62,294 bases of DNA. Origin: Prochlorococcus sp. AG-363-G03. Lineage in GTDB: Bacteria; Cyanobacteriota; Cyanobacteriia; PCC-6307; Cyanobiaceae. The notes under the pieces are model-generated. The model saw only the letters and a program-made list of their open reading frames with translations, did not search any database and was not told the DNA's origin. The translations under genes and the position numbers were made by a program. Where the stretch lies: contig QCFJ01000002.1 of assembly GCA_003280265.1 (NCBI GenBank), positions 1 to 62,294 of the forward strand. The letters run 5' to 3'. Position 1 is the first letter of the stretch; the number at the start of each line of letters is the position of its first letter. Of the stretch, positions 1-62,294 are shown one piece after another.

Positions 1-1
1 T

Positions 2-823
2 ATTTTAATTTCTTCAGACAAAAGTACTCTATATACCGCATATGTCCTTCTGAGGTCAAACAACCCGCCTAGCGGGATATTGGTTGCAACATTAGAAGGA
101 AAAGAAAATATGAAAGATTATAATCTTATGATTAGAAAAAAATATGGTGTGATAAATACATTCTCTCAATTAGCATGGTGGCCCATTTATAAATTTATAG
201 ATCAAAGAAATGATTTAATTCTTATAGATGATCTATATGGAAAACTTGAATATAAAAATATAGAACAACTATCCTTAAAATTAAATATTCCTATCCTAAA
301 GTTAAATTCATTTCGCTATGGAGTAAAAGAAGGAATTGATTTTATTAATTCATTTAAACCAGATTTCATAGTTATTCATACACCTTTTTGGGTATCTAAA
401 AAGGTAAGAGATTTATCTTCTCGTAAACTTGTTATTGGCTCACATCCTGGAATAGTTCCACATTTTCGAGGTTCAAGTTCCTCTTTTTGGAATAGATATT
501 ATGGTAGAAAGAATTGTCATGGTTATAGTATTTTTTATGTTAACTCAGGAGTTGATTCTGGTCCTTTAATAAAACAAAAAATTATTCCATACTCAAAAGA
601 CTATTCATTTATAGGAAATGATTATATTCTTCTTAAAATGATCTCAGAAGAATTAATTAATATAGTGAGTGGAATTGCGAATGGGAACATTCCTCTTGGA
701 ATAGAACAAAAGAATTTAAAACCTTCTCAGATATATAATGGACCCACAATATTTGAATATATTATTTTTATGATTATTGAATTCATCAGAAAATATTTCC
801 CATCTTTCAAAATGGATCAATAG
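2..823 (+). CDS. formyltransferase-family protein, N-terminus cut by window edge
   Basis: The frame is open from base 2 and no upstream start is visible, so the first codons probably lie outside the window; a TTG at 80 is the first possible start inside it but leaves out an in-frame hydrophobic beginning (ILISS, then TLYTAYVLL). The core resembles the formyl-transferase fold of methionyl-tRNA formyltransferase and sugar N-formyltransferases: SHPGIVPHFRG near 437-470 is the substrate loop and GVDSGPLI near 550-573 holds the conserved Asp. The usual Asn two residues before the loop His is Gly here, so the Asn-His-Asp triad is incomplete. It is followed 116 bp later by a polysaccharide deacetylase, and the same two families recur at 51893-53703. 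A role in decorating an amino sugar is inference; the family is fairly clear, activity is not. Confidence 0.75.
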   Translation: MLISSDKSTLYTAYVLLRSNNPPSGILVATLEGKENMKDYNLMIRKKYGVINTFSQLAWWPIYKFIDQRNDLILIDDLYGKLEYKNIEQLSLKLNIPILKLNSFRYGVKEGIDFINSFKPDFIVIHTPFWVSKKVRDLSSRKLVIGSHPGIVPHFRGSSSSFWNRYYGRKNCHGYSIFYVNSGVDSGPLIKQKIIPYSKDYSFIGNDYILLKMISEELINIVSGIANGNIPLGIEQKNLKPSQIYNGPTIFEYIIFMIIEFIRKYFPSFKMDQ

Positions 824-939
824 TAGAAATGTTAATCGATTTATTTAGAATGTCATTTTTTTTCAAATTAAAAGAATTTAATTATAGCTAATCATGGTAA
901 GATAATTAAATTAAGGTTATATAATCAAATCATTCTATT

Positions 940-1953
940 ATGAATAATTTCATTAAAATGATTAAAAATAAATTAATTTTTTTAATTAAAAGAATAATAA
1001 GTATAATTGTTTTTCCATTTTATTCGGAATATCCTCAAGTATTCCTGTACCATGAAGTATCTAATAATCCAAGTCAATTAGCTATTGATAATGGATTGTA
1101 TGTAAATAACAAAACTTTTGAAAATCAAGTAAAATGGATAATAAAAAGATATAGAGTTATTGATCCTATAGATATATTAAGTGATAAAATTGATGAATTT
1201 TCTAAGAAACCCTATGCAATAATCTCTTTTGATGATGGGAATTCATCTATATTTGAAAATGCAGCTCCTATATTAAGAAAATATGGACTTAAGGCATTAC
1301 TTTTTCTTAACATGGAATCTATAGAGGGAGCTACATTTATAGGTGGATTAGTAGCACATCAATTAAGCAAAAATAAGCTCTTTAAAAAAAGAATTTTTAA
1401 AAATAATAAAGGGAAAAAAGATCCATATCTAAGAGTAAACAAAGAACAAATTGATACCTTGCTTTTAAAAATGAAAGAAAATAAAAACTTCTCAAATAAT
1501 GTTAATTTATATATGGGTGAGTTTGGTAATTCATCTCAAGTCAATGAAAATCATGACGTTTTCGTATATGGAAGTCATTTATACAATCATTATAATGCAG
1601 TAATGTTAACAAAAAATGAGCTTAAAGAACAATTACAAAAAAATGCAAATTCACTATTAAAAAACAATGGAAATCCTTTATTTTTCTCTTATCCTTATGG
1701 GCAATCTGAAAGTTGTTATAATAACGATATTGATTCATTTATTAAAAATCAAAACATAGAAAAAATATTTTATGCTTCTGGGAAATTAAACAAGTCCTTG
1801 CGAAATACCTTCATAGATAGAATGTCAATGGATAATGTATTTAATATTGGTTTTATGAAATATAAGGTCGCTGGAGTTTACTTTTTGAATACCATAAGTA
1901 GAAATAAAAACTTTTATAGGCTGATTTCATTAATTCGCAATTTTAGTGGTTGA
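940..1953 (+). CDS. polysaccharide deacetylase family protein (NodB-like)
   Basis: 337 residues. After a short basic, hydrophobic N-terminus (about residues 10-28, possible membrane anchor) comes a NodB-type domain: SFDDG at 96-100 gives the catalytic and metal-binding Asp pair (D98, D99), H213 and H217 form the HxxxH metal motif in SHLYNH, and YPYG lies at 251-254. The family removes N- or O-acetyl groups from polysaccharide or lipid-linked sugars. It follows the formyltransferase-like gene at a 116-bp gap, an order that fits deacetylation of an amino sugar combined with formylation; this link is inferred. About 110 residues separate the two motif groups, longer than in minimal NodB domains. 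A homologous pair sits in opposite orientation at 51893-53703. Confidence 0.85.
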   Translation: MNNFIKMIKNKLIFLIKRIISIIVFPFYSEYPQVFLYHEVSNNPSQLAIDNGLYVNNKTFENQVKWIIKRYRVIDPIDILSDKIDEFSKKPYAIISFDDGNSSIFENAAPILRKYGLKALLFLNMESIEGATFIGGLVAHQLSKNKLFKKRIFKNNKGKKDPYLRVNKEQIDTLLLKMKENKNFSNNVNLYMGEFGNSSQVNENHDVFVYGSHLYNHYNAVMLTKNELKEQLQKNANSLLKNNGNPLFFSYPYGQSESCYNNDIDSFIKNQNIEKIFYASGKLNKSLRNTFIDRMSMDNVFNIGFMKYKVAGVYFLNTISRNKNFYRLISLIRNFSG

Positions 1954-2065
1954 ATTTATTTGCTTAAAGGATATTTCAAACGAATATAATCATGATAGCT
2001 GAGTTAACGTTATATACCAATTCTTATATTAAAGGTATGATAGGAAAAAGTACTATAAAATCAAT

Positions 2066-2647
2066 ATGAATCCTAATAAAAATCAATCAGACATCCTATT
2101 CTTAGAGGACTACTGGTCAAGATATAAAGAAATTTTATTCAAATCAAGAGATGATGAAAGTATTTTGTCTTTAAGAGATAACTTTGGAAAAACAGTTAAT
2201 TCAGGTGGTAGATTAATATTTATTGGGAATGGAGCAAGTGCATCATTGGCCAGTCATGCAGCTGCAGACTTTACAAAACAAGCAAAAATACCTGCAATTG
2301 CGTTTAATGATCATAATTTAGTGACTGCATTATCAAATGATTATGGATATGATAAATGGGTTGAAAAAGCTATTTCATACTATGCACAACCAAAGGATAG
2401 GGTTATATTTATTAGCGTAAGTGGTAACTCTCCAAACCTTGTTAATGGATTAAAATACTCAAAATCTAAAGGATTCAATACTGCAAGTCTTACTGGGTCT
2501 TCTCCTGATAATTATTTACGTAAAAATTCCGAATGTTCATTGTGGGTAGATAGTCATGCATATAATATTGTAGAATCTATACATACAATTTGGATTACAC
2601 TAATTATTGATTTATTTGTTGGTCATGCTGAATATCCTGTTTCTTAA
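2066..2647 (+). CDS. gmhA: phosphoheptose isomerase (sedoheptulose 7-phosphate isomerase)
   Basis: 193 residues, the normal GmhA size. A single SIS domain is visible: FIGNGASAS at 52-60, H64 in the ligand-binding segment, SVSGNSPN at 117-124 for phosphate binding, and a C-terminal helix with E170 and H173 where GmhA carries its metal-site residues. GmhA converts sedoheptulose 7-phosphate to D-glycero-D-manno-heptose 7-phosphate in the cytoplasm, the first step to nucleotide-activated heptose. The next genes encode a GmhB-like phosphatase, a nucleotidyltransferase and a heptose-kinase-like fusion, which supports the call. The acidic residue after H64 is Asp68 rather than the usual Glu, so a relative acting on another sugar phosphate cannot be excluded. 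Confidence 0.88.
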   Translation: MNPNKNQSDILFLEDYWSRYKEILFKSRDDESILSLRDNFGKTVNSGGRLIFIGNGASASLASHAAADFTKQAKIPAIAFNDHNLVTALSNDYGYDKWVEKAISYYAQPKDRVIFISVSGNSPNLVNGLKYSKSKGFNTASLTGSSPDNYLRKNSECSLWVDSHAYNIVESIHTIWITLIIDLFVGHAEYPVS

Positions 2648-2660
2648 ATAATCTCAAAAT

Positions 2661-3353
2661 ATGTTAAAAAAAAATAATTATGGTCTTTCTATCAATCAGC
2701 ATAGATACATAAAAAGTGATTCTCTTTTAAATTGCAAAAAAAGTTTTACCAAGAAAAATAAAGCTTTAATATTCGATAGAGATGGAGTAATTATAAAAGA
2801 AGAAAATTATATAAAAGATCCTCGCAAAGTATCACTTGAAATAGGCGTATACAAACTTATAAATACTGCCTCCCGATTAGATTGGAAAATAGTTATTGTA
2901 ACTAATCAATCTGGTATATTTCGTGGATATTTCGGATGGAAAGATTACGAGAAAGTTACTGAAATCATGATTAAAATGTCAGGTAAGAGTTGCCCCATAG
3001 ATGCAATATACGCTAACGGCGAAGGTCCGAATTCATTAATAACAAGTTGGAGAAAACCAAGCCCCGAAATGATAAAGCAAGCGACAGAGGATTTACAGCT
3101 TGATTTGTCTAAATCAATTATGTTTGGAGATAGACTAAGTGATTTAGTCTCAGGAGAAAATGCCGGAGTAGGTCGATTAATACATCTTGAAACTGGCCAT
3201 GGTTTAAAAGAAAAAGAATTAATTAAAACTAAACTTTTACAGATAAATAATAAAATTGAATCTCAAGATAATTCACTAAAATTAAAAAAAGCAATCCCAA
3301 AAGTAATATTTTTACGCTCTCTAAAAGAATTTAACTATAACTATCTTTATTAA
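2661..3353 (+). CDS. gmhB: heptose bisphosphate 7-phosphatase-like HAD hydrolase
   Basis: 230 residues starting 13 bp after gmhA. HAD motif I is IFDRDGVI (D39 and D41), motif II is TNQSG at 81-85, a RKPSPEM loop provides the conserved Lys, and FGDRLSDL is motif IV. This is the histidinol-phosphatase/GmhB subgroup, which removes the 7-phosphate of heptose 1,7-bisphosphate. Two things differ from typical GmhB: the Cys/His zinc loop before RKP is missing (only one Cys, in CPID), and the protein carries about 30 extra N-terminal residues plus a basic C-terminal tail. The heptose role rests on both motifs and neighbours. Confidence 0.82.
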   Translation: MLKKNNYGLSINQHRYIKSDSLLNCKKSFTKKNKALIFDRDGVIIKEENYIKDPRKVSLEIGVYKLINTASRLDWKIVIVTNQSGIFRGYFGWKDYEKVTEIMIKMSGKSCPIDAIYANGEGPNSLITSWRKPSPEMIKQATEDLQLDLSKSIMFGDRLSDLVSGENAGVGRLIHLETGHGLKEKELIKTKLLQINNKIESQDNSLKLKKAIPKVIFLRSLKEFNYNYLY

Positions 3354-3367
3354 AAAAAGGGATTAAA

Positions 3368-4612
3368 ATGACAATAAATAAAATTATTGAAACAGACATA
3401 TTAATCATAGGAGGAGGAATGGTTGGTCTTTCTATTGCACATCAAATTTTAGAAAGAAAATTAGCAAAAAATATATGTATATTGGATAAAGAAAATAAAC
3501 TTGGGAAACATAGTTCTGGCAGAAATAGTGGAGTATTACATGCTGGACTATATTATAAACCTGAAACAATTAAAGCAAAAGTATGTGTTAATGGAGCCAA
3601 AAGACTTAAAGAATGGGTTATAAAAAGAAATTTACCTATCAATAAATGCGGAAAGGTTATTATTCCCCAGGAAAATTGCCTTGATTCTAAATTAGATTTA
3701 CTATTTGAACGTGGAGTAAGAAATGGAGCCAAAGTAGAAATATGGAATAACAAACAATTAAAAAAATTTATGCCCGAAGTGAGTTCATCATCTGGAAGAG
3801 CAATATGGAGCCCAGGAACATGTGTAATAAATCCAATTAAAGTAATTGAAAGTTTACAATCTGAGTTAATTTATAAAGGAGTAAGAATTCTGACCTCTAA
3901 TGATAATGCCTATTCTTGGAAAGTTGAACCCGAAAATAGGAAATTAATATTGATTGATGGTAAAATAATAAAATACAAATTACTATTCAATTGTGCAGGA
4001 CTTCAAGCTGACAAAGTTGCACATTTATTTAATATAGGTAAAGAGTATAAATTAATTCCATTCAAAGGTCTATATTGGCAATTACGCAAAGAATCTCGTA
4101 TTCAAATTAAAGCAAACATTTATCCTGTTCCAGATTTAAATATGCCATTTCTTGGTGTTCATTTTACGCCCAGTTCAGATAAAATACCAAATGTATATAT
4201 AGGACCAACAGCCACACCAGCCTTAGGTCGAGAAAATTACAATTTAATGAATTCTATTGAACCATTAGCTTCAATAATGAACTTAAGCACACTAGCAAGA
4301 CAATATATTCTTGGGAAAGGAGGTTTTAGAGGCTATACACATGAACAACTTCTTTTATTTATATTCCCTTTATTTTTAAAATCGGCAAAGAAGCTAATAC
4401 CCTCAATTGATTACAAAGATATAGAGCCAAGTAAAAAAGTAGGAATTAGATCTCAGTTATTTAATAAAAAAAGCAAAAGACTAGAAGATGATTTCTTATG
4501 CTTAAAAGGAGAAAGTAGTATACATATTTTAAATGCTATATCACCTGCTTTTACTGCAAGTTTTGAATTGGCAGATCTTATATTAGATAATTCAAAAGAA
4601 CTCTTGCAATGA
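3368..4612 (+). CDS. lhgO: FAD-dependent oxidoreductase, L-2-hydroxyglutarate oxidase-like
   Basis: 414 residues, typical of LhgO/DAO-family enzymes. The N-terminal Rossmann dinucleotide motif is IIGGGMVGLS at 13-22, followed by the characteristic SSGRNSGVLHAGLYY segment at 49-63 that contacts FAD. The start is backed by a good ribosome-binding site (AGGGA 9 bp upstream). Known members oxidise L-2-hydroxyglutarate to 2-oxoglutarate. Here the gene lies between gmhB and an hddC-like gene and its stop overlaps the next start (ATGA), so it is probably expressed as part of the heptose operon. Oxidation of a sugar hydroxyl is a possible alternative substrate; nothing in the sequence decides this. 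Confidence 0.8.
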   Translation: MTINKIIETDILIIGGGMVGLSIAHQILERKLAKNICILDKENKLGKHSSGRNSGVLHAGLYYKPETIKAKVCVNGAKRLKEWVIKRNLPINKCGKVIIPQENCLDSKLDLLFERGVRNGAKVEIWNNKQLKKFMPEVSSSSGRAIWSPGTCVINPIKVIESLQSELIYKGVRILTSNDNAYSWKVEPENRKLILIDGKIIKYKLLFNCAGLQADKVAHLFNIGKEYKLIPFKGLYWQLRKESRIQIKANIYPVPDLNMPFLGVHFTPSSDKIPNVYIGPTATPALGRENYNLMNSIEPLASIMNLSTLARQYILGKGGFRGYTHEQLLLFIFPLFLKSAKKLIPSIDYKDIEPSKKVGIRSQLFNKKSKRLEDDFLCLKGESSIHILNAISPAFTASFELADLILDNSKELLQ

Positions 4613-5322
4613 ACAAAAAATCTATCCGAGCATTACTACTCTCTGCTGGCTATGGAACAAGGCTAAGGCCCATAACTAACAAAACCCCAAAATGTCTTGT
4701 AGAAATAAATGGAGTGCCATTATTAAAACATTGGATTGACACTCTTCATATTGCTGGCATCAAATCATTAATGATAAATACTCATTATTTAGCTAGCCAA
4801 GTAAAATCTTATATAAATTCATTAGATGTTGAAGATATGGAGATAATTATTTCCCATGAAGAAACTCTTTTAGGAACAGCAGGGACACTTATGGAGAATA
4901 TTAATTTTTTTGATAAAGATATAGGTTTAATAATACATGCAGATAACTATACTCAACTAAATATCAATGATTTAGTTAATGCTCATATTAACAAAAATAA
5001 TGATTGCCTAATTACCATGCTTACATTTACTACAGATAATCCTACGTCATGTGGAATAGTTAAAATAAACAATAAAGGAATTGTTCAACATTTCTTTGAG
5101 AAGAGTAAAGAAAATCATGGGAACATTGCAAATGGAGCAATATATGCTTTTGATCAAAAGTTTATTAATTGGATTAAGGGTATTAATCCTAAACCAAAAG
5201 ACTTTAGCTTAGATATTTTACCTCTTTTAATGGGTAGAATAAACACATACCATACTCAGAAGTCATACATTGATATTGGAACGCCAGATTCATTAAGAAA
5301 AGCAAACTCCATATATTTATAG
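4609..5322 (+). CDS. hddC: sugar-1-phosphate nucleotidyltransferase, HddC-like
   Basis: 237 residues, compact single NTP-transferase domain with the signature LLLSAGYGTRLRPIT at 9-23 and PKCL at 27-30 supplying the catalytic Lys. The HEETLLGTAGTL segment and the short length match D-glycero-D-manno-heptose 1-phosphate guanylyltransferase (HddC) and related mannose-1-phosphate guanylyltransferases. It overlaps the upstream oxidoreductase by 4 bp. Together with GmhA and GmhB it suggests GDP-heptose for the O-chain. The usual GHMP kinase HddA is not in the window; the only candidate heptose kinase is the PfkB domain of the next gene, which in classical HldE makes the other anomer. GDP specificity is inferred from family resemblance. 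Confidence 0.75.
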   Translation: MNKKSIRALLLSAGYGTRLRPITNKTPKCLVEINGVPLLKHWIDTLHIAGIKSLMINTHYLASQVKSYINSLDVEDMEIIISHEETLLGTAGTLMENINFFDKDIGLIIHADNYTQLNINDLVNAHINKNNDCLITMLTFTTDNPTSCGIVKINNKGIVQHFFEKSKENHGNIANGAIYAFDQKFINWIKGINPKPKDFSLDILPLLMGRINTYHTQKSYIDIGTPDSLRKANSIYL

Positions 5323-5484
5323 AAGTAAATAAACTGATTTTAATTTTAAAAATAGATTATTTTAACTAAAATATAAAGTTAAAATGCAAATAAAAATTTT
5401 ATATCTCAAACCATATGATTAAATTAATGATACCAATAAATAGTTGCATCAGCACATAAAATCCTAACAGATATCTTAAATTAC

Positions 5485-5512
5485 TTTACCTAAAAACTAT
5501 TCATGATAAAAT
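5485..5512 (+). promoter_or_regulatory. possible sigma70-type promoter for the kinase/nucleotidyltransferase fusion
   Basis: TTTACC at 5485-5490 and TAAAAT at 5507-5512 are separated by 16 bp, 24 bp before the downstream start, in a 213-bp AT-rich gap. This is pattern matching only; in sequence this AT-rich, hexamer matches occur by chance. Confidence 0.3.
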
Positions 5513-5535
5513 AGAAGTATTACTGTTTAAAAATA

Positions 5536-7080
5536 ATGGTGACCAAGGGATTTGAAAATAATACAGAGAATAGAATCATCAGAATGACTTCAAAAAAAAA
5601 GAACTTTCCTTTTAATAAATCAAAAAAAATAATAATGGCTTATGGGCATTTTAGCAGTATCCATCCAGGCCATATTAGATATTTAAAATATGCAAAAAGC
5701 CTTGGACAAATACTCATAGTAGCTTTAATAGGTGATTCGGGTTCGGGGAACGCAAATCGATTTAAATACTCAGCATCAAACAGGGCAGAAGGCTTACTTA
5801 GTTTAAATATGTGTGATTATATTATTGAATTAGATAATGATGATCTTGCCTCCGCAATTAAGGAAGTCAACCCAAAGCATTTAGTTCTAGGTACAGAGCT
5901 AAAAAACAATCAAAGTATTGAAATTAGATCTGCAATCGAAACTTCAAGATCACAAAAAGTAAAAGTTATTTTTCATGCCGGTGAAATTCAATATGCTTCA
6001 ACAGACTTATTAAGAGATAATGAATCTGTTCTCTATCAAGAAAGAAGGGACTTGTTCTTCAAAGCCTGTGAAAGACAGAACATCTCACCAGATAAATTGG
6101 CTTCAAAATTAGATAAGCTCAAGAACTGCAAAATGCTGGTAATAGGAGATACAATAATTGATCAATATACCGCATGTGAAGCAATAGGGATGAGTGCGGA
6201 GTCTCCAGTAATTGTAGTAAGGGAATTAAAAGATAGAATTTTTATTGGAGGGGCAGCCGTGGTGGCTGCTCATGTTAGGGCGTTAGGATCAAAATGTACA
6301 TTTGTAAGCGTAGTTGGTGATGACCAAAATGGATCACTAACTAAAAGTGAATTGGAAAAATTAGATATCGAAGCTTCAATTGTTATTGATAAATCCAGGC
6401 CAACAACTTTCAAAAAAAGATATATGGTTGAGAATCAAAAACTATTTAGAGTTAGCAGAATTGAAGAACACGAACTAGATTATGATATTGAAGAAAAAGT
6501 CATTCAAATTCTTAGAAAGAATGCACCATTTATTGATGGAATAATAATTAGTGACTTTACTTATGGAGTTATAACTCAAAGAATTAATGAAGAAATAATG
6601 AGTCTTGTAGATAAGTATTCCATAGGAGTTTATGCCGATCTTCAATGCAGTAGTCAAATAGGTTCTATCACAAAATTTGTTGGAGTTAATCTACTGACAC
6701 CCAACGAAAGGGAAGCTCGTTTAGCATTACAAGATAAAGTTTCAGGTATTCAAGCACTAGCAAACATACTTATTAATAAAACAAATTGCCAAAACTTAAT
6801 TATGAAACTAGATAGCCAAGGATTTATAGTTTATGAAAAAGATAAAACTGGGAATATTATAAATCAACATTACCCTGCATTATCTATAAATCCATTAGAT
6901 GTTACTGGTGCTGGCGATTCACTTTTAGCATTAATTTCTACATGCTTATCCTCTAAAATAAATATAATGGAGGCATCAGCCCTGGCCTGTTTTATGAGTG
7001 CAATAGCTGTTGAGACTATAGGCAATAAGCCAATTAATCAATTAGAACTTAAGAAAAAAATTATTGAATACACAACCTAA
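5536..7080 (+). CDS. fused cytidylyltransferase-like / PfkB-family heptose kinase-like protein (HldE domains in reversed order)
   Basis: 514 residues. Residues about 32-160 form a nucleotidyltransferase domain with the HxGH signature HPGH at 43-46 and an SNRAE segment where HldE-type enzymes have their nucleotide-binding motif. Residues about 195-510 form a ribokinase/PfkB kinase with GDTIIDQY at 204-211, GGAAVVAAH at 238-246, TPNEREA near 388-394 and the catalytic GAGD at 458-461. Both halves resemble bifunctional HldE/RfaE, but HldE has kinase first and transferase last; here the order is reversed. The context (gmhA, gmhB, hddC) supports heptose phosphorylation and activation. Another in-frame ATG at 5584 would drop 16 N-terminal residues that match neither domain. 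Confidence 0.8.
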   Translation: MVTKGFENNTENRIIRMTSKKKNFPFNKSKKIIMAYGHFSSIHPGHIRYLKYAKSLGQILIVALIGDSGSGNANRFKYSASNRAEGLLSLNMCDYIIELDNDDLASAIKEVNPKHLVLGTELKNNQSIEIRSAIETSRSQKVKVIFHAGEIQYASTDLLRDNESVLYQERRDLFFKACERQNISPDKLASKLDKLKNCKMLVIGDTIIDQYTACEAIGMSAESPVIVVRELKDRIFIGGAAVVAAHVRALGSKCTFVSVVGDDQNGSLTKSELEKLDIEASIVIDKSRPTTFKKRYMVENQKLFRVSRIEEHELDYDIEEKVIQILRKNAPFIDGIIISDFTYGVITQRINEEIMSLVDKYSIGVYADLQCSSQIGSITKFVGVNLLTPNEREARLALQDKVSGIQALANILINKTNCQNLIMKLDSQGFIVYEKDKTGNIINQHYPALSINPLDVTGAGDSLLALISTCLSSKINIMEASALACFMSAIAVETIGNKPINQLELKKKIIEYTT

Positions 7081-7098
7081 ATATAAGAGATCTTATAT
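7081..7098. repeat. small perfect inverted repeat after the fusion gene
   Basis: ATATAAG and CTTATAT flank a 4-base loop directly after the stop codon at 7080. It may contribute to 3'-end formation, but it has no GC pairs of note and no clear T-tract. Confidence 0.3.
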
Positions 7099-7172
7099 GT
7101 AAATTTTATAAATATTTATTCTTAATATTATTCAATAGATGTTATATTCTTAATTAATAATTCAACAATTTA

Positions 7173-8117
7173 ATGAAAATTCTAGTTACAGGAGGTTGTG
7201 GATATAAAGGATCTGTTTTAATACCTAAGTTATTAACTCAAGGATTTGAAGTTACATCTTATGATTCTCAATGGTTCGGATCATATTTAGACGATCATCC
7301 CAATCTTACAAATATAAAAGGTGACATAAGAGATATTAATTCATTAAATCTTGAAGGTTTTAATACAATTATTCATTTTGCAAATGTTGCTAATGATCCT
7401 GCTGTCGAACTTAATCCTACAATGAGTTGGGAAATTAATGTACTAGCTTCTCAGCAATTAGCCGAAAAAGCAAAAAGATCAGGGGTCGAACAATTAATAT
7501 ATGCTAGTTCAGGTAGTGTTTACGGTGTAAAAGTTGAAGATAAAGTAACTGAAGATTTAGAACTTGTACCTATATCTGTTTACAATAAGACTAAAATGGT
7601 AGCTGAAAGGATATTTTTGAGTTATTCAGATGATATGAAAATTCATTGTATTAGACCAGCAACAGTATGTGGAATATCCCCTAGAATGAGATTGGATGTA
7701 GCAGTTAATATGTTGACAATGCAAGCACTTAAGAATGGTAGTATTACTGTCCTTGGTGGCAGTCAAACAAGACCAAATATACATATAGATGATATTGCTG
7801 ATTTATATATACATTTATTAAATAATAGAAATGTCATTAAAACAGGAACCTACAATGCGGGCTTTGAAAATATTACAATTCTTGATATAGCTAACATGAT
7901 AAAAGAAAAATTAGAATGTGAAATAGTTATTAAAGATTCTAATGATCCAAGAAGCTATAGACAAGATTCTGGGAAAATAATATCTACTGGTTTCAAACCT
8001 AAAAAATCAGTGGATATTGCAATCAAAGAATTAATTGAGGCCTATAAAAAAGGGCAGCTTGTAGATACTCCTAATGCATATACTGTAAAATGGATGAAGG
8101 AAAATAATATAAAATAA
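7173..8117 (+). CDS. NAD-dependent nucleotide-sugar epimerase/dehydratase (extended SDR)
   Basis: 314 residues. The NAD-binding glycine motif is TGGCGYKGS at 6-14, with the active-site segment ASSGSVYG at 111-118 and the catalytic Tyr-Lys pair in YNKTK (Y137, K141). SRPNIHIDD-like text near residues 200-210 (TRPNIHIDDIA) is typical of extended SDRs acting on nucleotide sugars. It precedes a second SDR by 4 bp, and two aminotransferases follow, so it probably contributes to making a 4-keto or epimerised sugar that is then aminated. The exact reaction (4-epimerase, dehydratase or reductase) cannot be read from the sequence. Confidence 0.82.
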   Translation: MKILVTGGCGYKGSVLIPKLLTQGFEVTSYDSQWFGSYLDDHPNLTNIKGDIRDINSLNLEGFNTIIHFANVANDPAVELNPTMSWEINVLASQQLAEKAKRSGVEQLIYASSGSVYGVKVEDKVTEDLELVPISVYNKTKMVAERIFLSYSDDMKIHCIRPATVCGISPRMRLDVAVNMLTMQALKNGSITVLGGSQTRPNIHIDDIADLYIHLLNNRNVIKTGTYNAGFENITILDIANMIKEKLECEIVIKDSNDPRSYRQDSGKIISTGFKPKKSVDIAIKELIEAYKKGQLVDTPNAYTVKWMKENNIK

Positions 8118-8121
8118 AAAA

Positions 8122-9105
8122 ATGCGTATTTTAATTTTGGGTGCAGGTTCATTTGCAGGTCAAGCTCTGTTTTCTCAATATTTAAAAAGAAATTGGAATG
8201 TTGTAGGAATTAACAGAAGTTCTCCAAAAGATAAATATCATTGGCAATGGATAAATAATATAGAAACAGAGCTAAAATGGCATTGTCTTAATATAAATGA
8301 TAATTCAGATCAAATCATACATTTAGCAACTAATTTTCAGCCAGAAATTATTATAGATTTAATGGGTCAAGGAATGGTGGCACCTAGTTGGGATGACCCT
8401 TCATTATGGTATCAAGTAAACATAACATTAAAGGCAAAATTATTACAATCTTTCTTGAAGATAAAAAGCTTAAAAAAATATATTAGAGCAAGTACACCAG
8501 AAGTATATGGTAGTTCAGAAGCATTCCTAAAAGAAGATTCAAATTTCAATCCTTCTACCCCATATGCTGTTTCTCATTGCGCTATTGATTCACATATAAG
8601 ATGCTTAGGAAGGCAAAATAATTTCCCTTATATTATAGGAAGATTTTCAAATTTCTACGGTTCGGGGCAACAATTATATAGAGTAATTCCTAGATTATTT
8701 CTTTCTTGTATTACAAGAAAGAAATTTATACTTGATGGTCAAGGTACTTCTACTAGATTTTTTATAAATTCAGAAGACATAATAAGTGCATTTGATTGCA
8801 TGATTGAATCTGAAGAAATCTGTAATGAATATAATTTTAGTGGTGAAGATGAGGTATCAATTAGTCAGCTTGTTGATCAAATTTGCAATCTAACTAAAAC
8901 ATCAAGAAGTATAATAGTAAAAAATGGTCCAGAGAGAGCAGGAAAAGATGCCCACTATAGATTAGACTGTAGTAAGGCACATAATAAATTAAACTGGAAA
9001 CCCAAAGTATCCCTAAAATCAGGTCTTACTGAAGTTTATGAATGGATCTCTTCAAATATAGAAGTACTATCAAAAAGATCATGGGATTACAAACATCTTC
9101 GCTAA
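8122..9105 (+). CDS. extended SDR, nucleotide-sugar 4,6-dehydratase-like, with altered catalytic motif
   Basis: 327 residues. The N-terminus LILGAGSFAGQAL is a dinucleotide-binding GxxGxxG motif. The region after residue 120 (RASTPEVYGSS) and GRFSNFYGSGQ resemble GDP-mannose and dTDP-glucose 4,6-dehydratases. The catalytic YxxxK motif reads YAVSH (Y148, H152): the Lys that usually positions the nicotinamide ribose and lowers the Tyr pKa is His. It starts 4 bp after the preceding SDR, and a DegT aminotransferase begins 18 bp downstream, so it is likely part of an aminated-sugar pathway. It may be a divergent functional subfamily or a noncanonical enzyme; the fold assignment is firm, the reaction is not. 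Confidence 0.78.
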   Translation: MRILILGAGSFAGQALFSQYLKRNWNVVGINRSSPKDKYHWQWINNIETELKWHCLNINDNSDQIIHLATNFQPEIIIDLMGQGMVAPSWDDPSLWYQVNITLKAKLLQSFLKIKSLKKYIRASTPEVYGSSEAFLKEDSNFNPSTPYAVSHCAIDSHIRCLGRQNNFPYIIGRFSNFYGSGQQLYRVIPRLFLSCITRKKFILDGQGTSTRFFINSEDIISAFDCMIESEEICNEYNFSGEDEVSISQLVDQICNLTKTSRSIIVKNGPERAGKDAHYRLDCSKAHNKLNWKPKVSLKSGLTEVYEWISSNIEVLSKRSWDYKHLR

Positions 9106-9123
9106 AAATGTGACTATTTACTT

Positions 9124-10272
9124 ATGAAAAATTTCTATCCCGAACAATATAAAAATGATAAAGCATTTGAACTTAACCATAATTATTTATCTCAACAATT
9201 TGATGACAACGAGATTATCTGGCAGAAAATAAAAAAGATTGTAGAAGCAAATGATTTCACCCTTGGAACCGTAGTTGATGAACTTGAACAACTTATAGCT
9301 GAACAAAGTCAAACCAAATATGCAATTGGAGTTGGTAGCGGAACAGATGCGCTTTTCCTAAGTCTTAAAGCGTTAGGAGTAGGAAAAGGTGATGAAGTTA
9401 TTACAACTACTTATACATTTTATGCGACCATAGGTGCAATAGTCACAGCTGGAGCAAAACCAGTATTTTGTGATTGCTCAGATGATTACAACATAGATCC
9501 AGATAATCTAGAGAGACTCATATCTGAAAAGACAAAAGCAATTATACCCGTTCATTGGGCTGGTAGACCTTGTAGAATGGATGAAATAAATGCAATTGCC
9601 AATATAAATGATTTAGCAATTATTGAAGATGCATGCCATGCAATCCAGGGAGAATATAAATCTAGAAGATGTGGATCATTAGGAGATATCGGATGTTTTA
9701 GCTTTCATCCATTGAAAAATATAAATGTATGGGGAGATGGAGGAATTATAACTACTAATAATAAAGAAGTAGCAGACAAACTAAGGTTAATAAGAAACCA
9801 TGGTCTTAAGGATAGGAATACTTGCATTGAGTTTGCTTACAACTCTAGACTTGACTCAATACAAGCAGTAATTGCAAAGCATATTATCGAAGAGAAGCTA
9901 GAAGCAATTACAAATTCAAGAATTAAAAATGCGCATCGATTAGACTCTCAATTATCAAATATCGAACAAATAAAGCTTACAAAAAGAGATAAATATTTGA
10001 AAGAAGTTTTTCACCTTTATATGTTTCAGTGTGAAAAAAGGGATGATCTGAATAATTATTTACAACAAAATAAGATTGATTCAAAAGTACATTATCCAAC
10101 ACCCATGCACCTTCAACCAGCTGCAAAATATTTAGGATATAAAAAAGGTGATTTCCCAAAAGCAGAATCATTAGCAGAAAAAAGTATCTCTCTACCCGTG
10201 CATGAATTTATAACTGATAATGATATTGATATGATGTCAGATATTATTAACAAGTTCTATTTGAATAAATAA
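9124..10272 (+). CDS. DegT/DnrJ/EryC1/StrS-family PLP-dependent sugar aminotransferase (copy 1)
   Basis: 382 residues, standard family length. GSGTDALFLSL at 71-81 binds the cofactor phosphate, EDACHAIQG at 168-176 holds the Asp that pairs with the pyridine nitrogen, and K198 in FHPLKN is the Schiff-base Lys. The family transfers an amino group to 3- or 4-keto nucleotide sugars. The stop codon directly abuts the ATG of a second family member. The two proteins share motif order but differ clearly in sequence and N-terminus (this one has about 20 extra residues), so they probably act on different substrates or positions. Confidence 0.9.
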   Translation: MKNFYPEQYKNDKAFELNHNYLSQQFDDNEIIWQKIKKIVEANDFTLGTVVDELEQLIAEQSQTKYAIGVGSGTDALFLSLKALGVGKGDEVITTTYTFYATIGAIVTAGAKPVFCDCSDDYNIDPDNLERLISEKTKAIIPVHWAGRPCRMDEINAIANINDLAIIEDACHAIQGEYKSRRCGSLGDIGCFSFHPLKNINVWGDGGIITTNNKEVADKLRLIRNHGLKDRNTCIEFAYNSRLDSIQAVIAKHIIEEKLEAITNSRIKNAHRLDSQLSNIEQIKLTKRDKYLKEVFHLYMFQCEKRDDLNNYLQQNKIDSKVHYPTPMHLQPAAKYLGYKKGDFPKAESLAEKSISLPVHEFITDNDIDMMSDIINKFYLNK

Positions 10273-11388
10273 ATGGAAGTTCCGTTTGTTGATTTAACAA
10301 GAGAAGCAAATACTTGTATGGATGAACTTTTAAAATGCACAAAAGAAGTTCTTCAATCAGGAATATATATAAATGGAACGTATGTTAATAAACTAGAAAA
10401 GTCTTTATCAGAATATCTTGGTGTAAAGCATATCATTACTGTTGGTAATGGTTCGGATGCTTTAACACTAAGCATGAAGGCTTTAAACTTAAAGCCTTCT
10501 GATGAAGTGATTTGTCCAGCAAATTCATTTATTGCAAGCTCTTGGTCAATAAATGCAGCTGGCGCAAAACCAGTATTTTGTGATGTTGGTCCAGATTTAC
10601 TAATAGACATAGACGATCTTGAAAAAAAAATTACTCCTAATACAAAAGTAGTAATGACTGTTCATCTAACAGGAAGGGTATGCAACATAAAAGCAATAAA
10701 AGAACTCTGCGATCCCAAAAATATATTGATAATTGAGGATTCAGCTCAAGCATTTGGAGCAATTGATGAAGATGGGGGAAAGGCTGGTTCACTAGGCAAA
10801 GCTGCTGCTTTTAGTCTTCATCCATTAAAAAACTTTGCAATTTATGGGGACGGAGGCTTTATTGCAACATCTGATGATGTACTAGCAAGAAATCTTAAAT
10901 TGCTCAGAAATCACGGCTTAAAGAATCGAGATGAATCTGTTATTTGGGGTTATAACTCTCGTCTTGATGAGCTCCAAGCATCATATGCTTTAATAAAATT
11001 AAAATATATAAATCAATTTACTGAAGACTATATTAACATTGCCAAAAGGTACTCAACAAAATTAACAAATAAAGTAAATAAACCACTAGTTAGAGAAACA
11101 CATAAAGATGTTTATCACAATTATGTAATTTTGGTCGATAGCTTAGTAAGAGATAAAATAATGCAAGAGCTTGAAATTAGAGGCATTCAAACAAGAATAC
11201 ATTATCCAATACCACTACATCTTCAACCATGTGCAAAAGAATTAAATTATTCGATAGGAAGTATCCCAAATGTTGAAAAATATGCAAATATGATGATTAG
11301 TCTACCAATATACCCAAATCTTAGTATCAAAGAACAGACATATGTCATAAACAATGTTAATGAAGTTGTATCTAAGTTTATAGAATAA
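10273..11388 (+). CDS. DegT/DnrJ/EryC1/StrS-family PLP-dependent sugar aminotransferase (copy 2)
   Basis: 371 residues. It starts with MEVPFVDLTREA, the typical DegT N-terminus, has GNGSDALTLSMKA at 58-70, EDSAQAFGA at 155-163 and the PLP Lys K186 in LHPLKN. It begins on the base after the previous stop, so translation is probably coupled. Its last codons (Ile-Glu-stop) lie inside a perfect inverted repeat shared with the end of the convergent gene at 11398. A sugar-nucleotide aminotransferase role is secure at family level; substrate is unknown. Confidence 0.9.
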   Translation: MEVPFVDLTREANTCMDELLKCTKEVLQSGIYINGTYVNKLEKSLSEYLGVKHIITVGNGSDALTLSMKALNLKPSDEVICPANSFIASSWSINAAGAKPVFCDVGPDLLIDIDDLEKKITPNTKVVMTVHLTGRVCNIKAIKELCDPKNILIIEDSAQAFGAIDEDGGKAGSLGKAAAFSLHPLKNFAIYGDGGFIATSDDVLARNLKLLRNHGLKNRDESVIWGYNSRLDELQASYALIKLKYINQFTEDYINIAKRYSTKLTNKVNKPLVRETHKDVYHNYVILVDSLVRDKIMQELEIRGIQTRIHYPIPLHLQPCAKELNYSIGSIPNVEKYANMMISLPIYPNLSIKEQTYVINNVNEVVSKFIE

Positions 11389-11407
11389 ATAATTTTATTA
11401 TTCTATA
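11379..11407. terminator. perfect 10-bp inverted repeat spanning the ends of two convergent genes
   Basis: TATAGAATAA at 11379-11388 pairs with TTATTCTATA at 11398-11407 around a 9-base loop. Each arm contains a stop codon, so both converging genes end in Ile-Glu-stop. The stem is AT-rich and the flanks are A/T-rich on both sides. A bidirectional terminator or transcript-end hairpin is the simplest reading; terminator activity is inferred. Confidence 0.55.
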
Positions 11408-12567
11408 GGTGTTAGATTATTATTTCTAGCATATTCATTAAAAACTAATTTAATATTATCTAAATTATCCTCAAGTGTAGAAAGAACTTGTTTATCTGAA
11501 GACCAAAAGTATTTCTTCTTTTCAATGATTCTAGAATGATATGGATTTTGCAAATTACTGCCATTATTTTCAACTAATTTTTTAGAGTATGTTGTTGTCC
11601 AGCCGGCCTCTTTATCTGTAAGTGTGGTAGGTGTTGTATAAGATCCTGGTGCCACCACCTTATAAATTATGTAAGGTATATCTTGTTCAAAAAGAACAAG
11701 TTTAATTGGCCCATTACCAACTAAGAGATTAAGAGCTGCTGATTTATACAAATAATATCTAAAGGGAATATTTAATGATGCCTGAATACCAAGTGATGTT
11801 AAACTAATATTATCATAAATCCATTTAGATTGTAGAGAGTCTGTATCAGGAATCAAAATTGGAAAATAGCTATGTTTTATAAGTTGATTACTAAATTCAA
11901 GCCAATCTTCAATTTTGGAGTTGCGAACTTGATCAAATTGACTTTCTCTAATAGTAATTGTAACTATCAATAGTTTTTTAGGATTATTATTTCTAAGTCT
12001 TAAATTAAAATTATCTGATTGAAACTTCGATAATGAGGCATTAGGCGCAGGAAATTTTTTTAAATTATCGAGAAGGTCATCATAAAAACTATACTTTTGT
12101 GAAATTTTATAATCAGCTGGATAAGTATTATAAAAAGGATACAGTTTATTTAAATATTTTCTATCCTTGATAATGATTCTGTTACTAAATAAAGGGTATA
12201 GATCAACAAGTTGCATAAAAAGATTTGTAGATCTAGATTCAAGTTCTCCAGGTTTATATGATTTATGCAATACTTTCCACTTATCTTCATCTCTTCTATT
12301 ATCAGAAATAATAACTAAAATAGCTGATTTATAACTAAATTTATTTGCATAAAAATGACATGCAAGTAAAAAGTCTAAGAAGTTCCAACTAGGTGAATTA
12401 AATTCAAGATCATAAATCGCTAGAAACTCTGATTTATTAGGCCTATGAGATTTAATAATTTTATAAGGAATTAAATTATTAATATGAGATAAAAATTTTA
12501 AAGGATTTAATAATAAATTATTAAATAAAATATAAAATAATTTATTACGTAATTTATTAAATTTCAT
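11398..12567 (-). CDS. uncharacterised protein, possible GT-B-like glycosyltransferase
   Basis: 389 residues with no motif I can name firmly. The N-terminal 35 residues are basic and weakly hydrophobic. Residues about 195-205 (KKLLIVTITIRES) look like the start of a second Rossmann-like domain, and ALNLLVGNGPIKLVLFEQDIPYIIYK resembles the donor-side loop of GT-B enzymes and of uncharacterised proteins in O-antigen clusters. It stands alone on the - strand, convergent with the aminotransferase pair and separated from the next gene upstream by a hairpin. Glycosyl transfer is a guess from this pattern and from location. Confidence 0.6.
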   Translation of the reverse strand: MKFNKLRNKLFYILFNNLLLNPLKFLSHINNLIPYKIIKSHRPNKSEFLAIYDLEFNSPSWNFLDFLLACHFYANKFSYKSAILVIISDNRRDEDKWKVLHKSYKPGELESRSTNLFMQLVDLYPLFSNRIIIKDRKYLNKLYPFYNTYPADYKISQKYSFYDDLLDNLKKFPAPNASLSKFQSDNFNLRLRNNNPKKLLIVTITIRESQFDQVRNSKIEDWLEFSNQLIKHSYFPILIPDTDSLQSKWIYDNISLTSLGIQASLNIPFRYYLYKSAALNLLVGNGPIKLVLFEQDIPYIIYKVVAPGSYTTPTTLTDKEAGWTTTYSKKLVENNGSNLQNPYHSRIIEKKKYFWSSDKQVLSTLEDNLDNIKLVFNEYARNNNLTPIE

Positions 12568-12593
12568 TAAAAGTTAAATTAATAATTTAAAGT

Positions 12594-12621
12594 AACTTTA
12601 GCATTCTTAATGCTAAAGTTA
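12594..12621. terminator. hairpin downstream of the E1/cupin/C-methyltransferase operon
   Basis: AACTTTAGCATT and AATGCTAAAGTT form a perfect 12-bp stem with a 3-base loop (12594-12620), extendable by one T-A pair. It lies about 80 bp beyond the last gene of the - strand operon and about 30 bp before the next start. There is no strong T-run, so it could also be an operator or RNA-stability element. Confidence 0.5.
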
Positions 12622-12698
12622 TAACCAAAAATCATAGATAGGATTATATGTTTAAAAAATTGAAACACTATTCAACTCGTATATAAGATTAAAATGAT

Positions 12699-13526
12699 TT
12701 ATAAATTTTCTATAATAGAATTTATTTCGTTATTAAGACTACAATTTGAAGAGGGAACTAACGTATTATTTATAATAGAATTATTACGATAGCCCTCTAT
12801 AATTTTTAATTTATTTGAAATACTTAATGATTTTGCAAGTTTATAGGCAATATCAAGCCAATTATATTCTTCCTTTTCACATAAATGAAATAAACCTGAT
12901 TGATTATTAAGAAAAAGATTAAAAATAATATTAGAGATTTGCCTACAAGAAGCTATTGAAAACATCTCATTACGTGTAATTATAATTTCATTTTTATTTA
13001 AACATTGATAATATATACCCATAAGACAATTTCGAGGATTATTTAGATCATTAGAATATTGTTGAGGACTTCTTATAATTAAACTATTTTTTGGATCCAA
13101 AATAGATAATATATTTTTCTCTGCTGTTAGTTTTGATGATCCATATAAATTTTCAGAACAAGGTTCATCACATGTACGTCTATATCTAAGCGAAGAACCA
13201 TCAAAAACACTATTACTACTTATATGAATAAGGCGAGTATTATTAATCGCGCAAATTTTAGCTATAATTGCTGGCAAAATTGAATTAACATTAATAACTT
13301 CTTCTTTACCAAATGCAGAAATATTGTCATTACCAACAATAGCCGCAGCGTTTACAAAATCACAATTTTTAAATTCACTATCTTCAAATCCTCCATCTAA
13401 CATTTTTCTGATTTCATTACGACCTAAAGTTATTAACTCTCTATCGATAGTCTGAAATTTACGATATAAGAATTTACCAAGATGGCCAGTTCTACCAAGG
13501 ATTACTATCTTATTATTATAACTCAA
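12699..13526 (-). CDS. RmlD-like nucleotide-sugar reductase (SDR)
   Basis: 275 residues, initiating at TTG 5 bp after the stop of the C-methyltransferase; no ATG fits before an upstream stop. GRTGHLGKFLYRKF at 11-24 is the NAD(P) motif, ISSNSVFDG the strand leading to the active-site Ser, and YGSSK the Tyr/Lys pair. RmlD relatives reduce 4-keto sugars of dTDP or CDP nucleotides. It is the last gene of a five-gene operon with E1-type thiamine enzymes, a double cupin and a C-methyltransferase, so it probably performs the final keto reduction of a branched sugar. The exact stereochemistry cannot be predicted. Confidence 0.8.
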   Translation of the reverse strand: MSYNNKIVILGRTGHLGKFLYRKFQTIDRELITLGRNEIRKMLDGGFEDSEFKNCDFVNAAAIVGNDNISAFGKEEVINVNSILPAIIAKICAINNTRLIHISSNSVFDGSSLRYRRTCDEPCSENLYGSSKLTAEKNILSILDPKNSLIIRSPQQYSNDLNNPRNCLMGIYYQCLNKNEIIITRNEMFSIASCRQISNIIFNLFLNNQSGLFHLCEKEEYNWLDIAYKLAKSLSISNKLKIIEGYRNNSIINNTLVPSSNCSLNNEINSIIENL

Positions 13527-13531
13527 ATTTT

Positions 13532-14782
13532 TTAATTAATAAATTTCAAGCCATCCTTCAAAGAAGGAATACAAATTTTTGCATTTTTGTTGAGATTCAA
13601 AATTCTTTCTATGATCATTTCAGAAAAACGCCATGCACCAATAATAATAACTGGTTGTTCATGTCTTGAGATAATTTGTGGATCTAGTACAGGAACAAAA
13701 ATATTAGGAGCTAAAGTCTTATGCCTAATAGGATTATCATCTATATAAGCAGATATATATTGATCATATTTTAACAAAAGTGAGTTAACAACAGAAGTAG
13801 GGGCCGCACCATAGCAAAATATTTTATTAAATTTAATTTGATCTTGTAAATATATTTTTATATTCTTAGACATATTATTTAGTTTTTTCTTTAAAGTTTC
13901 ATAACTTTCTGTCTTATAACAACCATTTTTTTCTTCCAAATTAATATATTTATTTATTAATAATTTATTTTGATCTAATTCATTTTTAGAACAAAGAACT
14001 CTTATACTACCTCCTTTTGTATTAACTCTAATAATATCTTTAATATATAAATTCTCAGAACTTAGGAAAGGAACCAGTGACTTAACACCATGATAACTTA
14101 AATGTTCATGGTAAATATAATCAACCACATTTGATTGAACCATATCTAGAACATATGATACCTCAAAACAAAAATAACCATCATCAGCAAGAGATGATGA
14201 TATTACAGATAACATCTCTTTCAAATTATCTGCATGAGCAAATACATTATTTGCTGTAATAAGATTAAAGTTATTTATATTAAAAGCTTTTTTTAGATTT
14301 TTCATACCAGACTTATCGCAATATCCAGAAAATAATTTATAAATAGATTCTGTTGCACTCTCTATAATATTTGGAGCTGGATCAATACCATATAAATTCT
14401 GGCTAAATTTAGAAAGTATATTTAAGAATAATCCATCATTGCATCCAACATCTAAAACTCTACTTTTATTATTAATAATTTTATTTTCAAATAAATATTT
14501 GGAATATTCATTAAAATGTTTCAGAAGATCAGGACTACTTTTACTTGTATAAATATAAGATCCATATAATATCTCAGGGTCTACAACATCTATAAGTTGT
14601 ACATGATTGCACGTTTCACAAAGATATAGTCCCATTTTAAACCTGGGAAGTCCTAGATATTTATGACAATGTGGTCTAAAGCCATCAACAGGCTGCGAAG
14701 AGGGTACATCTAGAATCATTTTTATACTATGACTTCCACATAATCTGCACGAATCAGAAGTCTTACTAAGCAAAGATTTCAT
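13532..14782 (-). CDS. sugar C-methyltransferase-like, SAM-dependent, with N-terminal zinc motif
   Basis: 416 residues. The order is that of NovU/TylC3-type deoxysugar C-methyltransferases: an N-terminal Cys cluster (CRLCG at 12-16 and CETC near 54-57), a SAM-binding core with LDVGCNDGLFL near 99-109, the HEHLSYH segment that carries the catalytic bases, and a C-terminal Rossmann-like domain (CYGAAPTSVVN). Such enzymes methylate C3 of 4-keto-6-deoxy nucleotide sugars. The start overlaps the upstream cupin stop by 4 bp. A second family member, associated with rfbF/rfbG, is at 35206. Function is well supported at family level; the sugar is unknown. Confidence 0.85.
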   Translation of the reverse strand: MKSLLSKTSDSCRLCGSHSIKMILDVPSSQPVDGFRPHCHKYLGLPRFKMGLYLCETCNHVQLIDVVDPEILYGSYIYTSKSSPDLLKHFNEYSKYLFENKIINNKSRVLDVGCNDGLFLNILSKFSQNLYGIDPAPNIIESATESIYKLFSGYCDKSGMKNLKKAFNINNFNLITANNVFAHADNLKEMLSVISSSLADDGYFCFEVSYVLDMVQSNVVDYIYHEHLSYHGVKSLVPFLSSENLYIKDIIRVNTKGGSIRVLCSKNELDQNKLLINKYINLEEKNGCYKTESYETLKKKLNNMSKNIKIYLQDQIKFNKIFCYGAAPTSVVNSLLLKYDQYISAYIDDNPIRHKTLAPNIFVPVLDPQIISRHEQPVIIIGAWRFSEMIIERILNLNKNAKICIPSLKDGLKFIN

Positions 14783-15690
14783 TGATTTCTACTAGTGAAT
14801 TTCAATACTGCATAAGTATTGGGTACATCATTAATAATACTAATAAGTTTATTATCATTCCCAATGCTAAGTAAAATCAAATCTTTTTTATTGTAATTAA
14901 TAGAATTATTATGTTCTAGAACAAAATTAACGTTTCCTGAAAGCACAGAGAATGTTTCAACTTGATATGTACTAGGTATCTCAAAGGTTTTATTAAATGG
15001 TAAAACAATAATATTATCGGATATATCATTTGTTAAACTATTATTAACTCTATAGATAGTAGGAATTTCTCTAGAACAAGTATCTTGAATTAACTGATAG
15101 GATAAAGGTATTATTTTACCATTTAATCTATGCTCTAAATATTCTTCTCTATCAGATGAAATAATATCAAATGAAGGTTGAGAAATAGAAACGGGCGATA
15201 ATGAATAATTCTCATTAGTACGTTGAGAAATCTCTTTAAATTGTTTATCTAAATATAAAGTAGTAAACTCGCTTGAAAACGTAGAGAAACCAATCTCATG
15301 AGCTAGACTATGCTTAGTGTATGGAATAAATCTATGATATGTACCTTTAGGAATAAAGCAGTAAAAAACCCCTTGGTTATCATATGGACTTAATATAACA
15401 TCTTCTAAGATATCACCATTTTCCATATAAAAAACATATTTTGCCACACCTTCAAGCATAGTAAAAGACTCAGGGAATACATGAGTAGAAACTTCAACTA
15501 TGGATTTATCAGTAAAAGAAATCAACATCTCTTGAGGAATTGATTCTTGATCCTTATGAATCAATATACGGGAACGATTTCTTGGATGTAATTCAGCATC
15601 ATCATATAAAAAGCTTACTTCTTCTTTTGAATAACTTATGGTGCTTGTCTTTTTATATATTCCTTGAGCAATTTGTTGTGGCTTAATCAT
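14779..15690 (-). CDS. double-cupin protein with WbuC-like N-terminal domain
   Basis: 303 residues. Residues about 30-135 resemble the WbuC-type cupin seen in O-antigen clusters: LHPRNRSRILIHKD, then QEMLISF, then HVFPESFTMLEGVAKYVF, which is the cupin barrel motif. Residues about 200-300 look like a second, more degenerate cupin (ETFSVLSGNVNFVLE). Cupins here often isomerise or epimerise nucleotide sugars, but WbuC function is not established. It is coupled by 4-bp overlaps to both neighbours, E1-beta upstream and the C-methyltransferase downstream. Only one His remains in the first metal motif, so metal binding is uncertain. Confidence 0.75.
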   Translation of the reverse strand: MIKPQQIAQGIYKKTSTISYSKEEVSFLYDDAELHPRNRSRILIHKDQESIPQEMLISFTDKSIVEVSTHVFPESFTMLEGVAKYVFYMENGDILEDVILSPYDNQGVFYCFIPKGTYHRFIPYTKHSLAHEIGFSTFSSEFTTLYLDKQFKEISQRTNENYSLSPVSISQPSFDIISSDREEYLEHRLNGKIIPLSYQLIQDTCSREIPTIYRVNNSLTNDISDNIIVLPFNKTFEIPSTYQVETFSVLSGNVNFVLEHNNSINYNKKDLILLSIGNDNKLISIINDVPNTYAVLKFTSRNQ

Positions 15691-16610
15691 TTAATCACCT
15701 CCTTTAAGCAATTAATAATACGATCTTTCCCTACAATTACTTTGTCCTCTAATGTTTTTGAAAAGGGTACATTTTTAGAATATCTATTTAATGAACCCAA
15801 CCAAAAATCTTTATCAATATATTTTTGTAATTCAGAACTTAATCCACATGTTTCAAATGTATCATCTATAAATAAAACAGGAAGTTTTTCTATGTTTTGA
15901 ATAGATTTTATAGTATCTTTTTGGAAAAGAATATCAGTTAAAATATATACATTAGGTGATTTTTTATTGATTTCTTGTATTGATTCCTCTATATATTTAT
16001 ATGTAGTACCAGTACATATAATATTCAGTTCGACTCCATCTATAGCTTTATAAAATCCAAAATTATCATATTCATTTCTAGGTATTTCTTCATTATTAAA
16101 AGCTGCTACAGGTAAAAATAATGCTGTTGGTTTTGGCGAATTATGTAATTTTTCAAATATTTTTTCACAATCAAAGGGAGTAGATAACACGTAAGACCTG
16201 ATACCGAGATGAGATAAAATTGGATAAGGATTATCTGAATGATGTCCTGCTAGCCCCCCCCTTGTACCTGTTGGTAAAATATATGTTATGTTTAAATTAA
16301 TATTTGAATTCATCATTTCATTATATTTATGAGCTTGATTAAAAATTTGATCTAATCCTAGTAAAATCAGACCAGCAAAATTAAATTCCACAAAAACATT
16401 TTTACCTGAAATTGCTAGTCCTAATCCTAATCCAGTAAAACCAGATTCGGAGATTGGCATATCTATTACTTTATAATCTCCAAATTTTTCATGAAGACCA
16501 ATTGCGATTCCTCTATGAGCATTCCTCACATCCTCTCCTAAGTATATTGAATTTTTATTTTCTTCAAATGAGGAAAATAATTTAGCTCTAAAGGTCTCTA
16601 TTAAATTCAT
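15687..16610 (-). CDS. thiamine-dependent dehydrogenase E1 beta-like subunit
   Basis: 307 residues. It resembles the beta subunit of pyruvate/branched-chain 2-oxoacid dehydrogenase E1: GEDVRNAHRG at 25-34, a PISESGFTGLGLGLA segment at 52-66 with the conserved Glu, the FNFAGLILLGLDQIFNQAHK region that corresponds to the usual DF-QIxNxAAK stretch, and a C-terminal transketolase-like domain (LNIICTGTTYKY). It lies 7 bp after the alpha-like gene. No E2 or E3 gene is near, so the pair is unlikely to be a classical 2-oxoacid dehydrogenase complex; with the sugar genes around it, transfer of a two-carbon unit to a sugar is a reasonable hypothesis. Confidence 0.8.
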   Translation of the reverse strand: MNLIETFRAKLFSSFEENKNSIYLGEDVRNAHRGIAIGLHEKFGDYKVIDMPISESGFTGLGLGLAISGKNVFVEFNFAGLILLGLDQIFNQAHKYNEMMNSNINLNITYILPTGTRGGLAGHHSDNPYPILSHLGIRSYVLSTPFDCEKIFEKLHNSPKPTALFLPVAAFNNEEIPRNEYDNFGFYKAIDGVELNIICTGTTYKYIEESIQEINKKSPNVYILTDILFQKDTIKSIQNIEKLPVLFIDDTFETCGLSSELQKYIDKDFWLGSLNRYSKNVPFSKTLEDKVIVGKDRIINCLKEVIK

Positions 16611-16617
16611 AATTGAT

Positions 16618-17583
16618 TTATTTTGTTTTTTCTTTTATGTTATTAGAATAAGACACTACTATATTCTGGATCTCTTGAATAACAATATTAATATCTTCTA
16701 ATTTAATAGCATACTTTCTAGAGTATTTAATAAGAGGATCTTTCTCCAAAAAAGAGGAGTGTATATCCTCATCCAAATAGTCAATATTTTTGCGCCGCTC
16801 TGAGACAAAATGACGATGAAATCGATAGGTATCTGCTTGAATAAGAGAAGGCTTTTTTTTAGTTCTAGAATATTCCGACATTTCTAAAGATATACTGTAC
16901 ATCTCTTCTAAGCATAAACCATTTGAAATAGTACTTTTAATGCCAAACCCTTTAGCCTTATCAGATACTGAAGTAAGTGAAACATCTTTAAGACGAGTTG
17001 ACTGAGCAAATTGATTATTTTCACAAATAAATAAAATTGGCAAGGAAAGAAATGCTGCCAAATTAAAACTCTCAAGTACAACTCCTTGATTGGATGCACC
17101 ATCACCAAAAAAGCAATAAATCAAACTATCACTGTTGTCTAATTTATTTGCTAGAGATATTCCACATGCAATTGGAACACCACCACCAACAATACCGTTA
17201 GCTCCATATAAATTTTTAGATAAATCGGCAACATGCATTGATCCACCATTTCCTCCATTACAACCTGTATCTAAACCATGCAATTCATCGATTAATTTAG
17301 TGATATTTCCGCCTCTAGATATGTAATGACCATGACCTCTATGAGTACTAGTAACTCCATCATTTTCTTTTGAAGTAGCTAATACTCCAACAGCAACAGC
17401 TTCTTCTCCTACATATGAATGAATTGGACCTAGTAGTTGCCTCTCTTTTGCAAGGGCTACAATAGCCTCTTCTATCCCTCTAATTAATATTGATTCTCTT
17501 AACAAGTTTGGGAAAGGTTGTTTTAATGAAATTAAGTATTTCAGAGACTCCAATTCCTCTATTTTGTCCCTTAGAACATCCAT
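16618..17583 (-). CDS. thiamine-dependent dehydrogenase E1 alpha-like subunit
   Basis: 321 residues. It has the alpha-subunit landmarks: GPIHSYVGEEAVAVG at 52-66, STHRGHGHYI at 79-88, GGSMH at 113-117 and the thiamine-diphosphate motif from GDG at 160-162 to ENN at 188-190. In known E1 enzymes this subunit binds ThDP-Mg and decarboxylates a 2-oxoacid. It is the first gene of a - strand operon running to 12699; the preceding gene is separated by a 134-bp gap containing a hairpin. PDH-type E1 alpha/beta pairs have been linked to two-carbon branching of a deoxysugar in macrolide clusters (recalled, not checked), which supports a similar role here. Confidence 0.85.
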   Translation of the reverse strand: MDVLRDKIEELESLKYLISLKQPFPNLLRESILIRGIEEAIVALAKERQLLGPIHSYVGEEAVAVGVLATSKENDGVTSTHRGHGHYISRGGNITKLIDELHGLDTGCNGGNGGSMHVADLSKNLYGANGIVGGGVPIACGISLANKLDNSDSLIYCFFGDGASNQGVVLESFNLAAFLSLPILFICENNQFAQSTRLKDVSLTSVSDKAKGFGIKSTISNGLCLEEMYSISLEMSEYSRTKKKPSLIQADTYRFHRHFVSERRKNIDYLDEDIHSSFLEKDPLIKYSRKYAIKLEDINIVIQEIQNIVVSYSNNIKEKTK

Positions 17584-17673
17584 GGTTTCTTTTAATTGGT
17601 TCTATGAAACAGTTTTAACTTAGTATACCCAATCAAAACTATAATATTGAGTGTTCGATATCAGCATTGTCTA

Positions 17674-17712
17674 AGATTTAAATGAAATCAAAATATAATC
17701 TCATTTAAATCT
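17674..17712. terminator. perfect 12-bp inverted repeat after the APH-like kinase gene
   Basis: AGATTTAAATGA at 17674-17685 pairs with TCATTTAAATCT at 17701-17712 around a 15-base loop. It begins 5 bp beyond the stop codon of the - strand kinase gene and separates the transketolase operon from the E1 operon. Terminator or 3'-end stabiliser is inferred; the stem is AT-rich and has no clear T-run. Confidence 0.5.
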
Positions 17713-17717
17713 ATTAT

Positions 17718-18776
17718 TCATTTAGGAATATCACCATGTATTTTATTTATTCTATTATAGCTTTCATTAAGATATTTAAAAGATTTTTTATTACAGATAT
17801 TAAGTTTGTTTTTATTTAATAGTTCTATATTGCTTGATATGAAAGGATTAAGGATAATAGCTAGCCATTTAAGTCTATACAATCTTAATAGAAATATTTC
17901 ATGAAATTTATTATTTTTAAACTTTATAAATTCATTTTTAAAATTTAAAATTGAAGAATAATAGCTTAATGGGATTCCGTGGTCTGGTTGAAGAATTAGA
18001 TCACATACTAGTTTTCTTGGGTCATCCCAACCAGCATATTCAAAATCAATAAAGTTTAAAGTAGATTTATTCTTTAAAATATTATGAAAACCAATGTCAG
18101 ATGGAGATAAAATCCTTTCATTGATATTTATCTCAGTAATCCATTCATTTTCTGAAAACTTTTTAAAAGCAAATTCCTTTATATTATCAAGTTCTTTAAA
18201 AGCGTCGTCTATTATAGACAAAAAACTATTTAATCTAGAATCATTTAATTGTTTAATAGTATGATATATTTTATTAAATCTTTTAAATCGCTCTTCAACT
18301 CCTTTAAAATGGTTTTGAAGAGAAAATTTTGCCTCAGAAGCATTCATTATCTCTATGGCAGTGTCTGTATTACGATATTTTTGAATATTTTTTAAAAAAT
18401 AAATAAGTTTATTTGCATCTGAATTTGTAATTTTTTTAATATTAATTCCCTCTACCCATGATAGTAGAATCCAATTGTCATTTTGATCGAAATTAATTAC
18501 TTTGGGTGATGTGTTAATTTTATTTAGATCAAGAAAATTCAAAAAACTTAATTCTCTTAGAAGTCTTTCTCTCTTTCCACTTATATCATCCGGATAGCAT
18601 TTTAATATTAACTTTTCTTTATTAACTTCTAAACAAAATGTTTTACTATTAATACCTTTATTAACTACTCTATAATCATCAACTTTTATACCATATTTCA
18701 AAAGTTTATTAAATATTAATTCATGAGATGATGAATCTTTATTTATCTTAGAATAATTTTTTCTAATTGATTCCAT
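17718..18776 (-). CDS. aminoglycoside phosphotransferase/choline-kinase-like small-molecule kinase
   Basis: 352 residues. The N-lobe has LILKCYP with the ATP-binding Lys near residue 58; the C-lobe has the catalytic-loop equivalent SPSDIGFHN and the metal-binding NFIDFEYAGWDDP that replaces the usual DFE motif. In the Brenner loop HxDxxxxN the His is Pro, but Asp and Asn remain. Family members phosphorylate sugars, choline or aminoglycosides. The gene overlaps the HAD gene by 34 bp and follows a split transketolase, so a sugar or polyol substrate of the operon is more likely than an antibiotic. Substrate unknown. Confidence 0.75.
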   Translation of the reverse strand: MESIRKNYSKINKDSSSHELIFNKLLKYGIKVDDYRVVNKGINSKTFCLEVNKEKLILKCYPDDISGKRERLLRELSFLNFLDLNKINTSPKVINFDQNDNWILLSWVEGINIKKITNSDANKLIYFLKNIQKYRNTDTAIEIMNASEAKFSLQNHFKGVEERFKRFNKIYHTIKQLNDSRLNSFLSIIDDAFKELDNIKEFAFKKFSENEWITEININERILSPSDIGFHNILKNKSTLNFIDFEYAGWDDPRKLVCDLILQPDHGIPLSYYSSILNFKNEFIKFKNNKFHEIFLLRLYRLKWLAIILNPFISSNIELLNKNKLNICNKKSFKYLNESYNRINKIHGDIPK

Positions 18777-19345
18777 CCAGAAAGATTAATTATATCTGTA
18801 TTATTTATACTAATATTGAAAGGGTTATAGTGGATTCTTTTTATATTATTATTGATCATTTCAAGAATTTCAGGTAAATCATCTATATAATATGAGCAGC
18901 CAATATCTTCTATTCTTTTAACTTTTTTTTCCTTAGTAAGCTCAAAATAAACATCATTCCTATTTATGTCAAGGCCATTCTCAGAGAAAAAATTATTCTT
19001 TTCCAGCCATTCGGTAGCACACTTATGTAAGTCATACTTTGGCCCCATATAAGGAGTTTTAGTTTTGTGACTTACAATAAAAAGTTTAATGCCTTGGTTT
19101 TTTATTTTTTTTAATTCATCAAACATTCCTTCAGACTGATCAGCTTCGGAAATTCTAGATCCATATACCTCGCCTTGAAGAAGGGTAAATAACTCTTCTT
19201 TTCCTTGTTCTCTTAGAAAATTTCTTACCGCATTTTTATTCTTTTTTGTAGAAGAAGGAATTAATCCATTATCTAATGCAATTTTATAAAAAAGTGAATC
19301 ATACCTTACTAAGGTATTATCAAAATCTAATCCAAGTTTAATCAC
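18743..19345 (-). CDS. HAD-family hydrolase (probable sugar phosphatase)
   Basis: 200 residues, starting at GTG within the stop of the transketolase C-half gene (4-bp overlap). LDFDNTLV at 5-12 is HAD motif I with two Asp; FIVSHKT is motif II; YYIDDLPEI near 155 is motif IV. The remaining protein has no recognisable cap domain. It overlaps the kinase gene by 34 bp, an unusually long overlap that suggests tight translational coupling. In context it may dephosphorylate a transketolase product. HAD membership is firm; substrate is not. Confidence 0.78.
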   Translation of the reverse strand: MIKLGLDFDNTLVRYDSLFYKIALDNGLIPSSTKKNKNAVRNFLREQGKEELFTLLQGEVYGSRISEADQSEGMFDELKKIKNQGIKLFIVSHKTKTPYMGPKYDLHKCATEWLEKNNFFSENGLDINRNDVYFELTKEKKVKRIEDIGCSYYIDDLPEILEMINNNIKRIHYNPFNISINNTDIINLSGWNQLEKIILR

Positions 19346-20262
19346 AGACTTTTAATAGTATTAATAATTCCAGTTGAGTCTAAACCTAATTTCTTTCTAG
19401 TATAAATTTGATTACCAAGTTCATGTATAAATTTATCAGGTACTCCAATCCTTTTTATTCTAATTCTTTTATCAAGTGAAATTTCAGACATCCACTCCAG
19501 AAGTGCTGTTCCAAGTCCACCAATAATTCCATGTTCTTCCAAAGAGATCCAGGCTTTAAATTTTTTCTTTAACATACTTTTTAGAAAATTATCATCAATG
19601 GGTTTTATTCCGCCCAAACTAGCAACTCCTAAACTAATTCCTTGTTCTTCGAGTATTTTCGAAGCCTCAATTGCTTCAGACAAGATTGGTCCAACACCTA
19701 GTAACAAATACTGATCTCCTTCTCTTAATAAATTGCCTTGACAAATTCCTAAATTATTTAAATTGGTGTGTAAATTTGGTTCTCCTTTCTTTCCAATTCT
19801 TATATATGTAGGCCCATTGAATTTAACAGCCTCTCTAAGTTGAGCTATAAGCTCATTTTTATCAGCAGGTGCTAATACCCTTAATCCAGGAATACTTCTA
19901 AGAATTGCCATATCTTCAAGCGAATGATGAGTTGGACCTAATTCAGAATAAGAGAGACCAGATCCTGTACCAATAATGACAACTGGAGCTTCGTGATATG
20001 CAGCTCCTACTTTTATTTGTTCTAAACATCTAGTTGTAGTAAAAGGAGTGATCGTATAAACAACTGGCCGCATCCCACTTAAAGCAAGTCCAGAAGCCAT
20101 ACTCATCATGTTTGCCTCAGCGATACCACAATTAACAAATTGATTAGGAGCTGTTTTTTTGAATTCATCAAACATTCGATTCCCAATATCTCCAGAAAGT
20201 AAAACTAAATTATTCATTTTAGAAGCTAAATTGGTCATTTCCTTTGCGAAAGCATCTCTCAT
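19342..20262 (-). CDS. transketolase, C-terminal subunit (split enzyme)
   Basis: 306 residues. It matches the pyrimidine-binding and C-terminal domains of transketolase and DXP synthase: LLSGDIGNRMFDEF, NCGIAEANMMSMASGLA at 43-59 with the catalytic Glu, PFTTTRCLEQIK, and a C-terminal domain starting near residue 185. The gene overlaps the N-half gene by 4 bp. Together they equal one transketolase. Split transketolases of this kind occur in secondary metabolism and cell-surface clusters as well as in central metabolism; the neighbours here point to sugar tailoring. Confidence 0.85.
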   Translation of the reverse strand: MRDAFAKEMTNLASKMNNLVLLSGDIGNRMFDEFKKTAPNQFVNCGIAEANMMSMASGLALSGMRPVVYTITPFTTTRCLEQIKVGAAYHEAPVVIIGTGSGLSYSELGPTHHSLEDMAILRSIPGLRVLAPADKNELIAQLREAVKFNGPTYIRIGKKGEPNLHTNLNNLGICQGNLLREGDQYLLLGVGPILSEAIEASKILEEQGISLGVASLGGIKPIDDNFLKSMLKKKFKAWISLEEHGIIGGLGTALLEWMSEISLDKRIRIKRIGVPDKFIHELGNQIYTRKKLGLDSTGIINTIKSL

Positions 20263-21098
20263 TGTGAAACCTCCAGCTCTTTAATTGCAGAATTCAACTC
20301 TTGTTCATTAGGAGTCTTGTAATGCCAATTATTATTGTCTTCCATGAATGAAACACCCTTTCCTTTTATTGTGTTTGCAACTATTGCACTAGGTTTATTT
20401 TTCTCATCGCGAGCATTATTCAAAGCATGTTTAATTTGATAAAAATCATGACCATTAATCTCCTGAACGTGCCAACCGAATGATTCCCATTTGCTTGCTA
20501 ATGGATCAAGCGTCATAATTTCTCTACTTCGACCCGTTGCTTGCCACTTATTAAAATCGATAATAACGGTTAAATCGCTTAATTTAATGCCCGACGCAAG
20601 CATAGCCGCTTCCCAAATACTTCCTTCATTACATTCCCCATCGCCAAGAATCGCATAACACCTATAAGATTTATCTAATATCCTTGCTGCCAAAGCCATT
20701 CCAAGTGCCATAGGTAGACCATGACCAAGGGAGCCGGTCGCGGCTTCTACGCCAGGGATATAGCCTGGCTTTGGAGGGTGTTCATGAAAAACACTTCCAG
20801 GTTTACCAAAATCTTCCAGTCTATTAATTGAATAATATCCTCGCTCTGCAAGAACTTGAAAAAGAACTGGGGCTCCATGTCCTTTACTTAGAAGGAATCT
20901 ATCTCTATCAGGATTAGCTGGATCCTTAGGATTGATAGATAATTCTTCCCAATATAAATAAACTAATAAATCTAAACAAGATAAACAAGATCCCAAGTGA
21001 GGTATTTTGGCAGATGATGATGTTTTGACAAGTCTTTTTCTTAATTTGCGAGCGATTTGATCGAGATTAGAAAAATTTACTTGGCTTTTAATAGTCAT
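20259..21098 (-). CDS. transketolase, N-terminal ThDP-binding subunit (split enzyme)
   Basis: 279 residues from the ATG at 21098; a TTG at 21113 would add five residues (MFLFI) but the ATG start aligns better. SKGHGAP at 71-77, GSLGHGLPMALGMA at 122-135 and the ThDP motif GDGECNEG at 152-159 ending in DFNKWQ are all present. It would form a heteromer with the product of the overlapping downstream gene and move two-carbon ketol units between sugar phosphates. An 11-bp-stem hairpin lies about 20 bp before the start, between this gene and the alcohol dehydrogenase gene. Confidence 0.87.
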   Translation of the reverse strand: MTIKSQVNFSNLDQIARKLRKRLVKTSSSAKIPHLGSCLSCLDLLVYLYWEELSINPKDPANPDRDRFLLSKGHGAPVLFQVLAERGYYSINRLEDFGKPGSVFHEHPPKPGYIPGVEAATGSLGHGLPMALGMALAARILDKSYRCYAILGDGECNEGSIWEAAMLASGIKLSDLTVIIDFNKWQATGRSREIMTLDPLASKWESFGWHVQEINGHDFYQIKHALNNARDEKNKPSAIVANTIKGKGVSFMEDNNNWHYKTPNEQELNSAIKELEVSQ

Positions 21099-21117
21099 TA
21101 TAAATAAAAACAATCAT

Positions 21118-21143
21118 TATGATATATTTAATAATATATCATA
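21118..21143. repeat. hairpin in the gap before the transketolase operon
   Basis: TATGATATATT at 21118-21128 and AATATATCATA at 21133-21143 form a perfect 11-bp stem with a TAAT loop. Reading the - strand it lies after the zinc dehydrogenase gene and just before the transketolase start, so it could terminate, attenuate or protect the downstream transcript. Confidence 0.45.
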
Positions 21144-21160
21144 TGGAATTAATTATAATT

Positions 21161-22219
21161 TTACATATCTATCATAACTCTTCCTGCTGTTCTACCTTCT
21201 CTCATTGATAATATAGCATCATTAATTTGATCTAGATTATATCTAGTACTTACAATATTTTTTAAACTCCATTTTCCTTGTTTAAGTAGTTGCATATATC
21301 TTGGAATATCTATTTCAGGCTTACACTCACCTCCAAAAGAACCACTAATAGTTTTTCCAAAATGTAAGGGTAAAGAATATATATTTATATTTGAGCCTTT
21401 TGATGGAACTCCTACTAAAACAACCCTTCCTTGTGTACTAACTAATTCATATCCCATTTCAATAATAGGGGGTAATCCAGTATTATCAATAAATACATCT
21501 AAATTTTTTTCTCCAAGGATTTCTTTAATCATTAATCTTGTATTTTGACAGGAACTATTAATAATATGAGTAGCTCCGAGTTTCTTGGCAAGCTCTAATC
21601 TACTATCAAAAAGATCAACGGCAATTATGGGCCAAGCAGAAACAAGATTGGCAGCTTGTATAATATTAAGTCCTATTCCACCAGCACCAAGAACAACTAC
21701 AGATTCACCAATTTTTACTTTAGCATTATTCTCAATAACTCCAAAACCTGTAGTAACAGCGCAACCAAAAAGAGCAGCATCATCTTTTGAAATATCTTTA
21801 GGAATAGATGTACATCTATTTTCACTTATGACTGCATGATGATTAAAGGTAGTAACCCAACCAGCATTTAAATTTTCACCTCTCCATGTATAAGTTGGTG
21901 GATCTGATTGAATTCCAGCTCCTTGCCTCCAATGTAAAACAACATGATCACCTTTTTTAACTGTTTTTACCCCTGGACCCGTATCTAAAACCACACCAAA
22001 ACCTTCATGACCCATCAAATGAGGTAGATATGGATCATGACCTTTTACTCCATCAATTTCACCTAATTGAGAGCCACAAATGCCACTAACATGAATATTT
22101 ACTAGAACTTGCCCAACTTTTAATGTTGTCGGTAACTCTATAGTATCAACTATTAAAGGTTTATTTTGTTGAACTAAAATAGCAGCTTTAGTTACAGATG
22201 GTCTATCTATAATGTTCAT
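21161..22219 (-). CDS. zinc-type alcohol dehydrogenase (MDR family)
   Basis: 352 residues, normal MDR length. HVSGICGSQLGE at 48-59 contains the catalytic Zn Cys, GHEGFGVV the Zn-binding His-Glu, and VVLGAGGIGLNIIQAA near 188-203 the NAD motif. The structural zinc Cys cluster of classical ADHs is absent. The order (methyltransferase, dehydrogenase, split transketolase, HAD, kinase) on one strand suggests a common pathway. Reduction or oxidation of a sugar or polyol phosphate, comparable to TarJ-type enzymes, is possible but not shown. Confidence 0.85.
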   Translation of the reverse strand: MNIIDRPSVTKAAILVQQNKPLIVDTIELPTTLKVGQVLVNIHVSGICGSQLGEIDGVKGHDPYLPHLMGHEGFGVVLDTGPGVKTVKKGDHVVLHWRQGAGIQSDPPTYTWRGENLNAGWVTTFNHHAVISENRCTSIPKDISKDDAALFGCAVTTGFGVIENNAKVKIGESVVVLGAGGIGLNIIQAANLVSAWPIIAVDLFDSRLELAKKLGATHIINSSCQNTRLMIKEILGEKNLDVFIDNTGLPPIIEMGYELVSTQGRVVLVGVPSKGSNINIYSLPLHFGKTISGSFGGECKPEIDIPRYMQLLKQGKWSLKNIVSTRYNLDQINDAILSMREGRTAGRVMIDM

Positions 22220-22221
22220 TC

Positions 22222-22893
22222 CTACTCAAAATAAATAAATGAATAATCTCCAGTATAATTAGTATTAGAGAACCACCATTCCCACTCCTTAGGGGTATTA
22301 AAAGCCTCACAAGTAACTTGCCAATATAAAAGATTAGCCTTTTCAACTTCATTCCTATAACTTTCAACACAAAGGTATTTATTTTTTTTACCAACTCTTT
22401 CCATCTCTCTCAATGCCTTGTCCAAATCATAAGCATGAAGATTGTGTAATGTAGTTATAGAAATAACTAAATCAAAATAGTTATCTTCCCAAGGAAGATT
22501 CGTAGCATTTCCTAAAATTATCTTTTCTTTAACTTCTTGCTTACTATTATTTATTGCATATTCAGAAATATCTAAACCATATATATCTGCATCAGGTATG
22601 TATTTTAAAATATCAAATAACAAAAATCCTTTACCACAACCTATATCAAGGATCTTAGGAGATGGAGGAAGCTGATAGCGAGATAGCATTTCCTTTACAA
22701 CTTTTTCCCAACGTCCCTCCATATACCTGTACCCACCATAATTAATTCTACGATCACCGTCCCAGTAATCATAATCCCATTTTTTAGCAAGAACTGCAGC
22801 CTTTGCCTTTGGGAAATCCTTATCATTCACTCTAGCTAAATAATCACGATTAGTACTTTTATGAAGAACACTCATAAAATCAATTTCTGCCAT
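22222..22893 (-). CDS. class I SAM-dependent methyltransferase
   Basis: 223 residues. KILDIGCGKGFLLFDIL near 95-111 is motif I, GLDISEYAINNSK motif Post-I, NATNLPWEDNYFDLVIS motif II, and an Asn-Leu-His block follows. The N-terminal part contains an unusual aromatic stretch (KKWDYDYWDGDRRINYGGYRYMEG region) that fits uncharacterised methyltransferases in O-antigen clusters. It precedes the zinc dehydrogenase by 2 bp. O- or N-methylation of a sugar is likely; target unknown. Confidence 0.82.
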   Translation of the reverse strand: MAEIDFMSVLHKSTNRDYLARVNDKDFPKAKAAVLAKKWDYDYWDGDRRINYGGYRYMEGRWEKVVKEMLSRYQLPPSPKILDIGCGKGFLLFDILKYIPDADIYGLDISEYAINNSKQEVKEKIILGNATNLPWEDNYFDLVISITTLHNLHAYDLDKALREMERVGKKNKYLCVESYRNEVEKANLLYWQVTCEAFNTPKEWEWWFSNTNYTGDYSFIYFE

Positions 22894-22999
22894 AACTTAT
22901 ATTTAAACTATTTAATTAATTTTTAATTTCATTACTAATGTAAATCAAATCAGGACAACAAGCAAGAACAAAATGCAAGAAATTGCTATATCTTTACGA

Positions 23000-23029
23000 A
23001 AGTTAAAAAATAAGAGGTTTTCTTAACTT
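23000..23029. repeat. AT-rich hairpin between methyltransferase and ChbG-like genes
   Basis: AAGTTAAAAAA pairs with TTTTCTTAACTT with one mismatch around a TAAGAGG loop, in the 292-bp gap. It is about 160 bp beyond the stop of the ChbG-like gene and could end that - strand transcript. Nothing else recognisable was seen in the gap. Confidence 0.35.
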
Positions 23030-23185
23030 ATTTAGAAATTTTTTAGATGCTAATTCAAAATATCTATGCCTCCTATATTAGAGTATATAACAATGGAAAA
23101 TATATATTAGTTATATTTTAAAATAGAAAAATTATCAAACTTGTTGATTTTATGTACAAAAAATAGTTGGGATTTTTCATTAAGA

Positions 23186-24034
23186 CTAAAGATCATTATA
23201 TGTTATCAACTGAAAATCATTGAAAATTTTTCTTGATGATAGAACCTTCATCTCTGCAACAGCCTTTTCAAAAAAATGCATCTTAATTTTATATTCTTTT
23301 CCATAAATATCCAACAAATCATTCGAGAGAGAGTAAGGATGTATCATAAGTTCATGTTTATTAGATTTAGAAATCTGAATCAATTGTTGATAATCAACTA
23401 TATTAGGCATTTGGAATGGATGAAAGTCAAATATAGAATTAAAGGAATGATTATATTTAAGTGAAAGGTTATCTGCATATTCTTTGTTTCTTTTAGAAGC
23501 ATAATTAAGTATTATTTGCTTTATTCTTTTCTTATAGTTTATTTTTCCGACTGGCCGTCTAATACTTTGAGGAAAAGCTATACGTATTTTCAATTTCATA
23601 TCCTTAGCAAAATCGGCAACTAATTTAAAAAGCTTAGGATTCATATGTATATGTTGATGACTATCGATATGTGAGACAGATACTTCAGCCTTTTTTAGAT
23701 ATTGATATTGAACATATAATTCATTATTTATATCGTCTAAATTCAATTTATTGGATAATATTTTTTTTATTAGCTTCATTTTACCAAGAAAATATCCATT
23801 CTCATTTGTTAATGAAGACTTGCCTACAATTGATCTTCCTTCTGTTATATTAAAATGGAGACCTATTCCAAGAGAATAATATTTTTTAGCTAAATTTATT
23901 GCATAATCAGTTGCAGGCATATTAATCATAATAGTAGTGCTACTTAAATTCCCAATTTTAAAAACCTTTATAATTGAATCAGAAACTGCTTTAGTTAAAC
24001 CAAAGTCATCTGCATTAACAATTAATTTCTTCAT
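23186..24034 (-). CDS. ChbG/HpnK (YdjC)-family carbohydrate deacetylase
   Basis: 282 residues. NADDFGLTKAV at 6-16 gives the catalytic/metal Asp residues, IGLHFNITEGR the first His, and SHIDSHQHIHMNP near 119-131 the HxxH-rich metal site. These match the YdjC superfamily, which deacetylates oligosaccharides and lipid-linked sugars such as HpnK on hopanoid GlcNAc. The start overlaps the stop of the upstream methyltransferase by one base (TAATG). It is the third deacetylase type in the window after two NodB-type genes. Confidence 0.85.
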   Translation of the reverse strand: MKKLIVNADDFGLTKAVSDSIIKVFKIGNLSSTTIMINMPATDYAINLAKKYYSLGIGLHFNITEGRSIVGKSSLTNENGYFLGKMKLIKKILSNKLNLDDINNELYVQYQYLKKAEVSVSHIDSHQHIHMNPKLFKLVADFAKDMKLKIRIAFPQSIRRPVGKINYKKRIKQIILNYASKRNKEYADNLSLKYNHSFNSIFDFHPFQMPNIVDYQQLIQISKSNKHELMIHPYSLSNDLLDIYGKEYKIKMHFFEKAVAEMKVLSSRKIFNDFQLITYNDL

Positions 24035-24897
24035 TATTCCTTAAAACCTCTAATAATTAAGTGACCAGAAAAATTTTTCAATCTACCTTTAAACACTTGT
24101 TTTTTATTTACAACTTCTAAAACTAAAGCATACAATCTTCCTATGAAAATCCCAAATTTATAACCTATTCTTATCGAAGCAAACATTCTCCCTAAGGATT
24201 TTGTTTTTAAAAAACCACTTTTTCTAATTAGATCCTCTTCCTCAGAGGCAGTTGTAAAATAGCAATTGTGATATTTTTTACCACTCAAAGTGATAAAAAA
24301 TCTAATAACTGTATAATAAATTACATAGAAATCAGTAGCCCATCGATTGACGTGGGTTACGTTAAAAAAGCCTGATGGTTTTAATACTCTAAATATTTCA
24401 CTATAAGTCTTGGCTACATCTTTAGGATTTAAGTATCTTAAAACTTCTATAGAAACAACATAGTCAAACTCTCCATCCTCGAAAGGAAGTTGAGCTGATA
24501 CTCCTTCGCAAAAACCTATATCAGGAAAATTATTTCTTGCATACGACAGCATTTCCTTGGATGGATCCAAGCCCTTAACTTCAAAACCTTTATCTCTTAT
24601 AAATTTACATAAATGACCAGTTCCACTTCCAAGATCAAGAACTTTTGAACCAGAATTTAGTCGATCTAAATCCTTTTTTACTTCTTCGAAAATTTGATAT
24701 CTACCATAGATAAAAGGATCAGTAAATCTTCCTAGCTCAAACTTTACGTAACGACCTTGAAATATTCCACTATCATCATCATGTCTCTTTCTTGCCATTT
24801 CTCTATCTTCGAATTGACTAGTATCATTAAAATTCCCTTTTCTGGAATCTTTATATTTGAAAAACTTTTTAAAGAATAACGAAAATATCGAACTCAT
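24034..24897 (-). CDS. class I SAM-dependent methyltransferase
   Basis: 287 residues. KVLDLGSGTGHLCKFIRDKGFEV-type motif I lies near 84-100, GLDPSKEML follows, then SAQLPFEDGEFDYVVSIEVLRYL is the classic UbiE/Methyltransf_11 pattern and RVLKPSGFF motif III. The C-terminus is basic with a hydrophobic stretch near 215-255, so it may touch the membrane. Coupled to the ChbG-like deacetylase by a TAATG overlap. Probably methylates a lipid-linked or sugar substrate; unproven. Confidence 0.82.
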   Translation of the reverse strand: MSSIFSLFFKKFFKYKDSRKGNFNDTSQFEDREMARKRHDDDSGIFQGRYVKFELGRFTDPFIYGRYQIFEEVKKDLDRLNSGSKVLDLGSGTGHLCKFIRDKGFEVKGLDPSKEMLSYARNNFPDIGFCEGVSAQLPFEDGEFDYVVSIEVLRYLNPKDVAKTYSEIFRVLKPSGFFNVTHVNRWATDFYVIYYTVIRFFITLSGKKYHNCYFTTASEEEDLIRKSGFLKTKSLGRMFASIRIGYKFGIFIGRLYALVLEVVNKKQVFKGRLKNFSGHLIIRGFKE

Positions 24898-25209
24898 TTA
24901 ACAACAGGGAATAACATCCCTCACTATATATGCCAAATCCAATTAATAAATGAAAGTTGGTAATTCTGAACTAAATTAACTATCTCATTGAAGAATAATA
25001 CTTATATCATGAGAAATCCCTAAAAATAAACTAAGGGTTTGGATAGACCAAGAAAGAAGAGTAAATAAAATGTTAAATATCTCAACAAATCATGAAATAT
25101 CATTGGTGAAATTATAAATTACAATTAGGAATTAAAATAGTTTAAAAGAAAATAGTATGCTAAAAACTTTTTTACTTTATATTATTGATAATGATATAAA
25201 AAAATAATT
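24898..25209. other. 312-bp divergent intergenic region
   Basis: The region separates a - strand methyltransferase operon from the + strand WecA-like gene and must carry both promoters. A TATAAA at 25195-25200 lies 10 bp before the + strand start. A loose CCCT/AGGG dyad occurs near 25020-25040. No ORF, RNA or strong repeat was recognised. Confidence 0.5.
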
Positions 25210-26196
25210 ATGAATAATTCACTAATTATTTGCCTCTCATGTTTCATAATATCCATTTTTATAACATTAATTCTTACTCCATTCATCCGAAGTTATTGCT
25301 TAAATGCAGCAATAATTGATCGGCTTAATTCAAGGAGTCAGCACAAAAATCCTATAGTTAGGACAGGAGGTTTAGGTATATTTATAAGTTTTATAATTAC
25401 ATTAGCATTTGCTTGGTCAATAAAATCATTTGAAAATATTGACTCAAATCAAATCATAATAATAACTTCTACATTAATAGGTTCATCTATTTTTTTCTTG
25501 ATTGGTCTAATCGACGATTTAAAAAATTTATCTCCATTTAGTCGGCTGACAATTCAATTTTTTGCATCTTCTTTAGTTTGGGCTATGGGCTTAAAAATAG
25601 AGGTAATTAATTTTTTATGGATAAATAATTTTCAAATACCAGTTTATTTAAGCTTCTTGATAACTATTTTCTGGATTACTGGTATTACAAATGCAATTAA
25701 CTGGTTAGATGGTTTAGATGGTTTAGCAGCTGGATTGGTTGTAATTTCACTTACCAATACAGCATTAATTGGTATATCAAATGAACTTTTTTACATTACA
25801 ATAATTTCTTCTATTATCTGTGGAAGTTGCTTAGGATTCCTACATTATAATTTATATCCTGCAAAGATACTCATGGGAGATGGAGGATCTTATTTTTTAG
25901 GATTTACATTGTCAATATTGAGTATTTTAAGCTGTCAACTACCAAATAATACAATATCATTCCATTGGTCAATTTTAATAGTTTTAATTCCTTTAGTTGA
26001 TATGATATATGTTATATTTAAGAGATTAAAGAATTACAAGTCTCCGTTTTTTCCAGATAGAAGTCATTTACATCATAGAATCCTCGATAAAGGTTATTCT
26101 CATAGAAATACAGTATCAATAATTCATTCATTAGGCATATTAGTAGCCATAATCATGAATTTTATATATTATAATCAGAATATTTATAATATATAA
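25210..26196 (+). CDS. WecA/TagO/MraY-family undecaprenyl-phosphate sugar-1-phosphate transferase
   Basis: 328 residues, about 10 membrane segments. Family motifs are in order: LIDDLKN (acidic pair of the first cytoplasmic loop), NAINWLDGLDGLAAG (the NxxNxxDGxDGL signature), MGDGGSYFLG, and DRSHLHHRI, the basic C-terminal loop of WecA-type enzymes. Such proteins move a HexNAc-1-phosphate from UDP-sugar to the lipid carrier on the cytoplasmic face, which starts O-antigen or teichoic-type chains. It is convergent with a glycosyltransferase gene 23 bp away. This is the likely initiating enzyme of the cluster. Confidence 0.92.
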   Translation: MNNSLIICLSCFIISIFITLILTPFIRSYCLNAAIIDRLNSRSQHKNPIVRTGGLGIFISFIITLAFAWSIKSFENIDSNQIIIITSTLIGSSIFFLIGLIDDLKNLSPFSRLTIQFFASSLVWAMGLKIEVINFLWINNFQIPVYLSFLITIFWITGITNAINWLDGLDGLAAGLVVISLTNTALIGISNELFYITIISSIICGSCLGFLHYNLYPAKILMGDGGSYFLGFTLSILSILSCQLPNNTISFHWSILIVLIPLVDMIYVIFKRLKNYKSPFFPDRSHLHHRILDKGYSHRNTVSIIHSLGILVAIIMNFIYYNQNIYNI

Positions 26197-26219
26197 AAAA
26201 GAAATAAATGGAATTTATA

Positions 26220-27353
26220 TTAAAAAGTATTGTATATATCTATAGTCATACGATTTATCAATGAGATATCAAAAAATAATTTAGATTTCTTTCTAGCATT
26301 TCTTCCAAGATCTAAAGCAATATTAACATTATTAAGTAAGAACGAAATTGCATTCTTCAGTTCAATACTGTTATTAACTGGGACTAACAGCCCACTGACT
26401 CGATCATCAATAATATCATTACATCCTGGTACATCAGTTGTAATTATTGGGCATTCCATTGATGCGGCCTCGATTAATGATTTAGACAAACCTTCTCTCC
26501 ATGAAGGTAAAACTACTAGATCTGCATTTTCAAAGACAGTCTTCATATCATTAACATGACCAACCAATTTAATACGAGGATTTGTTTTTAAAGTATTCAG
26601 CTCTACCTGAGAAATAAAACTATTATTACCATAGTCAATGGCGCCAGCAATCACAAGATTGAAAGTATACTTTTCTTTCCAAAGGATTTCGCAAGCTTGA
26701 ATTAATTCACTATATCCTTTTTCCTTGATTAACCTTGCAGGAAAAAGAATATTAGGTTCACAATTAAATGCTAACTTAGTTTTATTACGTTTAAAATATT
26801 TAGTATCAACTCCTGAACCAGGAATAATTACTGAATTACATAGTTTTCTTTTAGATATCTTTTCTAATTCGTATAAATCAGATTTATTTTGACATACTGC
26901 AATAGAATTCCTCGTTGATAGAATAATTCTATAAATATAAAAAGTCAGAATTTTAATTGGTGAATATTTTTTTTTTGACATAAAGTACAATTGTCCTAAA
27001 CCAGTAAAAGAATTCACGACAGTTTTAACTCTAGTTAAATTTGCAATGATTGATCCATAAAAACAAGGCTTAATAGTAAAGTGATGAACAATGTCGGGGC
27101 TAAAATTTTTATAAATAAAAAAAAGATTAACTATAGAATAAAAAGAGCTAAAAGGGTTAAGTGAACTTCTATTTAAATCCCAATCAATAAAACTAAAATC
27201 CAGTTTTTTCAAAAAATGAGTATAAGAATCGTTTGGAGCAACTAATAAGATCTCGTACTTATCTTTATCCAAAGCATTAAATAGAGGAGATTTGAAATTA
27301 TATAAGTACCAGGATGTATTTGCCAGGAATAGTATTTTTATTTTATTATGCAT
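26220..27353 (-). CDS. GT4-type glycosyltransferase
   Basis: 377 residues, GT-B fold. The N-terminus KIKILFLANTSWYLYNFK and DIVHHFTIKPCFYGS are typical of the PglA/WbnK-like subgroup. The C-terminal donor domain shows FPARLIKEKGYSELI and the E-x7-E motif in PSWREGLSKSLIEAASMECPIITTD. Its position next to the WecA-like transferase suggests it adds an early sugar of the repeat, but acceptor and donor are unknown. It faces away from the ABC transporter gene across a 120-bp gap with a perfect dyad. Confidence 0.9.
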   Translation of the reverse strand: MHNKIKILFLANTSWYLYNFKSPLFNALDKDKYEILLVAPNDSYTHFLKKLDFSFIDWDLNRSSLNPFSSFYSIVNLFFIYKNFSPDIVHHFTIKPCFYGSIIANLTRVKTVVNSFTGLGQLYFMSKKKYSPIKILTFYIYRIILSTRNSIAVCQNKSDLYELEKISKRKLCNSVIIPGSGVDTKYFKRNKTKLAFNCEPNILFPARLIKEKGYSELIQACEILWKEKYTFNLVIAGAIDYGNNSFISQVELNTLKTNPRIKLVGHVNDMKTVFENADLVVLPSWREGLSKSLIEAASMECPIITTDVPGCNDIIDDRVSGLLVPVNNSIELKNAISFLLNNVNIALDLGRNARKKSKLFFDISLINRMTIDIYNTF

Positions 27354-27407
27354 AAATTACTTTTAAAAATCAAATAATTTTATTTTATAGTATAATTATA
27401 CAAATTA

Positions 27408-27435
27408 GATAATTTGAGCGTCAACTCAAATTATC
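27408..27435. promoter_or_regulatory. perfect 11-bp dyad in the divergent promoter region
   Basis: GATAATTTGAG at 27408-27418 and CTCAAATTATC at 27425-27435 flank 6 bases, centred between the divergent glycosyltransferase and ABC transporter genes. A TATAAT at 27391-27396 lies 12 bp to its left on the + strand. The placement suits an operator controlling both genes or a 5'-UTR hairpin of the transporter. Function inferred. Confidence 0.4.
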
Positions 27436-27473
27436 ATAAAAAGTCTAAAACGCAATTAATTACCAAAATATAA

Positions 27474-29186
27474 ATGATTAGCTTAATAAATTTAGTTTAT
27501 TTATCTCTTGAAAAGAAAACTCAAAGGAATATTATTCTTCTAATATTTTCTATGGTTATAAGCAGCTTTATGGAACTTTTTAGTATTGCAATTTTTATAC
27601 CATTTCTCACCCTACTTCTAAATAATTTCGAGTTAAGTGATAACAGAATAAACAATATATTAAATATCCTATTCGGAGATAACTTACTAGTATATATTAG
27701 TATAATTATAATACTAATAACAATTCTAGCTGGATTTATTAGATATTATACGATAAAGTGGAGTTCATCTCTTTCCGCAATTATAAGTAATGAATTAGTT
27801 TATAAGGCATACAAATCATTACTAAATAAAGATTATAATTTTCATCGCAATCAAGAAAAAAGTAAATTAATATCAATTATTCATACTAATGGTGCAAGAA
27901 TATTTTATGAATCAATAAATCCAGCTTTAGATTTATTATCTAGTGCCTTTTTTATAATTATTATTTGTATATCTCTCCTTAGCTATAATTGGAGGTTGTT
28001 GATAGGAATAATCTTAACTATAGGATCTATCTATTATTTAGTTACAAGTAAGGCAAAGAAATCCTTAAGTATTCAAAGTCGTAAACAAGTTGAGCTAAGT
28101 AAGTTATCAATAGAACGTCTAGATGTTGAATTAAACTCTATTGAATGCATAATACTTAGCAACCAACAAAACCTTTATGCTGACAATTATAAGAAAATAG
28201 ATAAGAACATAAAACTTAGTCAGGCTATAAGTTATAAATTAGCTGTAACGCCAAGAATATTCATTGAATATTTTCTCCTTCTAGTACTTATTCTGGCCTC
28301 TATATATATTGCCCTTAATGGTAACATTCGAGATTACTTCCCGATTATGGCTGGAGCTGCTTTGGTTGCACAAAAAGTTTTTCCATATGCACAAAAAATA
28401 TATGTTTCATGGGCTAATTTAGCAAGTGGGAAAAGCAGCTTAATAACAATAATGGATCTCATATCTTCAAGTAAAAATCAAACTTTGTTATTGTCACCAT
28501 CCAAAAATGAATTAGTTTTTTCTGATCTTGAATTCAAAAATGTAGATTTTTCATATAACAACAGAAATATAATATTAAACAATGTTAATTTAAAGATTAA
28601 TAAAGGTGATAAGGTTGCAATAATGGGAACATCAGGAAGCGGAAAATCTACCCTAATTAGATTAGTTTGTGGATTATTAAGTCCTAGTTCTGGGAATGTT
28701 TTGATAAATGGTAAAGATATAAATAAAACACACAATAAAATTCACTTATCTAGCTGGATGCGCTCTGTTGGGTACGTGCCACAGAAAGTAAGCTTAGGGG
28801 GAAGAACCTTACGTGAAAATATTGTATTTGGTCATGAAGCTAACAACAAAAACACTATGAGTGTAGATGAAATAATAAATATCACATGTTTAGATAAGTT
28901 AGTAAAAAGATGTAATGGATTAGATAATGAAATCATACACAACTCATTAACATTAAGTGGAGGTGAAAGCCAAAGACTTTCAATAGCAAGAGCTTTATAT
29001 AGAAGTCCTAGAATATTATTAATGGATGAACCAACGTCCTCACTTGATATAAGTACGCAACAAAAGATACTTGATAATATACTAAAGATTTCTGAAATGA
29101 CTTGTATAATTATCACTCATAGGATAGAGACAACAACACATTTCGATAAGATAATTGAGCTAAAAGATGGCCACATAATTGACTGA
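27474..29186 (+). CDS. ABC transporter, fused permease/ATPase (PglK/MsbA-like flippase)
   Basis: 570 residues: six predicted membrane helices in the first 320, then a nucleotide-binding domain with Walker A GTSGSGKST, the Q-loop region VPQKVSLGG, signature LSGGESQRLSIARAL, Walker B ILLMDEPTSSLD and the switch His in IITHR. This half-transporter type includes MsbA and the lipid-linked oligosaccharide flippase PglK. No Wzx gene is in the window, so this is the best candidate to flip the lipid-linked repeat. A role in exporting another lipid or peptide cannot be excluded. Confidence 0.88.
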   Translation: MISLINLVYLSLEKKTQRNIILLIFSMVISSFMELFSIAIFIPFLTLLLNNFELSDNRINNILNILFGDNLLVYISIIIILITILAGFIRYYTIKWSSSLSAIISNELVYKAYKSLLNKDYNFHRNQEKSKLISIIHTNGARIFYESINPALDLLSSAFFIIIICISLLSYNWRLLIGIILTIGSIYYLVTSKAKKSLSIQSRKQVELSKLSIERLDVELNSIECIILSNQQNLYADNYKKIDKNIKLSQAISYKLAVTPRIFIEYFLLLVLILASIYIALNGNIRDYFPIMAGAALVAQKVFPYAQKIYVSWANLASGKSSLITIMDLISSSKNQTLLLSPSKNELVFSDLEFKNVDFSYNNRNIILNNVNLKINKGDKVAIMGTSGSGKSTLIRLVCGLLSPSSGNVLINGKDINKTHNKIHLSSWMRSVGYVPQKVSLGGRTLRENIVFGHEANNKNTMSVDEIINITCLDKLVKRCNGLDNEIIHNSLTLSGGESQRLSIARALYRSPRILLMDEPTSSLDISTQQKILDNILKISEMTCIIITHRIETTTHFDKIIELKDGHIID

Positions 29187-29262
29187 TTAAGAATAATGTG
29201 TTAAATTTTTATCAGAATAATTATATTTATAAATATTTTTTTTACTATTTACTAATTAAAAA

Positions 29263-30153
29263 ATGCAAAAAATCTATTACTTTATACGTAGCTTAATAAG
29301 GATTCTAAAAATTGAATTTTTAATTATAAATTCTTCAAAGCTTATTCCATATTTACGAAGAGCAATACCTCAACACACTCTTTATCCTAAGCCATCAATT
29401 AGAAATGTAGTAAGAGATCAAATAAAATTTTCCCTTAATATTAGTGATTATATGCAATGGCATGTATTCACATCGGAAAAAGATTTTTCATGGAGAATCG
29501 CTTATAAAGAATTACTCTTAGCAACATCTAATGAATATGTAATATTTGACATTGGAGCAAATATTGGTGCTTTTAGTTTGAAATTATCAAATATTATTGA
29601 GAAGAATCATCGTAAAAATTATACAATTCATGCATTCGAGCCAAATAATATTATTTTTAATTTATTTAAAAATAATATATCTTTAAATAGCCAATATAAA
29701 AATAATATTATTCTCAATGAATTGGCTATAGGCGACAATATAGACTATATAGATTTTATTTGTGAATCAGAAAACTCTGGCAATAGTAGAATCATCAATA
29801 AAGTCTATGACAAATCTCCTATTCAGAAAGTAAAACAAACTACTATTGATGAATACGTTTCTAAATATAATATAAAAAATCTAAATTTTATAAAAATTGA
29901 TGTTGAAGGATATGAACCTTTTGTTTTAGATGGTGCAATTGAAACAATAAAAAGGTTTTCACCCTCGCTCTATATTGAAATAACCCCTGATTGGTTTAGA
30001 CAAAGAGGAAGAAGTGCCACAGAACTTATAAAGACTCTTAAAGATTTTGAATACAGTATATTTCTTGATATGAATAATGATAAAATTGAGTATCAAGATA
30101 CAATCGAAAAGATATTAAACCAAAAACAAGTTAATATTCTTGCTAAGAAATAA
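29263..30153 (+). CDS. FkbM-family methyltransferase
   Basis: 296 residues. VIFDIGANIGAFSLKLS near 93-109 is motif I, HAFEPNNIIFNLF Post-I, and the diagnostic FkbM segment is TTIDEYV followed by FIKIDVEGYEPFVLDGA. FkbM enzymes O-methylate sugars or polyketides. The gene lies between the flippase and a GT2 gene, consistent with methylation of a glycan residue, possibly as a chain cap. Substrate unknown. Confidence 0.88.
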   Translation: MQKIYYFIRSLIRILKIEFLIINSSKLIPYLRRAIPQHTLYPKPSIRNVVRDQIKFSLNISDYMQWHVFTSEKDFSWRIAYKELLLATSNEYVIFDIGANIGAFSLKLSNIIEKNHRKNYTIHAFEPNNIIFNLFKNNISLNSQYKNNIILNELAIGDNIDYIDFICESENSGNSRIINKVYDKSPIQKVKQTTIDEYVSKYNIKNLNFIKIDVEGYEPFVLDGAIETIKRFSPSLYIEITPDWFRQRGRSATELIKTLKDFEYSIFLDMNNDKIEYQDTIEKILNQKQVNILAKK

Positions 30154-30173
30154 ATCAATTCAACTTTTATATT

Positions 30174-31088
30174 ATGATCGATTCTCCAAAATTCTCAGTC
30201 ATAATACCAACTTATAATAGAGCTCACCTAATTCTAGAAACTATAAATACAGTTTTAAATCAAACTTTTACTGATTTCGAATTAATAATAATAGACAATG
30301 CATCAACAGATAATACTGATAATATAATTCAATCTATTCCAAATCAGGAAAAAATTATTTATCACAAGTCGAATGTAAATAGAGAGCGTTCACATTCACG
30401 CAATAAAGGCATAGAAATGGCGAAAGGAGAATTTATCACATTTCTAGACTCGGATGATTTTATGTATCCCAATGCTTTAATGGACGCTTACTCATACTTC
30501 CTTAATAATTCATCTATAAAATTTTTTCATAATAAATTCGAATTTGTTGATTGCAATAGAAAAGTTATTTATCGTCCAACTTTTCCATCATTAAAAAATC
30601 AATATTTGGCTATTTCCTCAGGTAATTTCTTATCTTGTATTGGTGTTTTTCTACATAAATCTATTTATAAAGATATTAGATTTAATACTGATCCTAGAAT
30701 GATTGCTGCTGAGGACTATGAGATTTGGTTTAATGTTTTATCAAAATGTAAGTTAGGAAGAATTAATAAAATAAATTCAGGTATAAGAGAACATTCACAA
30801 CGTACAGTTAATAGATATGGTTTTAAAAATCTCTCATACCAGAGAGAGTTCTTGGTTAATAAAATTACAAAAGACCCTAAACTTTTCTCCAAATTTGGAA
30901 TTTATATTCCCAGACTAAAATCTAGTTTTTATATGATCCAATCGATCTCCAAAGGGCAAACTATTAATAGATTTTCCAGATGGTTATTCTTTTTTAAATC
31001 AATTTACAACGATCCTACTATCCTTTTTACAAGAAGAGTATATGCAACAATTTATAATTTAATTAAAATCTCATTTGAATCACCGTAG
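30174..31088 (+). CDS. GT2-family glycosyltransferase
   Basis: 304 residues, GT-A fold. FSVIIPTYNRAHLI at 7-20 and IIIDNASTDNT are the family N-terminal signatures, RSHSRNKGIEMAKGEFITFLDSDD contains the DxD motif (DSDD), and EDYEIWFNVL carries the likely catalytic acidic residues. The stop overlaps the following GTG start by one base (TAGTG), so the gene opens a tightly coupled operon. Cytoplasmic transfer of one sugar to the lipid-linked repeat is likely. Confidence 0.9.
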   Translation: MIDSPKFSVIIPTYNRAHLILETINTVLNQTFTDFELIIIDNASTDNTDNIIQSIPNQEKIIYHKSNVNRERSHSRNKGIEMAKGEFITFLDSDDFMYPNALMDAYSYFLNNSSIKFFHNKFEFVDCNRKVIYRPTFPSLKNQYLAISSGNFLSCIGVFLHKSIYKDIRFNTDPRMIAAEDYEIWFNVLSKCKLGRINKINSGIREHSQRTVNRYGFKNLSYQREFLVNKITKDPKLFSKFGIYIPRLKSSFYMIQSISKGQTINRFSRWLFFFKSIYNDPTILFTRRVYATIYNLIKISFESP

Positions 31089-32041
31089 TGAAAAAAACTA
31101 TTCTAATTACTGGCGGAACAGGTTTTTTAGGAAAGAGGTTAGGCTTAGCTATGAAAGCTAAATACAACGTCATCTTAACGGGCAGAAATAATAAGCAAAA
31201 TCTTTTGGCAAAAAAATTTACTGGTTGCTTGGTTGCTCCTCTTGATGTTTCAAGTATAGAAAGTGTTCGTGATGCATTTAATGAATTTAATCCAAATATA
31301 GTCATCCATGCAGCCGCAACTAAGTTTGTGGATTTAGCAGAAAAATACCCAATGGAATGTATAGATATAAATGTTTTAGGTTCTCAGAATGTTGCCCGAG
31401 TGTCTATTGAAAAAAACATTGAAACTTTAATTGGTATTTCAACAGATAAGGCCGCACCTCCTGTAAGGAATACGTACGGAATGAGTAAATCTATTATGGA
31501 AAGAATTTTCTGCAGCCTAGACTCTAAGTCATCTACAAATTGTGCTTGCGTTAGATACGGGAATGTTGCATGGAGTACTGGGTCAGTATTTACTATATGG
31601 AAAAAGATGTTGGAAGAGACTGGAAAGATTGGAACAACTGGGCCGGAGATGAGAAGATTCTTCTTTACTGTTGATGAGGCAGTCGCCTTAGTTTTAAATT
31701 GTCTTGAAAATATTAATGATTTTGCAGGCAAAGTCCTTTCTAGAAAAATGAAAGCTGCTCAAATTGGAGATTTCTTAAAAGTTTGGATTGAACTGAAAGG
31801 CGGAGAATTTGAGAAAATAAAAGGAAGGCCTGGAGAAAGAAATGATGAGTTTCTTATCGGAGACTTAGAGCTTCCATACACTAGAGAAATAATGATTAAA
31901 AATATTGTGCATTATTTAATATCATTCAATGAGAAGGTTTTAGATCCTGTGAGTACAGGATTATCTAGTGCAAATACAGAAAAACTATCAAAAGAAGAGA
32001 TAATTAATATCATTGAGAATCCCCCAATGGAAGAAATCTAA
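31088..32041 (+). CDS. CapD/FnlA-type nucleotide-sugar dehydratase/epimerase (SDR)
   Basis: 317 residues, GTG start overlapping the previous stop. ILITGGTGFLGKRLG at 4-18 is the NAD motif; HAAATKFVDLAEKYPMECIDINVLG and GISTDKAAPPVRNTYGMSKSIME are characteristic of the polysaccharide-biosynthesis SDR group (PseB, CapD, FnlA), with catalytic YGMSK. GNVAWSTGSVFTIWKK replaces the usual GNVxxSRGSVxPxF. These enzymes dehydrate or epimerise UDP-HexNAc. It ends one base into the next ORF (TAATG). Confidence 0.85.
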   Translation: MKKTILITGGTGFLGKRLGLAMKAKYNVILTGRNNKQNLLAKKFTGCLVAPLDVSSIESVRDAFNEFNPNIVIHAAATKFVDLAEKYPMECIDINVLGSQNVARVSIEKNIETLIGISTDKAAPPVRNTYGMSKSIMERIFCSLDSKSSTNCACVRYGNVAWSTGSVFTIWKKMLEETGKIGTTGPEMRRFFFTVDEAVALVLNCLENINDFAGKVLSRKMKAAQIGDFLKVWIELKGGEFEKIKGRPGERNDEFLIGDLELPYTREIMIKNIVHYLISFNEKVLDPVSTGLSSANTEKLSKEEIINIIENPPMEEI

Positions 32042-32715
32042 TGAATAGAAAAATAAAATATGCATTAATTATGGCAGCAGGAAGAGGATCAAGAATGATG
32101 CCATTGACAGAAAAGATTCCTAAGGCAATGGCTCCATATGATGGATCAACTTTAATTGCACAAGGCATAGGCAAAATAAAATCATTTGTTCCACATATAT
32201 ACATAACTGTTGGGTATAAAGGAGCTCTTCTTGCACAGCATGTTGTTGATATAGGAATCAGTGGATTACTTGATACATCTGGCAAAGATAATGCATGGTG
32301 GATTTTTAATACTTTAATGAAAGAGTTAGATGAGCCTGTTTTTATTTTGACATGCGATAATGTTACTCAATTAGATTTCAATTTACTTTCTAATGAATAT
32401 TTTGAGAAGGGGGAGCCTACTGCAATGGTTGTCCCTGTCACCCCAATAGAAGGTTTAGAAGGTGATTATATTCAACATGAAAATAATCTTGTAAAGAAGC
32501 TAAGTAGAAATGAAAAGACTAATATCTACTGCTCAGGAATACAAATACTAAACCCAAAAAAAGTTAATAATATAGTCAGTCCAAAAGATAATTTCTATGA
32601 GGTTTGGAATCAGCTGATTATAAAAAAAGAACTCTTTTGCAGTAATACATATCCTGAGAAATGGTTTGTAGCAGATACATTAGATCAATTATTTAAAATT
32701 CCATCAGGATATTAA
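32041..32715 (+). CDS. sugar-phosphate nucleotidyltransferase
   Basis: 224 residues, NTP-transferase domain with the signature MAAGRGSRMMPLTEKIPKAM at 11-30 and ILTCDNVTQLD as the metal-binding Asp region. It is shorter than glucose-1-phosphate thymidylyltransferases and closest in layout to small LicC/HddC-like enzymes. It is coupled to the SDR upstream and 83 bp before rfbF. The activated sugar is unknown; the two nucleotidyltransferases in a row probably serve different sugars. Confidence 0.82.
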   Translation: MNRKIKYALIMAAGRGSRMMPLTEKIPKAMAPYDGSTLIAQGIGKIKSFVPHIYITVGYKGALLAQHVVDIGISGLLDTSGKDNAWWIFNTLMKELDEPVFILTCDNVTQLDFNLLSNEYFEKGEPTAMVVPVTPIEGLEGDYIQHENNLVKKLSRNEKTNIYCSGIQILNPKKVNNIVSPKDNFYEVWNQLIIKKELFCSNTYPEKWFVADTLDQLFKIPSGY

Positions 32716-32798
32716 AAAGGAAAAACTAATCTAATATATTTAATTTTTGTTGATATTTACTGTCATTTTGCTAAATTAAAAATAATTTATTTTCCATA

Positions 32799-33572
32799 AT
32801 GAAACTTGTTATTCTTGCAGGTGGATTGGGGACAAGAATATCAGAAGAAACACATTTAAGACCTAAACCAATGGTGGAAATTGGGAACAAACCAATTCTC
32901 TGGCATATAATGAAATTATATTCTTTCTATGGAGTGGATGAATTTATAATTTGTTGCGGATATAAAGGTTATGTAATTAAAGAATATTTCGCCAATTATT
33001 TCTTACATATGAGTGATGTAACTTTTGATATTCAAAATAATAATATGAAAGTTCATCATAGAAACGCAGAGCCCTGGAAAGTTACTCTTGTAGATACAGG
33101 GGAAAATGCAAAAACTGGGGGAAGACTTAAGGCTGTATTTGATTACATACAGGATGAAGAGGATATTTGTTTTACATATGGAGATGGCGTATCAAATATA
33201 AATATAAAAAAACTAATTGATTTTCATAAGGGACATGGCAAACTTGCAACTGTAACTGCTGTCACGCCAGTTCCAAGATATGGTGGATTAAAAATTGATT
33301 CAAACATCGTAAAGAGTTTCGAGGAAAAACCTAGATATGAAGGAGGTTTGATAAATGGTGGTTTTTTCGTTTTGAAACCTAAGCTAATCTCTATGATCAG
33401 CAATAGTCAAACCTCATGGGAGGAAGAAATATTACCAAAGTTATCTAGCAAAAATGAACTTATGGCTTTTCATCACACAGGTTTTTGGAGACCAATGGAT
33501 ACACTTCGTGACAAAATTCAATTAGAACAGCTTTGGAAACAAGATAATCCTCCTTGGAAAGTTTGGGGATAA
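32799..33572 (+). CDS. rfbF: glucose-1-phosphate cytidylyltransferase
   Basis: 257 residues, the usual RfbF length. LAGGLGTRISEETHLRPKPM at 5-24 is the nucleotide-binding motif; GNKPILWHIMKLYS, FTYGDGVSNI, and the ending TGFWRPMDTLRDK with WKVWG are hallmarks of RfbF/DdhA. It makes CDP-glucose from CTP and glucose 1-phosphate, the entry to CDP-6-deoxyhexoses. The following gene encodes CDP-glucose 4,6-dehydratase. Confidence 0.95.
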   Translation: MKLVILAGGLGTRISEETHLRPKPMVEIGNKPILWHIMKLYSFYGVDEFIICCGYKGYVIKEYFANYFLHMSDVTFDIQNNNMKVHHRNAEPWKVTLVDTGENAKTGGRLKAVFDYIQDEEDICFTYGDGVSNINIKKLIDFHKGHGKLATVTAVTPVPRYGGLKIDSNIVKSFEEKPRYEGGLINGGFFVLKPKLISMISNSQTSWEEEILPKLSSKNELMAFHHTGFWRPMDTLRDKIQLEQLWKQDNPPWKVWG

Positions 33573-33574
33573 AT

Positions 33575-34651
33575 ATGTTCAATCAAGTTTTCAAAAATAA
33601 AAGAGTTTTAGTCACTGGGCATAATGGCTTTAAAGGTAGTTGGTTAACTCAATGGCTGAGCTTGTTGGAATCAGACATTTTCGGCATAGCCTTACCCCCA
33701 TTAACCAATCCAAATCATTGGGACTTATTAAAAATTAATTTAAAAAAAGAATTCATTGTTGATATTAATAATTTTGATAAAGTTAAAACTTGTTTTGAAG
33801 CTTCAAATCCTGAAATAGTATTTCATTTAGCTGCTCAATCTTTAGTTAAAGAAGGCTTCATCTCTCCTCAGAAAACATGGTCTACGAATGTCTTAGGAAC
33901 AGCAAATGTACTAGAATGTTGTCGACTTTCTAAAAGTGTTAAAGCAGTTGTAGTTATTACAACTGATAAATGCTATGAAAACAACGAATGGACCTGGGGT
34001 TATCGTGAAATTGATAGATTAGGAGGGAAAGATCCTTATAGTGCTTCTAAAAGTTCTTGTGAACTAGTAGTAGAAAGTTATAAACATTCCATTTTAAATC
34101 CCAATAACAAAATCAAATATGCAACAGCTAGAGCAGGTAATGTAATAGGAGGAGGGGATTGGTCATCTAATAGATTAATTCCAGATGCTATACGGTCTGT
34201 TACTAGAGGAGATTCCATAGAATTAAGATCTCCCTCTTCTACAAGGCCCTGGCAGCATGTTCTTGACTGCATTAGCGGTTATTTACTATTAGCGGAGAAT
34301 TTATATTTAAAAGGAAATGAATACTCAAATGCATGGAATTACGGACCAGAAGATTCAGCTAGAAAGACTGTTGAAGAGGTAATTGTTGATTTAAAAAAAC
34401 ATATTCCAAATCTTACTTGGCACATAAATTCTAAACAGGCAACAGGCGAATCAGGACAACTTCATCTTGATAGTTCCCTGGTGAAAAGTAAGCAAAGATG
34501 GAGACCTGTATGGAACTATGATAAATCTATTTATGAAACGGCAGAATGGTACAATATGTGGATAAAATATAATAAAGTAAATACTAAAAATAATATCAAT
34601 AATTATATTAAAGATGCAACCAAAGAAAAATTAATATGGACAATAAACTAA
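33575..34651 (+). CDS. rfbG: CDP-glucose 4,6-dehydratase
   Basis: 358 residues from the ATG at 33575, 2 bp after rfbF; a TTG at 33554 would overlap rfbF and add seven residues with no family counterpart. VLVTGHNGFKGSWLTQWL is the NAD motif, VITTDKCYENNEWTWGYRE and DPYSASKSSCE hold the active-site Thr/Asp and Tyr-Lys pair, and RAGNVIGGGDWSSNRLIPD is diagnostic of RfbG. It converts CDP-glucose to CDP-4-keto-6-deoxyglucose. Together with the next three genes it forms a pathway to a branched 6-deoxy sugar. Confidence 0.95.
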   Translation: MFNQVFKNKRVLVTGHNGFKGSWLTQWLSLLESDIFGIALPPLTNPNHWDLLKINLKKEFIVDINNFDKVKTCFEASNPEIVFHLAAQSLVKEGFISPQKTWSTNVLGTANVLECCRLSKSVKAVVVITTDKCYENNEWTWGYREIDRLGGKDPYSASKSSCELVVESYKHSILNPNNKIKYATARAGNVIGGGDWSSNRLIPDAIRSVTRGDSIELRSPSSTRPWQHVLDCISGYLLLAENLYLKGNEYSNAWNYGPEDSARKTVEEVIVDLKKHIPNLTWHINSKQATGESGQLHLDSSLVKSKQRWRPVWNYDKSIYETAEWYNMWIKYNKVNTKNNINNYIKDATKEKLIWTIN

Positions 34652-34664
34652 ATAATGATAATAC

Positions 34665-35213
34665 ATGAGCATTAAAATCTTAGAAACAAATATTAAAGGA
34701 GTATGCGAAATAGTTCATTCTCCTTTTACAGATGAGCGGGGTCTTTTTTTGAATATATTTAGAAGTGAAAATACTCCTTTATCATCAATATGGAGTAATC
34801 GTCCAATTGAACAAATCAATCTAAGCAAAACATTAAATATAGGGACAATCAGAGGAATGCATATGCAAAAAGAACCTTATAGTGAAGCAAAACTAATTAC
34901 TTGCATTAAAGGTAAAATATTTGATGTAGCAGTAGATCTTCGAAGCAATTCTCCAACATTTGGGAAATGGTGCAAGGTCATACTCTCGCCTGGTTTAAAT
35001 AATTCGATTTTTATTCCTGAAGGTTGCGCCCATGGATTTCAAACAATGGAAAATAATTGTGAACTGATTTATGTTCATTCTGAAAAATGGAAGAAAGAGG
35101 TTGAAACTGGTGTAAATTGTAAAGATAAAAACCTAGACATTTTATGGCCAATTTCAAAGATGATTATGAGTGAACGTGATATGAATCTTCCATTTCTAAA
35201 TTCTTATGATTAA
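34665..35213 (+). CDS. RmlC-like 3,5-epimerase (cupin), acting on a keto-deoxy sugar
   Basis: 182 residues, RmlC length. FTDERGLFLNIFR at 21-33, GTIRGMHMQKEP with the catalytic His region, KGKIFDVAVDLRSNSPTFG and FIPEGCAHGFQ match dTDP-4-dehydrorhamnose 3,5-epimerase-type cupins. Between rfbG and a C-methyltransferase it most likely epimerises CDP-4-keto-6-deoxyglucose at C3 and/or C5. It overlaps the C-methyltransferase start by 8 bp. Confidence 0.9.
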   Translation: MSIKILETNIKGVCEIVHSPFTDERGLFLNIFRSENTPLSSIWSNRPIEQINLSKTLNIGTIRGMHMQKEPYSEAKLITCIKGKIFDVAVDLRSNSPTFGKWCKVILSPGLNNSIFIPEGCAHGFQTMENNCELIYVHSEKWKKEVETGVNCKDKNLDILWPISKMIMSERDMNLPFLNSYD

Positions 35214-36408
35214 AAAATGTAGACATTGTTCGGAAAAACTAGGATTTGAAATAATAGATCTTGGTAATCAACCTCCAAGTAATAATTATTTATCTAAAGA
35301 TCAACTTGATGGAAGAGAGATTACATATCCGCTAGTTTTATATCTCTGCAATAAATGTGGACTCGTTCAATTGCCTGAGACTCTCAAGCCAAAAGAATTA
35401 TTTACAGAAAATTATGCTTATTTCTCAAGCACTTCAGATAGTTGGTGCCAACATGCAAAAGATTTTGTAGAGAAAGCAATTAAGGAATTATCATTAAATA
35501 AAAATTCATTTGTAGTAGAGATAGCTAGCAATGATGGTTATTTACTTCAGTATATAAAGGGAAAAGAAATTCCCTGCCTAGGTATTGAGCCAACAACAGC
35601 AACTGCAAATGAATCCAGGAAAAAAGGCATAGAAACCATTGAGCAATTTTTCGGTTCTGATTTAGCAAAAAGCCTTAGGAAGGCAGACTTAGTAATAGCC
35701 AATAATGTAATTGCACATGTACCAGATATTAATGACTTCGTAAAGGGAATTTCCAATATATTAAAGGAAGATGGTTTTGCATCAATTGAATTTCCTCATC
35801 TATTTAATCTTCTAAAATTTAATCAATTTGATACTATTTACCATGAGCATTATAGTTATTTATCATTAGAATCATTTCGACAAATAGCTTTAAAGTCCAA
35901 TTTAGATATTATAAATGTGGAAAAACTAAATACACATGGAGGTAGTCTTAGAGTTTGGCTGACACATACGAATAAATCATCAATTAATAAGAACGTTAAT
36001 AATATATTAGAGATAGAAGCAGCCAATAAAATAACATCACCTGAAGGGTTTAAATCATTTAGAAAAAATGTAGAGAAAATAAAATATAGTTTAATTAAAT
36101 ATCTAATCAATGAAAAAGAAAAAAATAATTTAGTTGCAGGTTATGGTGCTGCTGCCAAGGGGAACACCCTGTTAAATTACTCAGGAGTAAAGGTAGACTT
36201 ACTAGAATTTATTGTAGACAGAGCAAAAAGTAAACAAGGAATGTACATGCCTGGGAGTCATATTCCTATATATGATATAAAGGCATTAAAAAGCTATAAA
36301 CCAGATACATTATTAGTACTACCATGGAACCTCATAAATGAAATAAAGAAACAGCAAAAGAATTATAAACTTGTCACTTCAATACCGAATCTAAAGGTTC
36401 ATTCATAA
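35206..36408 (+). CDS. sugar C-methyltransferase (NovU/TylC3-like), CDP pathway
   Basis: 400 residues. Zinc-type Cys pairs at CRHCS (5-9) and CNKC near 45-48, a SAM core with VVEIASNDGYLLQY, the IYHEHYSYLSLES segment with catalytic bases, GGSLRVWL, and a C-terminal Rossmann-like domain beginning GYGAAAKGNTLLNY. These are the features of deoxysugar C-methyltransferases acting on 4-keto intermediates. The preceding rfbF, rfbG and epimerase supply such a substrate. A paralogous protein at 13532 is associated with a different gene set, implying two branched sugars or two routes. Confidence 0.88.
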   Translation: MIKKCRHCSEKLGFEIIDLGNQPPSNNYLSKDQLDGREITYPLVLYLCNKCGLVQLPETLKPKELFTENYAYFSSTSDSWCQHAKDFVEKAIKELSLNKNSFVVEIASNDGYLLQYIKGKEIPCLGIEPTTATANESRKKGIETIEQFFGSDLAKSLRKADLVIANNVIAHVPDINDFVKGISNILKEDGFASIEFPHLFNLLKFNQFDTIYHEHYSYLSLESFRQIALKSNLDIINVEKLNTHGGSLRVWLTHTNKSSINKNVNNILEIEAANKITSPEGFKSFRKNVEKIKYSLIKYLINEKEKNNLVAGYGAAAKGNTLLNYSGVKVDLLEFIVDRAKSKQGMYMPGSHIPIYDIKALKSYKPDTLLVLPWNLINEIKKQQKNYKLVTSIPNLKVHS

Positions 36409-37241
36409 TGCTAACTATAGATATTATAGGTGGAAATGGATTAATAGGTAGCGCTATAAAAAGAACAGTAAAAAATATGACCATCAGAGATTGGGGGATA
36501 AATTCTAAATCATATGGTTACTTTAATTTAATGGATGAAAATAGCTGGGATCAACTTTTTAGCAATGATCCAAAATACATTATTTTATTATCATGGCCAG
36601 GACTACCTAATTATATGGAAGACTTTCATATTCTTAATAATCTAACAATGTCAATTAGATTATTAAGTAAATTACTCGAGAAAAACATCTCTAAAATCTT
36701 AGTAGCAGGTACTTGCTACGAATATGGTTTAGTTGACGGCAAGGTAAATGAAAATGTTATTACTAAGCCTATAACAAAATATGGACTAGCAAAAGATACA
36801 TTAAGAGCATATTTAGAGATAGAGGCTCAAAAACATAATATAGATTGGTGCTGGTTAAGAATATTTTATCCATACTCTGATCATGCAATCAGACCGACTC
36901 TATATAATAAACTTTTAAAGGCTATTAATAATAATGATAAATATTTTGAGCTAGGTTCAGGGAATCAAGTTAGAGATTTTATATTAGTAGATAATATTGC
37001 CATTCAAATTGTCGACCTTTTATTAAATCCCTATAGCATAGGAATTTACAATAGTGGTAGCGGTACGCCTTTTTCAGTTAGAGAGTTCGCTAATTCAATT
37101 GTAAAATCTAAAAACAGTAATATTGAGTTAAGATTCGGTGTATACAAAGATAGAGAATATGAGCCAAAAAGCTTTTGGGCAGATATGGAAAAATATAACA
37201 TCTTAATAAATAAGCATAAAATCAATCACAAGATTATTTGA
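36408..37241 (+). CDS. NAD(P)-dependent reductase/epimerase (SDR), CDP-sugar pathway
   Basis: 277 residues. IIGGNGLIGSAIK at 6-18 is the dinucleotide motif, AGTCYEYGLVDG contains the active-site Thr/Ser segment, and YGLAK the Tyr-Lys pair. FVLVDN-like text (FILVDNIAIQIVDLLL) and a C-terminal FGVYKDREYEPKSFWAD are typical of small SDRs reducing 4-keto groups. It begins on the last base of the C-methyltransferase stop, so it probably reduces the methylated 4-keto sugar. Confidence 0.83.
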   Translation: MLTIDIIGGNGLIGSAIKRTVKNMTIRDWGINSKSYGYFNLMDENSWDQLFSNDPKYIILLSWPGLPNYMEDFHILNNLTMSIRLLSKLLEKNISKILVAGTCYEYGLVDGKVNENVITKPITKYGLAKDTLRAYLEIEAQKHNIDWCWLRIFYPYSDHAIRPTLYNKLLKAINNNDKYFELGSGNQVRDFILVDNIAIQIVDLLLNPYSIGIYNSGSGTPFSVREFANSIVKSKNSNIELRFGVYKDREYEPKSFWADMEKYNILINKHKINHKII

Positions 37242-38419
37242 TGATGAAAACAATATTATACCTAACTAGAAATGGATTAATGGAACCTCTTGGTAGAAGC
37301 CAAATCCTTCCATATCTACTAGAACTATCTAAAAATTATAAAATAATTATAATATCAAGTGAAAAGAAAGAGGATCTAGTAGATTCTCTTAATAAAATTA
37401 GAATAAGAAATCTATGTAACTCAAATAAAATAATATGGAGTTATAGTAAATTTTCAACTGGTGGATTTTCAATTCCATATCAACTATTAGATTCTCTTAT
37501 AAAAGGATTTTATTTTTGTTTCAAGTTTAATGTTGATATTATTCATTGCAGATCATATCTTTCAAACTTTATTGGTCTTCTATTAAAGTTGGCTACTCTT
37601 TGTCCAGTTGTTTTTGACATGAGAGGTTTATGGCCAGAGGAGGTTGCATTAAAATTAACAAAAGGTCGAAAGAGTATAATATATAAAGCATTAAAGTATC
37701 TAGAAAGATTTAACATTGAGCATAGTGATGCTATAGTTTCCTTAACTGAAGCTGCTAAATTATATCTGATTAATTCATATAATTTGAAAAAAAATATAAT
37801 ATATACAATGCCAACATGTGTTGATACTTTAAAATTTGAATACTCATCAATTCCAAATAGTAAAACAAAAGTATTCAGTTGCATCGGTACTATTTTAAGT
37901 GATTGGTTTCTCTTAGATTGGTTGAAAACATTTTTTCAATGTATTGATGAATTTGACGAAAGCGCTAAATTTGAAATTATTACTAGAGATAATAAAGAAT
38001 TATTGTTATCTAGATTAAATATCAAAACCAGTCTCGTCAATAAAATATTAATTTCATCTGCTACATCAGATGAAATGCCTGAATTATTAAGATCACATTC
38101 GGCCTCATCAATGTTTTTTAAATCGGGAATCTCAAAATTAGGTAGTAGTCCAACTCGTTTTGGTGAGATACTTTCAACAGGTCGTCCTATTATTTGCAAT
38201 TCTGGAGTAGGCGACCTAAACCAATTGATTAAAGCACATAATGTTGGTGTCATAGTTGAAAATAATGACCATCATTCGATGAATAAAGCAGTAAGAGAGT
38301 TATATATGCTGCTTTCAGATCCCTTAACTTCATTAAGGTGTAGAAAATTAGCTACTAGTTATTATTCTTTAGGATCAGGATCTGAAAAATATTCAAACAT
38401 CTACACAAAATTATTATGA
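37241..38419 (+). CDS. GT4-like glycosyltransferase
   Basis: 392 residues from the ATG at 37241, which overlaps the previous stop as TGATG; a TTG three bases earlier and an ATG three later are alternatives. YLTRNGLMEPLGRSQILPYL near the start, the FDMRGLWPEE segment, EHSDAIVSLTEAAK and the C-terminal GISKLGSSPTRFGEILSTGRPIICN region correspond to GT-B enzymes with the E-x7-E-like donor site (here with PTRFGE). It is coupled by 4 bp to the next glycosyltransferase-like gene. Likely transfers one sugar of the repeat. Confidence 0.85.
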   Translation: MMKTILYLTRNGLMEPLGRSQILPYLLELSKNYKIIIISSEKKEDLVDSLNKIRIRNLCNSNKIIWSYSKFSTGGFSIPYQLLDSLIKGFYFCFKFNVDIIHCRSYLSNFIGLLLKLATLCPVVFDMRGLWPEEVALKLTKGRKSIIYKALKYLERFNIEHSDAIVSLTEAAKLYLINSYNLKKNIIYTMPTCVDTLKFEYSSIPNSKTKVFSCIGTILSDWFLLDWLKTFFQCIDEFDESAKFEIITRDNKELLLSRLNIKTSLVNKILISSATSDEMPELLRSHSASSMFFKSGISKLGSSPTRFGEILSTGRPIICNSGVGDLNQLIKAHNVGVIVENNDHHSMNKAVRELYMLLSDPLTSLRCRKLATSYYSLGSGSEKYSNIYTKLL

Positions 38420-39519
38420 GAATGATGTCTTATATGGAGAATATTTTAAAAGAAATAAAGATTGCATATTCACCATACTCACAAGATCTTAAAGGTCCAG
38501 GAGATCGAAGAAGATTTTGCTTTTTTGCAAAAGAAATGGGGATTCCCTATGAAATCCTAAAAAGAAATGCTAATTATGACTTGGTTATCTTATCTTCAAT
38601 CTCAGACCTAGAACAGATAGATAAATTAAAAAAAACGGATACAAAAATCATAATTGATTTAGTTGATTCTTATCTTATAAAACCAACTTGGATAAAAGAT
38701 TATTTACGTAATTTTGGAAGGAATTTAAAACACAAGAATTATTTTAATATGCTATTACCTCGAAAATACACAGATAATCTAAAGCATTATATTAGTAAAG
38801 CAGATGCAATAATTTGTTCTACTAGTTCTCAGAAAAAGGCTATAGAAATTTATAATAGTAATGTCCATATTATTTTAGATAATATGGACGATGATGTTCT
38901 TTCTTTACCTCATTATAAATTTAATAATATAAAAAACAAGAAGCAATTGAATTTATTGTGGGAAGGACTACCTTCAAATTTAATGAATTTCAAAGAGATT
39001 TCATCAGTACTAAATGAATTAAGCTCCGATATTGAAATCAATTTACATATAATTACGGATTTAATTAATTATAAATATCTATCTAAATATAAAAAGCTTT
39101 ACACCTCTGATATAGTTAATTCATTATCATTAAATATCAATACTTATATTTATGAATGGAATTCAATAGCATTATCGAATATTGCATCTATATGTGATCT
39201 TGCAATAATACCAATTTATCAAAAAAATAAATTTGTTCTTGGCAAGCCTGAAAATAAATTAATTCTACTATGGAAATTAGGAATACCTGTAATCACAAGC
39301 TTTACTGAAGCATATTCTAAAACAATGAAAGAAGCAGGACTAAAAATGTGCTGTATGAATATAGAGGATTGGAAAGAATCTATTTTATTATTTTACCATA
39401 TGGATGAGAATAAAAAGGAAGAAATATCAAAAAAAGTTAGAGATTTTGCAAATGAAAACTATACTAAAGAAAATCTTATTAAAAAATGGAATATTTTATT
39501 TAATAGTGTTATCGGTTAG
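38416..39519 (+). CDS. putative GT-B glycosyltransferase
   Basis: 367 residues. The N-terminal half is divergent (PYSQDLKGPGDRRRFCFFAKE), but KADAIICSTSSQKKAIEIY and the C-terminal DLAIIPIYQKNKFVLGKPENKLILLWKLGIPVITS match the donor-binding half of GT4-like enzymes, where KPENK replaces the usual E-x7-E start. It overlaps the preceding glycosyltransferase gene by 4 bp (ATGA) and ends the operon that starts at 30174. The glycosyltransferase call is moderate. Confidence 0.72.
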   Translation: MRMMSYMENILKEIKIAYSPYSQDLKGPGDRRRFCFFAKEMGIPYEILKRNANYDLVILSSISDLEQIDKLKKTDTKIIIDLVDSYLIKPTWIKDYLRNFGRNLKHKNYFNMLLPRKYTDNLKHYISKADAIICSTSSQKKAIEIYNSNVHIILDNMDDDVLSLPHYKFNNIKNKKQLNLLWEGLPSNLMNFKEISSVLNELSSDIEINLHIITDLINYKYLSKYKKLYTSDIVNSLSLNINTYIYEWNSIALSNIASICDLAIIPIYQKNKFVLGKPENKLILLWKLGIPVITSFTEAYSKTMKEAGLKMCCMNIEDWKESILLFYHMDENKKEEISKKVRDFANENYTKENLIKKWNILFNSVIG

Positions 39520-39893
39520 AAAAAAGGATTTTAAAACATACTCAAGTTCTCAGAAGAGTATTAAGTTTTCAATATCAAAGAAATGAAGTTCATAGAATTT
39601 ATAATTGAATAACTTTTAAAATATATTCATACATAGCCAATAGAATAGATCTATATTTAATTTAGTTAATCAATATAGATGTTTCAAACCTCCCATAAAG
39701 TTTCTATAGAAGGTCTTCTTTATATACTATTGTAGTAGTTTTGATAGTATTCTTTCTTAAACAGCTTTAGAGAGAAATTCCTCAATTAAGCAACTCAAAA
39801 AGATTTGTCATCCATTTTGAATTAGAAAAAATTATGTTTTCAGCTATAGAATCTTATTTGTCTATTATTAGTACTAAAGAAAGTATTTAGATC
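39520..39893. other. 374-bp gap before asnB
   Basis: The gap between the glycosyltransferase operon and asnB is AT-rich with no coding frame of note. A few short imperfect dyads occur around 39700-39760. It probably holds the promoter of asnB and the 3' end of the upstream operon, but no site could be assigned. Confidence 0.45.
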
Positions 39894-41867
39894 ATGTGTG
39901 GATTTGTTGGTGTAATCACTGGTAAAGAAAATTCATATGATCTTAGAGAGGTTATAGGAGAAATGGCTGATGAGATTAAACATCGAGGTCCTGATTTTTC
40001 TGGAATATATTGCGAAAAGGACATTTCTTTATATTTAGCTCATCAAAGATTATCAATCCTTGACCTTTCAGAGGCAGGGAACCAACCAATGCAAAGCTAT
40101 AGAAGTCGATTTGTTATTGCTTTTAATGGAGAAATATATAATCATAACTATTTAAAAAGAAAATTAGATTCTGAAATTAAATTAAGCTGGAAAGGAACAT
40201 CTGATACGGAAATTCTTGTAAATTCAATAGACTTTTGGGGTTTAAACAAAACATTAGAACTAGCAAAAGGAATGTTTGCCTTTTCTTTATTAGACAAAAT
40301 TGAAAATAAACTTTTTCTAGTTAGAGATAGATTTGGAGAAAAGCCACTATATTGGTCTTTTGCAGGCAAAGGATCAGCAAAAGCTCTGATTTTTGGATCT
40401 GATATAAAAGCTCTTAAGCAATTTCCTTCTTTTGATTCCACTATTAATTTAAATGCACTTGATGCTTTTCTAAAGTTTTCATGCATTCCTTCTGAATTAA
40501 CAATATTTAAATCTGTTAAAAAATTGAAACCTGGCCATATTATTGAATTCGATTTAGAAAAAGACTATTTGGAAAATCAACCTAAATCAAACAAATGGTG
40601 GGATTATGAAAAAACAATTGAGAGGGCAAGAGTCAAAGAATTTAAATCAAAAGAAGAAGCAATCAAACATTTAGAATTGGCCTTAAATAAATCTGTAAAA
40701 TCTCAATCTATTGCTGATGTCTCTCTCGGCTGTTTTCTATCTGGAGGAATAGATTCGTCTTTAATAGTTTCTCTTTTATCTAAACAAAATATTGCTAAAA
40801 TTAATACTTTTACAATAGGGTTTGATGATAAAAACTATGATGAGTCAAAGGCCTCATTGGAAGTAGCTAATTATTTAGGAACAAATCATACTGAGATCTT
40901 TTTAAATCCAGAAGATGCTTTAAATATAATTCCTCAACTTCCTTTAATCTATTCAGAACCATTCTCAGACCCTTCTCAAATTCCCACAGCATTAGTTTGT
41001 AGAGAGGCGAAAAAAGCAGGCCTTAGTGTCGCCTTAACTGGAGATGGTGGAGATGAATTATTTGGAGGATATGTAAGACATTTCCTTGCCCCAAAAATTT
41101 GGAATAAACTAAAATATATACCCTATCCACTAAGAATATTAGCAGGATCCTTAATAAGATCTATTCCAACCAATCAACTAGAAAATTTTAAATTATTATC
41201 ATCTCAAAGCCTTCTTTCACAAAAAATAAATAAAATTTCCCATCGTTTGAAAAATATTAATAGTTCAGATAGTCTTTACCGATCTCTTATACAACAAAGA
41301 TTCGATGATTCAATTTATAATGAGCAATTAGTTGAATATTTAAAAGTTTCTTCCACAGAGTATTTTCCCGAATTAAAAAAATCACCCGAATGTTTATCAA
41401 ATGATCCAAGCGGAAGGATGATGTATTGGGATGCATTAGGATATCTTCCTGATGACATCCTAGTCAAGGTTGATAGAGCCTCAATGGCATATAGTCTAGA
41501 AACTAGGGCACCATTTTTAGATCATTCAATCGCAGAAATAGCGTGGAGAATTCCTACAAACATGAAAGTAAGAGGAGGCCAAGGAAAATTAATATTAAAA
41601 GAATTACTTATGAAGTATTTACCACGTAAATTTGTAGAAAGGCCAAAATCTGGCTTTGGATTCCCTGTAAAAGAATGGTTAAGAGGTCCACTAATCGAAT
41701 GGTCTGAAGATCTTCTAAACAATGAAAATCTAAATAAAAATAATCACCTATCTTCTTTCAATGTAAAGAAATTGTGGCATGATCATATAACATCGAAAGC
41801 TGATAACACAAATCTTTTATGGTCAATTCTTATGTGGCAATCCTGGCTTAAGCACTACAAAGTATAA
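39894..41867 (+). CDS. asnB: glutamine-hydrolysing asparagine synthase
   Basis: 657 residues. Cys2 in MCGFVG is the glutaminase nucleophile, RGPDFSG and FNGEIYNH complete the N-terminal amidotransferase domain (to about 215), and SGGIDSSLIVSLLS near 278-291 is the ATP pyrophosphatase loop of the synthetase domain, with GDGGDELFGGY further on. Inside O-antigen clusters, AsnB homologues such as WbpS amidate uronic acids. Genes for UDP-uronate formation are at 43122 and 44496, so sugar amidation is more likely than housekeeping asparagine synthesis. Its stop overlaps the next start (TAATG). Confidence 0.9.
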   Translation: MCGFVGVITGKENSYDLREVIGEMADEIKHRGPDFSGIYCEKDISLYLAHQRLSILDLSEAGNQPMQSYRSRFVIAFNGEIYNHNYLKRKLDSEIKLSWKGTSDTEILVNSIDFWGLNKTLELAKGMFAFSLLDKIENKLFLVRDRFGEKPLYWSFAGKGSAKALIFGSDIKALKQFPSFDSTINLNALDAFLKFSCIPSELTIFKSVKKLKPGHIIEFDLEKDYLENQPKSNKWWDYEKTIERARVKEFKSKEEAIKHLELALNKSVKSQSIADVSLGCFLSGGIDSSLIVSLLSKQNIAKINTFTIGFDDKNYDESKASLEVANYLGTNHTEIFLNPEDALNIIPQLPLIYSEPFSDPSQIPTALVCREAKKAGLSVALTGDGGDELFGGYVRHFLAPKIWNKLKYIPYPLRILAGSLIRSIPTNQLENFKLLSSQSLLSQKINKISHRLKNINSSDSLYRSLIQQRFDDSIYNEQLVEYLKVSSTEYFPELKKSPECLSNDPSGRMMYWDALGYLPDDILVKVDRASMAYSLETRAPFLDHSIAEIAWRIPTNMKVRGGQGKLILKELLMKYLPRKFVERPKSGFGFPVKEWLRGPLIEWSEDLLNNENLNKNNHLSSFNVKKLWHDHITSKADNTNLLWSILMWQSWLKHYKV

Positions 41868-43054
41868 TGAATATATTCGAATCGTCTTTTATACTCTTAA
41901 TAACATTTTTGATTGCTTATCAATATTCAAAGATAGTTAAAATAAAAAGGAAAAGAGCTATAAAATTATTTTTATGGCATACTTTATTCTGCTTTATATG
42001 TACACAGTTTTCTATACAAAACCAACTTGATGCATATGGCTATTATGTTGGTTCTCAAGATATTTCATCTGTAAAGTATGTAGATTTCCTCTCTAATACT
42101 GGCTTTATATTTACATTTAACTCTATTTTTTCTAATTATTTAGGATTAGGAATATATTCATGTGCTCTGATTTTTAGTTTAATTGGAGGAATTGGAGTAA
42201 TAACTATGGATGCGATAATTACTTCAATTACAAAAGATTCTAATCCTAAAATAAAAATTTTATATGAGTTATTTATTTGGTCTCCATCATTACATTTTTG
42301 GACCTCCTCAATTGGCAAAGATGCCATATTATTTACGAGTATAAATTTAATTTTATATGCTTTTCTAAAACCTAGAAGAAGGTTTTTAATAATTTTACCC
42401 TGTTTTATTTTAGTAGCTATTATTAGACCTCATATCGGAATCGTATTATTATTCTCAATAATTGGAGCGACTTTCTCTAGAATTGAAATACCAAGAAATT
42501 ATAGATTGCTTATTAGACTTATTATTATCTTAGGATTTTCATATTTTATATCTTTAGGTATAGATTTTCTAAATTTAGGTACAGCAAATATATATGGAGA
42601 CCAATTGAATTTTGAAAAGATAAATAACTTAATTAAATATCAAAGGACAATTACAGAGGTTGGAAACTATTCTATTGATATGAACTCTTTAAATGTTCCT
42701 TTAAGACTATTTGCTTATATGTTTAGGCCATTATTCCTTGATTCAAATGGATTACTAGGAATTGTTGCATCTATAGATAATCTGGTTTTATTAAGTATTT
42801 TTATCTACCCTATATTGCTTGCTGTAACTAAAAAAAGAATACCCATCATAAATTTTAGTTCAGTTAATATATTTTTAATTATATTTATATGTTTTAGTTG
42901 GTTTTTCCTATCTTCAACCACCTCAAACCTTGGTCTTGCGTTAAGACATAAGTTAATGTTTGTAGTGCCATTAGTATATAGCCTAACAACTATTACTAAA
43001 GGCTTAAGGACTGATAACAATATAAAAAACTTTAATCAATCAAAAATATATTAA
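41867..43054 (+). CDS. polytopic membrane protein, possible Wzy-type O-antigen polymerase
   Basis: 395 residues with about ten hydrophobic segments spread over the whole length. WTSSIGKDAILF near 145-156 and FILVAIIRPHIGIVLL near 177-192 contain charged residues in membrane-adjacent loops, as seen in Wzy/EpsG-like polymerases. Wzy proteins are too variable for a firm call from sequence alone. The position between asnB and export genes, and the absence of another polymerase candidate, favour this role. Confidence 0.65.
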   Translation: MNIFESSFILLITFLIAYQYSKIVKIKRKRAIKLFLWHTLFCFICTQFSIQNQLDAYGYYVGSQDISSVKYVDFLSNTGFIFTFNSIFSNYLGLGIYSCALIFSLIGGIGVITMDAIITSITKDSNPKIKILYELFIWSPSLHFWTSSIGKDAILFTSINLILYAFLKPRRRFLIILPCFILVAIIRPHIGIVLLFSIIGATFSRIEIPRNYRLLIRLIIILGFSYFISLGIDFLNLGTANIYGDQLNFEKINNLIKYQRTITEVGNYSIDMNSLNVPLRLFAYMFRPLFLDSNGLLGIVASIDNLVLLSIFIYPILLAVTKKRIPIINFSSVNIFLIIFICFSWFFLSSTTSNLGLALRHKLMFVVPLVYSLTTITKGLRTDNNIKNFNQSKIY

Positions 43055-43121
43055 CTGAATTAAAGTTATGTGCATTCAAACCTATAAAAAATGGATAGAT
43101 TGATTATATCTAATTTTATCT

Positions 43122-44471
43122 TTATAAAGTAATTGTTTTAATATCTTTAGGTAAAATTCCCTTTATATCTATAAAAACACCTTTATCTTTAATTAGATTC
43201 ATCCATTGATTGGAATTTATTGACTTAAAACAATCATGTGCTACTGCAATGATAATTGCATGATAACTAATATCAAAATTAATTTCCGAATTAATTTTGA
43301 TATTATATTCATTTTCTATTTCTTCGGAATCCACAAGTGGATCAACTAAAACTGGGTTAATACCATATTCCTTTAAATGATTAATAATATCTATTACCTT
43401 GGTATTACGAATATCATTACAATTTTCTTTAAAGCTAAAACCAAGTATAAGAACTTCAGTACCTCCAAGAGGTATCTCTTTTCTTGCCATATTCAATATC
43501 AACTGATCAACTACCCATTTAGAAAGATTATCATTTATTTCTCTACCAGCCAAAACAACCTTTGGAGTATATCCAACACATTCACATTTATAAGTTAAAT
43601 AATAAGGGTCAATTCCTATACAATGTCCACCAACTAATCCAGGCTTAAAATCTATAAAATTCCATTTTGTACCTGCAGCCTTTAATACTTCCTGGGTATT
43701 TATATTTAGCTTGTTAAAAATAATAGCTAATTCATTTACCAATGCAATATTAAGATCTCTTTGAGTATTTTCTATCACTTTTGCTGCCTCAGCAATCTTA
43801 ATACTTGAAGCTTTATGAGTTCCTGATTTTATTATTGACCCATAAAGTTGATCTATCCAATCTGTAGACTCAATATTGCTCCCACTAGTTACTTTAACTA
43901 TAGAAGTTAAACTGTGTTTTTTATCACCTGGATTAATCCTTTCAGGACTATAGCCTACATAGAAACCTTGATTTAAATTTAACATTGACTCTTCTTCAAT
44001 TATTGGAATACATACTTCCTCTGTTGCTCCAGGATAAACTGTACTTTCATATATTATTAAAGGAAATGTTTCTTTAGTTCTTTTCTTTATTACTTGGCCT
44101 ATTCTTTTTGAAGCATCTTTTAAAAAGCTGAAATCAGGTCTCTTAAATCTATCAATCGGAGTTGGAACAGTAATTATATAAACATCTACATCCTCAAGCA
44201 TTTTTGGATTAGTTGTAAAAATCAGATCTTTTCTATTTATTAAGTCAATATTATCTATTTCATTTGTCTTATCAAAACCTTCTTCTAATTCATTTATTCT
44301 TTTTTTATTAATATCAAAACCTATAACCTTTCTGTTTAAGGTTTTACCAGAGAGTAAGCATCTTTTTTGCTTGGCAAATTCTACGGCTAATGGCAGTCCT
44401 ACATAACCAAGGCCAATTATTGAGATTGAACAATCAATAATTGATGGTAAGTTGGTTTTTATAGATTTCAT
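43122..44471 (-). CDS. UDP-HexNAc/UDP-hexose 6-dehydrogenase (WbpA/TviB type)
   Basis: 449 residues. SIIGLGYVGLPLAVEFAK near 18-35 is the NAD motif of nucleotide-sugar dehydrogenases; VYIITVPTPID, ESTVYPGATEEVC and GLVGGHCIGIDPYYLTYK with the catalytic Cys are in the usual places. The subgroup (TviB/WbpO/WbpA) oxidises UDP-N-acetylhexosamines to uronic acids in two steps. It is followed on the same strand by a Wza-like gene's operon partner order reversed: the epimerase gene lies immediately upstream (24 bp). Substrate (GlcNAc or GalNAc) unresolved. Confidence 0.9.
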   Translation of the reverse strand: MKSIKTNLPSIIDCSISIIGLGYVGLPLAVEFAKQKRCLLSGKTLNRKVIGFDINKKRINELEEGFDKTNEIDNIDLINRKDLIFTTNPKMLEDVDVYIITVPTPIDRFKRPDFSFLKDASKRIGQVIKKRTKETFPLIIYESTVYPGATEEVCIPIIEEESMLNLNQGFYVGYSPERINPGDKKHSLTSIVKVTSGSNIESTDWIDQLYGSIIKSGTHKASSIKIAEAAKVIENTQRDLNIALVNELAIIFNKLNINTQEVLKAAGTKWNFIDFKPGLVGGHCIGIDPYYLTYKCECVGYTPKVVLAGREINDNLSKWVVDQLILNMARKEIPLGGTEVLILGFSFKENCNDIRNTKVIDIINHLKEYGINPVLVDPLVDSEEIENEYNIKINSEINFDISYHAIIIAVAHDCFKSINSNQWMNLIKDKGVFIDIKGILPKDIKTITL

Positions 44472-44495
44472 ATTATTTATATAGATAATTGTTAA

Positions 44496-45521
44496 TTACT
44501 TATTTTGTATATAAGAAATATACCATTCTACAAATTTATCAACTCCTTCTTTAACATTGGTTTCAGGCTTAAAGCCTATCCAGCTCTCTAAAGAACTTGT
44601 ATCTGCAGCTGTTGAAGCAACATCTCCTTTTTGCATTGGTAGATAATTTTTTACTGATTGGACACCTAAAGAATCCTCAATGGCTTCTATATATTTAATT
44701 AATTCAATTGGATCAGAATTACCAATATTAAATACTTTATAAGGAACCCAACTTGATCCAGGGTTAGGATCCTTTTTATCAAATAAAGGATCAAAAGAAG
44801 GAGGCTTATTTAAAACTCTAAATAGACTTTCTACAATATCATCAATATAAGTAAAATCTCTAATCATGTTTCCATGATTGAAAACATTAATTTTTTTCTT
44901 CTCGATAATTGCTTTAGTAAAAAGAAAAAGCGCCATATCTGGCCGTCCCCAAGGCCCATAAACTGTAAAAAAGCGAAGCCCCGTAGAAGGCAACTCATAC
45001 AATGAGCTATAAGAATGTGCCATCAACTCATTAGCTTTTTTTGTAGCTGCATATAAACTTACTGGGTGATCTACACTATCCAACTCAGAAAATGGTAGAT
45101 TTTCATTGCCTCCATAGACTGAACTACTGCTTGCATAAACCAAATGTTTAATTTTGTAATGTCTACAACATTCAAGAATATTCCCAAAACCTACTAAGTT
45201 TGACTGTATATAAGCATCAGGGTTTTCGATTGAATATCTAACTCCTGCTTGAGCCGCAAGATTAATTACTTTTTCTATTTGAAACTTTTTGAAAATAGTT
45301 TCTAAATTATTTTTATCTGCAATATCTATCTTTAAAAATTCAAACAGATTCTTATCAGTTTTCGATATTGTAAACAACTCATTTATTCTATCTTCTTTGA
45401 GTTTCACATCATAATAATTATTTAAATTATCTATCCCTATAACTTCAATATTTTCTCCTATTAATTTTCTACATACATGGTAGCCAATAAAACCAGCGGC
45501 ACCAGTAACAAGAACTTTCAT
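44496..45521 (-). CDS. UDP-uronate 4-epimerase-like SDR
   Basis: 341 residues from the ATG at 45521; a TTG two codons earlier is less likely. VLVTGAAGFIGYHVCRKL is the NAD motif, IDNLNNYYDVKLKEDRI, AAQAGVRYSIENP and YAATKKANE with the Tyr-Lys pair are diagnostic of UDP-glucuronate 4-epimerases (LpsL/Cap1J/GAE), as is FFTVYGPWGRPDMA. It would interconvert UDP-GlcA and UDP-GalA, or the N-acetyl forms supplied by the dehydrogenase gene 24 bp downstream. Confidence 0.92.
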   Translation of the reverse strand: MKVLVTGAAGFIGYHVCRKLIGENIEVIGIDNLNNYYDVKLKEDRINELFTISKTDKNLFEFLKIDIADKNNLETIFKKFQIEKVINLAAQAGVRYSIENPDAYIQSNLVGFGNILECCRHYKIKHLVYASSSSVYGGNENLPFSELDSVDHPVSLYAATKKANELMAHSYSSLYELPSTGLRFFTVYGPWGRPDMALFLFTKAIIEKKKINVFNHGNMIRDFTYIDDIVESLFRVLNKPPSFDPLFDKKDPNPGSSWVPYKVFNIGNSDPIELIKYIEAIEDSLGVQSVKNYLPMQKGDVASTAADTSSLESWIGFKPETNVKEGVDKFVEWYISYIQNK

Positions 45522-45612
45522 ATTCAACTCTTATAATACTATTATAGTTTTAAAATCATACTATAGTTTAATCTTCAGTATAATATGATTCATACTTTTT
45601 AAGTTATATTTT

Positions 45613-46752
45613 TTAGTCATTGACTTTATATAACCAAAAAAGTTGCGCAAGCCTAGTAAAAGGGTCGGTGACTTGGGTAATCAAATCAAATGTTTTGACT
45701 CTATTTTTTGTACCTACTTTAACAACATCTCCATTTTTTAGCTGAGGGTTATTGTCTGAAGATAATTTATTAGAAAAATCAAGTTTATATTTTTTAAAAG
45801 AAGCGGATCCATTTCTATTAATTCTTATTATTTGAACATCTTTTATATTTGCTCTCGTATCAATAATTCCTTGAGCCATCAAGATCCCTTTCATTAATAG
45901 TGTATTCGCGGGCATTTTTATTTCACCAGGTTCATTAACTTCTCCAATAATATTAACTTTAATTGTTGAAGGAGATAAATTAGAAGTTGCTATATCTAAT
46001 AAATCTTCCTTAATAATTCTCTTTGCCTTGTGAACCTTAATAATATCACCATCAAATAGCAATGGATTTTGATAATGATTTCCGTCAAATATTAAAGCAT
46101 ATAAGTTCAAACGGGCTTCTTTATAATTACCCTGTGATTTTGGCAATTTTCTAAATATAGTCACATCTCTAATATTTGCATCTAATGTAATACCTCCTGC
46201 TTTTTGAATCGCACTTACTAAAGAGTAAGAACCTGTAGTAGTTAAAACATCTACCTCTTCTTTACTTGTTATAGTATTAATTGAATTTTCTTTTGAGAAC
46301 GAATAGAAGCCAGGATTATTTACCTCTCCAAGCACTGAAACATTAACTGGTCGAGATTCGATAAGAGTTAAATGTATTAACGGGAATGAGATTTCAGCCG
46401 ATAGCTTTTCTTCTATAATATTTTTTGCTTCACTAAAAGTCATCCCCTCAATATTTACGGAGCCTATCAAAGGCAAATGAATACTTCCATTATTAAAAAC
46501 TCTAGTCTTAATACTTAATTCTTCATTATTAACAAATGCTATTTCTACAAAATCTCCTGGGCCTAAAATATATTCATCTAACTTTAACTCATCCTCTTGA
46601 TTTTTATCTGGCAAAAATTTAGATTCATTTATGTTCTGCTGATTGATTACATTGGCTAATGAAATATTTCTTTCACCATAGAAAATGATGTTAAGAAATA
46701 TTGACAGAACGGCAAGAGATAATATCTTTTTTTGTTTTCCCACAGCAATCAA
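45613..46752 (-). CDS. wza: polysaccharide export outer-membrane protein (Wza-like, SLBB domains)
   Basis: 379 residues. No ATG fits before an upstream stop: the start is TTG at 46752, or GTG at 46743. Residues about 8-35 form a signal peptide (KKILSLAVLSIFLN core). The Poly_export domain begins with YILGPGDFVEIAF near 60 and contains GSIHLPLIGSVNIEGMTFSEAK; two SLBB repeats follow (VSVLGEVNNPGFYSF and VNIIGEVNEPGEIKM). No lipobox Cys is present, unlike enteric Wza. It is divergent from the Wzc-like kinase gene; together they would form the export machinery across the periplasm. Confidence 0.88.
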   Translation of the reverse strand: MIAVGKQKKILSLAVLSIFLNIIFYGERNISLANVINQQNINESKFLPDKNQEDELKLDEYILGPGDFVEIAFVNNEELSIKTRVFNNGSIHLPLIGSVNIEGMTFSEAKNIIEEKLSAEISFPLIHLTLIESRPVNVSVLGEVNNPGFYSFSKENSINTITSKEEVDVLTTTGSYSLVSAIQKAGGITLDANIRDVTIFRKLPKSQGNYKEARLNLYALIFDGNHYQNPLLFDGDIIKVHKAKRIIKEDLLDIATSNLSPSTIKVNIIGEVNEPGEIKMPANTLLMKGILMAQGIIDTRANIKDVQIIRINRNGSASFKKYKLDFSNKLSSDNNPQLKNGDVVKVGTKNRVKTFDLITQVTDPFTRLAQLFWLYKVND

Positions 46753-46863
46753 TGTAAGATTAACTTATATTATTTAATGATCTCACGAAAATCTGTTTTT
46801 ATAACACATTACATGAGACTATTATGATAATAATATTTATATCACTAGTTTTCAAGTAATCTT

Positions 46864-49323
46864 TTGGAAAATAAATCCCAGAATTCCATAGAAAACGTAA
46901 ATTCTTCAAGTCCAACAACAGGGGCAGAAGATCAGAACTTAAATCTAAAAAATGACGATATAGATCTTACAGAAATACTTAAAAGTATCTTAAGAAGAAA
47001 AAGAATAGTAATAGGAGTGGCATCAACAGTTTTTGTGTTGGTTGGATTAAATACTATATATAAAAGAGTATATAATCCTATATACGAAGGTAGTTTTACC
47101 CTATTAATTAAAGATCCAATAAAAACAGACGCGGAAATAAATCAAGGCACCTCTTTCCAAAGTGCCGCTCTAGGTAGATCCGAAAATAAAATTGATATTT
47201 TGATACCTTTTCTAAGAAGCCCTTTAGTTTTAGATTCTCTGGCAAAAGAGATTGGTACCTCCTCAAAAAGTTTAATCTCTAGAATTAACCTTAGAGGTAT
47301 AGGAGAGGATCGCAGAAATCAAGGAATAATTAACGTCACTGTTAAAGGGCCAAACAGAGCAAATAATCTGAAATTACTAAATTCTTTAGAAAAGTTATAT
47401 CTAAAAGTTGCTCTTGATGAGCGTCAAAAGAAATTATCTGAAGGAATAAGATTTTTAAATAAACAGGCACCATTTCTAGTAGCAAAAACAAATGAACTTC
47501 AAAATAAATTAGCTGATCTAAGGATTAAACATAATATTCTTGACCCAACTGAAGAAGGAATAATATTAAAGGAAGCATTGGTAGAGGTTGATATGAAAAT
47601 ACTTGAATTGGATCAAAAAAATAAGAGATTAAAAGAAATCAGATCAGGAATTAAGAATGGGACACTTAGTGTAAATGGCTTTGCAGAAAGACTTTCGGAT
47701 AATCAAGAAGGACTAATTAATGATGGGCTATCTGTAACTGGAGCAGAACAAACTTTGCTACAGGAAGTTATTAGCTTAAATAATAAATTATCAAAAGCTA
47801 AAACCATTTATCGACCCGAGTCTTTAGTAATTAAAGGACTTGAATCTAGACTTGAAGTAATTCAACCACTAGTTAAAAAAAATCAAATGGAAGTGATAAA
47901 TCTGGCAATCGATTCTAACAGGTCAAGATCAAAGGTTCTTTATGAGCAGAAGGAATTGATTAATAAAACTTTCTTACAACAGCCACTTTTAATACAACGT
48001 TTTGATGCCTTAACACAAGAATTATTCTTGGCCAGAGAAAATGTTGCTTCTTTAAATTCAACTCGAGAAAACTTTAAATTTGAACTTGGTCAAGAAACAA
48101 TTCCATGGAAAATCTTATCTCCTAGCCAAGTAGATGATATTCCAATTTCTCCAAAAATATTAAATAATCTTATCCAAGGTTTAGTCGCAGGTATTATTCT
48201 TGGTATGGTTGCAGCACTATTACGAGATAGGTTTGATTATGTATATTTCTCACCGTCAGAGGTCACAGATGAGCTAGGAGTTCCTTTACTATCTCATATT
48301 CCTTATATAGAACTATTCGAAGGTGTAAGAGAGGAAAAAAAGTCTATTATTAGTTTGATTAATAAACTGGGTAAAGATAATGATGAAAAAGATAATGATG
48401 AAAAAGATAATGATGAAAAAGATAATGATGAAAAAGATTTAAAAGGGAAAGAAAAAAAAGAATACCAAAGATTTTTTTATCAAGAATCCTTTAGAAATCT
48501 ATTTACTTCACTACGTTACCTTAATGCCGAAAAAAAATTAAAAACAATTGTTTTAACTTCTTCTATCCCTGCGGAAGGAAAGTCCTTAATGTCTATATTA
48601 TTCGCTAAAACACTTTCTGAGCTTGGAGAAAGAGTTTTATTAGTTGATTGTGATCTAAGGAAACCGCAACTAGATGGAAGATTAGGTATGAATAATATCA
48701 ACGGTATGAGTAATATTTTAATTAATCCGGAATCAAAATGGGAAGATGCAGTTCAAAAAGTAAAAGGTCATAAAAACTGGTCAGTAATTACTGCTGGCAG
48801 GAAAGCACCTGATCCAACACGTTTATTAAGCTCAATAAGAATGAAATCAATATGTGATAGTATAAAAAAATCAGATGAATATGACTTTATTATTTTAGAT
48901 TCACCTCCTATTTTAGGGGTGTCAGATGCATCATTAATATCAGAGAATACAGATGGATTAATTCTTCTAGCAACCATAGGTTTTGTAAAGAGAAACTTAC
49001 CTAAAGAGTCAATTAATCGTTTAAAAAGTTCTAAAGCAAATGTTCTTGGTGTTATCACTAATTCCAAGAGAGAGGAATCTTTTGTCACTGATATTTATGA
49101 GGGTGGATATGGAGGATATGGTGCATACGGTGCATATGGTGCATATGGATATGTTTATCGTGCCTATAGTCGCGATACAGAAGGCGTAAGATCACGAAAG
49201 GTTCAAGATTTAAATTCTAATATTTTTACTGAAAAATTAAAATCAGTTCCTTATTTATATGAAATAATTTTAAAAGCTAAGAATTTATTTTCAAGAACTA
49301 TAAGATGGATTGACAAAAAATGA
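46864..49323 (+). CDS. wzc: Wzc-like co-polymerase/BY-kinase (chain length determinant and tyrosine autokinase)
   Basis: 819 residues with a TTG start forced by an in-frame stop 16 bp upstream. TM1 is about 47-64, a coiled periplasmic Wzz domain runs to about 430, TM2 is about 434-453. The cytoplasmic kinase has Walker A TSSIPAEGKS (565-574), Walker A' VLLVDCDLRK (591-600) and Walker B FIILDSPP (675-682). The linker carries four identical DNDEK repeats at 505-524. The C-terminal Tyr cluster (nine Tyr at 745-768) is the autophosphorylation tail, followed by about 50 additional residues. It controls export and chain length with the Wza-like protein. Confidence 0.93.
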   Translation: MENKSQNSIENVNSSSPTTGAEDQNLNLKNDDIDLTEILKSILRRKRIVIGVASTVFVLVGLNTIYKRVYNPIYEGSFTLLIKDPIKTDAEINQGTSFQSAALGRSENKIDILIPFLRSPLVLDSLAKEIGTSSKSLISRINLRGIGEDRRNQGIINVTVKGPNRANNLKLLNSLEKLYLKVALDERQKKLSEGIRFLNKQAPFLVAKTNELQNKLADLRIKHNILDPTEEGIILKEALVEVDMKILELDQKNKRLKEIRSGIKNGTLSVNGFAERLSDNQEGLINDGLSVTGAEQTLLQEVISLNNKLSKAKTIYRPESLVIKGLESRLEVIQPLVKKNQMEVINLAIDSNRSRSKVLYEQKELINKTFLQQPLLIQRFDALTQELFLARENVASLNSTRENFKFELGQETIPWKILSPSQVDDIPISPKILNNLIQGLVAGIILGMVAALLRDRFDYVYFSPSEVTDELGVPLLSHIPYIELFEGVREEKKSIISLINKLGKDNDEKDNDEKDNDEKDNDEKDLKGKEKKEYQRFFYQESFRNLFTSLRYLNAEKKLKTIVLTSSIPAEGKSLMSILFAKTLSELGERVLLVDCDLRKPQLDGRLGMNNINGMSNILINPESKWEDAVQKVKGHKNWSVITAGRKAPDPTRLLSSIRMKSICDSIKKSDEYDFIILDSPPILGVSDASLISENTDGLILLATIGFVKRNLPKESINRLKSSKANVLGVITNSKREESFVTDIYEGGYGGYGAYGAYGAYGYVYRAYSRDTEGVRSRKVQDLNSNIFTEKLKSVPYLYEIILKAKNLFSRTIRWIDKK
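48376..48435 (+). repeat. four perfect 15-bp tandem repeats in the Wzc linker
   Basis: The unit GATAATGATGAAAAA occurs four times without a mismatch and encodes DNDEK each time. Copy-number change by slippage would alter linker length in steps of five residues without a frameshift. Confidence 0.95.
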
Positions 49324-49799
49324 GTTCAAGTAAAAGATTCAAACCAGATTGGGTACTAGTTAATGAACTTGCTGTAGGACCAGCCCCAGAAGATTTAGAT
49401 CAACTGAATATATTGCATAATCTTGGAATAAAAGTAATTTTTAGTCTTTGTAGTGAAAAAGAAAAGCCTATGCCAATTGAAGCTTCCAATAAATTTAAGC
49501 TATCTAGATTTATTTTACCTGACCATACTTACAAAAGATTACCTCAAATCAAAGAAATAATTAATGCATTAGATCAACTTTCTCAATTAAAAATATTAGG
49601 TCCGGTATATGTTCATTGTTTTGCAGGGATAGAAAGATCTCCAATTTTATGTATGGCTTGGTTGATTAGAGAAACTTCACTTGAATTTACAGAGGCTCTT
49701 GAATATCTAATGGAAGTTCATCCTGCTACAAATCCTTTACCTGGACAATTATCCTTGATAAAAAACAACATCATTACACTGAAAAAATCAAAATTATAA
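49320..49799 (+). CDS. dual-specificity/tyrosine phosphatase-like protein coupled to the kinase
   Basis: 159 residues. HCFAGIERS at 99-107 is the Cys-based phosphatase P-loop (C100, R106); D68 in LPDHTYKRL could serve as general acid. The small size and the sequence after the P-loop (PILCMAWLIRE) match compact DSP/PTP proteins. The start lies in the stop of the Wzc-like gene (ATGA), so kinase and phosphatase are probably made in fixed ratio. In enteric clusters the partner phosphatase Wzb is of the unrelated low-molecular-weight type. Dephosphorylation of the Wzc tail is inferred. It converges with the acyltransferase gene 3 bp away. Confidence 0.85.
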   Translation: MSSSKRFKPDWVLVNELAVGPAPEDLDQLNILHNLGIKVIFSLCSEKEKPMPIEASNKFKLSRFILPDHTYKRLPQIKEIINALDQLSQLKILGPVYVHCFAGIERSPILCMAWLIRETSLEFTEALEYLMEVHPATNPLPGQLSLIKNNIITLKKSKL

Positions 49800-49802
49800 A
49801 TC

Positions 49803-51761
49803 TCAATAATCTAATTTTTCTATGTAATTATAGAAATTAGAATTTACTAATCGCTTTCTTAATAAGGGTACCAAATCCTTCGCTGAATTTTTTGTGATAT
49901 GACCAAAGTCTGTCCAAATCATATTCCCATTTTGTGTAAAGTTAGAACATAAATCATTTATACATAAACCATCACGTAATGGGGCATAAAACAAATTTTC
50001 ATTCTTAGCTGTATATTCATAGGCAAGTTTATCAAAATTTGCAAATCTGTTTATTACTTCTTTCCTTGATGTTTGACAATATTCTGAAATAAACGGTCTA
50101 TAAAACTCTTTGGTGCATAATTTTTGAAGACCGATAGGTGCTGATGTTCCATCAAGTAGCACAACTGGAACAAATATACTTTTTAATGATAATGCCAAGT
50201 CATTAATATGATCAAAATAAAGATTATTAGTTCTGAGACCTCCTCTTAATGATTGGCCAATAAAAACAATGTCACCTTCCCTAGCATTATTAGTAATGTA
50301 ATCTCTCATTGAATTAACATAAAGCTTACAATTATCCTTCCCGTTACTTAACCTATTAGTGATCTGTTTAGAAGGAAGGTAAGCACATCCTCCAATAGTT
50401 AGATGATTTAAATGATATGTTGGGAATAATTCCTTTATTGTTGGGAAATAGTTTGCGGCGTGACTGTCACCTATTAAGTATATTTGTTTAGACTCTGATT
50501 GTTTATTGTAAAAACAATCTTCTAAGGATTTCAAAGAAAATTTATTCAGATGGCATTTATATGAAAATATTCCCAGTTCATATTTATCTAATAAAAATGT
50601 ATTGACTGGGTCTGAGTCATTTCCTAAAAAAAGATATTCTTGTACTGATCTACTAAATAAACTAAGAAAAGAAGAAGTAATCACAAGAAGGATAGATCCT
50701 CCAAAGCAAAGTCTCCCTCTAGATATAAACCATATTTTTATCTTTTGAGGATTCTCAATATAATTATAAGATATAATAGAAAAAAATAATATAATCAAAA
50801 TTTGAAAGGGTATTGACCACCAATAAATTCCAATAGTCCAACGGCTGATAACCAAAACACCCCAATGCCAGAGATAAAGTGAATAAGAAATTAATCCTAT
50901 ATAAACGACAAATTTATTAGTAAATAAATAATATATTGATGTATCTTTTCTTAAACACAATATTAAAATTGAAGAAAGAAAAGTAATAGAAATAGTCGCA
51001 ATTACTGATGCAGATCTAGGTAAATTCAATATTCCAGCCATTAAAATCAAAATTAAAAAAGGGGATATTTTTCCTAGTAATTGAGAGAAAAATGTTCTTT
51101 TTCTATATAATAAAAATACAAAACAACCTATGGAAATCTCCCAAAAACGTGAAGGCATTAGGAAATAAGATGCAGATTGGTTTGTTTCATAAAAATATAG
51201 ATATAGAAATAAAGATAAACTAGATAGAAATAATGTAGTTATGAAGAAATTTTTATAGCCTTTTTTTGTTTGATCTCTCAAACCGGAGAACCAAAATATA
51301 AAAGGGAAAAGTAAATAAAATTGTACTTCAACTCCTAATGACCAGGTATGAGAAAAGGAATTTAATTCAATTGCATCGGAAAAATAATTGGTAGATAATT
51401 TAAATAAATAAAAATTAGATAAGCCAAATAATGAAACAAAGCCAGTTCGTAATGAAGACCCAGAATATGGGTTAAAAAGGCAAGTAATCAAAGAAATAAA
51501 ACATACAAAGACGAAAAGTGCTGGAAAAAGTCTCCTGATTCGTCGCTTATAGAAAGCAATGATAAACTCAAAAAAGTTTTTATTGTTTTTTTCTATTAAA
51601 GATGATGTAATAACATAACCTGAGATTACAAAAAATATATCTACTCCTAAATATCCACTTGGTAGAAAATCTTTATTAAAGTGATTTATAATTACTGCAA
51701 TAACTGCAAATGCTCGAAAGCCATCAATTTCGGCCCTATATCCTTGAGCTATGAATCTCAT
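49803..51761 (-). CDS. OafA-like acyltransferase 3 with C-terminal SGNH domain
   Basis: 652 residues. The membrane part (about ten helices, residues 10-370) opens with YRAEIDGFRAFAVIAVIINH and YLGVDIFFVISGYVI, signatures of the acyltransferase-3 family. The periplasmic C-terminal part contains the SGNH hydrolase motifs GDSHA near 428 and a final DFGH with Asp and His. OafA-type proteins O-acetylate surface polysaccharide after export or at the flipping stage. The gene is single on the - strand between the phosphatase and the formyltransferase pair. Acetyl is the usual donor group, but propionyl or others are possible. Confidence 0.92.
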   Translation of the reverse strand: MRFIAQGYRAEIDGFRAFAVIAVIINHFNKDFLPSGYLGVDIFFVISGYVITSSLIEKNNKNFFEFIIAFYKRRIRRLFPALFVFVCFISLITCLFNPYSGSSLRTGFVSLFGLSNFYLFKLSTNYFSDAIELNSFSHTWSLGVEVQFYLLFPFIFWFSGLRDQTKKGYKNFFITTLFLSSLSLFLYLYFYETNQSASYFLMPSRFWEISIGCFVFLLYRKRTFFSQLLGKISPFLILILMAGILNLPRSASVIATISITFLSSILILCLRKDTSIYYLFTNKFVVYIGLISYSLYLWHWGVLVISRWTIGIYWWSIPFQILIILFFSIISYNYIENPQKIKIWFISRGRLCFGGSILLVITSSFLSLFSRSVQEYLFLGNDSDPVNTFLLDKYELGIFSYKCHLNKFSLKSLEDCFYNKQSESKQIYLIGDSHAANYFPTIKELFPTYHLNHLTIGGCAYLPSKQITNRLSNGKDNCKLYVNSMRDYITNNAREGDIVFIGQSLRGGLRTNNLYFDHINDLALSLKSIFVPVVLLDGTSAPIGLQKLCTKEFYRPFISEYCQTSRKEVINRFANFDKLAYEYTAKNENLFYAPLRDGLCINDLCSNFTQNGNMIWTDFGHITKNSAKDLVPLLRKRLVNSNFYNYIEKLDY

Positions 51762-51892
51762 AAAGCAGAAGAAGATTGTCCACTAAAATAATATAAATAA
51801 AAACACCTGATAAATATATTAAATAGACAAGATTATTTTACATTGTAATCCTAATCTATATTTAAAATATAAAAGTAATGAATATAATAGAA

Positions 51893-52711
51893 CTATTCTA
51901 TAGAAACAAATTTATAACTTGATTTTGAATATTTACTTTTATGCTTGAAATGAATATGAAAATTATATAGAGCTACAATCATATTTTTAAGTCCCCATTG
52001 TTTACTTAAAAATAACCTGCTAGGTTTTATACTCGATTGAGGAATATTAGGAAGAATTAAGTTATTGCAGAAACGATTAATTGCCTTTAGATATAGTTCG
52101 TGGCCATGATCTATTGTTTTAATTTTTAATTGCAATAAAGACTCTTTTCCCGATAATTCTGTAGGCTCAGTTGTGATTATATTTCCTGAATCAATTCCTT
52201 TATCTATCCACATTATTGTATTGCCTATAAGACCAAATTCCTTTAAGAATAAGGACCAATAAGTACAATCTGGACCACCTTTAATGTATGGAGATATTCC
52301 AGTATGGAGATTCATAGCCTTACCATGATTCATTATTCTACTTAGAAGCTTCTCCTTTAAAAGATTTGTCCCTGATATCAAAACTAGATCAGGCTTAGAT
52401 TGATCAATGATTTTGCCAACAATTGTTTGATTGATGTCTGTCACATATACTTCTGGTTCAATCGGGAAATCTGGATATAGATCTAAGTAATAATTCAACA
52501 TATTGAACCAAGCATTCCTGAACTGAAAAAAAGTAAAAAGTAGACCTAGCAAACTATTGAATTTATATAGAAAATTCCTTAAATTTATTTTCTTTTCAGG
52601 ATTTCCATTTGGTATCCTAACAATTATTTTTTCCAATGGATAAGAATCATTTATTCTGTGAGCGAGAGCCTTTTGATTAGCCTGATCAGAACACAAAAGA
52701 ATTATTTTCAT
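51893..52711 (-). CDS. formyltransferase-family protein (right-hand copy)
   Basis: 272 residues. The formyl-transferase core has MNLHTGISPYIKGG with Asn and His of the catalytic triad and IDKGIDSGNII with the Asp, so the triad looks complete. The N-terminus MKIILLCSDQANQKALAHRI resembles the visible start of the partial gene at the left window edge. Candidates for formylation are the amino groups of deacetylated sugars; the overlapping upstream gene (4 bp, ATGA) is a polysaccharide deacetylase. The order deacetylase then formyltransferase is the reverse of the left pair. Substrate is inferred. Confidence 0.82.
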   Translation of the reverse strand: MKIILLCSDQANQKALAHRINDSYPLEKIIVRIPNGNPEKKINLRNFLYKFNSLLGLLFTFFQFRNAWFNMLNYYLDLYPDFPIEPEVYVTDINQTIVGKIIDQSKPDLVLISGTNLLKEKLLSRIMNHGKAMNLHTGISPYIKGGPDCTYWSLFLKEFGLIGNTIMWIDKGIDSGNIITTEPTELSGKESLLQLKIKTIDHGHELYLKAINRFCNNLILPNIPQSSIKPSRLFLSKQWGLKNMIVALYNFHIHFKHKSKYSKSSYKFVSIE

Positions 52712-53703
52712 ATTTTTTTTAACGCTCCTGTTGCTCTATAAATCATTTCGAATTCTGAATTACAATGAAAACTAAATCTATAATTTATATCTTGATTGAC
52801 TTTAGAAAAGTTATCCTCCACAAGTAACAATTTTGAATAACCTGCTTCGTTTGCTAATTTAAGATTAGATTCTTTGTAGGATCCATTTGGGAATGCATAT
52901 ATATAAGGTTGAAATCCTAAGTTATCCTTAAACCAATTTGAGCATGATAATAGATCATTTCTGAAAAAATCATCACTTTCTAATGCCATACTTGAGTGAT
53001 AAAAAGAATGAGCTCCCCAGTCATAGTAATTTAATATTTGCAGGATATCCTCTCTATTCATCATAGGTGTTGATAATTCGTAAAGCTTATCTCCTATTTG
53101 CTCATAACAATATTTCTCTATTTCTCGTTGAACTTTATATGAATTATTTTTTACATACCTAGATAACTTTAGTCCTTCCTCATATTTATTCAGGTTTTGA
53201 TTCCAGGAATAATTTGGTATTTTAAACTTTATTAATTCTTTCTTAGAAATCTTACCAATATAATCTTGAAGAATCACATTAACTGGAGGCCTTTTCTGCT
53301 CTATACAACTTGGAATTATATTTATATTCGCCCTAATTCCATGTCTCATAAGTATGGGGTGGGCAATTGTAAGAAAGTCTTTGTAACCATCATCAAAAGA
53401 TAAAATAACTTTTGGTTTTTCTACCGGTGAGTCTAAATTTGGTTTTTCATTTTCAAGTTCAGAAAAACTTGTAAAAGCGAAATTCTCTTTCAAAAATATA
53501 ATTAATTTACTAAATATTTGAGGATCAAGAGGCGGGTATGCACTACCATCATCTTTTGCTACTCTATGGAGATTTAGAATAACTAAAAGATTTTTTTCCT
53601 TTATTTTATATATTCTTCTTTTAATTCTTAAAGGGTTTACAAGCAGTTGATAAATCAACTGTTTTATGATTTGTTTAGTTCCTTTATTATATGGTAAATA
53701 CAT
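52708..53703 (-). CDS. polysaccharide deacetylase family protein (right-hand copy)
   Basis: 331 residues. SFDDGYKDF at 102-110 gives the NodB Asp pair (D104, D105), the HxxxH metal motif is H232/H236 in GAHSFYHSS, and YAFPNGSYKE is the following catalytic-site segment. The basic N-terminal 35 residues may associate with the membrane. It overlaps the formyltransferase gene by 4 bp, making a coupled deacetylase/formyltransferase pair. It has the same size class and motif spacing as the gene at 940, but the sequences are clearly divergent. Confidence 0.88.
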   Translation of the reverse strand: MYLPYNKGTKQIIKQLIYQLLVNPLRIKRRIYKIKEKNLLVILNLHRVAKDDGSAYPPLDPQIFSKLIIFLKENFAFTSFSELENEKPNLDSPVEKPKVILSFDDGYKDFLTIAHPILMRHGIRANINIIPSCIEQKRPPVNVILQDYIGKISKKELIKFKIPNYSWNQNLNKYEEGLKLSRYVKNNSYKVQREIEKYCYEQIGDKLYELSTPMMNREDILQILNYYDWGAHSFYHSSMALESDDFFRNDLLSCSNWFKDNLGFQPYIYAFPNGSYKESNLKLANEAGYSKLLLVEDNFSKVNQDINYRFSFHCNSEFEMIYRATGALKKI

Positions 53704-53795
53704 AATTTATATATAAAAAGTAAATAATATTCTTCAATAAATGTATATCTTTATATTTTAACTGGCACTAAAAAACCTAAAGAATTAACCAATTT

Positions 53796-53828
53796 AATCA
53801 ATTAACTAACATTATCAGTTAATTGATT
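53796..53828. repeat. perfect 12-bp inverted repeat between deacetylase gene and tRNA
   Basis: AATCAATTAACT at 53796-53807 pairs with AGTTAATTGATT at 53817-53828 across 9 bases. It lies 55 bp beyond the 3' end of the leftward tRNA gene and 93 bp before the deacetylase start. It may end the tRNA transcript or serve as a protein-binding dyad; there is no convincing T-run. Confidence 0.5.
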
Positions 53829-53882
53829 CTAAAACATTGATAAAGAAGCTCAAAGCAAAGCCATGTTAAAACCTTTAAAAGA

Positions 53883-53955
53883 TGGAGCCAAGCGGACTCG
53901 AACCGCTGACCCCCTGCATGCCATGCAGGTGCTCTACCAGCTGAGCTATGGCCCC
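53883..53955 (-). tRNA. tRNA-Ala (anticodon GGC)
   Basis: The - strand folds into a full 73-base cloverleaf. The acceptor stem GGGGCCA/TGGCTCC contains the G3-U70 wobble pair that identifies alanine tRNAs, the D arm is GCTC..GAGC, the anticodon stem CCTGC/GCAGG closes loop ATGGCAT with anticodon GGC, and the T arm contains GTTCGAGTC. The 3' CCA is not encoded. A tyrosine integrase gene starts 157 bp beyond its 5' end, so the tRNA may mark an integration site. Confidence 0.97.
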
Positions 53956-54020
53956 AAATCGTTGACATGAGAGTGATTGCAATCAATCTCAAGCAACATA
54001 ACCATTATACTTCACCACTC

Positions 54021-54050
54021 AAATATACCCAAATACACCCAGATATACCC
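54021..54050 (+). repeat. three 10-bp direct repeats upstream of the integrase
   Basis: AAATATACCC, AAATACACCC and AGATATACCC follow each other with exact 10-bp period, about one helical turn. They sit between the tRNA 5' end and the TGCGGTA boxes and could bind integrase or an accessory protein. Confidence 0.8.
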
Positions 54051-54054
54051 AATG

Positions 54055-54085
54055 TGCGGTAGATTCTGCGGTAAATCTGCGGTAA
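54055..54085 (+). repeat. three TGCGGTA boxes upstream of the integrase
   Basis: TGCGGTA occurs at 54055, 54067 and 54078 (spacings 12 and 11 bp), with a degenerate TGCGGCA at 54134 inside the integrase gene. A further TGCGGTAAAT occurs at 55832 and an inverted TGCGGC at 55811, past the small gene that follows. Arm-type integrase sites or element-end repeats are possible. Confidence 0.8.
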
Positions 54086-54111
54086 GCTCTTTGCAATAGA
54101 GAACAGGGTTT

Positions 54112-55383
54112 ATGGACAAATGGGTAATAAATCTGCGGCAAAACCTTAAAGAGGATGGTCATATTGGTTTTTCTGTTACTCAGAAATCAGGAAAAGTTGA
54201 GCTAACTCACCGCATCAATGAAGGTAAGGGAAGCAAGAATCCACGCTCCAGCGTTACTGTTCCTATTGAGTGGAAGAAAGATAACAAGAGAAAAATTCAA
54301 GATACCGTTGGGAACATCCATGACTTGATGGCAGAGAGGAAGCTATCTCTAAGGGATGCTTTTGAGCTTTATAAAAAACAAGATGACATTGGAAAGAATC
54401 CAACAGATGTTGAATGGAATTGGCTGGCTGATGAATACTTAAAGACTAAAAGTGATCGCAGAACTACAACACTTAGAGATACAACCAGCAGAATCAAGAA
54501 GATGTTGGAAGCGAAAGAGTCTCTACCAAAACCGCGAGATTCAAAAGAACTATATAAAAGGTATTCAGAAAGGAATTTTGAAAAGATGGCCGCTGGTGGT
54601 CAGGGCAGGAAAAGAGCTTTCGGAGATATAGCGGCTTTCCTTAAATGGGCTGTTAATAGACAAGGGTTAGACATGAAATGGCTGCCGCCTGATTCAGAAA
54701 TTGTTCAAGAATTAATTGGATTGAAAAAATTTAGCGAGCAAATCGAGGTAACTCCACCCGTAAAGCCAGAACAATTCTCATGGCTGTTAGATAAATTAGA
54801 GGAGAAAAAGTTATATGAACTTAGGCTCGCTTGTGGATTAATTGGTTACTTCGGACTGCGATTAGCTGAGCTTGCTGTTTTACAAGTTGATGGAAATGAA
54901 TTGTATGTTGGTTCGAAGGTTAAACAGAACTTAAGGAGTAGAGAGAATAGAAAACCAAGGCTTGCAATTGGATTGGATTGCAAAGGTAGAAAGAAGGGCG
55001 AAGCGTATAACTTTTTAAAAGATTTTTCCACTGGAGCTGTGCAATTACCTTATGCAGTTAAATCTCAAATAGAAATGATAATTAAAGGAGAAAAAGATCA
55101 CTATCAAGATGTTGGAGCTGCTTTCTCTCAATTACTTGAGAGAACAGATTGCTGGCAAGAATTAAAGAAGGTAGAACCAAATTTAACTCCATATAGCCTT
55201 CGGCATGGCTGGGCTTTTCGTAGCCATACTGATTCAATCAATCACTTATCTGTAAGGAGTGCAGCCGCATCAATGGGGCATACAAATGCAACGCACCAGA
55301 GGCACTATGGACAATGGATAGATCAAGAAACCTTGAAGCAAGAAAGAGAGAAATTCAATAAAGGGGTAGAGGCGACTGTATGA
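54112..55383 (+). CDS. tyrosine recombinase/integrase
   Basis: 423 residues. Residues about 100-185 form a SAM-like core-binding domain and about 215-415 the catalytic domain: R250 in GYFGLRLAEL, R364 in PYSLRHG, H390 in SMGHTN and the nucleophile Y399 in HQRHYGQW. The first catalytic His (HxxR) is Tyr361, a tolerated variation. The N-terminal 95 residues are probably an arm-binding domain. The gene lies next to tRNA-Ala with short repeats between, an arrangement known for tRNA-targeting elements including those of Prochlorococcus. It appears intact. Its base composition is visibly less AT-rich than the polysaccharide genes, consistent with separate ancestry. Confidence 0.9.
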   Translation: MDKWVINLRQNLKEDGHIGFSVTQKSGKVELTHRINEGKGSKNPRSSVTVPIEWKKDNKRKIQDTVGNIHDLMAERKLSLRDAFELYKKQDDIGKNPTDVEWNWLADEYLKTKSDRRTTTLRDTTSRIKKMLEAKESLPKPRDSKELYKRYSERNFEKMAAGGQGRKRAFGDIAAFLKWAVNRQGLDMKWLPPDSEIVQELIGLKKFSEQIEVTPPVKPEQFSWLLDKLEEKKLYELRLACGLIGYFGLRLAELAVLQVDGNELYVGSKVKQNLRSRENRKPRLAIGLDCKGRKKGEAYNFLKDFSTGAVQLPYAVKSQIEMIIKGEKDHYQDVGAAFSQLLERTDCWQELKKVEPNLTPYSLRHGWAFRSHTDSINHLSVRSAAASMGHTNATHQRHYGQWIDQETLKQEREKFNKGVEATV

Positions 55384-55436
55384 AAATCAAGGTAAAAAAC
55401 GCTTAAGGCATAATGGGGTTATGGATTAGCTGATTA

Positions 55437-55781
55437 ATGGAAAATTCTAATTGGCTCTCTAGATGGAAGGAGGAAACAGAGAAAACAGATCCCCCTGAAA
55501 TCTTAGAAAAAGAAGAGGAGGAGAAGTGGCAAGAGACTCGAGAAGCGTATGAACTTTTTAAGGTTGAGCCAATCCAAAAAGAAGGAGAGTCAGATGATGA
55601 CTTTGCCTACCGCCATAAATCTTGGGAATTTCAAAAAGAGGAATATCAGCAATATTGGAAGACGAAAATAAAAAACTATCCTGATAACAAAAAGACAAGC
55701 GAAGATAAAAAAAAGGAAGGGCACAATGTAGACCAAATGCTTGAGCTACATATGGCCTATAGGGAATTACCCCAGTCATAA
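55437..55781 (+). CDS. small acidic hypothetical protein following the integrase
   Basis: 114 residues, rich in Glu, Lys and Trp/Tyr (for example KEEEEKWQE and WEFQKEEYQQYW), probably helical and soluble. No family recognised. It starts 53 bp after the integrase stop and ends just before TGCGGTA-type repeats that also occur upstream of the integrase, so it may belong to the same small element, for example as an accessory or directionality protein. That is speculation from position; the protein has none of the usual small basic excisionase features. Confidence 0.6.
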   Translation: MENSNWLSRWKEETEKTDPPEILEKEEEEKWQETREAYELFKVEPIQKEGESDDDFAYRHKSWEFQKEEYQQYWKTKIKNYPDNKKTSEDKKKEGHNVDQMLELHMAYRELPQS

Positions 55782-55853
55782 CAATTTTGTCAATCTGCTT
55801 CTACCTTTTTGCCGCAGAAAGAGTCACACATTGCGGTAAATTAGGCTTTTCGA

Positions 55854-56117
55854 TTAATTATTCTTAAAAGGGTTTTTAAACTTTTTATTATTTGGGTTAA
55901 TACTACTATCGCCACCTATTTTTTTCATTTTCTTTAAAGTACTTTTGTTGATTCGTGTAAATTCTTTCTTATAACATTTTTCATTATTTTTGCATTTAAT
56001 TTGAGCAGTAGCGCATTCCGGAACTTGCAGGCATAAATCCTTAAAAGATTTTGCTTGCACCTTTGAAGAATAAAATGACATTAAAAATAAAGAAGAGAAT
56101 AGTAAAAACCTATTCAT
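55854..56117 (-). CDS. small secreted four-Cys protein (C)
   Basis: 87 residues. A Sec signal peptide spans about 1-22 (hydrophobic FLLFSSLFLMSFY, cleavage after VQA). The mature part has four Cys in the pattern C-x5-C-x6-C-x5-C (CLQVPEC, then KCKNNEKC) and a Lys/Asn-rich tail ending KFKNPFKNN. A Shine-Dalgarno GAGGAA lies 11 bp before the ATG. The mature part is homologous to the 92-residue protein at 57121, which has a different signal peptide. Function unknown; two disulfides and export to periplasm or medium are likely. Confidence 0.7.
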   Translation of the reverse strand: MNRFLLFSSLFLMSFYSSKVQAKSFKDLCLQVPECATAQIKCKNNEKCYKKEFTRINKSTLKKMKKIGGDSSINPNNKKFKNPFKNN

Positions 56118-56250
56118 GAAAATAATTCCTCATTTGATTTATAAATAAATATAGAAACCATCAAAAAAAGATCAATAGATTGAAACATATATATAGCTGG
56201 AAAAGAAATTTACCACTTAATATTATTCAAAGCAACTCTTGAAATTAATT

Positions 56251-56284
56251 AAAAAAGGGGGAAAACTTGTTGCCCCCCCCTTTT
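56251..56284 (-). terminator. intrinsic terminator of the 195-residue secreted-protein gene
   Basis: A-run plus GGGGG at 56251-56261 pairs with the C-run plus TTTT at 56273-56284 around an 11-base loop. Read on the - strand it is a G/C stem followed by a U-run, 36 bp beyond the stop codon at 56320. Confidence 0.8.
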
Positions 56285-56319
56285 AGCTTTTATGTATAAA
56301 CTTTTAGCACTTAATGCGA

Positions 56320-56907
56320 CTAACGCTTGAAGAACTTTTTAGCTTTTTTACCCGCTTTTTTCATTGATTTTCCAGCTTTTTTCGTTGTATTTGTTACTGT
56401 TTTTCCAACTGTTTTTGCTGCATTTTTTGTTTCTTCAGCTGCATATTTTGCAGCATCTGTAGTTCCTTGTTTTGCCAGTTTGTTTATTTTTGCTCTTTTT
56501 CGTAGGATATTCGATGATGTTTTATCAACACAAGAAACAGTTTGTTTTATATAAGGTAGAGGGTTTTTTGATACCTTCTCAGGGTCCTTAATATCTTTTC
56601 CTACAGCATTGTACATACACTTGGAAACTACTGCTCCTCCACAAATTCTCTGTACAGAGTTCCATTCTTCAGTTGCGCTTTGGTAAATTGATACTATTTT
56701 AGGTACTTTAGGTCCTTTGCCAAAACTCAAGTCAGGTACGAAGTTACAAGCTTGTTCCAGTTTTTGTTCAGCTTGAATAACAGGTCTTGCACTCTTTAAG
56801 ACAGACCTTATTTTACTTGGGACTTTATTTGCCAATACAGGCGTTGCTAAAGCTGTGCCAAAGGTTGCAGCACCAAGGATGGCACAAAACCTCTTTAATT
56901 TGATCAT
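56320..56907 (-). CDS. secreted Lys/Ala-rich protein with shared leader (A)
   Basis: 195 residues. The signal peptide MIKLKRFCAILGAATF continues to a probable cleavage after VLA at 26. The mature part has four Cys (ACNFVP, RICGG, SKCMY, VSCVD) and a strongly basic C-terminal third made of Lys/Ala/Thr repeats (KNAAKTVGKTV, then KKAGKSMKKAGKKAKKFF). The first 16 residues, the 5' leader and the promoter region are nearly identical to those of the gene at 57121, but the mature region is not. No family recognised; the basic tail suggests binding to nucleic acid or a negatively charged surface. Confidence 0.72.
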   Translation of the reverse strand: MIKLKRFCAILGAATFGTALATPVLANKVPSKIRSVLKSARPVIQAEQKLEQACNFVPDLSFGKGPKVPKIVSIYQSATEEWNSVQRICGGAVVSKCMYNAVGKDIKDPEKVSKNPLPYIKQTVSCVDKTSSNILRKRAKINKLAKQGTTDAAKYAAEETKNAAKTVGKTVTNTTKKAGKSMKKAGKKAKKFFKR

Positions 56908-56940
56908 AAAAAAATAGTCTTTATATGGTGACTAGTTTGA

Positions 56941-56968
56941 ACTATAGGAAGGGGATGGAGAAGTTCAA
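56941..56968 (-). promoter_or_regulatory. promoter of the 195-residue secreted-protein gene
   Basis: On the - strand TTGAAC (56968-56963) and TATAGT (56946-56941) are 16 bp apart. The whole segment 56908-56995 matches 57400-57487 upstream of the other leader-sharing gene, and the hexamers are conserved. Confidence 0.55.
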
Positions 56969-57054
56969 CATTCAAACATCAAAAGATATAGAAGAAAGTA
57001 TTCTGATTGGAGAATCATTTATATTGTTAAAAAAAGCTATTGAAATTGACCAAT

Positions 57055-57084
57055 AAAAAGGGGGCATTTTTTTGCCCCCTTTTA
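57055..57084 (-). terminator. intrinsic terminator of the 92-residue secreted-protein gene
   Basis: AAAAAGGGGGCA at 57055-57066 and TGCCCCCTTTT at 57073-57083 form a strong stem with a 6-base loop, 37 bp after the stop codon at 57121. On the - strand the stem ends in a U-run. It resembles the terminator at 56251-56284. Confidence 0.85.
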
Positions 57085-57120
57085 GTTTTTAAGTTATAGA
57101 AATTTTGTATTTATTTCGAT

Positions 57121-57399
57121 CTAATGCCTATGCTTCTTCTTTTTAAATAGATTTTTAAACCCCTTCGAGGCTTTATTTACCTTCTTACCATAATTTTTTG
57201 TATACTTCTCTGTGCTATCAACTATACATTTTTCATCTCCTTTGCAATCTCCTACAATCTCAGCAACCTTGCATTGTGGAATAAGTCTGCAGGCTTTAAT
57301 AGCATCATCCTTTGCTGACCCTGCTAATGCAGGCAATGATAAAGATGTGGCAAAGGTTGCAGCTCCAAGGATTGCACAAAACCTTTTTAATTTGATCAT
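57121..57399 (-). CDS. small secreted four-Cys protein with shared leader (B)
   Basis: 92 residues. The signal peptide (MIKLKRFCAILGAATF, cleavage after ALA near 26) is the same as in the gene at 56320. The mature part has the pattern C-x5-C-x8-C-x5-C (CRLIPQC, then GDCKGDEKC) and a Lys/His-rich tail, homologous to the 87-residue protein at 55854. No Shine-Dalgarno is present: a 7-bp hairpin and a T-run precede the ATG. It is therefore a chimera-like link between the two other secreted proteins. Function unknown. Confidence 0.75.
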   Translation of the reverse strand: MIKLKRFCAILGAATFATSLSLPALAGSAKDDAIKACRLIPQCKVAEIVGDCKGDEKCIVDSTEKYTKNYGKKVNKASKGFKNLFKKKKHRH

Positions 57400-57404
57400 A
57401 AAAA

Positions 57405-57428
57405 AATAGTCTTTATATAATGACTATT
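57405..57428 (-). promoter_or_regulatory. 5'-leader hairpin directly before the start codon
   Basis: AATAGTC at 57405-57411 and GACTATT at 57422-57428 form a perfect 7-bp stem ending a few bases before the ATG. The paralogous leader keeps a 5-bp core (TAGTC 56915-56919 with GACTA 56930-56934). No ribosome-binding site is visible in either leader, so the hairpin may matter for translation. Confidence 0.45.
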
Positions 57429-57432
57429 CTCA

Positions 57433-57460
57433 AATATAGGAAGGGGATGGAAAAATTCAA
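57433..57460 (-). promoter_or_regulatory. promoter of the 92-residue secreted-protein gene
   Basis: On the - strand TTGAAT (57460-57455) and TATATT (57438-57433) are 16 bp apart, conserved in spacing and position with the promoter at 56941-56968. Confidence 0.55.
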
Positions 57461-57537
57461 CATTCAAATATCAAAAGATACAGAATAAATGCTTGTGATG
57501 TAGGTGGTCCTAAAAGGACAAATCTATAGTTTTATCT

Positions 57538-57972
57538 TTATCTTTGTTTGCATAATTTAAAGCAAAAACCTTGATTTTTTCTATAACCACGAGGGCACTT
57601 TTCTCCTATCATTGGTAGTGCATTTTGTTTAAGGTTTGGGCTCGATTGGCAATATCCCCTGTTATTTCTATAACCAATTGGACAGTTACTTGGCAATTGA
57701 CCGTCATAAATTGGTATTACACCCAAAACATCATTTGTTAACGGCAAACAGTAGCCATTGTTAGAATAAAAACCGCTCGGGCATTTTTCACCTACTTGAA
57801 CTATTGGAGCTAAAGTTTGACTGACACAGTATTTTGATGAAAATTCGGAGCACGTCTTTTCATTTATATTAAAAGGAACATGAGCTAAAATCATCGTTGA
57901 TGTAAAAAGATTAAATAACACATATTTAGGTATATCTATATAAAAAGTTAACGTAGATTTGTTAAAAGCCAA
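57538..57972 (-). CDS. secreted Cys-rich repeat protein
   Basis: 144 residues with a TTG start (no ATG fits before an upstream stop; a later ATG at 57894 would remove the signal-like segment). Residues about 17-33 are hydrophobic and may be a signal peptide. Three repeats follow: KCPSGFYSNNGYC, NCPIGYRNNRGYC and KCPRGYRKNQGFC, plus two Cys near residue 41-50 and one at the end. Each repeat has Cys-Pro-x-Gly-aromatic and a closing Cys. I recall similar CPxGY repeats in picocyanobacterial secreted proteins, but could not check. It is divergent from the gene at 58046 across 73 bp. Confidence 0.68.
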   Translation of the reverse strand: MAFNKSTLTFYIDIPKYVLFNLFTSTMILAHVPFNINEKTCSEFSSKYCVSQTLAPIVQVGEKCPSGFYSNNGYCLPLTNDVLGVIPIYDGQLPSNCPIGYRNNRGYCQSSPNLKQNALPMIGEKCPRGYRKNQGFCFKLCKQR

Positions 57973-58045
57973 TAAGTGTTGTAATCAAAAAAATCTTGCT
58001 TTTTTTATTTCTTAAGTTAAAAAATAAAGAACACAAGAAAATTCT

Positions 58046-58558
58046 ATGATTAATAACTTTTTCCGAAAGTTCGCCTTAAAGTTTATGTGTATTGGTGGAG
58101 TTGGTTTTGGTATTGTTGCTCCAAATGTTGCTTTAGCCGATTACAGCTTTGATGGCCCTTCTACAAGTTGGGGTTCTGATACAACTGAGTCAAGTTTTTC
58201 AATTAATAAAGATTCAATGAGTTGTTCTTCAGGTGGCGGAAGTACTCCTTCATTGTGGGTTGGTGCTCAAAGTGGTAATTCAGATATTGTTGGGGGAGAT
58301 CTTATGGAGAAACAAGCTGATGACTTTATATCTGCAGGAGTTGGGTTCACTATCCCACTTGGGTCTCCAGGAAATAAGGGGGCTCATTGTAAAGATGTTA
58401 TGGCAATCCTTGAAGCCGAAGAATTTTTAAACATGGTTGGAACTTTACAAGAAATGGGTGTAATTACTGAGGATAAAGGCAAAACTCTTATTGTTGAGTT
58501 TATGAAAAAAATTGGTAAAGTTCTAGAGGTTGATTTAGCCTCTGCAATTGGAAAATGA
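58046..58558 (+). CDS. secreted hypothetical protein
   Basis: 170 residues. The signal peptide has a basic start (NNFFRKFALK), a hydrophobic core and probable cleavage after ALA at 31. The mature part begins with a Ser/Gly-rich region (DYSFDGPSTSWGSD) and contains two Cys (SMSCSSGG and AHCKD), then a helical C-terminal half (EEFLNMVGTLQEMG). No family recognised. Divergent transcription from the Cys-rich repeat gene suggests co-regulation from the shared 73-bp gap. Confidence 0.65.
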   Translation: MINNFFRKFALKFMCIGGVGFGIVAPNVALADYSFDGPSTSWGSDTTESSFSINKDSMSCSSGGGSTPSLWVGAQSGNSDIVGGDLMEKQADDFISAGVGFTIPLGSPGNKGAHCKDVMAILEAEEFLNMVGTLQEMGVITEDKGKTLIVEFMKKIGKVLEVDLASAIGK

Positions 58559-59124
58559 TTTCTGAAACTGATAGAAAAAAGATAAGTTAATGTTAAAGTT
58601 AGAAGATACAAAGTAATCAGGAAATCAAATATTAATTCCTAATTTTTAAAATTTTCTAATAGTTTTTAAACTATTATTTATAAAAATTCTTCTATCCTAT
58701 TACATCTTATTAACGCTAGTTTTTACTTGAACTCTTTGTAAACTTCTCTTAGAAAATTATAATTACTTAGGTGTTGGAATTTTTATATATTACCTATAAT
58801 AATCATACTTATCACCTAAAGATCTCTAAATTACTTTTTTAATTTATCTAATTATATTTTATAGAACTATTTTTTTACATAACTAGCGAATATTTTTTAT
58901 ACTTTAACTTTCTCTTCTTTTTATCTTTAGGTACACGAGTTTGAGAATACTTGGAATATAATCTTTGAATCAATACAACATATGAAAACATTTATCGTAA
59001 AGTAGGTTATTTAAAAACCATTTGATAAATTAATGCATTCTAGGCTTATTATTAATATTAAGAAGTGTGGATTAGATGTGGATATATTTATTTAAATTGA
59101 TCATAATTTAATATCTATTCTGAG
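58559..59124. other. 566-bp gene-free region
   Basis: Very AT-rich with no convincing ORF. A perfect 9-bp hairpin (TAATAGTTT/AAACTATTA, 58657-58676) about 100 bp after the secreted-protein gene may end its transcript. The right part must carry the promoter of the MscS-like gene. Nothing else recognised. Confidence 0.5.
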
Positions 59125-61314
59125 ATGATGAGTAAATCCCTCAAGAAATTCTGGATTATATTATCCAGTTCTTTTTTGACCTTAATATTTGTACTTGAGT
59201 TTTTGTTGCCTATTTATAACATTAGTGCTTATGCAGGTGGCTCAGGTAATCACAAAGATTTAATTGAAGATAAAAATGAATATTTATATAGCAATGTTGT
59301 TCCATTAAATGAACAGCCATTTTTTGATATTTTAGAAAGTAAATATGAAACATGGAAACATAATCCAATAGGAAATGTTGTTAGTAAATCTCCTCAAGAA
59401 TCACTAATCAATTTTTATGTATTGATGTCTATTGTTAATAATAAGAGAGATTTAATAATAAATTCTGCTTCTATTGACCCAGGACTTAATTGGAGTGAAG
59501 AGAAATATGAACAAATTAACGAGGTAAATCATTTATTTGAACTTGCTGTAAATGCTTTAGATGACTCTGATTTTCCTGAAAGTGTTAGATATCATTTAGC
59601 AAATGAGTCAGCTATTGAGATCAAACATCTTATTGACTATGTTTTTTACACTTCTAAAAAACCTATTGATTTAATTGAAAAAAGCAAGTTAAGCAATATG
59701 CCATCTAAATCTTTAGACAAAGTATTTGTTTGGCGATTACTTAGTACACCACTATCCCTTACCAACAAAATTGGAGATGATGGTATTGGATTCGGATATA
59801 GATTCTCTACAGAGACTGTTAAGAACGCAGCAATAATGTATAAGGAAATAGAATCTGAACTAAAATATATGCAATCTTCAAAGTATTACTCTCCTGATTT
59901 TTACTCAGACTTTATTCATACACCTGGAGGTCTTGTGCCTCCCAAATGGTATTTAAAATTACCAAGTGATTTACGCAAATTTTTTGAGCAAGATTTTATA
60001 TTTGGTGAAACACTTTTCCAAATATTTTTTGCATCATTATCAATTTCAATTTATATTTATGCATTTTATATTTGTTTAAAGAAAATTATATCAATATCTT
60101 CTTCAATAAATCAAGACACTTTACCACAACAAGTAGTTGAAAAAAATAGAAGAATTTTTCTTTATTCTTTGCCTTTCATTCCTATTACAAAAATCATTGA
60201 GTTGTTTATAGATAATTACCTAAATTTTACTGGATCTGCATTAGTTATTATTACATTTACTTTTGAAGCAATTTTGTTTACAATATCTACCTTTGTAATA
60301 ATTTTCTTCTTTGAAGCTTTAGGAAAATATATTGTATTTAATTTAAAAAATAAGGCATTAAATAATCGTTCTAAATTAAATGTTAAAAGAAAAGCAGGAT
60401 TAGTTTTACCAATTTTAAGAACCTTTGCGGCTTTAATTTCAGTAAGTTTAATTTACAAATTATTGATCCTTTTAGGACTATCGCCTTCATTGGTTTTAGC
60501 AATGTCGGCTGTCCCTGGTTTGGCAATAGGCTTAGGAGCTTCCAAACTATTGGGAAATTTATTTGCCGGTCTTTCAATTCAAGCTGATAATCATCTTCGG
60601 ATTGGAGAATTTTGTAAAGTTGGAGATGTTACTGGTTTCGTCACAAGAATTGGTCTGAGGTCTATTGAAATTCAGACTATTGAAAGTAAAGTAACAATTC
60701 CAAACTCATCCGCAGAAGAATCCTTAATTGAAAATTATAGCGCTCAAGAAGGTGAAAAATATGGACAGGGCTTGAACTTAAAATTAAAATTACCAAATAA
60801 TTTTTCTCCAAGACAGACGAAGTTATTGATAAGCAAGGCAACTGATTATGTTAATGAATTACCTTCTCTGATAAATAAAAAGGTAAGTATTGATAATGAT
60901 CAAGGAAATCTAATGTTAATGGTTTATTGTTTATTAAATCTCACTGATTTGGATACTTGGGATGAGTATATAAGTATGAAAGAAACTTTATTAGATAAAA
61001 TCCATGAACTAATTGATCAAGTTGAAATTTCTGATAGAAAGATTTCTGTTGCCTTTCAAACATCTCAAAATATGCTTCGTGATATTCCTAATATTGTTAA
61101 AAAAATTCTTGAATCAGATACTAATTTTACCTTTGAATCAATGAATCTTCTTTATATTTCTGATTATAGCTACGATTTTATTTTGGAATTAAATGGAACT
61201 CATGATACTTTTGATGCTTTCGAGTATGGCATAAGTCAATTTAATCAAAAACTTATTCAGAAATTTAATGAACTTAATATAGAAATCCCTTATCCAACAG
61301 AAAAAGCAGTCTAG
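59125..61314 (+). CDS. MscS-family mechanosensitive channel with large N-terminal extracytoplasmic domain
   Basis: 729 residues; ATG at 59125 or 59128. A signal peptide or anchor covers about 1-36. Residues about 37-290 form a soluble, mostly helical extracytoplasmic domain of unknown type. Four to five membrane segments follow (about 292-318, 340-360, 370-400, 425-450), then the MscS pore helix and beta domain: AMSAVPGLAIGLGASKLLGNLFAG, DNHLRIGEFCKVGDVTGFVTRIGLRS, and IPNSSAEESLIENYS. The pore helix has the Ala/Gly packing expected for MscS TM3. It should release solutes on membrane tension. The preceding gap is gene-free and the next gene converges. Confidence 0.88.
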   Translation: MMSKSLKKFWIILSSSFLTLIFVLEFLLPIYNISAYAGGSGNHKDLIEDKNEYLYSNVVPLNEQPFFDILESKYETWKHNPIGNVVSKSPQESLINFYVLMSIVNNKRDLIINSASIDPGLNWSEEKYEQINEVNHLFELAVNALDDSDFPESVRYHLANESAIEIKHLIDYVFYTSKKPIDLIEKSKLSNMPSKSLDKVFVWRLLSTPLSLTNKIGDDGIGFGYRFSTETVKNAAIMYKEIESELKYMQSSKYYSPDFYSDFIHTPGGLVPPKWYLKLPSDLRKFFEQDFIFGETLFQIFFASLSISIYIYAFYICLKKIISISSSINQDTLPQQVVEKNRRIFLYSLPFIPITKIIELFIDNYLNFTGSALVIITFTFEAILFTISTFVIIFFFEALGKYIVFNLKNKALNNRSKLNVKRKAGLVLPILRTFAALISVSLIYKLLILLGLSPSLVLAMSAVPGLAIGLGASKLLGNLFAGLSIQADNHLRIGEFCKVGDVTGFVTRIGLRSIEIQTIESKVTIPNSSAEESLIENYSAQEGEKYGQGLNLKLKLPNNFSPRQTKLLISKATDYVNELPSLINKKVSIDNDQGNLMLMVYCLLNLTDLDTWDEYISMKETLLDKIHELIDQVEISDRKISVAFQTSQNMLRDIPNIVKKILESDTNFTFESMNLLYISDYSYDFILELNGTHDTFDAFEYGISQFNQKLIQKFNELNIEIPYPTEKAV

Positions 61315-61516
61315 TATAGAATTTTTAATATCTTAATAAAAAATATTATTTTTGCAATTAGGGAATAAGGATATTTTTAACTAAGAAAGATTTTGAAAGC
61401 CAGTTATTAAATCTATTAGAGAAAAATATTTGGATTAAAGGTAAGAGCAAAATGAACCATTTACATTCGCTTTCATATGGCTTTGCCCAGACGCGAAACA
61501 AGGAGATTTTTTAAAT

Positions 61517-62294
61517 TTAATCTGTCCACTTTATCTCAGGAAATATATGTCTACCTTGCGCTAGCAGTTCAGAAATTGCAATATTAATTGACTTCTTGCT
61601 ATTTTTATCTAGGCTTTTTCCAAAAACAAATGCTTGATTATATTTTACAGGATCTTCAATAGAAATATAAAAATCTGAACTATTTATAATAGATTTTTTT
61701 ATATTTATTAAATTACCTTTTTCTCCAAATATGTGATCTACTTTTTCATTAACTAACAATTCTAATAGTCCTTCTTCGCCTTTCTCCGTTTTGAACAATT
61801 TAATCTTTTCTGTATCGTGTGTTTTTAGAGATGAAATCTTCTGATCTAACCAAGTTTCTTGGGCAGTACCTTTGGGAACGCCTACCCCTTCATAGAGTAT
61901 ATTTGAAAACTTATCTTTTTCTATTGAATTTATGTCACCAGGCTGAGATTCTAAAAAAATTAATGAAGCTGCTGTTCCAACAAAAGTTGAAACAATGGCT
62001 ATTCGTAAGAATGAAAATATCAATAAAAATATATCGTGAGTCATCGATGATCTATCTCCATATTCTCCAACCATAAACATCGTCCAAGAATGAATCAAAT
62101 TTTTCCTTCTTGAATTGCTAAAGTTAAGAAAATCGAATTTACCATTATCCCATTTATATACAATTAAGGAACCAATTAAACTAAATATTGATAGAAGAAT
62201 TAAGCTATAAATTAGTATCTTATCTTTTAATAAATTAAATATAAATCTTTGATTTAAATTTGTACTTTTTCTAGATAAGAATGCATTACTTTCT
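61517..62294 (-). CDS. GluR0-like ligand-gated channel, C-terminal part (N-terminus beyond the window)
   Basis: The frame is open to the window edge and a TTG at 62098 is internal, so the gene starts outside. In order (- strand) there is a membrane helix M1 (KILIYSLILLSIFSLIGSLIV), a pore loop with SWTMFMVGEYGDRSS, helix M2 (FLLIFSFLRIAIVSTFVGTAA), then lobe S2 of a periplasmic-binding-protein fold: GVPKGTAQETWL, LLVNEKVDHIFGE and a C-terminal KSINIAISELLAQGRH. This is the layout of prokaryotic ionotropic glutamate receptors such as Synechocystis GluR0, whose filter is TVGYG. Here an extra Glu splits the motif (VG-E-YGDR). The ligand is unknown and lobe S1 cannot be seen. Confidence 0.75.
   Translation of the reverse strand, partial: ESNAFLSRKSTNLNQRFIFNLLKDKILIYSLILLSIFSLIGSLIVYKWDNGKFDFLNFSNSRRKNLIHSWTMFMVGEYGDRSSMTHDIFLLIFSFLRIAIVSTFVGTAASLIFLESQPGDINSIEKDKFSNILYEGVGVPKGTAQETWLDQKISSLKTHDTEKIKLFKTEKGEEGLLELLVNEKVDHIFGEKGNLINIKKSIINSSDFYISIEDPVKYNQAFVFGKSLDKNSKKSINIAISELLAQGRHIFPEIKWTD

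Follow-up and report, generated by a model that had tools for sequence, protein, structure and literature searches.

A 5'-truncated glutamate-receptor-type gene of Prochlorococcus sp. AG-363-G03 groups with relatives that lack a K+ filter

GluR0 shows K+ activity and has a membrane topology inverted relative to canonical K+ channels (PMC13099474). Ger et al. 2010 (PMC2950845) report 22 prokaryotic receptors of such topology; a K+ filter is present in 12, and the P regions of the remaining 10 (Group 2) could not be assigned. Receptors whose P region is of a non-K+ type are thus already known from that account. None of the papers listed in searches of an open-access library, two of whose listings were heavily capped, describes the filter-less set reported here. 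The locus bears on how glutamate receptors that have a K+ filter are related to those that have none.

The window, by which we mean the whole 62,294-nucleotide stretch of DNA analysed, is one entire contig of a 1.21 Mb genome assembly in 61 contigs that is 57% complete. The receptor reading frame is open at its 5' end because the contig stops there, the start lying beyond the contig end, and a search with the protein of the closest relative (E up to 10) did not find the missing 5' part elsewhere in the assembly. This relative, L009 (Prochlorococcus AG-422-C15, from the same family as the window genome; 69% identity), is full-length and has both lobes. The AlphaFold model of the window fragment (mean pLDDT 87.7) contains M1, a P-helix, a loop and M2, followed by lobe S2. 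In structure comparison the model of L009 finds glutamate receptors, and the ligand core of GluR0, as matches, with loose whole-chain superposition (TM-score by query length 0.44–0.56 for L009 and 0.26–0.43 for the fragment). A split binding domain flanking M1-P-M2 is present in the window model and the full-length relative taken together, the window itself showing little of S1. The GluR0-like succession of M1, pore loop, M2 and binding lobe proposed in the preliminary description is thus borne out by both models and by the full-length relative, and its pore-loop reading, VGEYGDR, was correct down to the codons (Table 1).

Table 1. Features of the receptor gene in the window, with the evidence for each.
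Feature	Coordinates	Strand	Basis
5'-truncated gene, GluR0-like S1-M1-P-M2-S2 protein, 258 aa seen plus stop	61517..62293	-	Full-length relative, 393 aa
Last strand of lobe S1 (ESNAFLSRK)	62267..62293	-	Alignment with full-length relative; remaining S1 past contig
Pre-M1 helix	62225..62257	-	Model helix 13-23
Transmembrane helix M1	62144..62221	-	Model helix 25-50
Pore helix P	62069..62116	-	Model helix 60-75
Pore tip VGEYGD	62054..62071	-	Codons GTT GGA GAA TAT GGA GAT; clade alignment
Pore-tip acid Glu77	62063..62065	-	Clade alignment
Pore-tip acid Asp80	62054..62056	-	Clade alignment
Pore loop 76-83			AlphaFold model of fragment
Transmembrane helix M2 (gate-helix equivalent)	61946..62044	-	Model helix 84-116; aligns with canonical M2
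Lobe S2	61520..61918	-	AlphaFold model and family alignment
Glu191	61721..61723	-	Column of amino-group-binding acid (family alignment)

The searches yielded 117 distinct matches, from which eight were dropped (shorter than 240 aa or with E above 1e-20; pieces of L022, L097, L138 and L141); the 109 retained and the window give an alignment of 110 rows, and the later addition of L167, L168 and L169 brings it to 113. Structure-model alignments used 47 rows, canonical TVGYGD rows included, and excluded L104 for its ambiguous letters, though this row was kept in the trees. The tips of the 110 proteins fall into the classes TVGYGD (19), TGPG (53), TGIYK-like (12), TGEGD (5), STDH (5), GGAD (4), LNxGI (4) and GxxTP (3), with four unassigned and the window itself. 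In both alignment and model the window protein has a P region without a recognised filter: the K+ filter TVGYGD is absent, the sequence being VGEYGD, and the relatives carry another motif.

A tree of 71 of the 110 rows, built with the pore columns omitted and rooted at the midpoint, sets all 19 TVGYGD rows apart from the window by a single branch (100/100); window and L009 are sisters (100/99) inside a nine-row filter-less set (100/98). The deep order of this tree is unsure because of the midpoint root and the presence of some long-branched rows of odd composition. A pair of S1 cysteines, in columns that hold Cys in 78/107 and 79/108 filled rows of the 110-row alignment, is found in L009, in every filled row of the TGPG, TGIYK, TGEGD, LNxGI and GxxTP classes and in three of the four unassigned rows, and in none of the 19 TVGYGD, four GGAD and five STDH rows. 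These cysteines could form a disulfide. The STDH rows (L121, L137, L140, L141 and L142) are a divergent group with LLLSTDHT at the filter place. By sequence, the window gene is one of the picocyanobacterial filter-less members, most of which have the S1 Cys pair. The idea, put forward in the preliminary description, that a K+ filter here has gained an additional Glu has to be given up, with the protein grouping apart from the 19 TVGYGD rows and inside the filter-less set; a YGD string in a pore loop does not by itself signify a K+ filter.

The ligand site is represented by two family columns. In S1, Arg occupies 108/108 filled rows of the relatives in a column matched to the TPER of GluR0, and we take this Arg to bind the ligand carboxyl; for the window protein, both this Arg and the Cys pair are assumed from the relatives because the window lacks most of S1. 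In S2, the position of the amino-group-binding acid is D in 99, E in 5 and N in 5 of 109 rows, and the window protein has an acid there, Glu191, instead of the usual Asp. The Asp is conserved across all the prokaryotic receptors of Ger et al. 2010, as far as the accessible text describes them (PMC2950845).

The nearest clade has six rows (99/97) in a second tree, of 53 of the 113 rows, again without pore columns, in which the TGPG class was thinned, the GGAD and STDH rows and one long-branch row were left out, and four of the 19 canonical rows served as outgroup. Its tip motif is G-x-[Y/W/F]-[G/T/A]-[P/D/E], in which x varies (E, A or V) and is Glu in the window: the tips read VGEYGD in the window, VGVWTPLF in L009, VGEYGEL(T) in L167 and L168, IGAYGPL(T) in L169 and IGAFAPL(L) in L114. 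The Glu is therefore a variable residue of a different motif and YGD a look-alike, and conservation of this residue extends to two of the five other clade rows, with V in L009 and A in L169 and L114. It changes together with the residue three places on, E occurring with D or E, and A or V with P; a like paired change separates LNDGIDT (three rows) from LNTGIAT (L018), and a similar one TGEGDAE from TGPGSNT.

By a counting rule fixed after the sequences were seen, the stretch of five residues that follows the G/N position contains at least two acids in 11/113 rows, a single acid in 30 (19 of them canonical) and no acid in 72. The acidic-tip label needs six changes on the 53-row tree, all forced by well-supported branches, and shuffled labels need about ten, so the acidic trait also follows kinship. 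At the level of letters, then, the alignments and tree establish repeated gain or loss of acidic tips. Amino-acid changes were not significantly concentrated in the pore between L168 and L169 (6/30 pore codons against 33/349 outside; Fisher p = 0.11) or between L167 and L169 (p = 0.12); L167 and L168 differ at 0/30 pore codons and 5/349 outside.

The gene is sparsely distributed. When 60 genomes were searched with the protein (that of the window, 36 more from its genus and 23 from the class), the window alone matched, so that 1/37 genus genomes has the receptor, and the exact VGEYGD codon pattern occurs in 1/41 genus genomes, in both cases the window's own. A Lig_chan search of the 41 gave six weak rows, the window's own included, and none above the cut-off; the best row, L002, was rejected as a relative, being an ordinary K+-channel-like reading frame with TTIGYGD. 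In the order, 24 of 299 genomes had a match at E ≤ 0.1: the window, L009, eleven places at 24–32% identity (E below 1e-14) and a number of weak rows; among the latter, L020, L021, L023, L025, L029 and L030 proved to be true members and others, such as L027 and L031, unrelated proteins. With a profile, 169 of the 400 family genomes searched gave a match at E ≤ 1e-5. Five of the 266 genomes in the genus of L009 matched, namely L009, L167, L168, L169 and a 44-codon reading frame matched over 36 residues; L167, L168 and L169 are full-length and 38% identical to the window protein, L167 and L168 being almost the same sequence (98.7% identity). The gene is missing from all 87 genomes of that genus with completeness of 90% or more and contamination of 5% or less, and so looks accessory in the L009 lineage.

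The genera of G070 and G439 gave no new tip (0/3 genomes matched in the first; 6/34 in the second, at loci already known). Single-protein scans of genome contigs and viral contigs recovered no relatives, tblastn found none in phages, an alignment scan of viral contigs found nothing, and the same scan of genome contigs returned one locus, the L009 contig again. Across the class, 67 of 388 genomes matched at 1e-20, and 39 matching genomes lie outside the family; 15 loci from 15 of these 39 comprise 12 with GYGD filters, two with LATQAEEM and one short of the pore, and the S1 Cys pair is in none of the 15. Paralogues occur within single genomes, with two filter-less copies and one canonical TVGYGD copy in G324 (L018, L032 and L131) and several in G107 (L012 and L110). 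Copies broken by stops, or of which just a short match is left, are seen at L010/L097 (G143), L022 (G173), G445:C52 and L170 (G894); the receptor gene may therefore also be decaying in places.

The neighbourhood of the gene includes a tRNA-Ala(GGC) gene (53881-53956, -) beside an integrase-like reading frame (54112-55383, +; PHROG integrase 7.9e-13, no Pfam match at 1e-3). An integrated island may carry the receptor gene; a repeat of the tRNA-Ala is not among the repeat families listed for 53600-62294, where the contig ends. A 178-nt direct repeat (56830-57007 and 57322-57499, 86% identical) spans the upstream region and first 26 codons of two small, secreted-looking and otherwise different proteins (56320-56907 and 57121-57399, -), as a duplicated export leader. 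Convergent with the receptor gene is an MscS-type mechanosensitive channel gene (59125-61314, +; PF00924 6.9e-14), and the region from about 25 to 54 kb looks like a sugar-polymer cluster with glycosyltransferases, epimerases, an ABC exporter and a Wzz-like protein, as read from translations, with Pfam run at 46864-49323 only.

Alignments and models establish the layout, the conserved ligand-site columns of the family, purifying selection and the filter-less placement. We think it likely that the gene encodes the C-terminal two thirds of a prokaryotic glutamate-receptor-type protein with an amino-acid-gated pore that is not selective for K+. A pore that lacks a TxGYG filter is unlikely to select for K+. 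The receptor would sit in the plasma membrane with its lobes outside, four subunits forming one pore; on binding an amino acid or a solute of similar kind the lobes would close, and by homology with GluR0 this closure should pull the M2 gate open, letting ions through without K+ selectivity. In the tetramer of the window copy, Glu77 and Asp80 would form two acid rings at the tip, favouring cations and perhaps divalents; the close relatives have neutral or Pro residues at the equivalent positions. A further step, possible if somewhat doubtful, is that picocyanobacteria carry amino-acid-gated filter-less channels whose tip has switched repeatedly, also among close relatives, from a double ring of acids to a neutral or proline state or back, the acidic forms being E-Y-G-D, E-Y-G-E, D-G-I-D and E-G-D-A-E. 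If so, ion selectivity would be an evolutionarily switchable accessory trait, with the window gene as one acidic state, and the natural pairs that differ at the two tip acids (window and L009; L168 and L169) would be ready-made tests of what sets selectivity in such simple receptors.

The receptor might instead no longer conduct, its decayed pore module serving as a membrane anchor that passes on or buffers the binding of ligand, which we consider unlikely. Tips are very diverse, with 38 distinct 8-residue strings in the 113 rows (three of them canonical), and all eight divergent members scanned match SBP_bac_3 and no Pfam channel model at E 0.1, unlike the canonical L134 and the GGAD row L115, both of which match Lig_chan; yet the P-helix and loop appear in both models, the tip motifs are kept within subclades of the alignment, and M2 aligns with canonical M2. 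Family libraries by themselves barely recognise the window fragment, which scores 12.5 bits against Lig_chan (PF00060; E 0.13), below the curated cut-off of 30.8. The fragment had no match in NCBIfam at E 10 or in PHROGs at 0.01, phmmer against the PDB gave a single spurious match (E 0.65), and a profile of the pore region only (33 rows) found nothing significant among PDB sequences (best E 0.31).

Quite improbable, in our estimate, is a decaying or mis-assembled gene whose odd tip reflects error or neutral drift. It would fit the contig-edge position, the incomplete genome, the interrupted or reduced copies among relatives and the tip itself, which differs from that of L009 by four substitutions and two missing residues in a row. 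The reading frame, however, has no internal stop and looks like an apparently working coding sequence under purifying selection, with dN/dS of 0.20 against L009 (258 aligned codons; a single pair, with dS of 0.98 near saturation), and VGEYG recurs in L167 and L168, which at 38% identity are distant from the window although near-copies of each other. An origin of YGD by a compensated frameshift or local scar, an idea that arose because L009 was then the only near relative known, was dropped once VGEYGE had been seen in these two. A GluR0-group K+ channel whose filter gained one Glu has the GluR0-like layout and the resemblance of YGDR and the upstream VG to TVGYGDR in its favour, but is the least credible reading, hardly to be entertained given the separation from the TVGYGD rows, the VGVWTPLF, VGEYGELT, IGAYGPLT and IGAFAPLL of its kin at the equivalent place, the missing Thr of TVGYG and a first Gly that is replaced by Glu or displaced.

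Set against the known systems, the likely amino-acid-gated receptor of the window differs from GluR0 (Slr1257, Synechocystis) and Group 1, as far as the accessible account describes them (PMC2950845), in that TVGYGD is theirs and is not found in the window set, which groups apart; the S1 Cys pair is present in the window's kin, whereas the 19 canonical rows lack it. Group 2 has, by its published description, the same topology, and its P region is likewise no K+ filter (PMC2950845). L158 and L164, from other cyanobacterial families, have LATQAEEM tips without the Cys pair and at a guess resemble Group 2. Plant GLR3.4 and the animal NMDA and AMPA receptors consist of binding lobes and a pore module, as here, at identities of 12–18%. 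As in the window set, no K+ filter is known from these receptors, and eukaryotic glutamate receptors possess an additional helix and an N-terminal domain.
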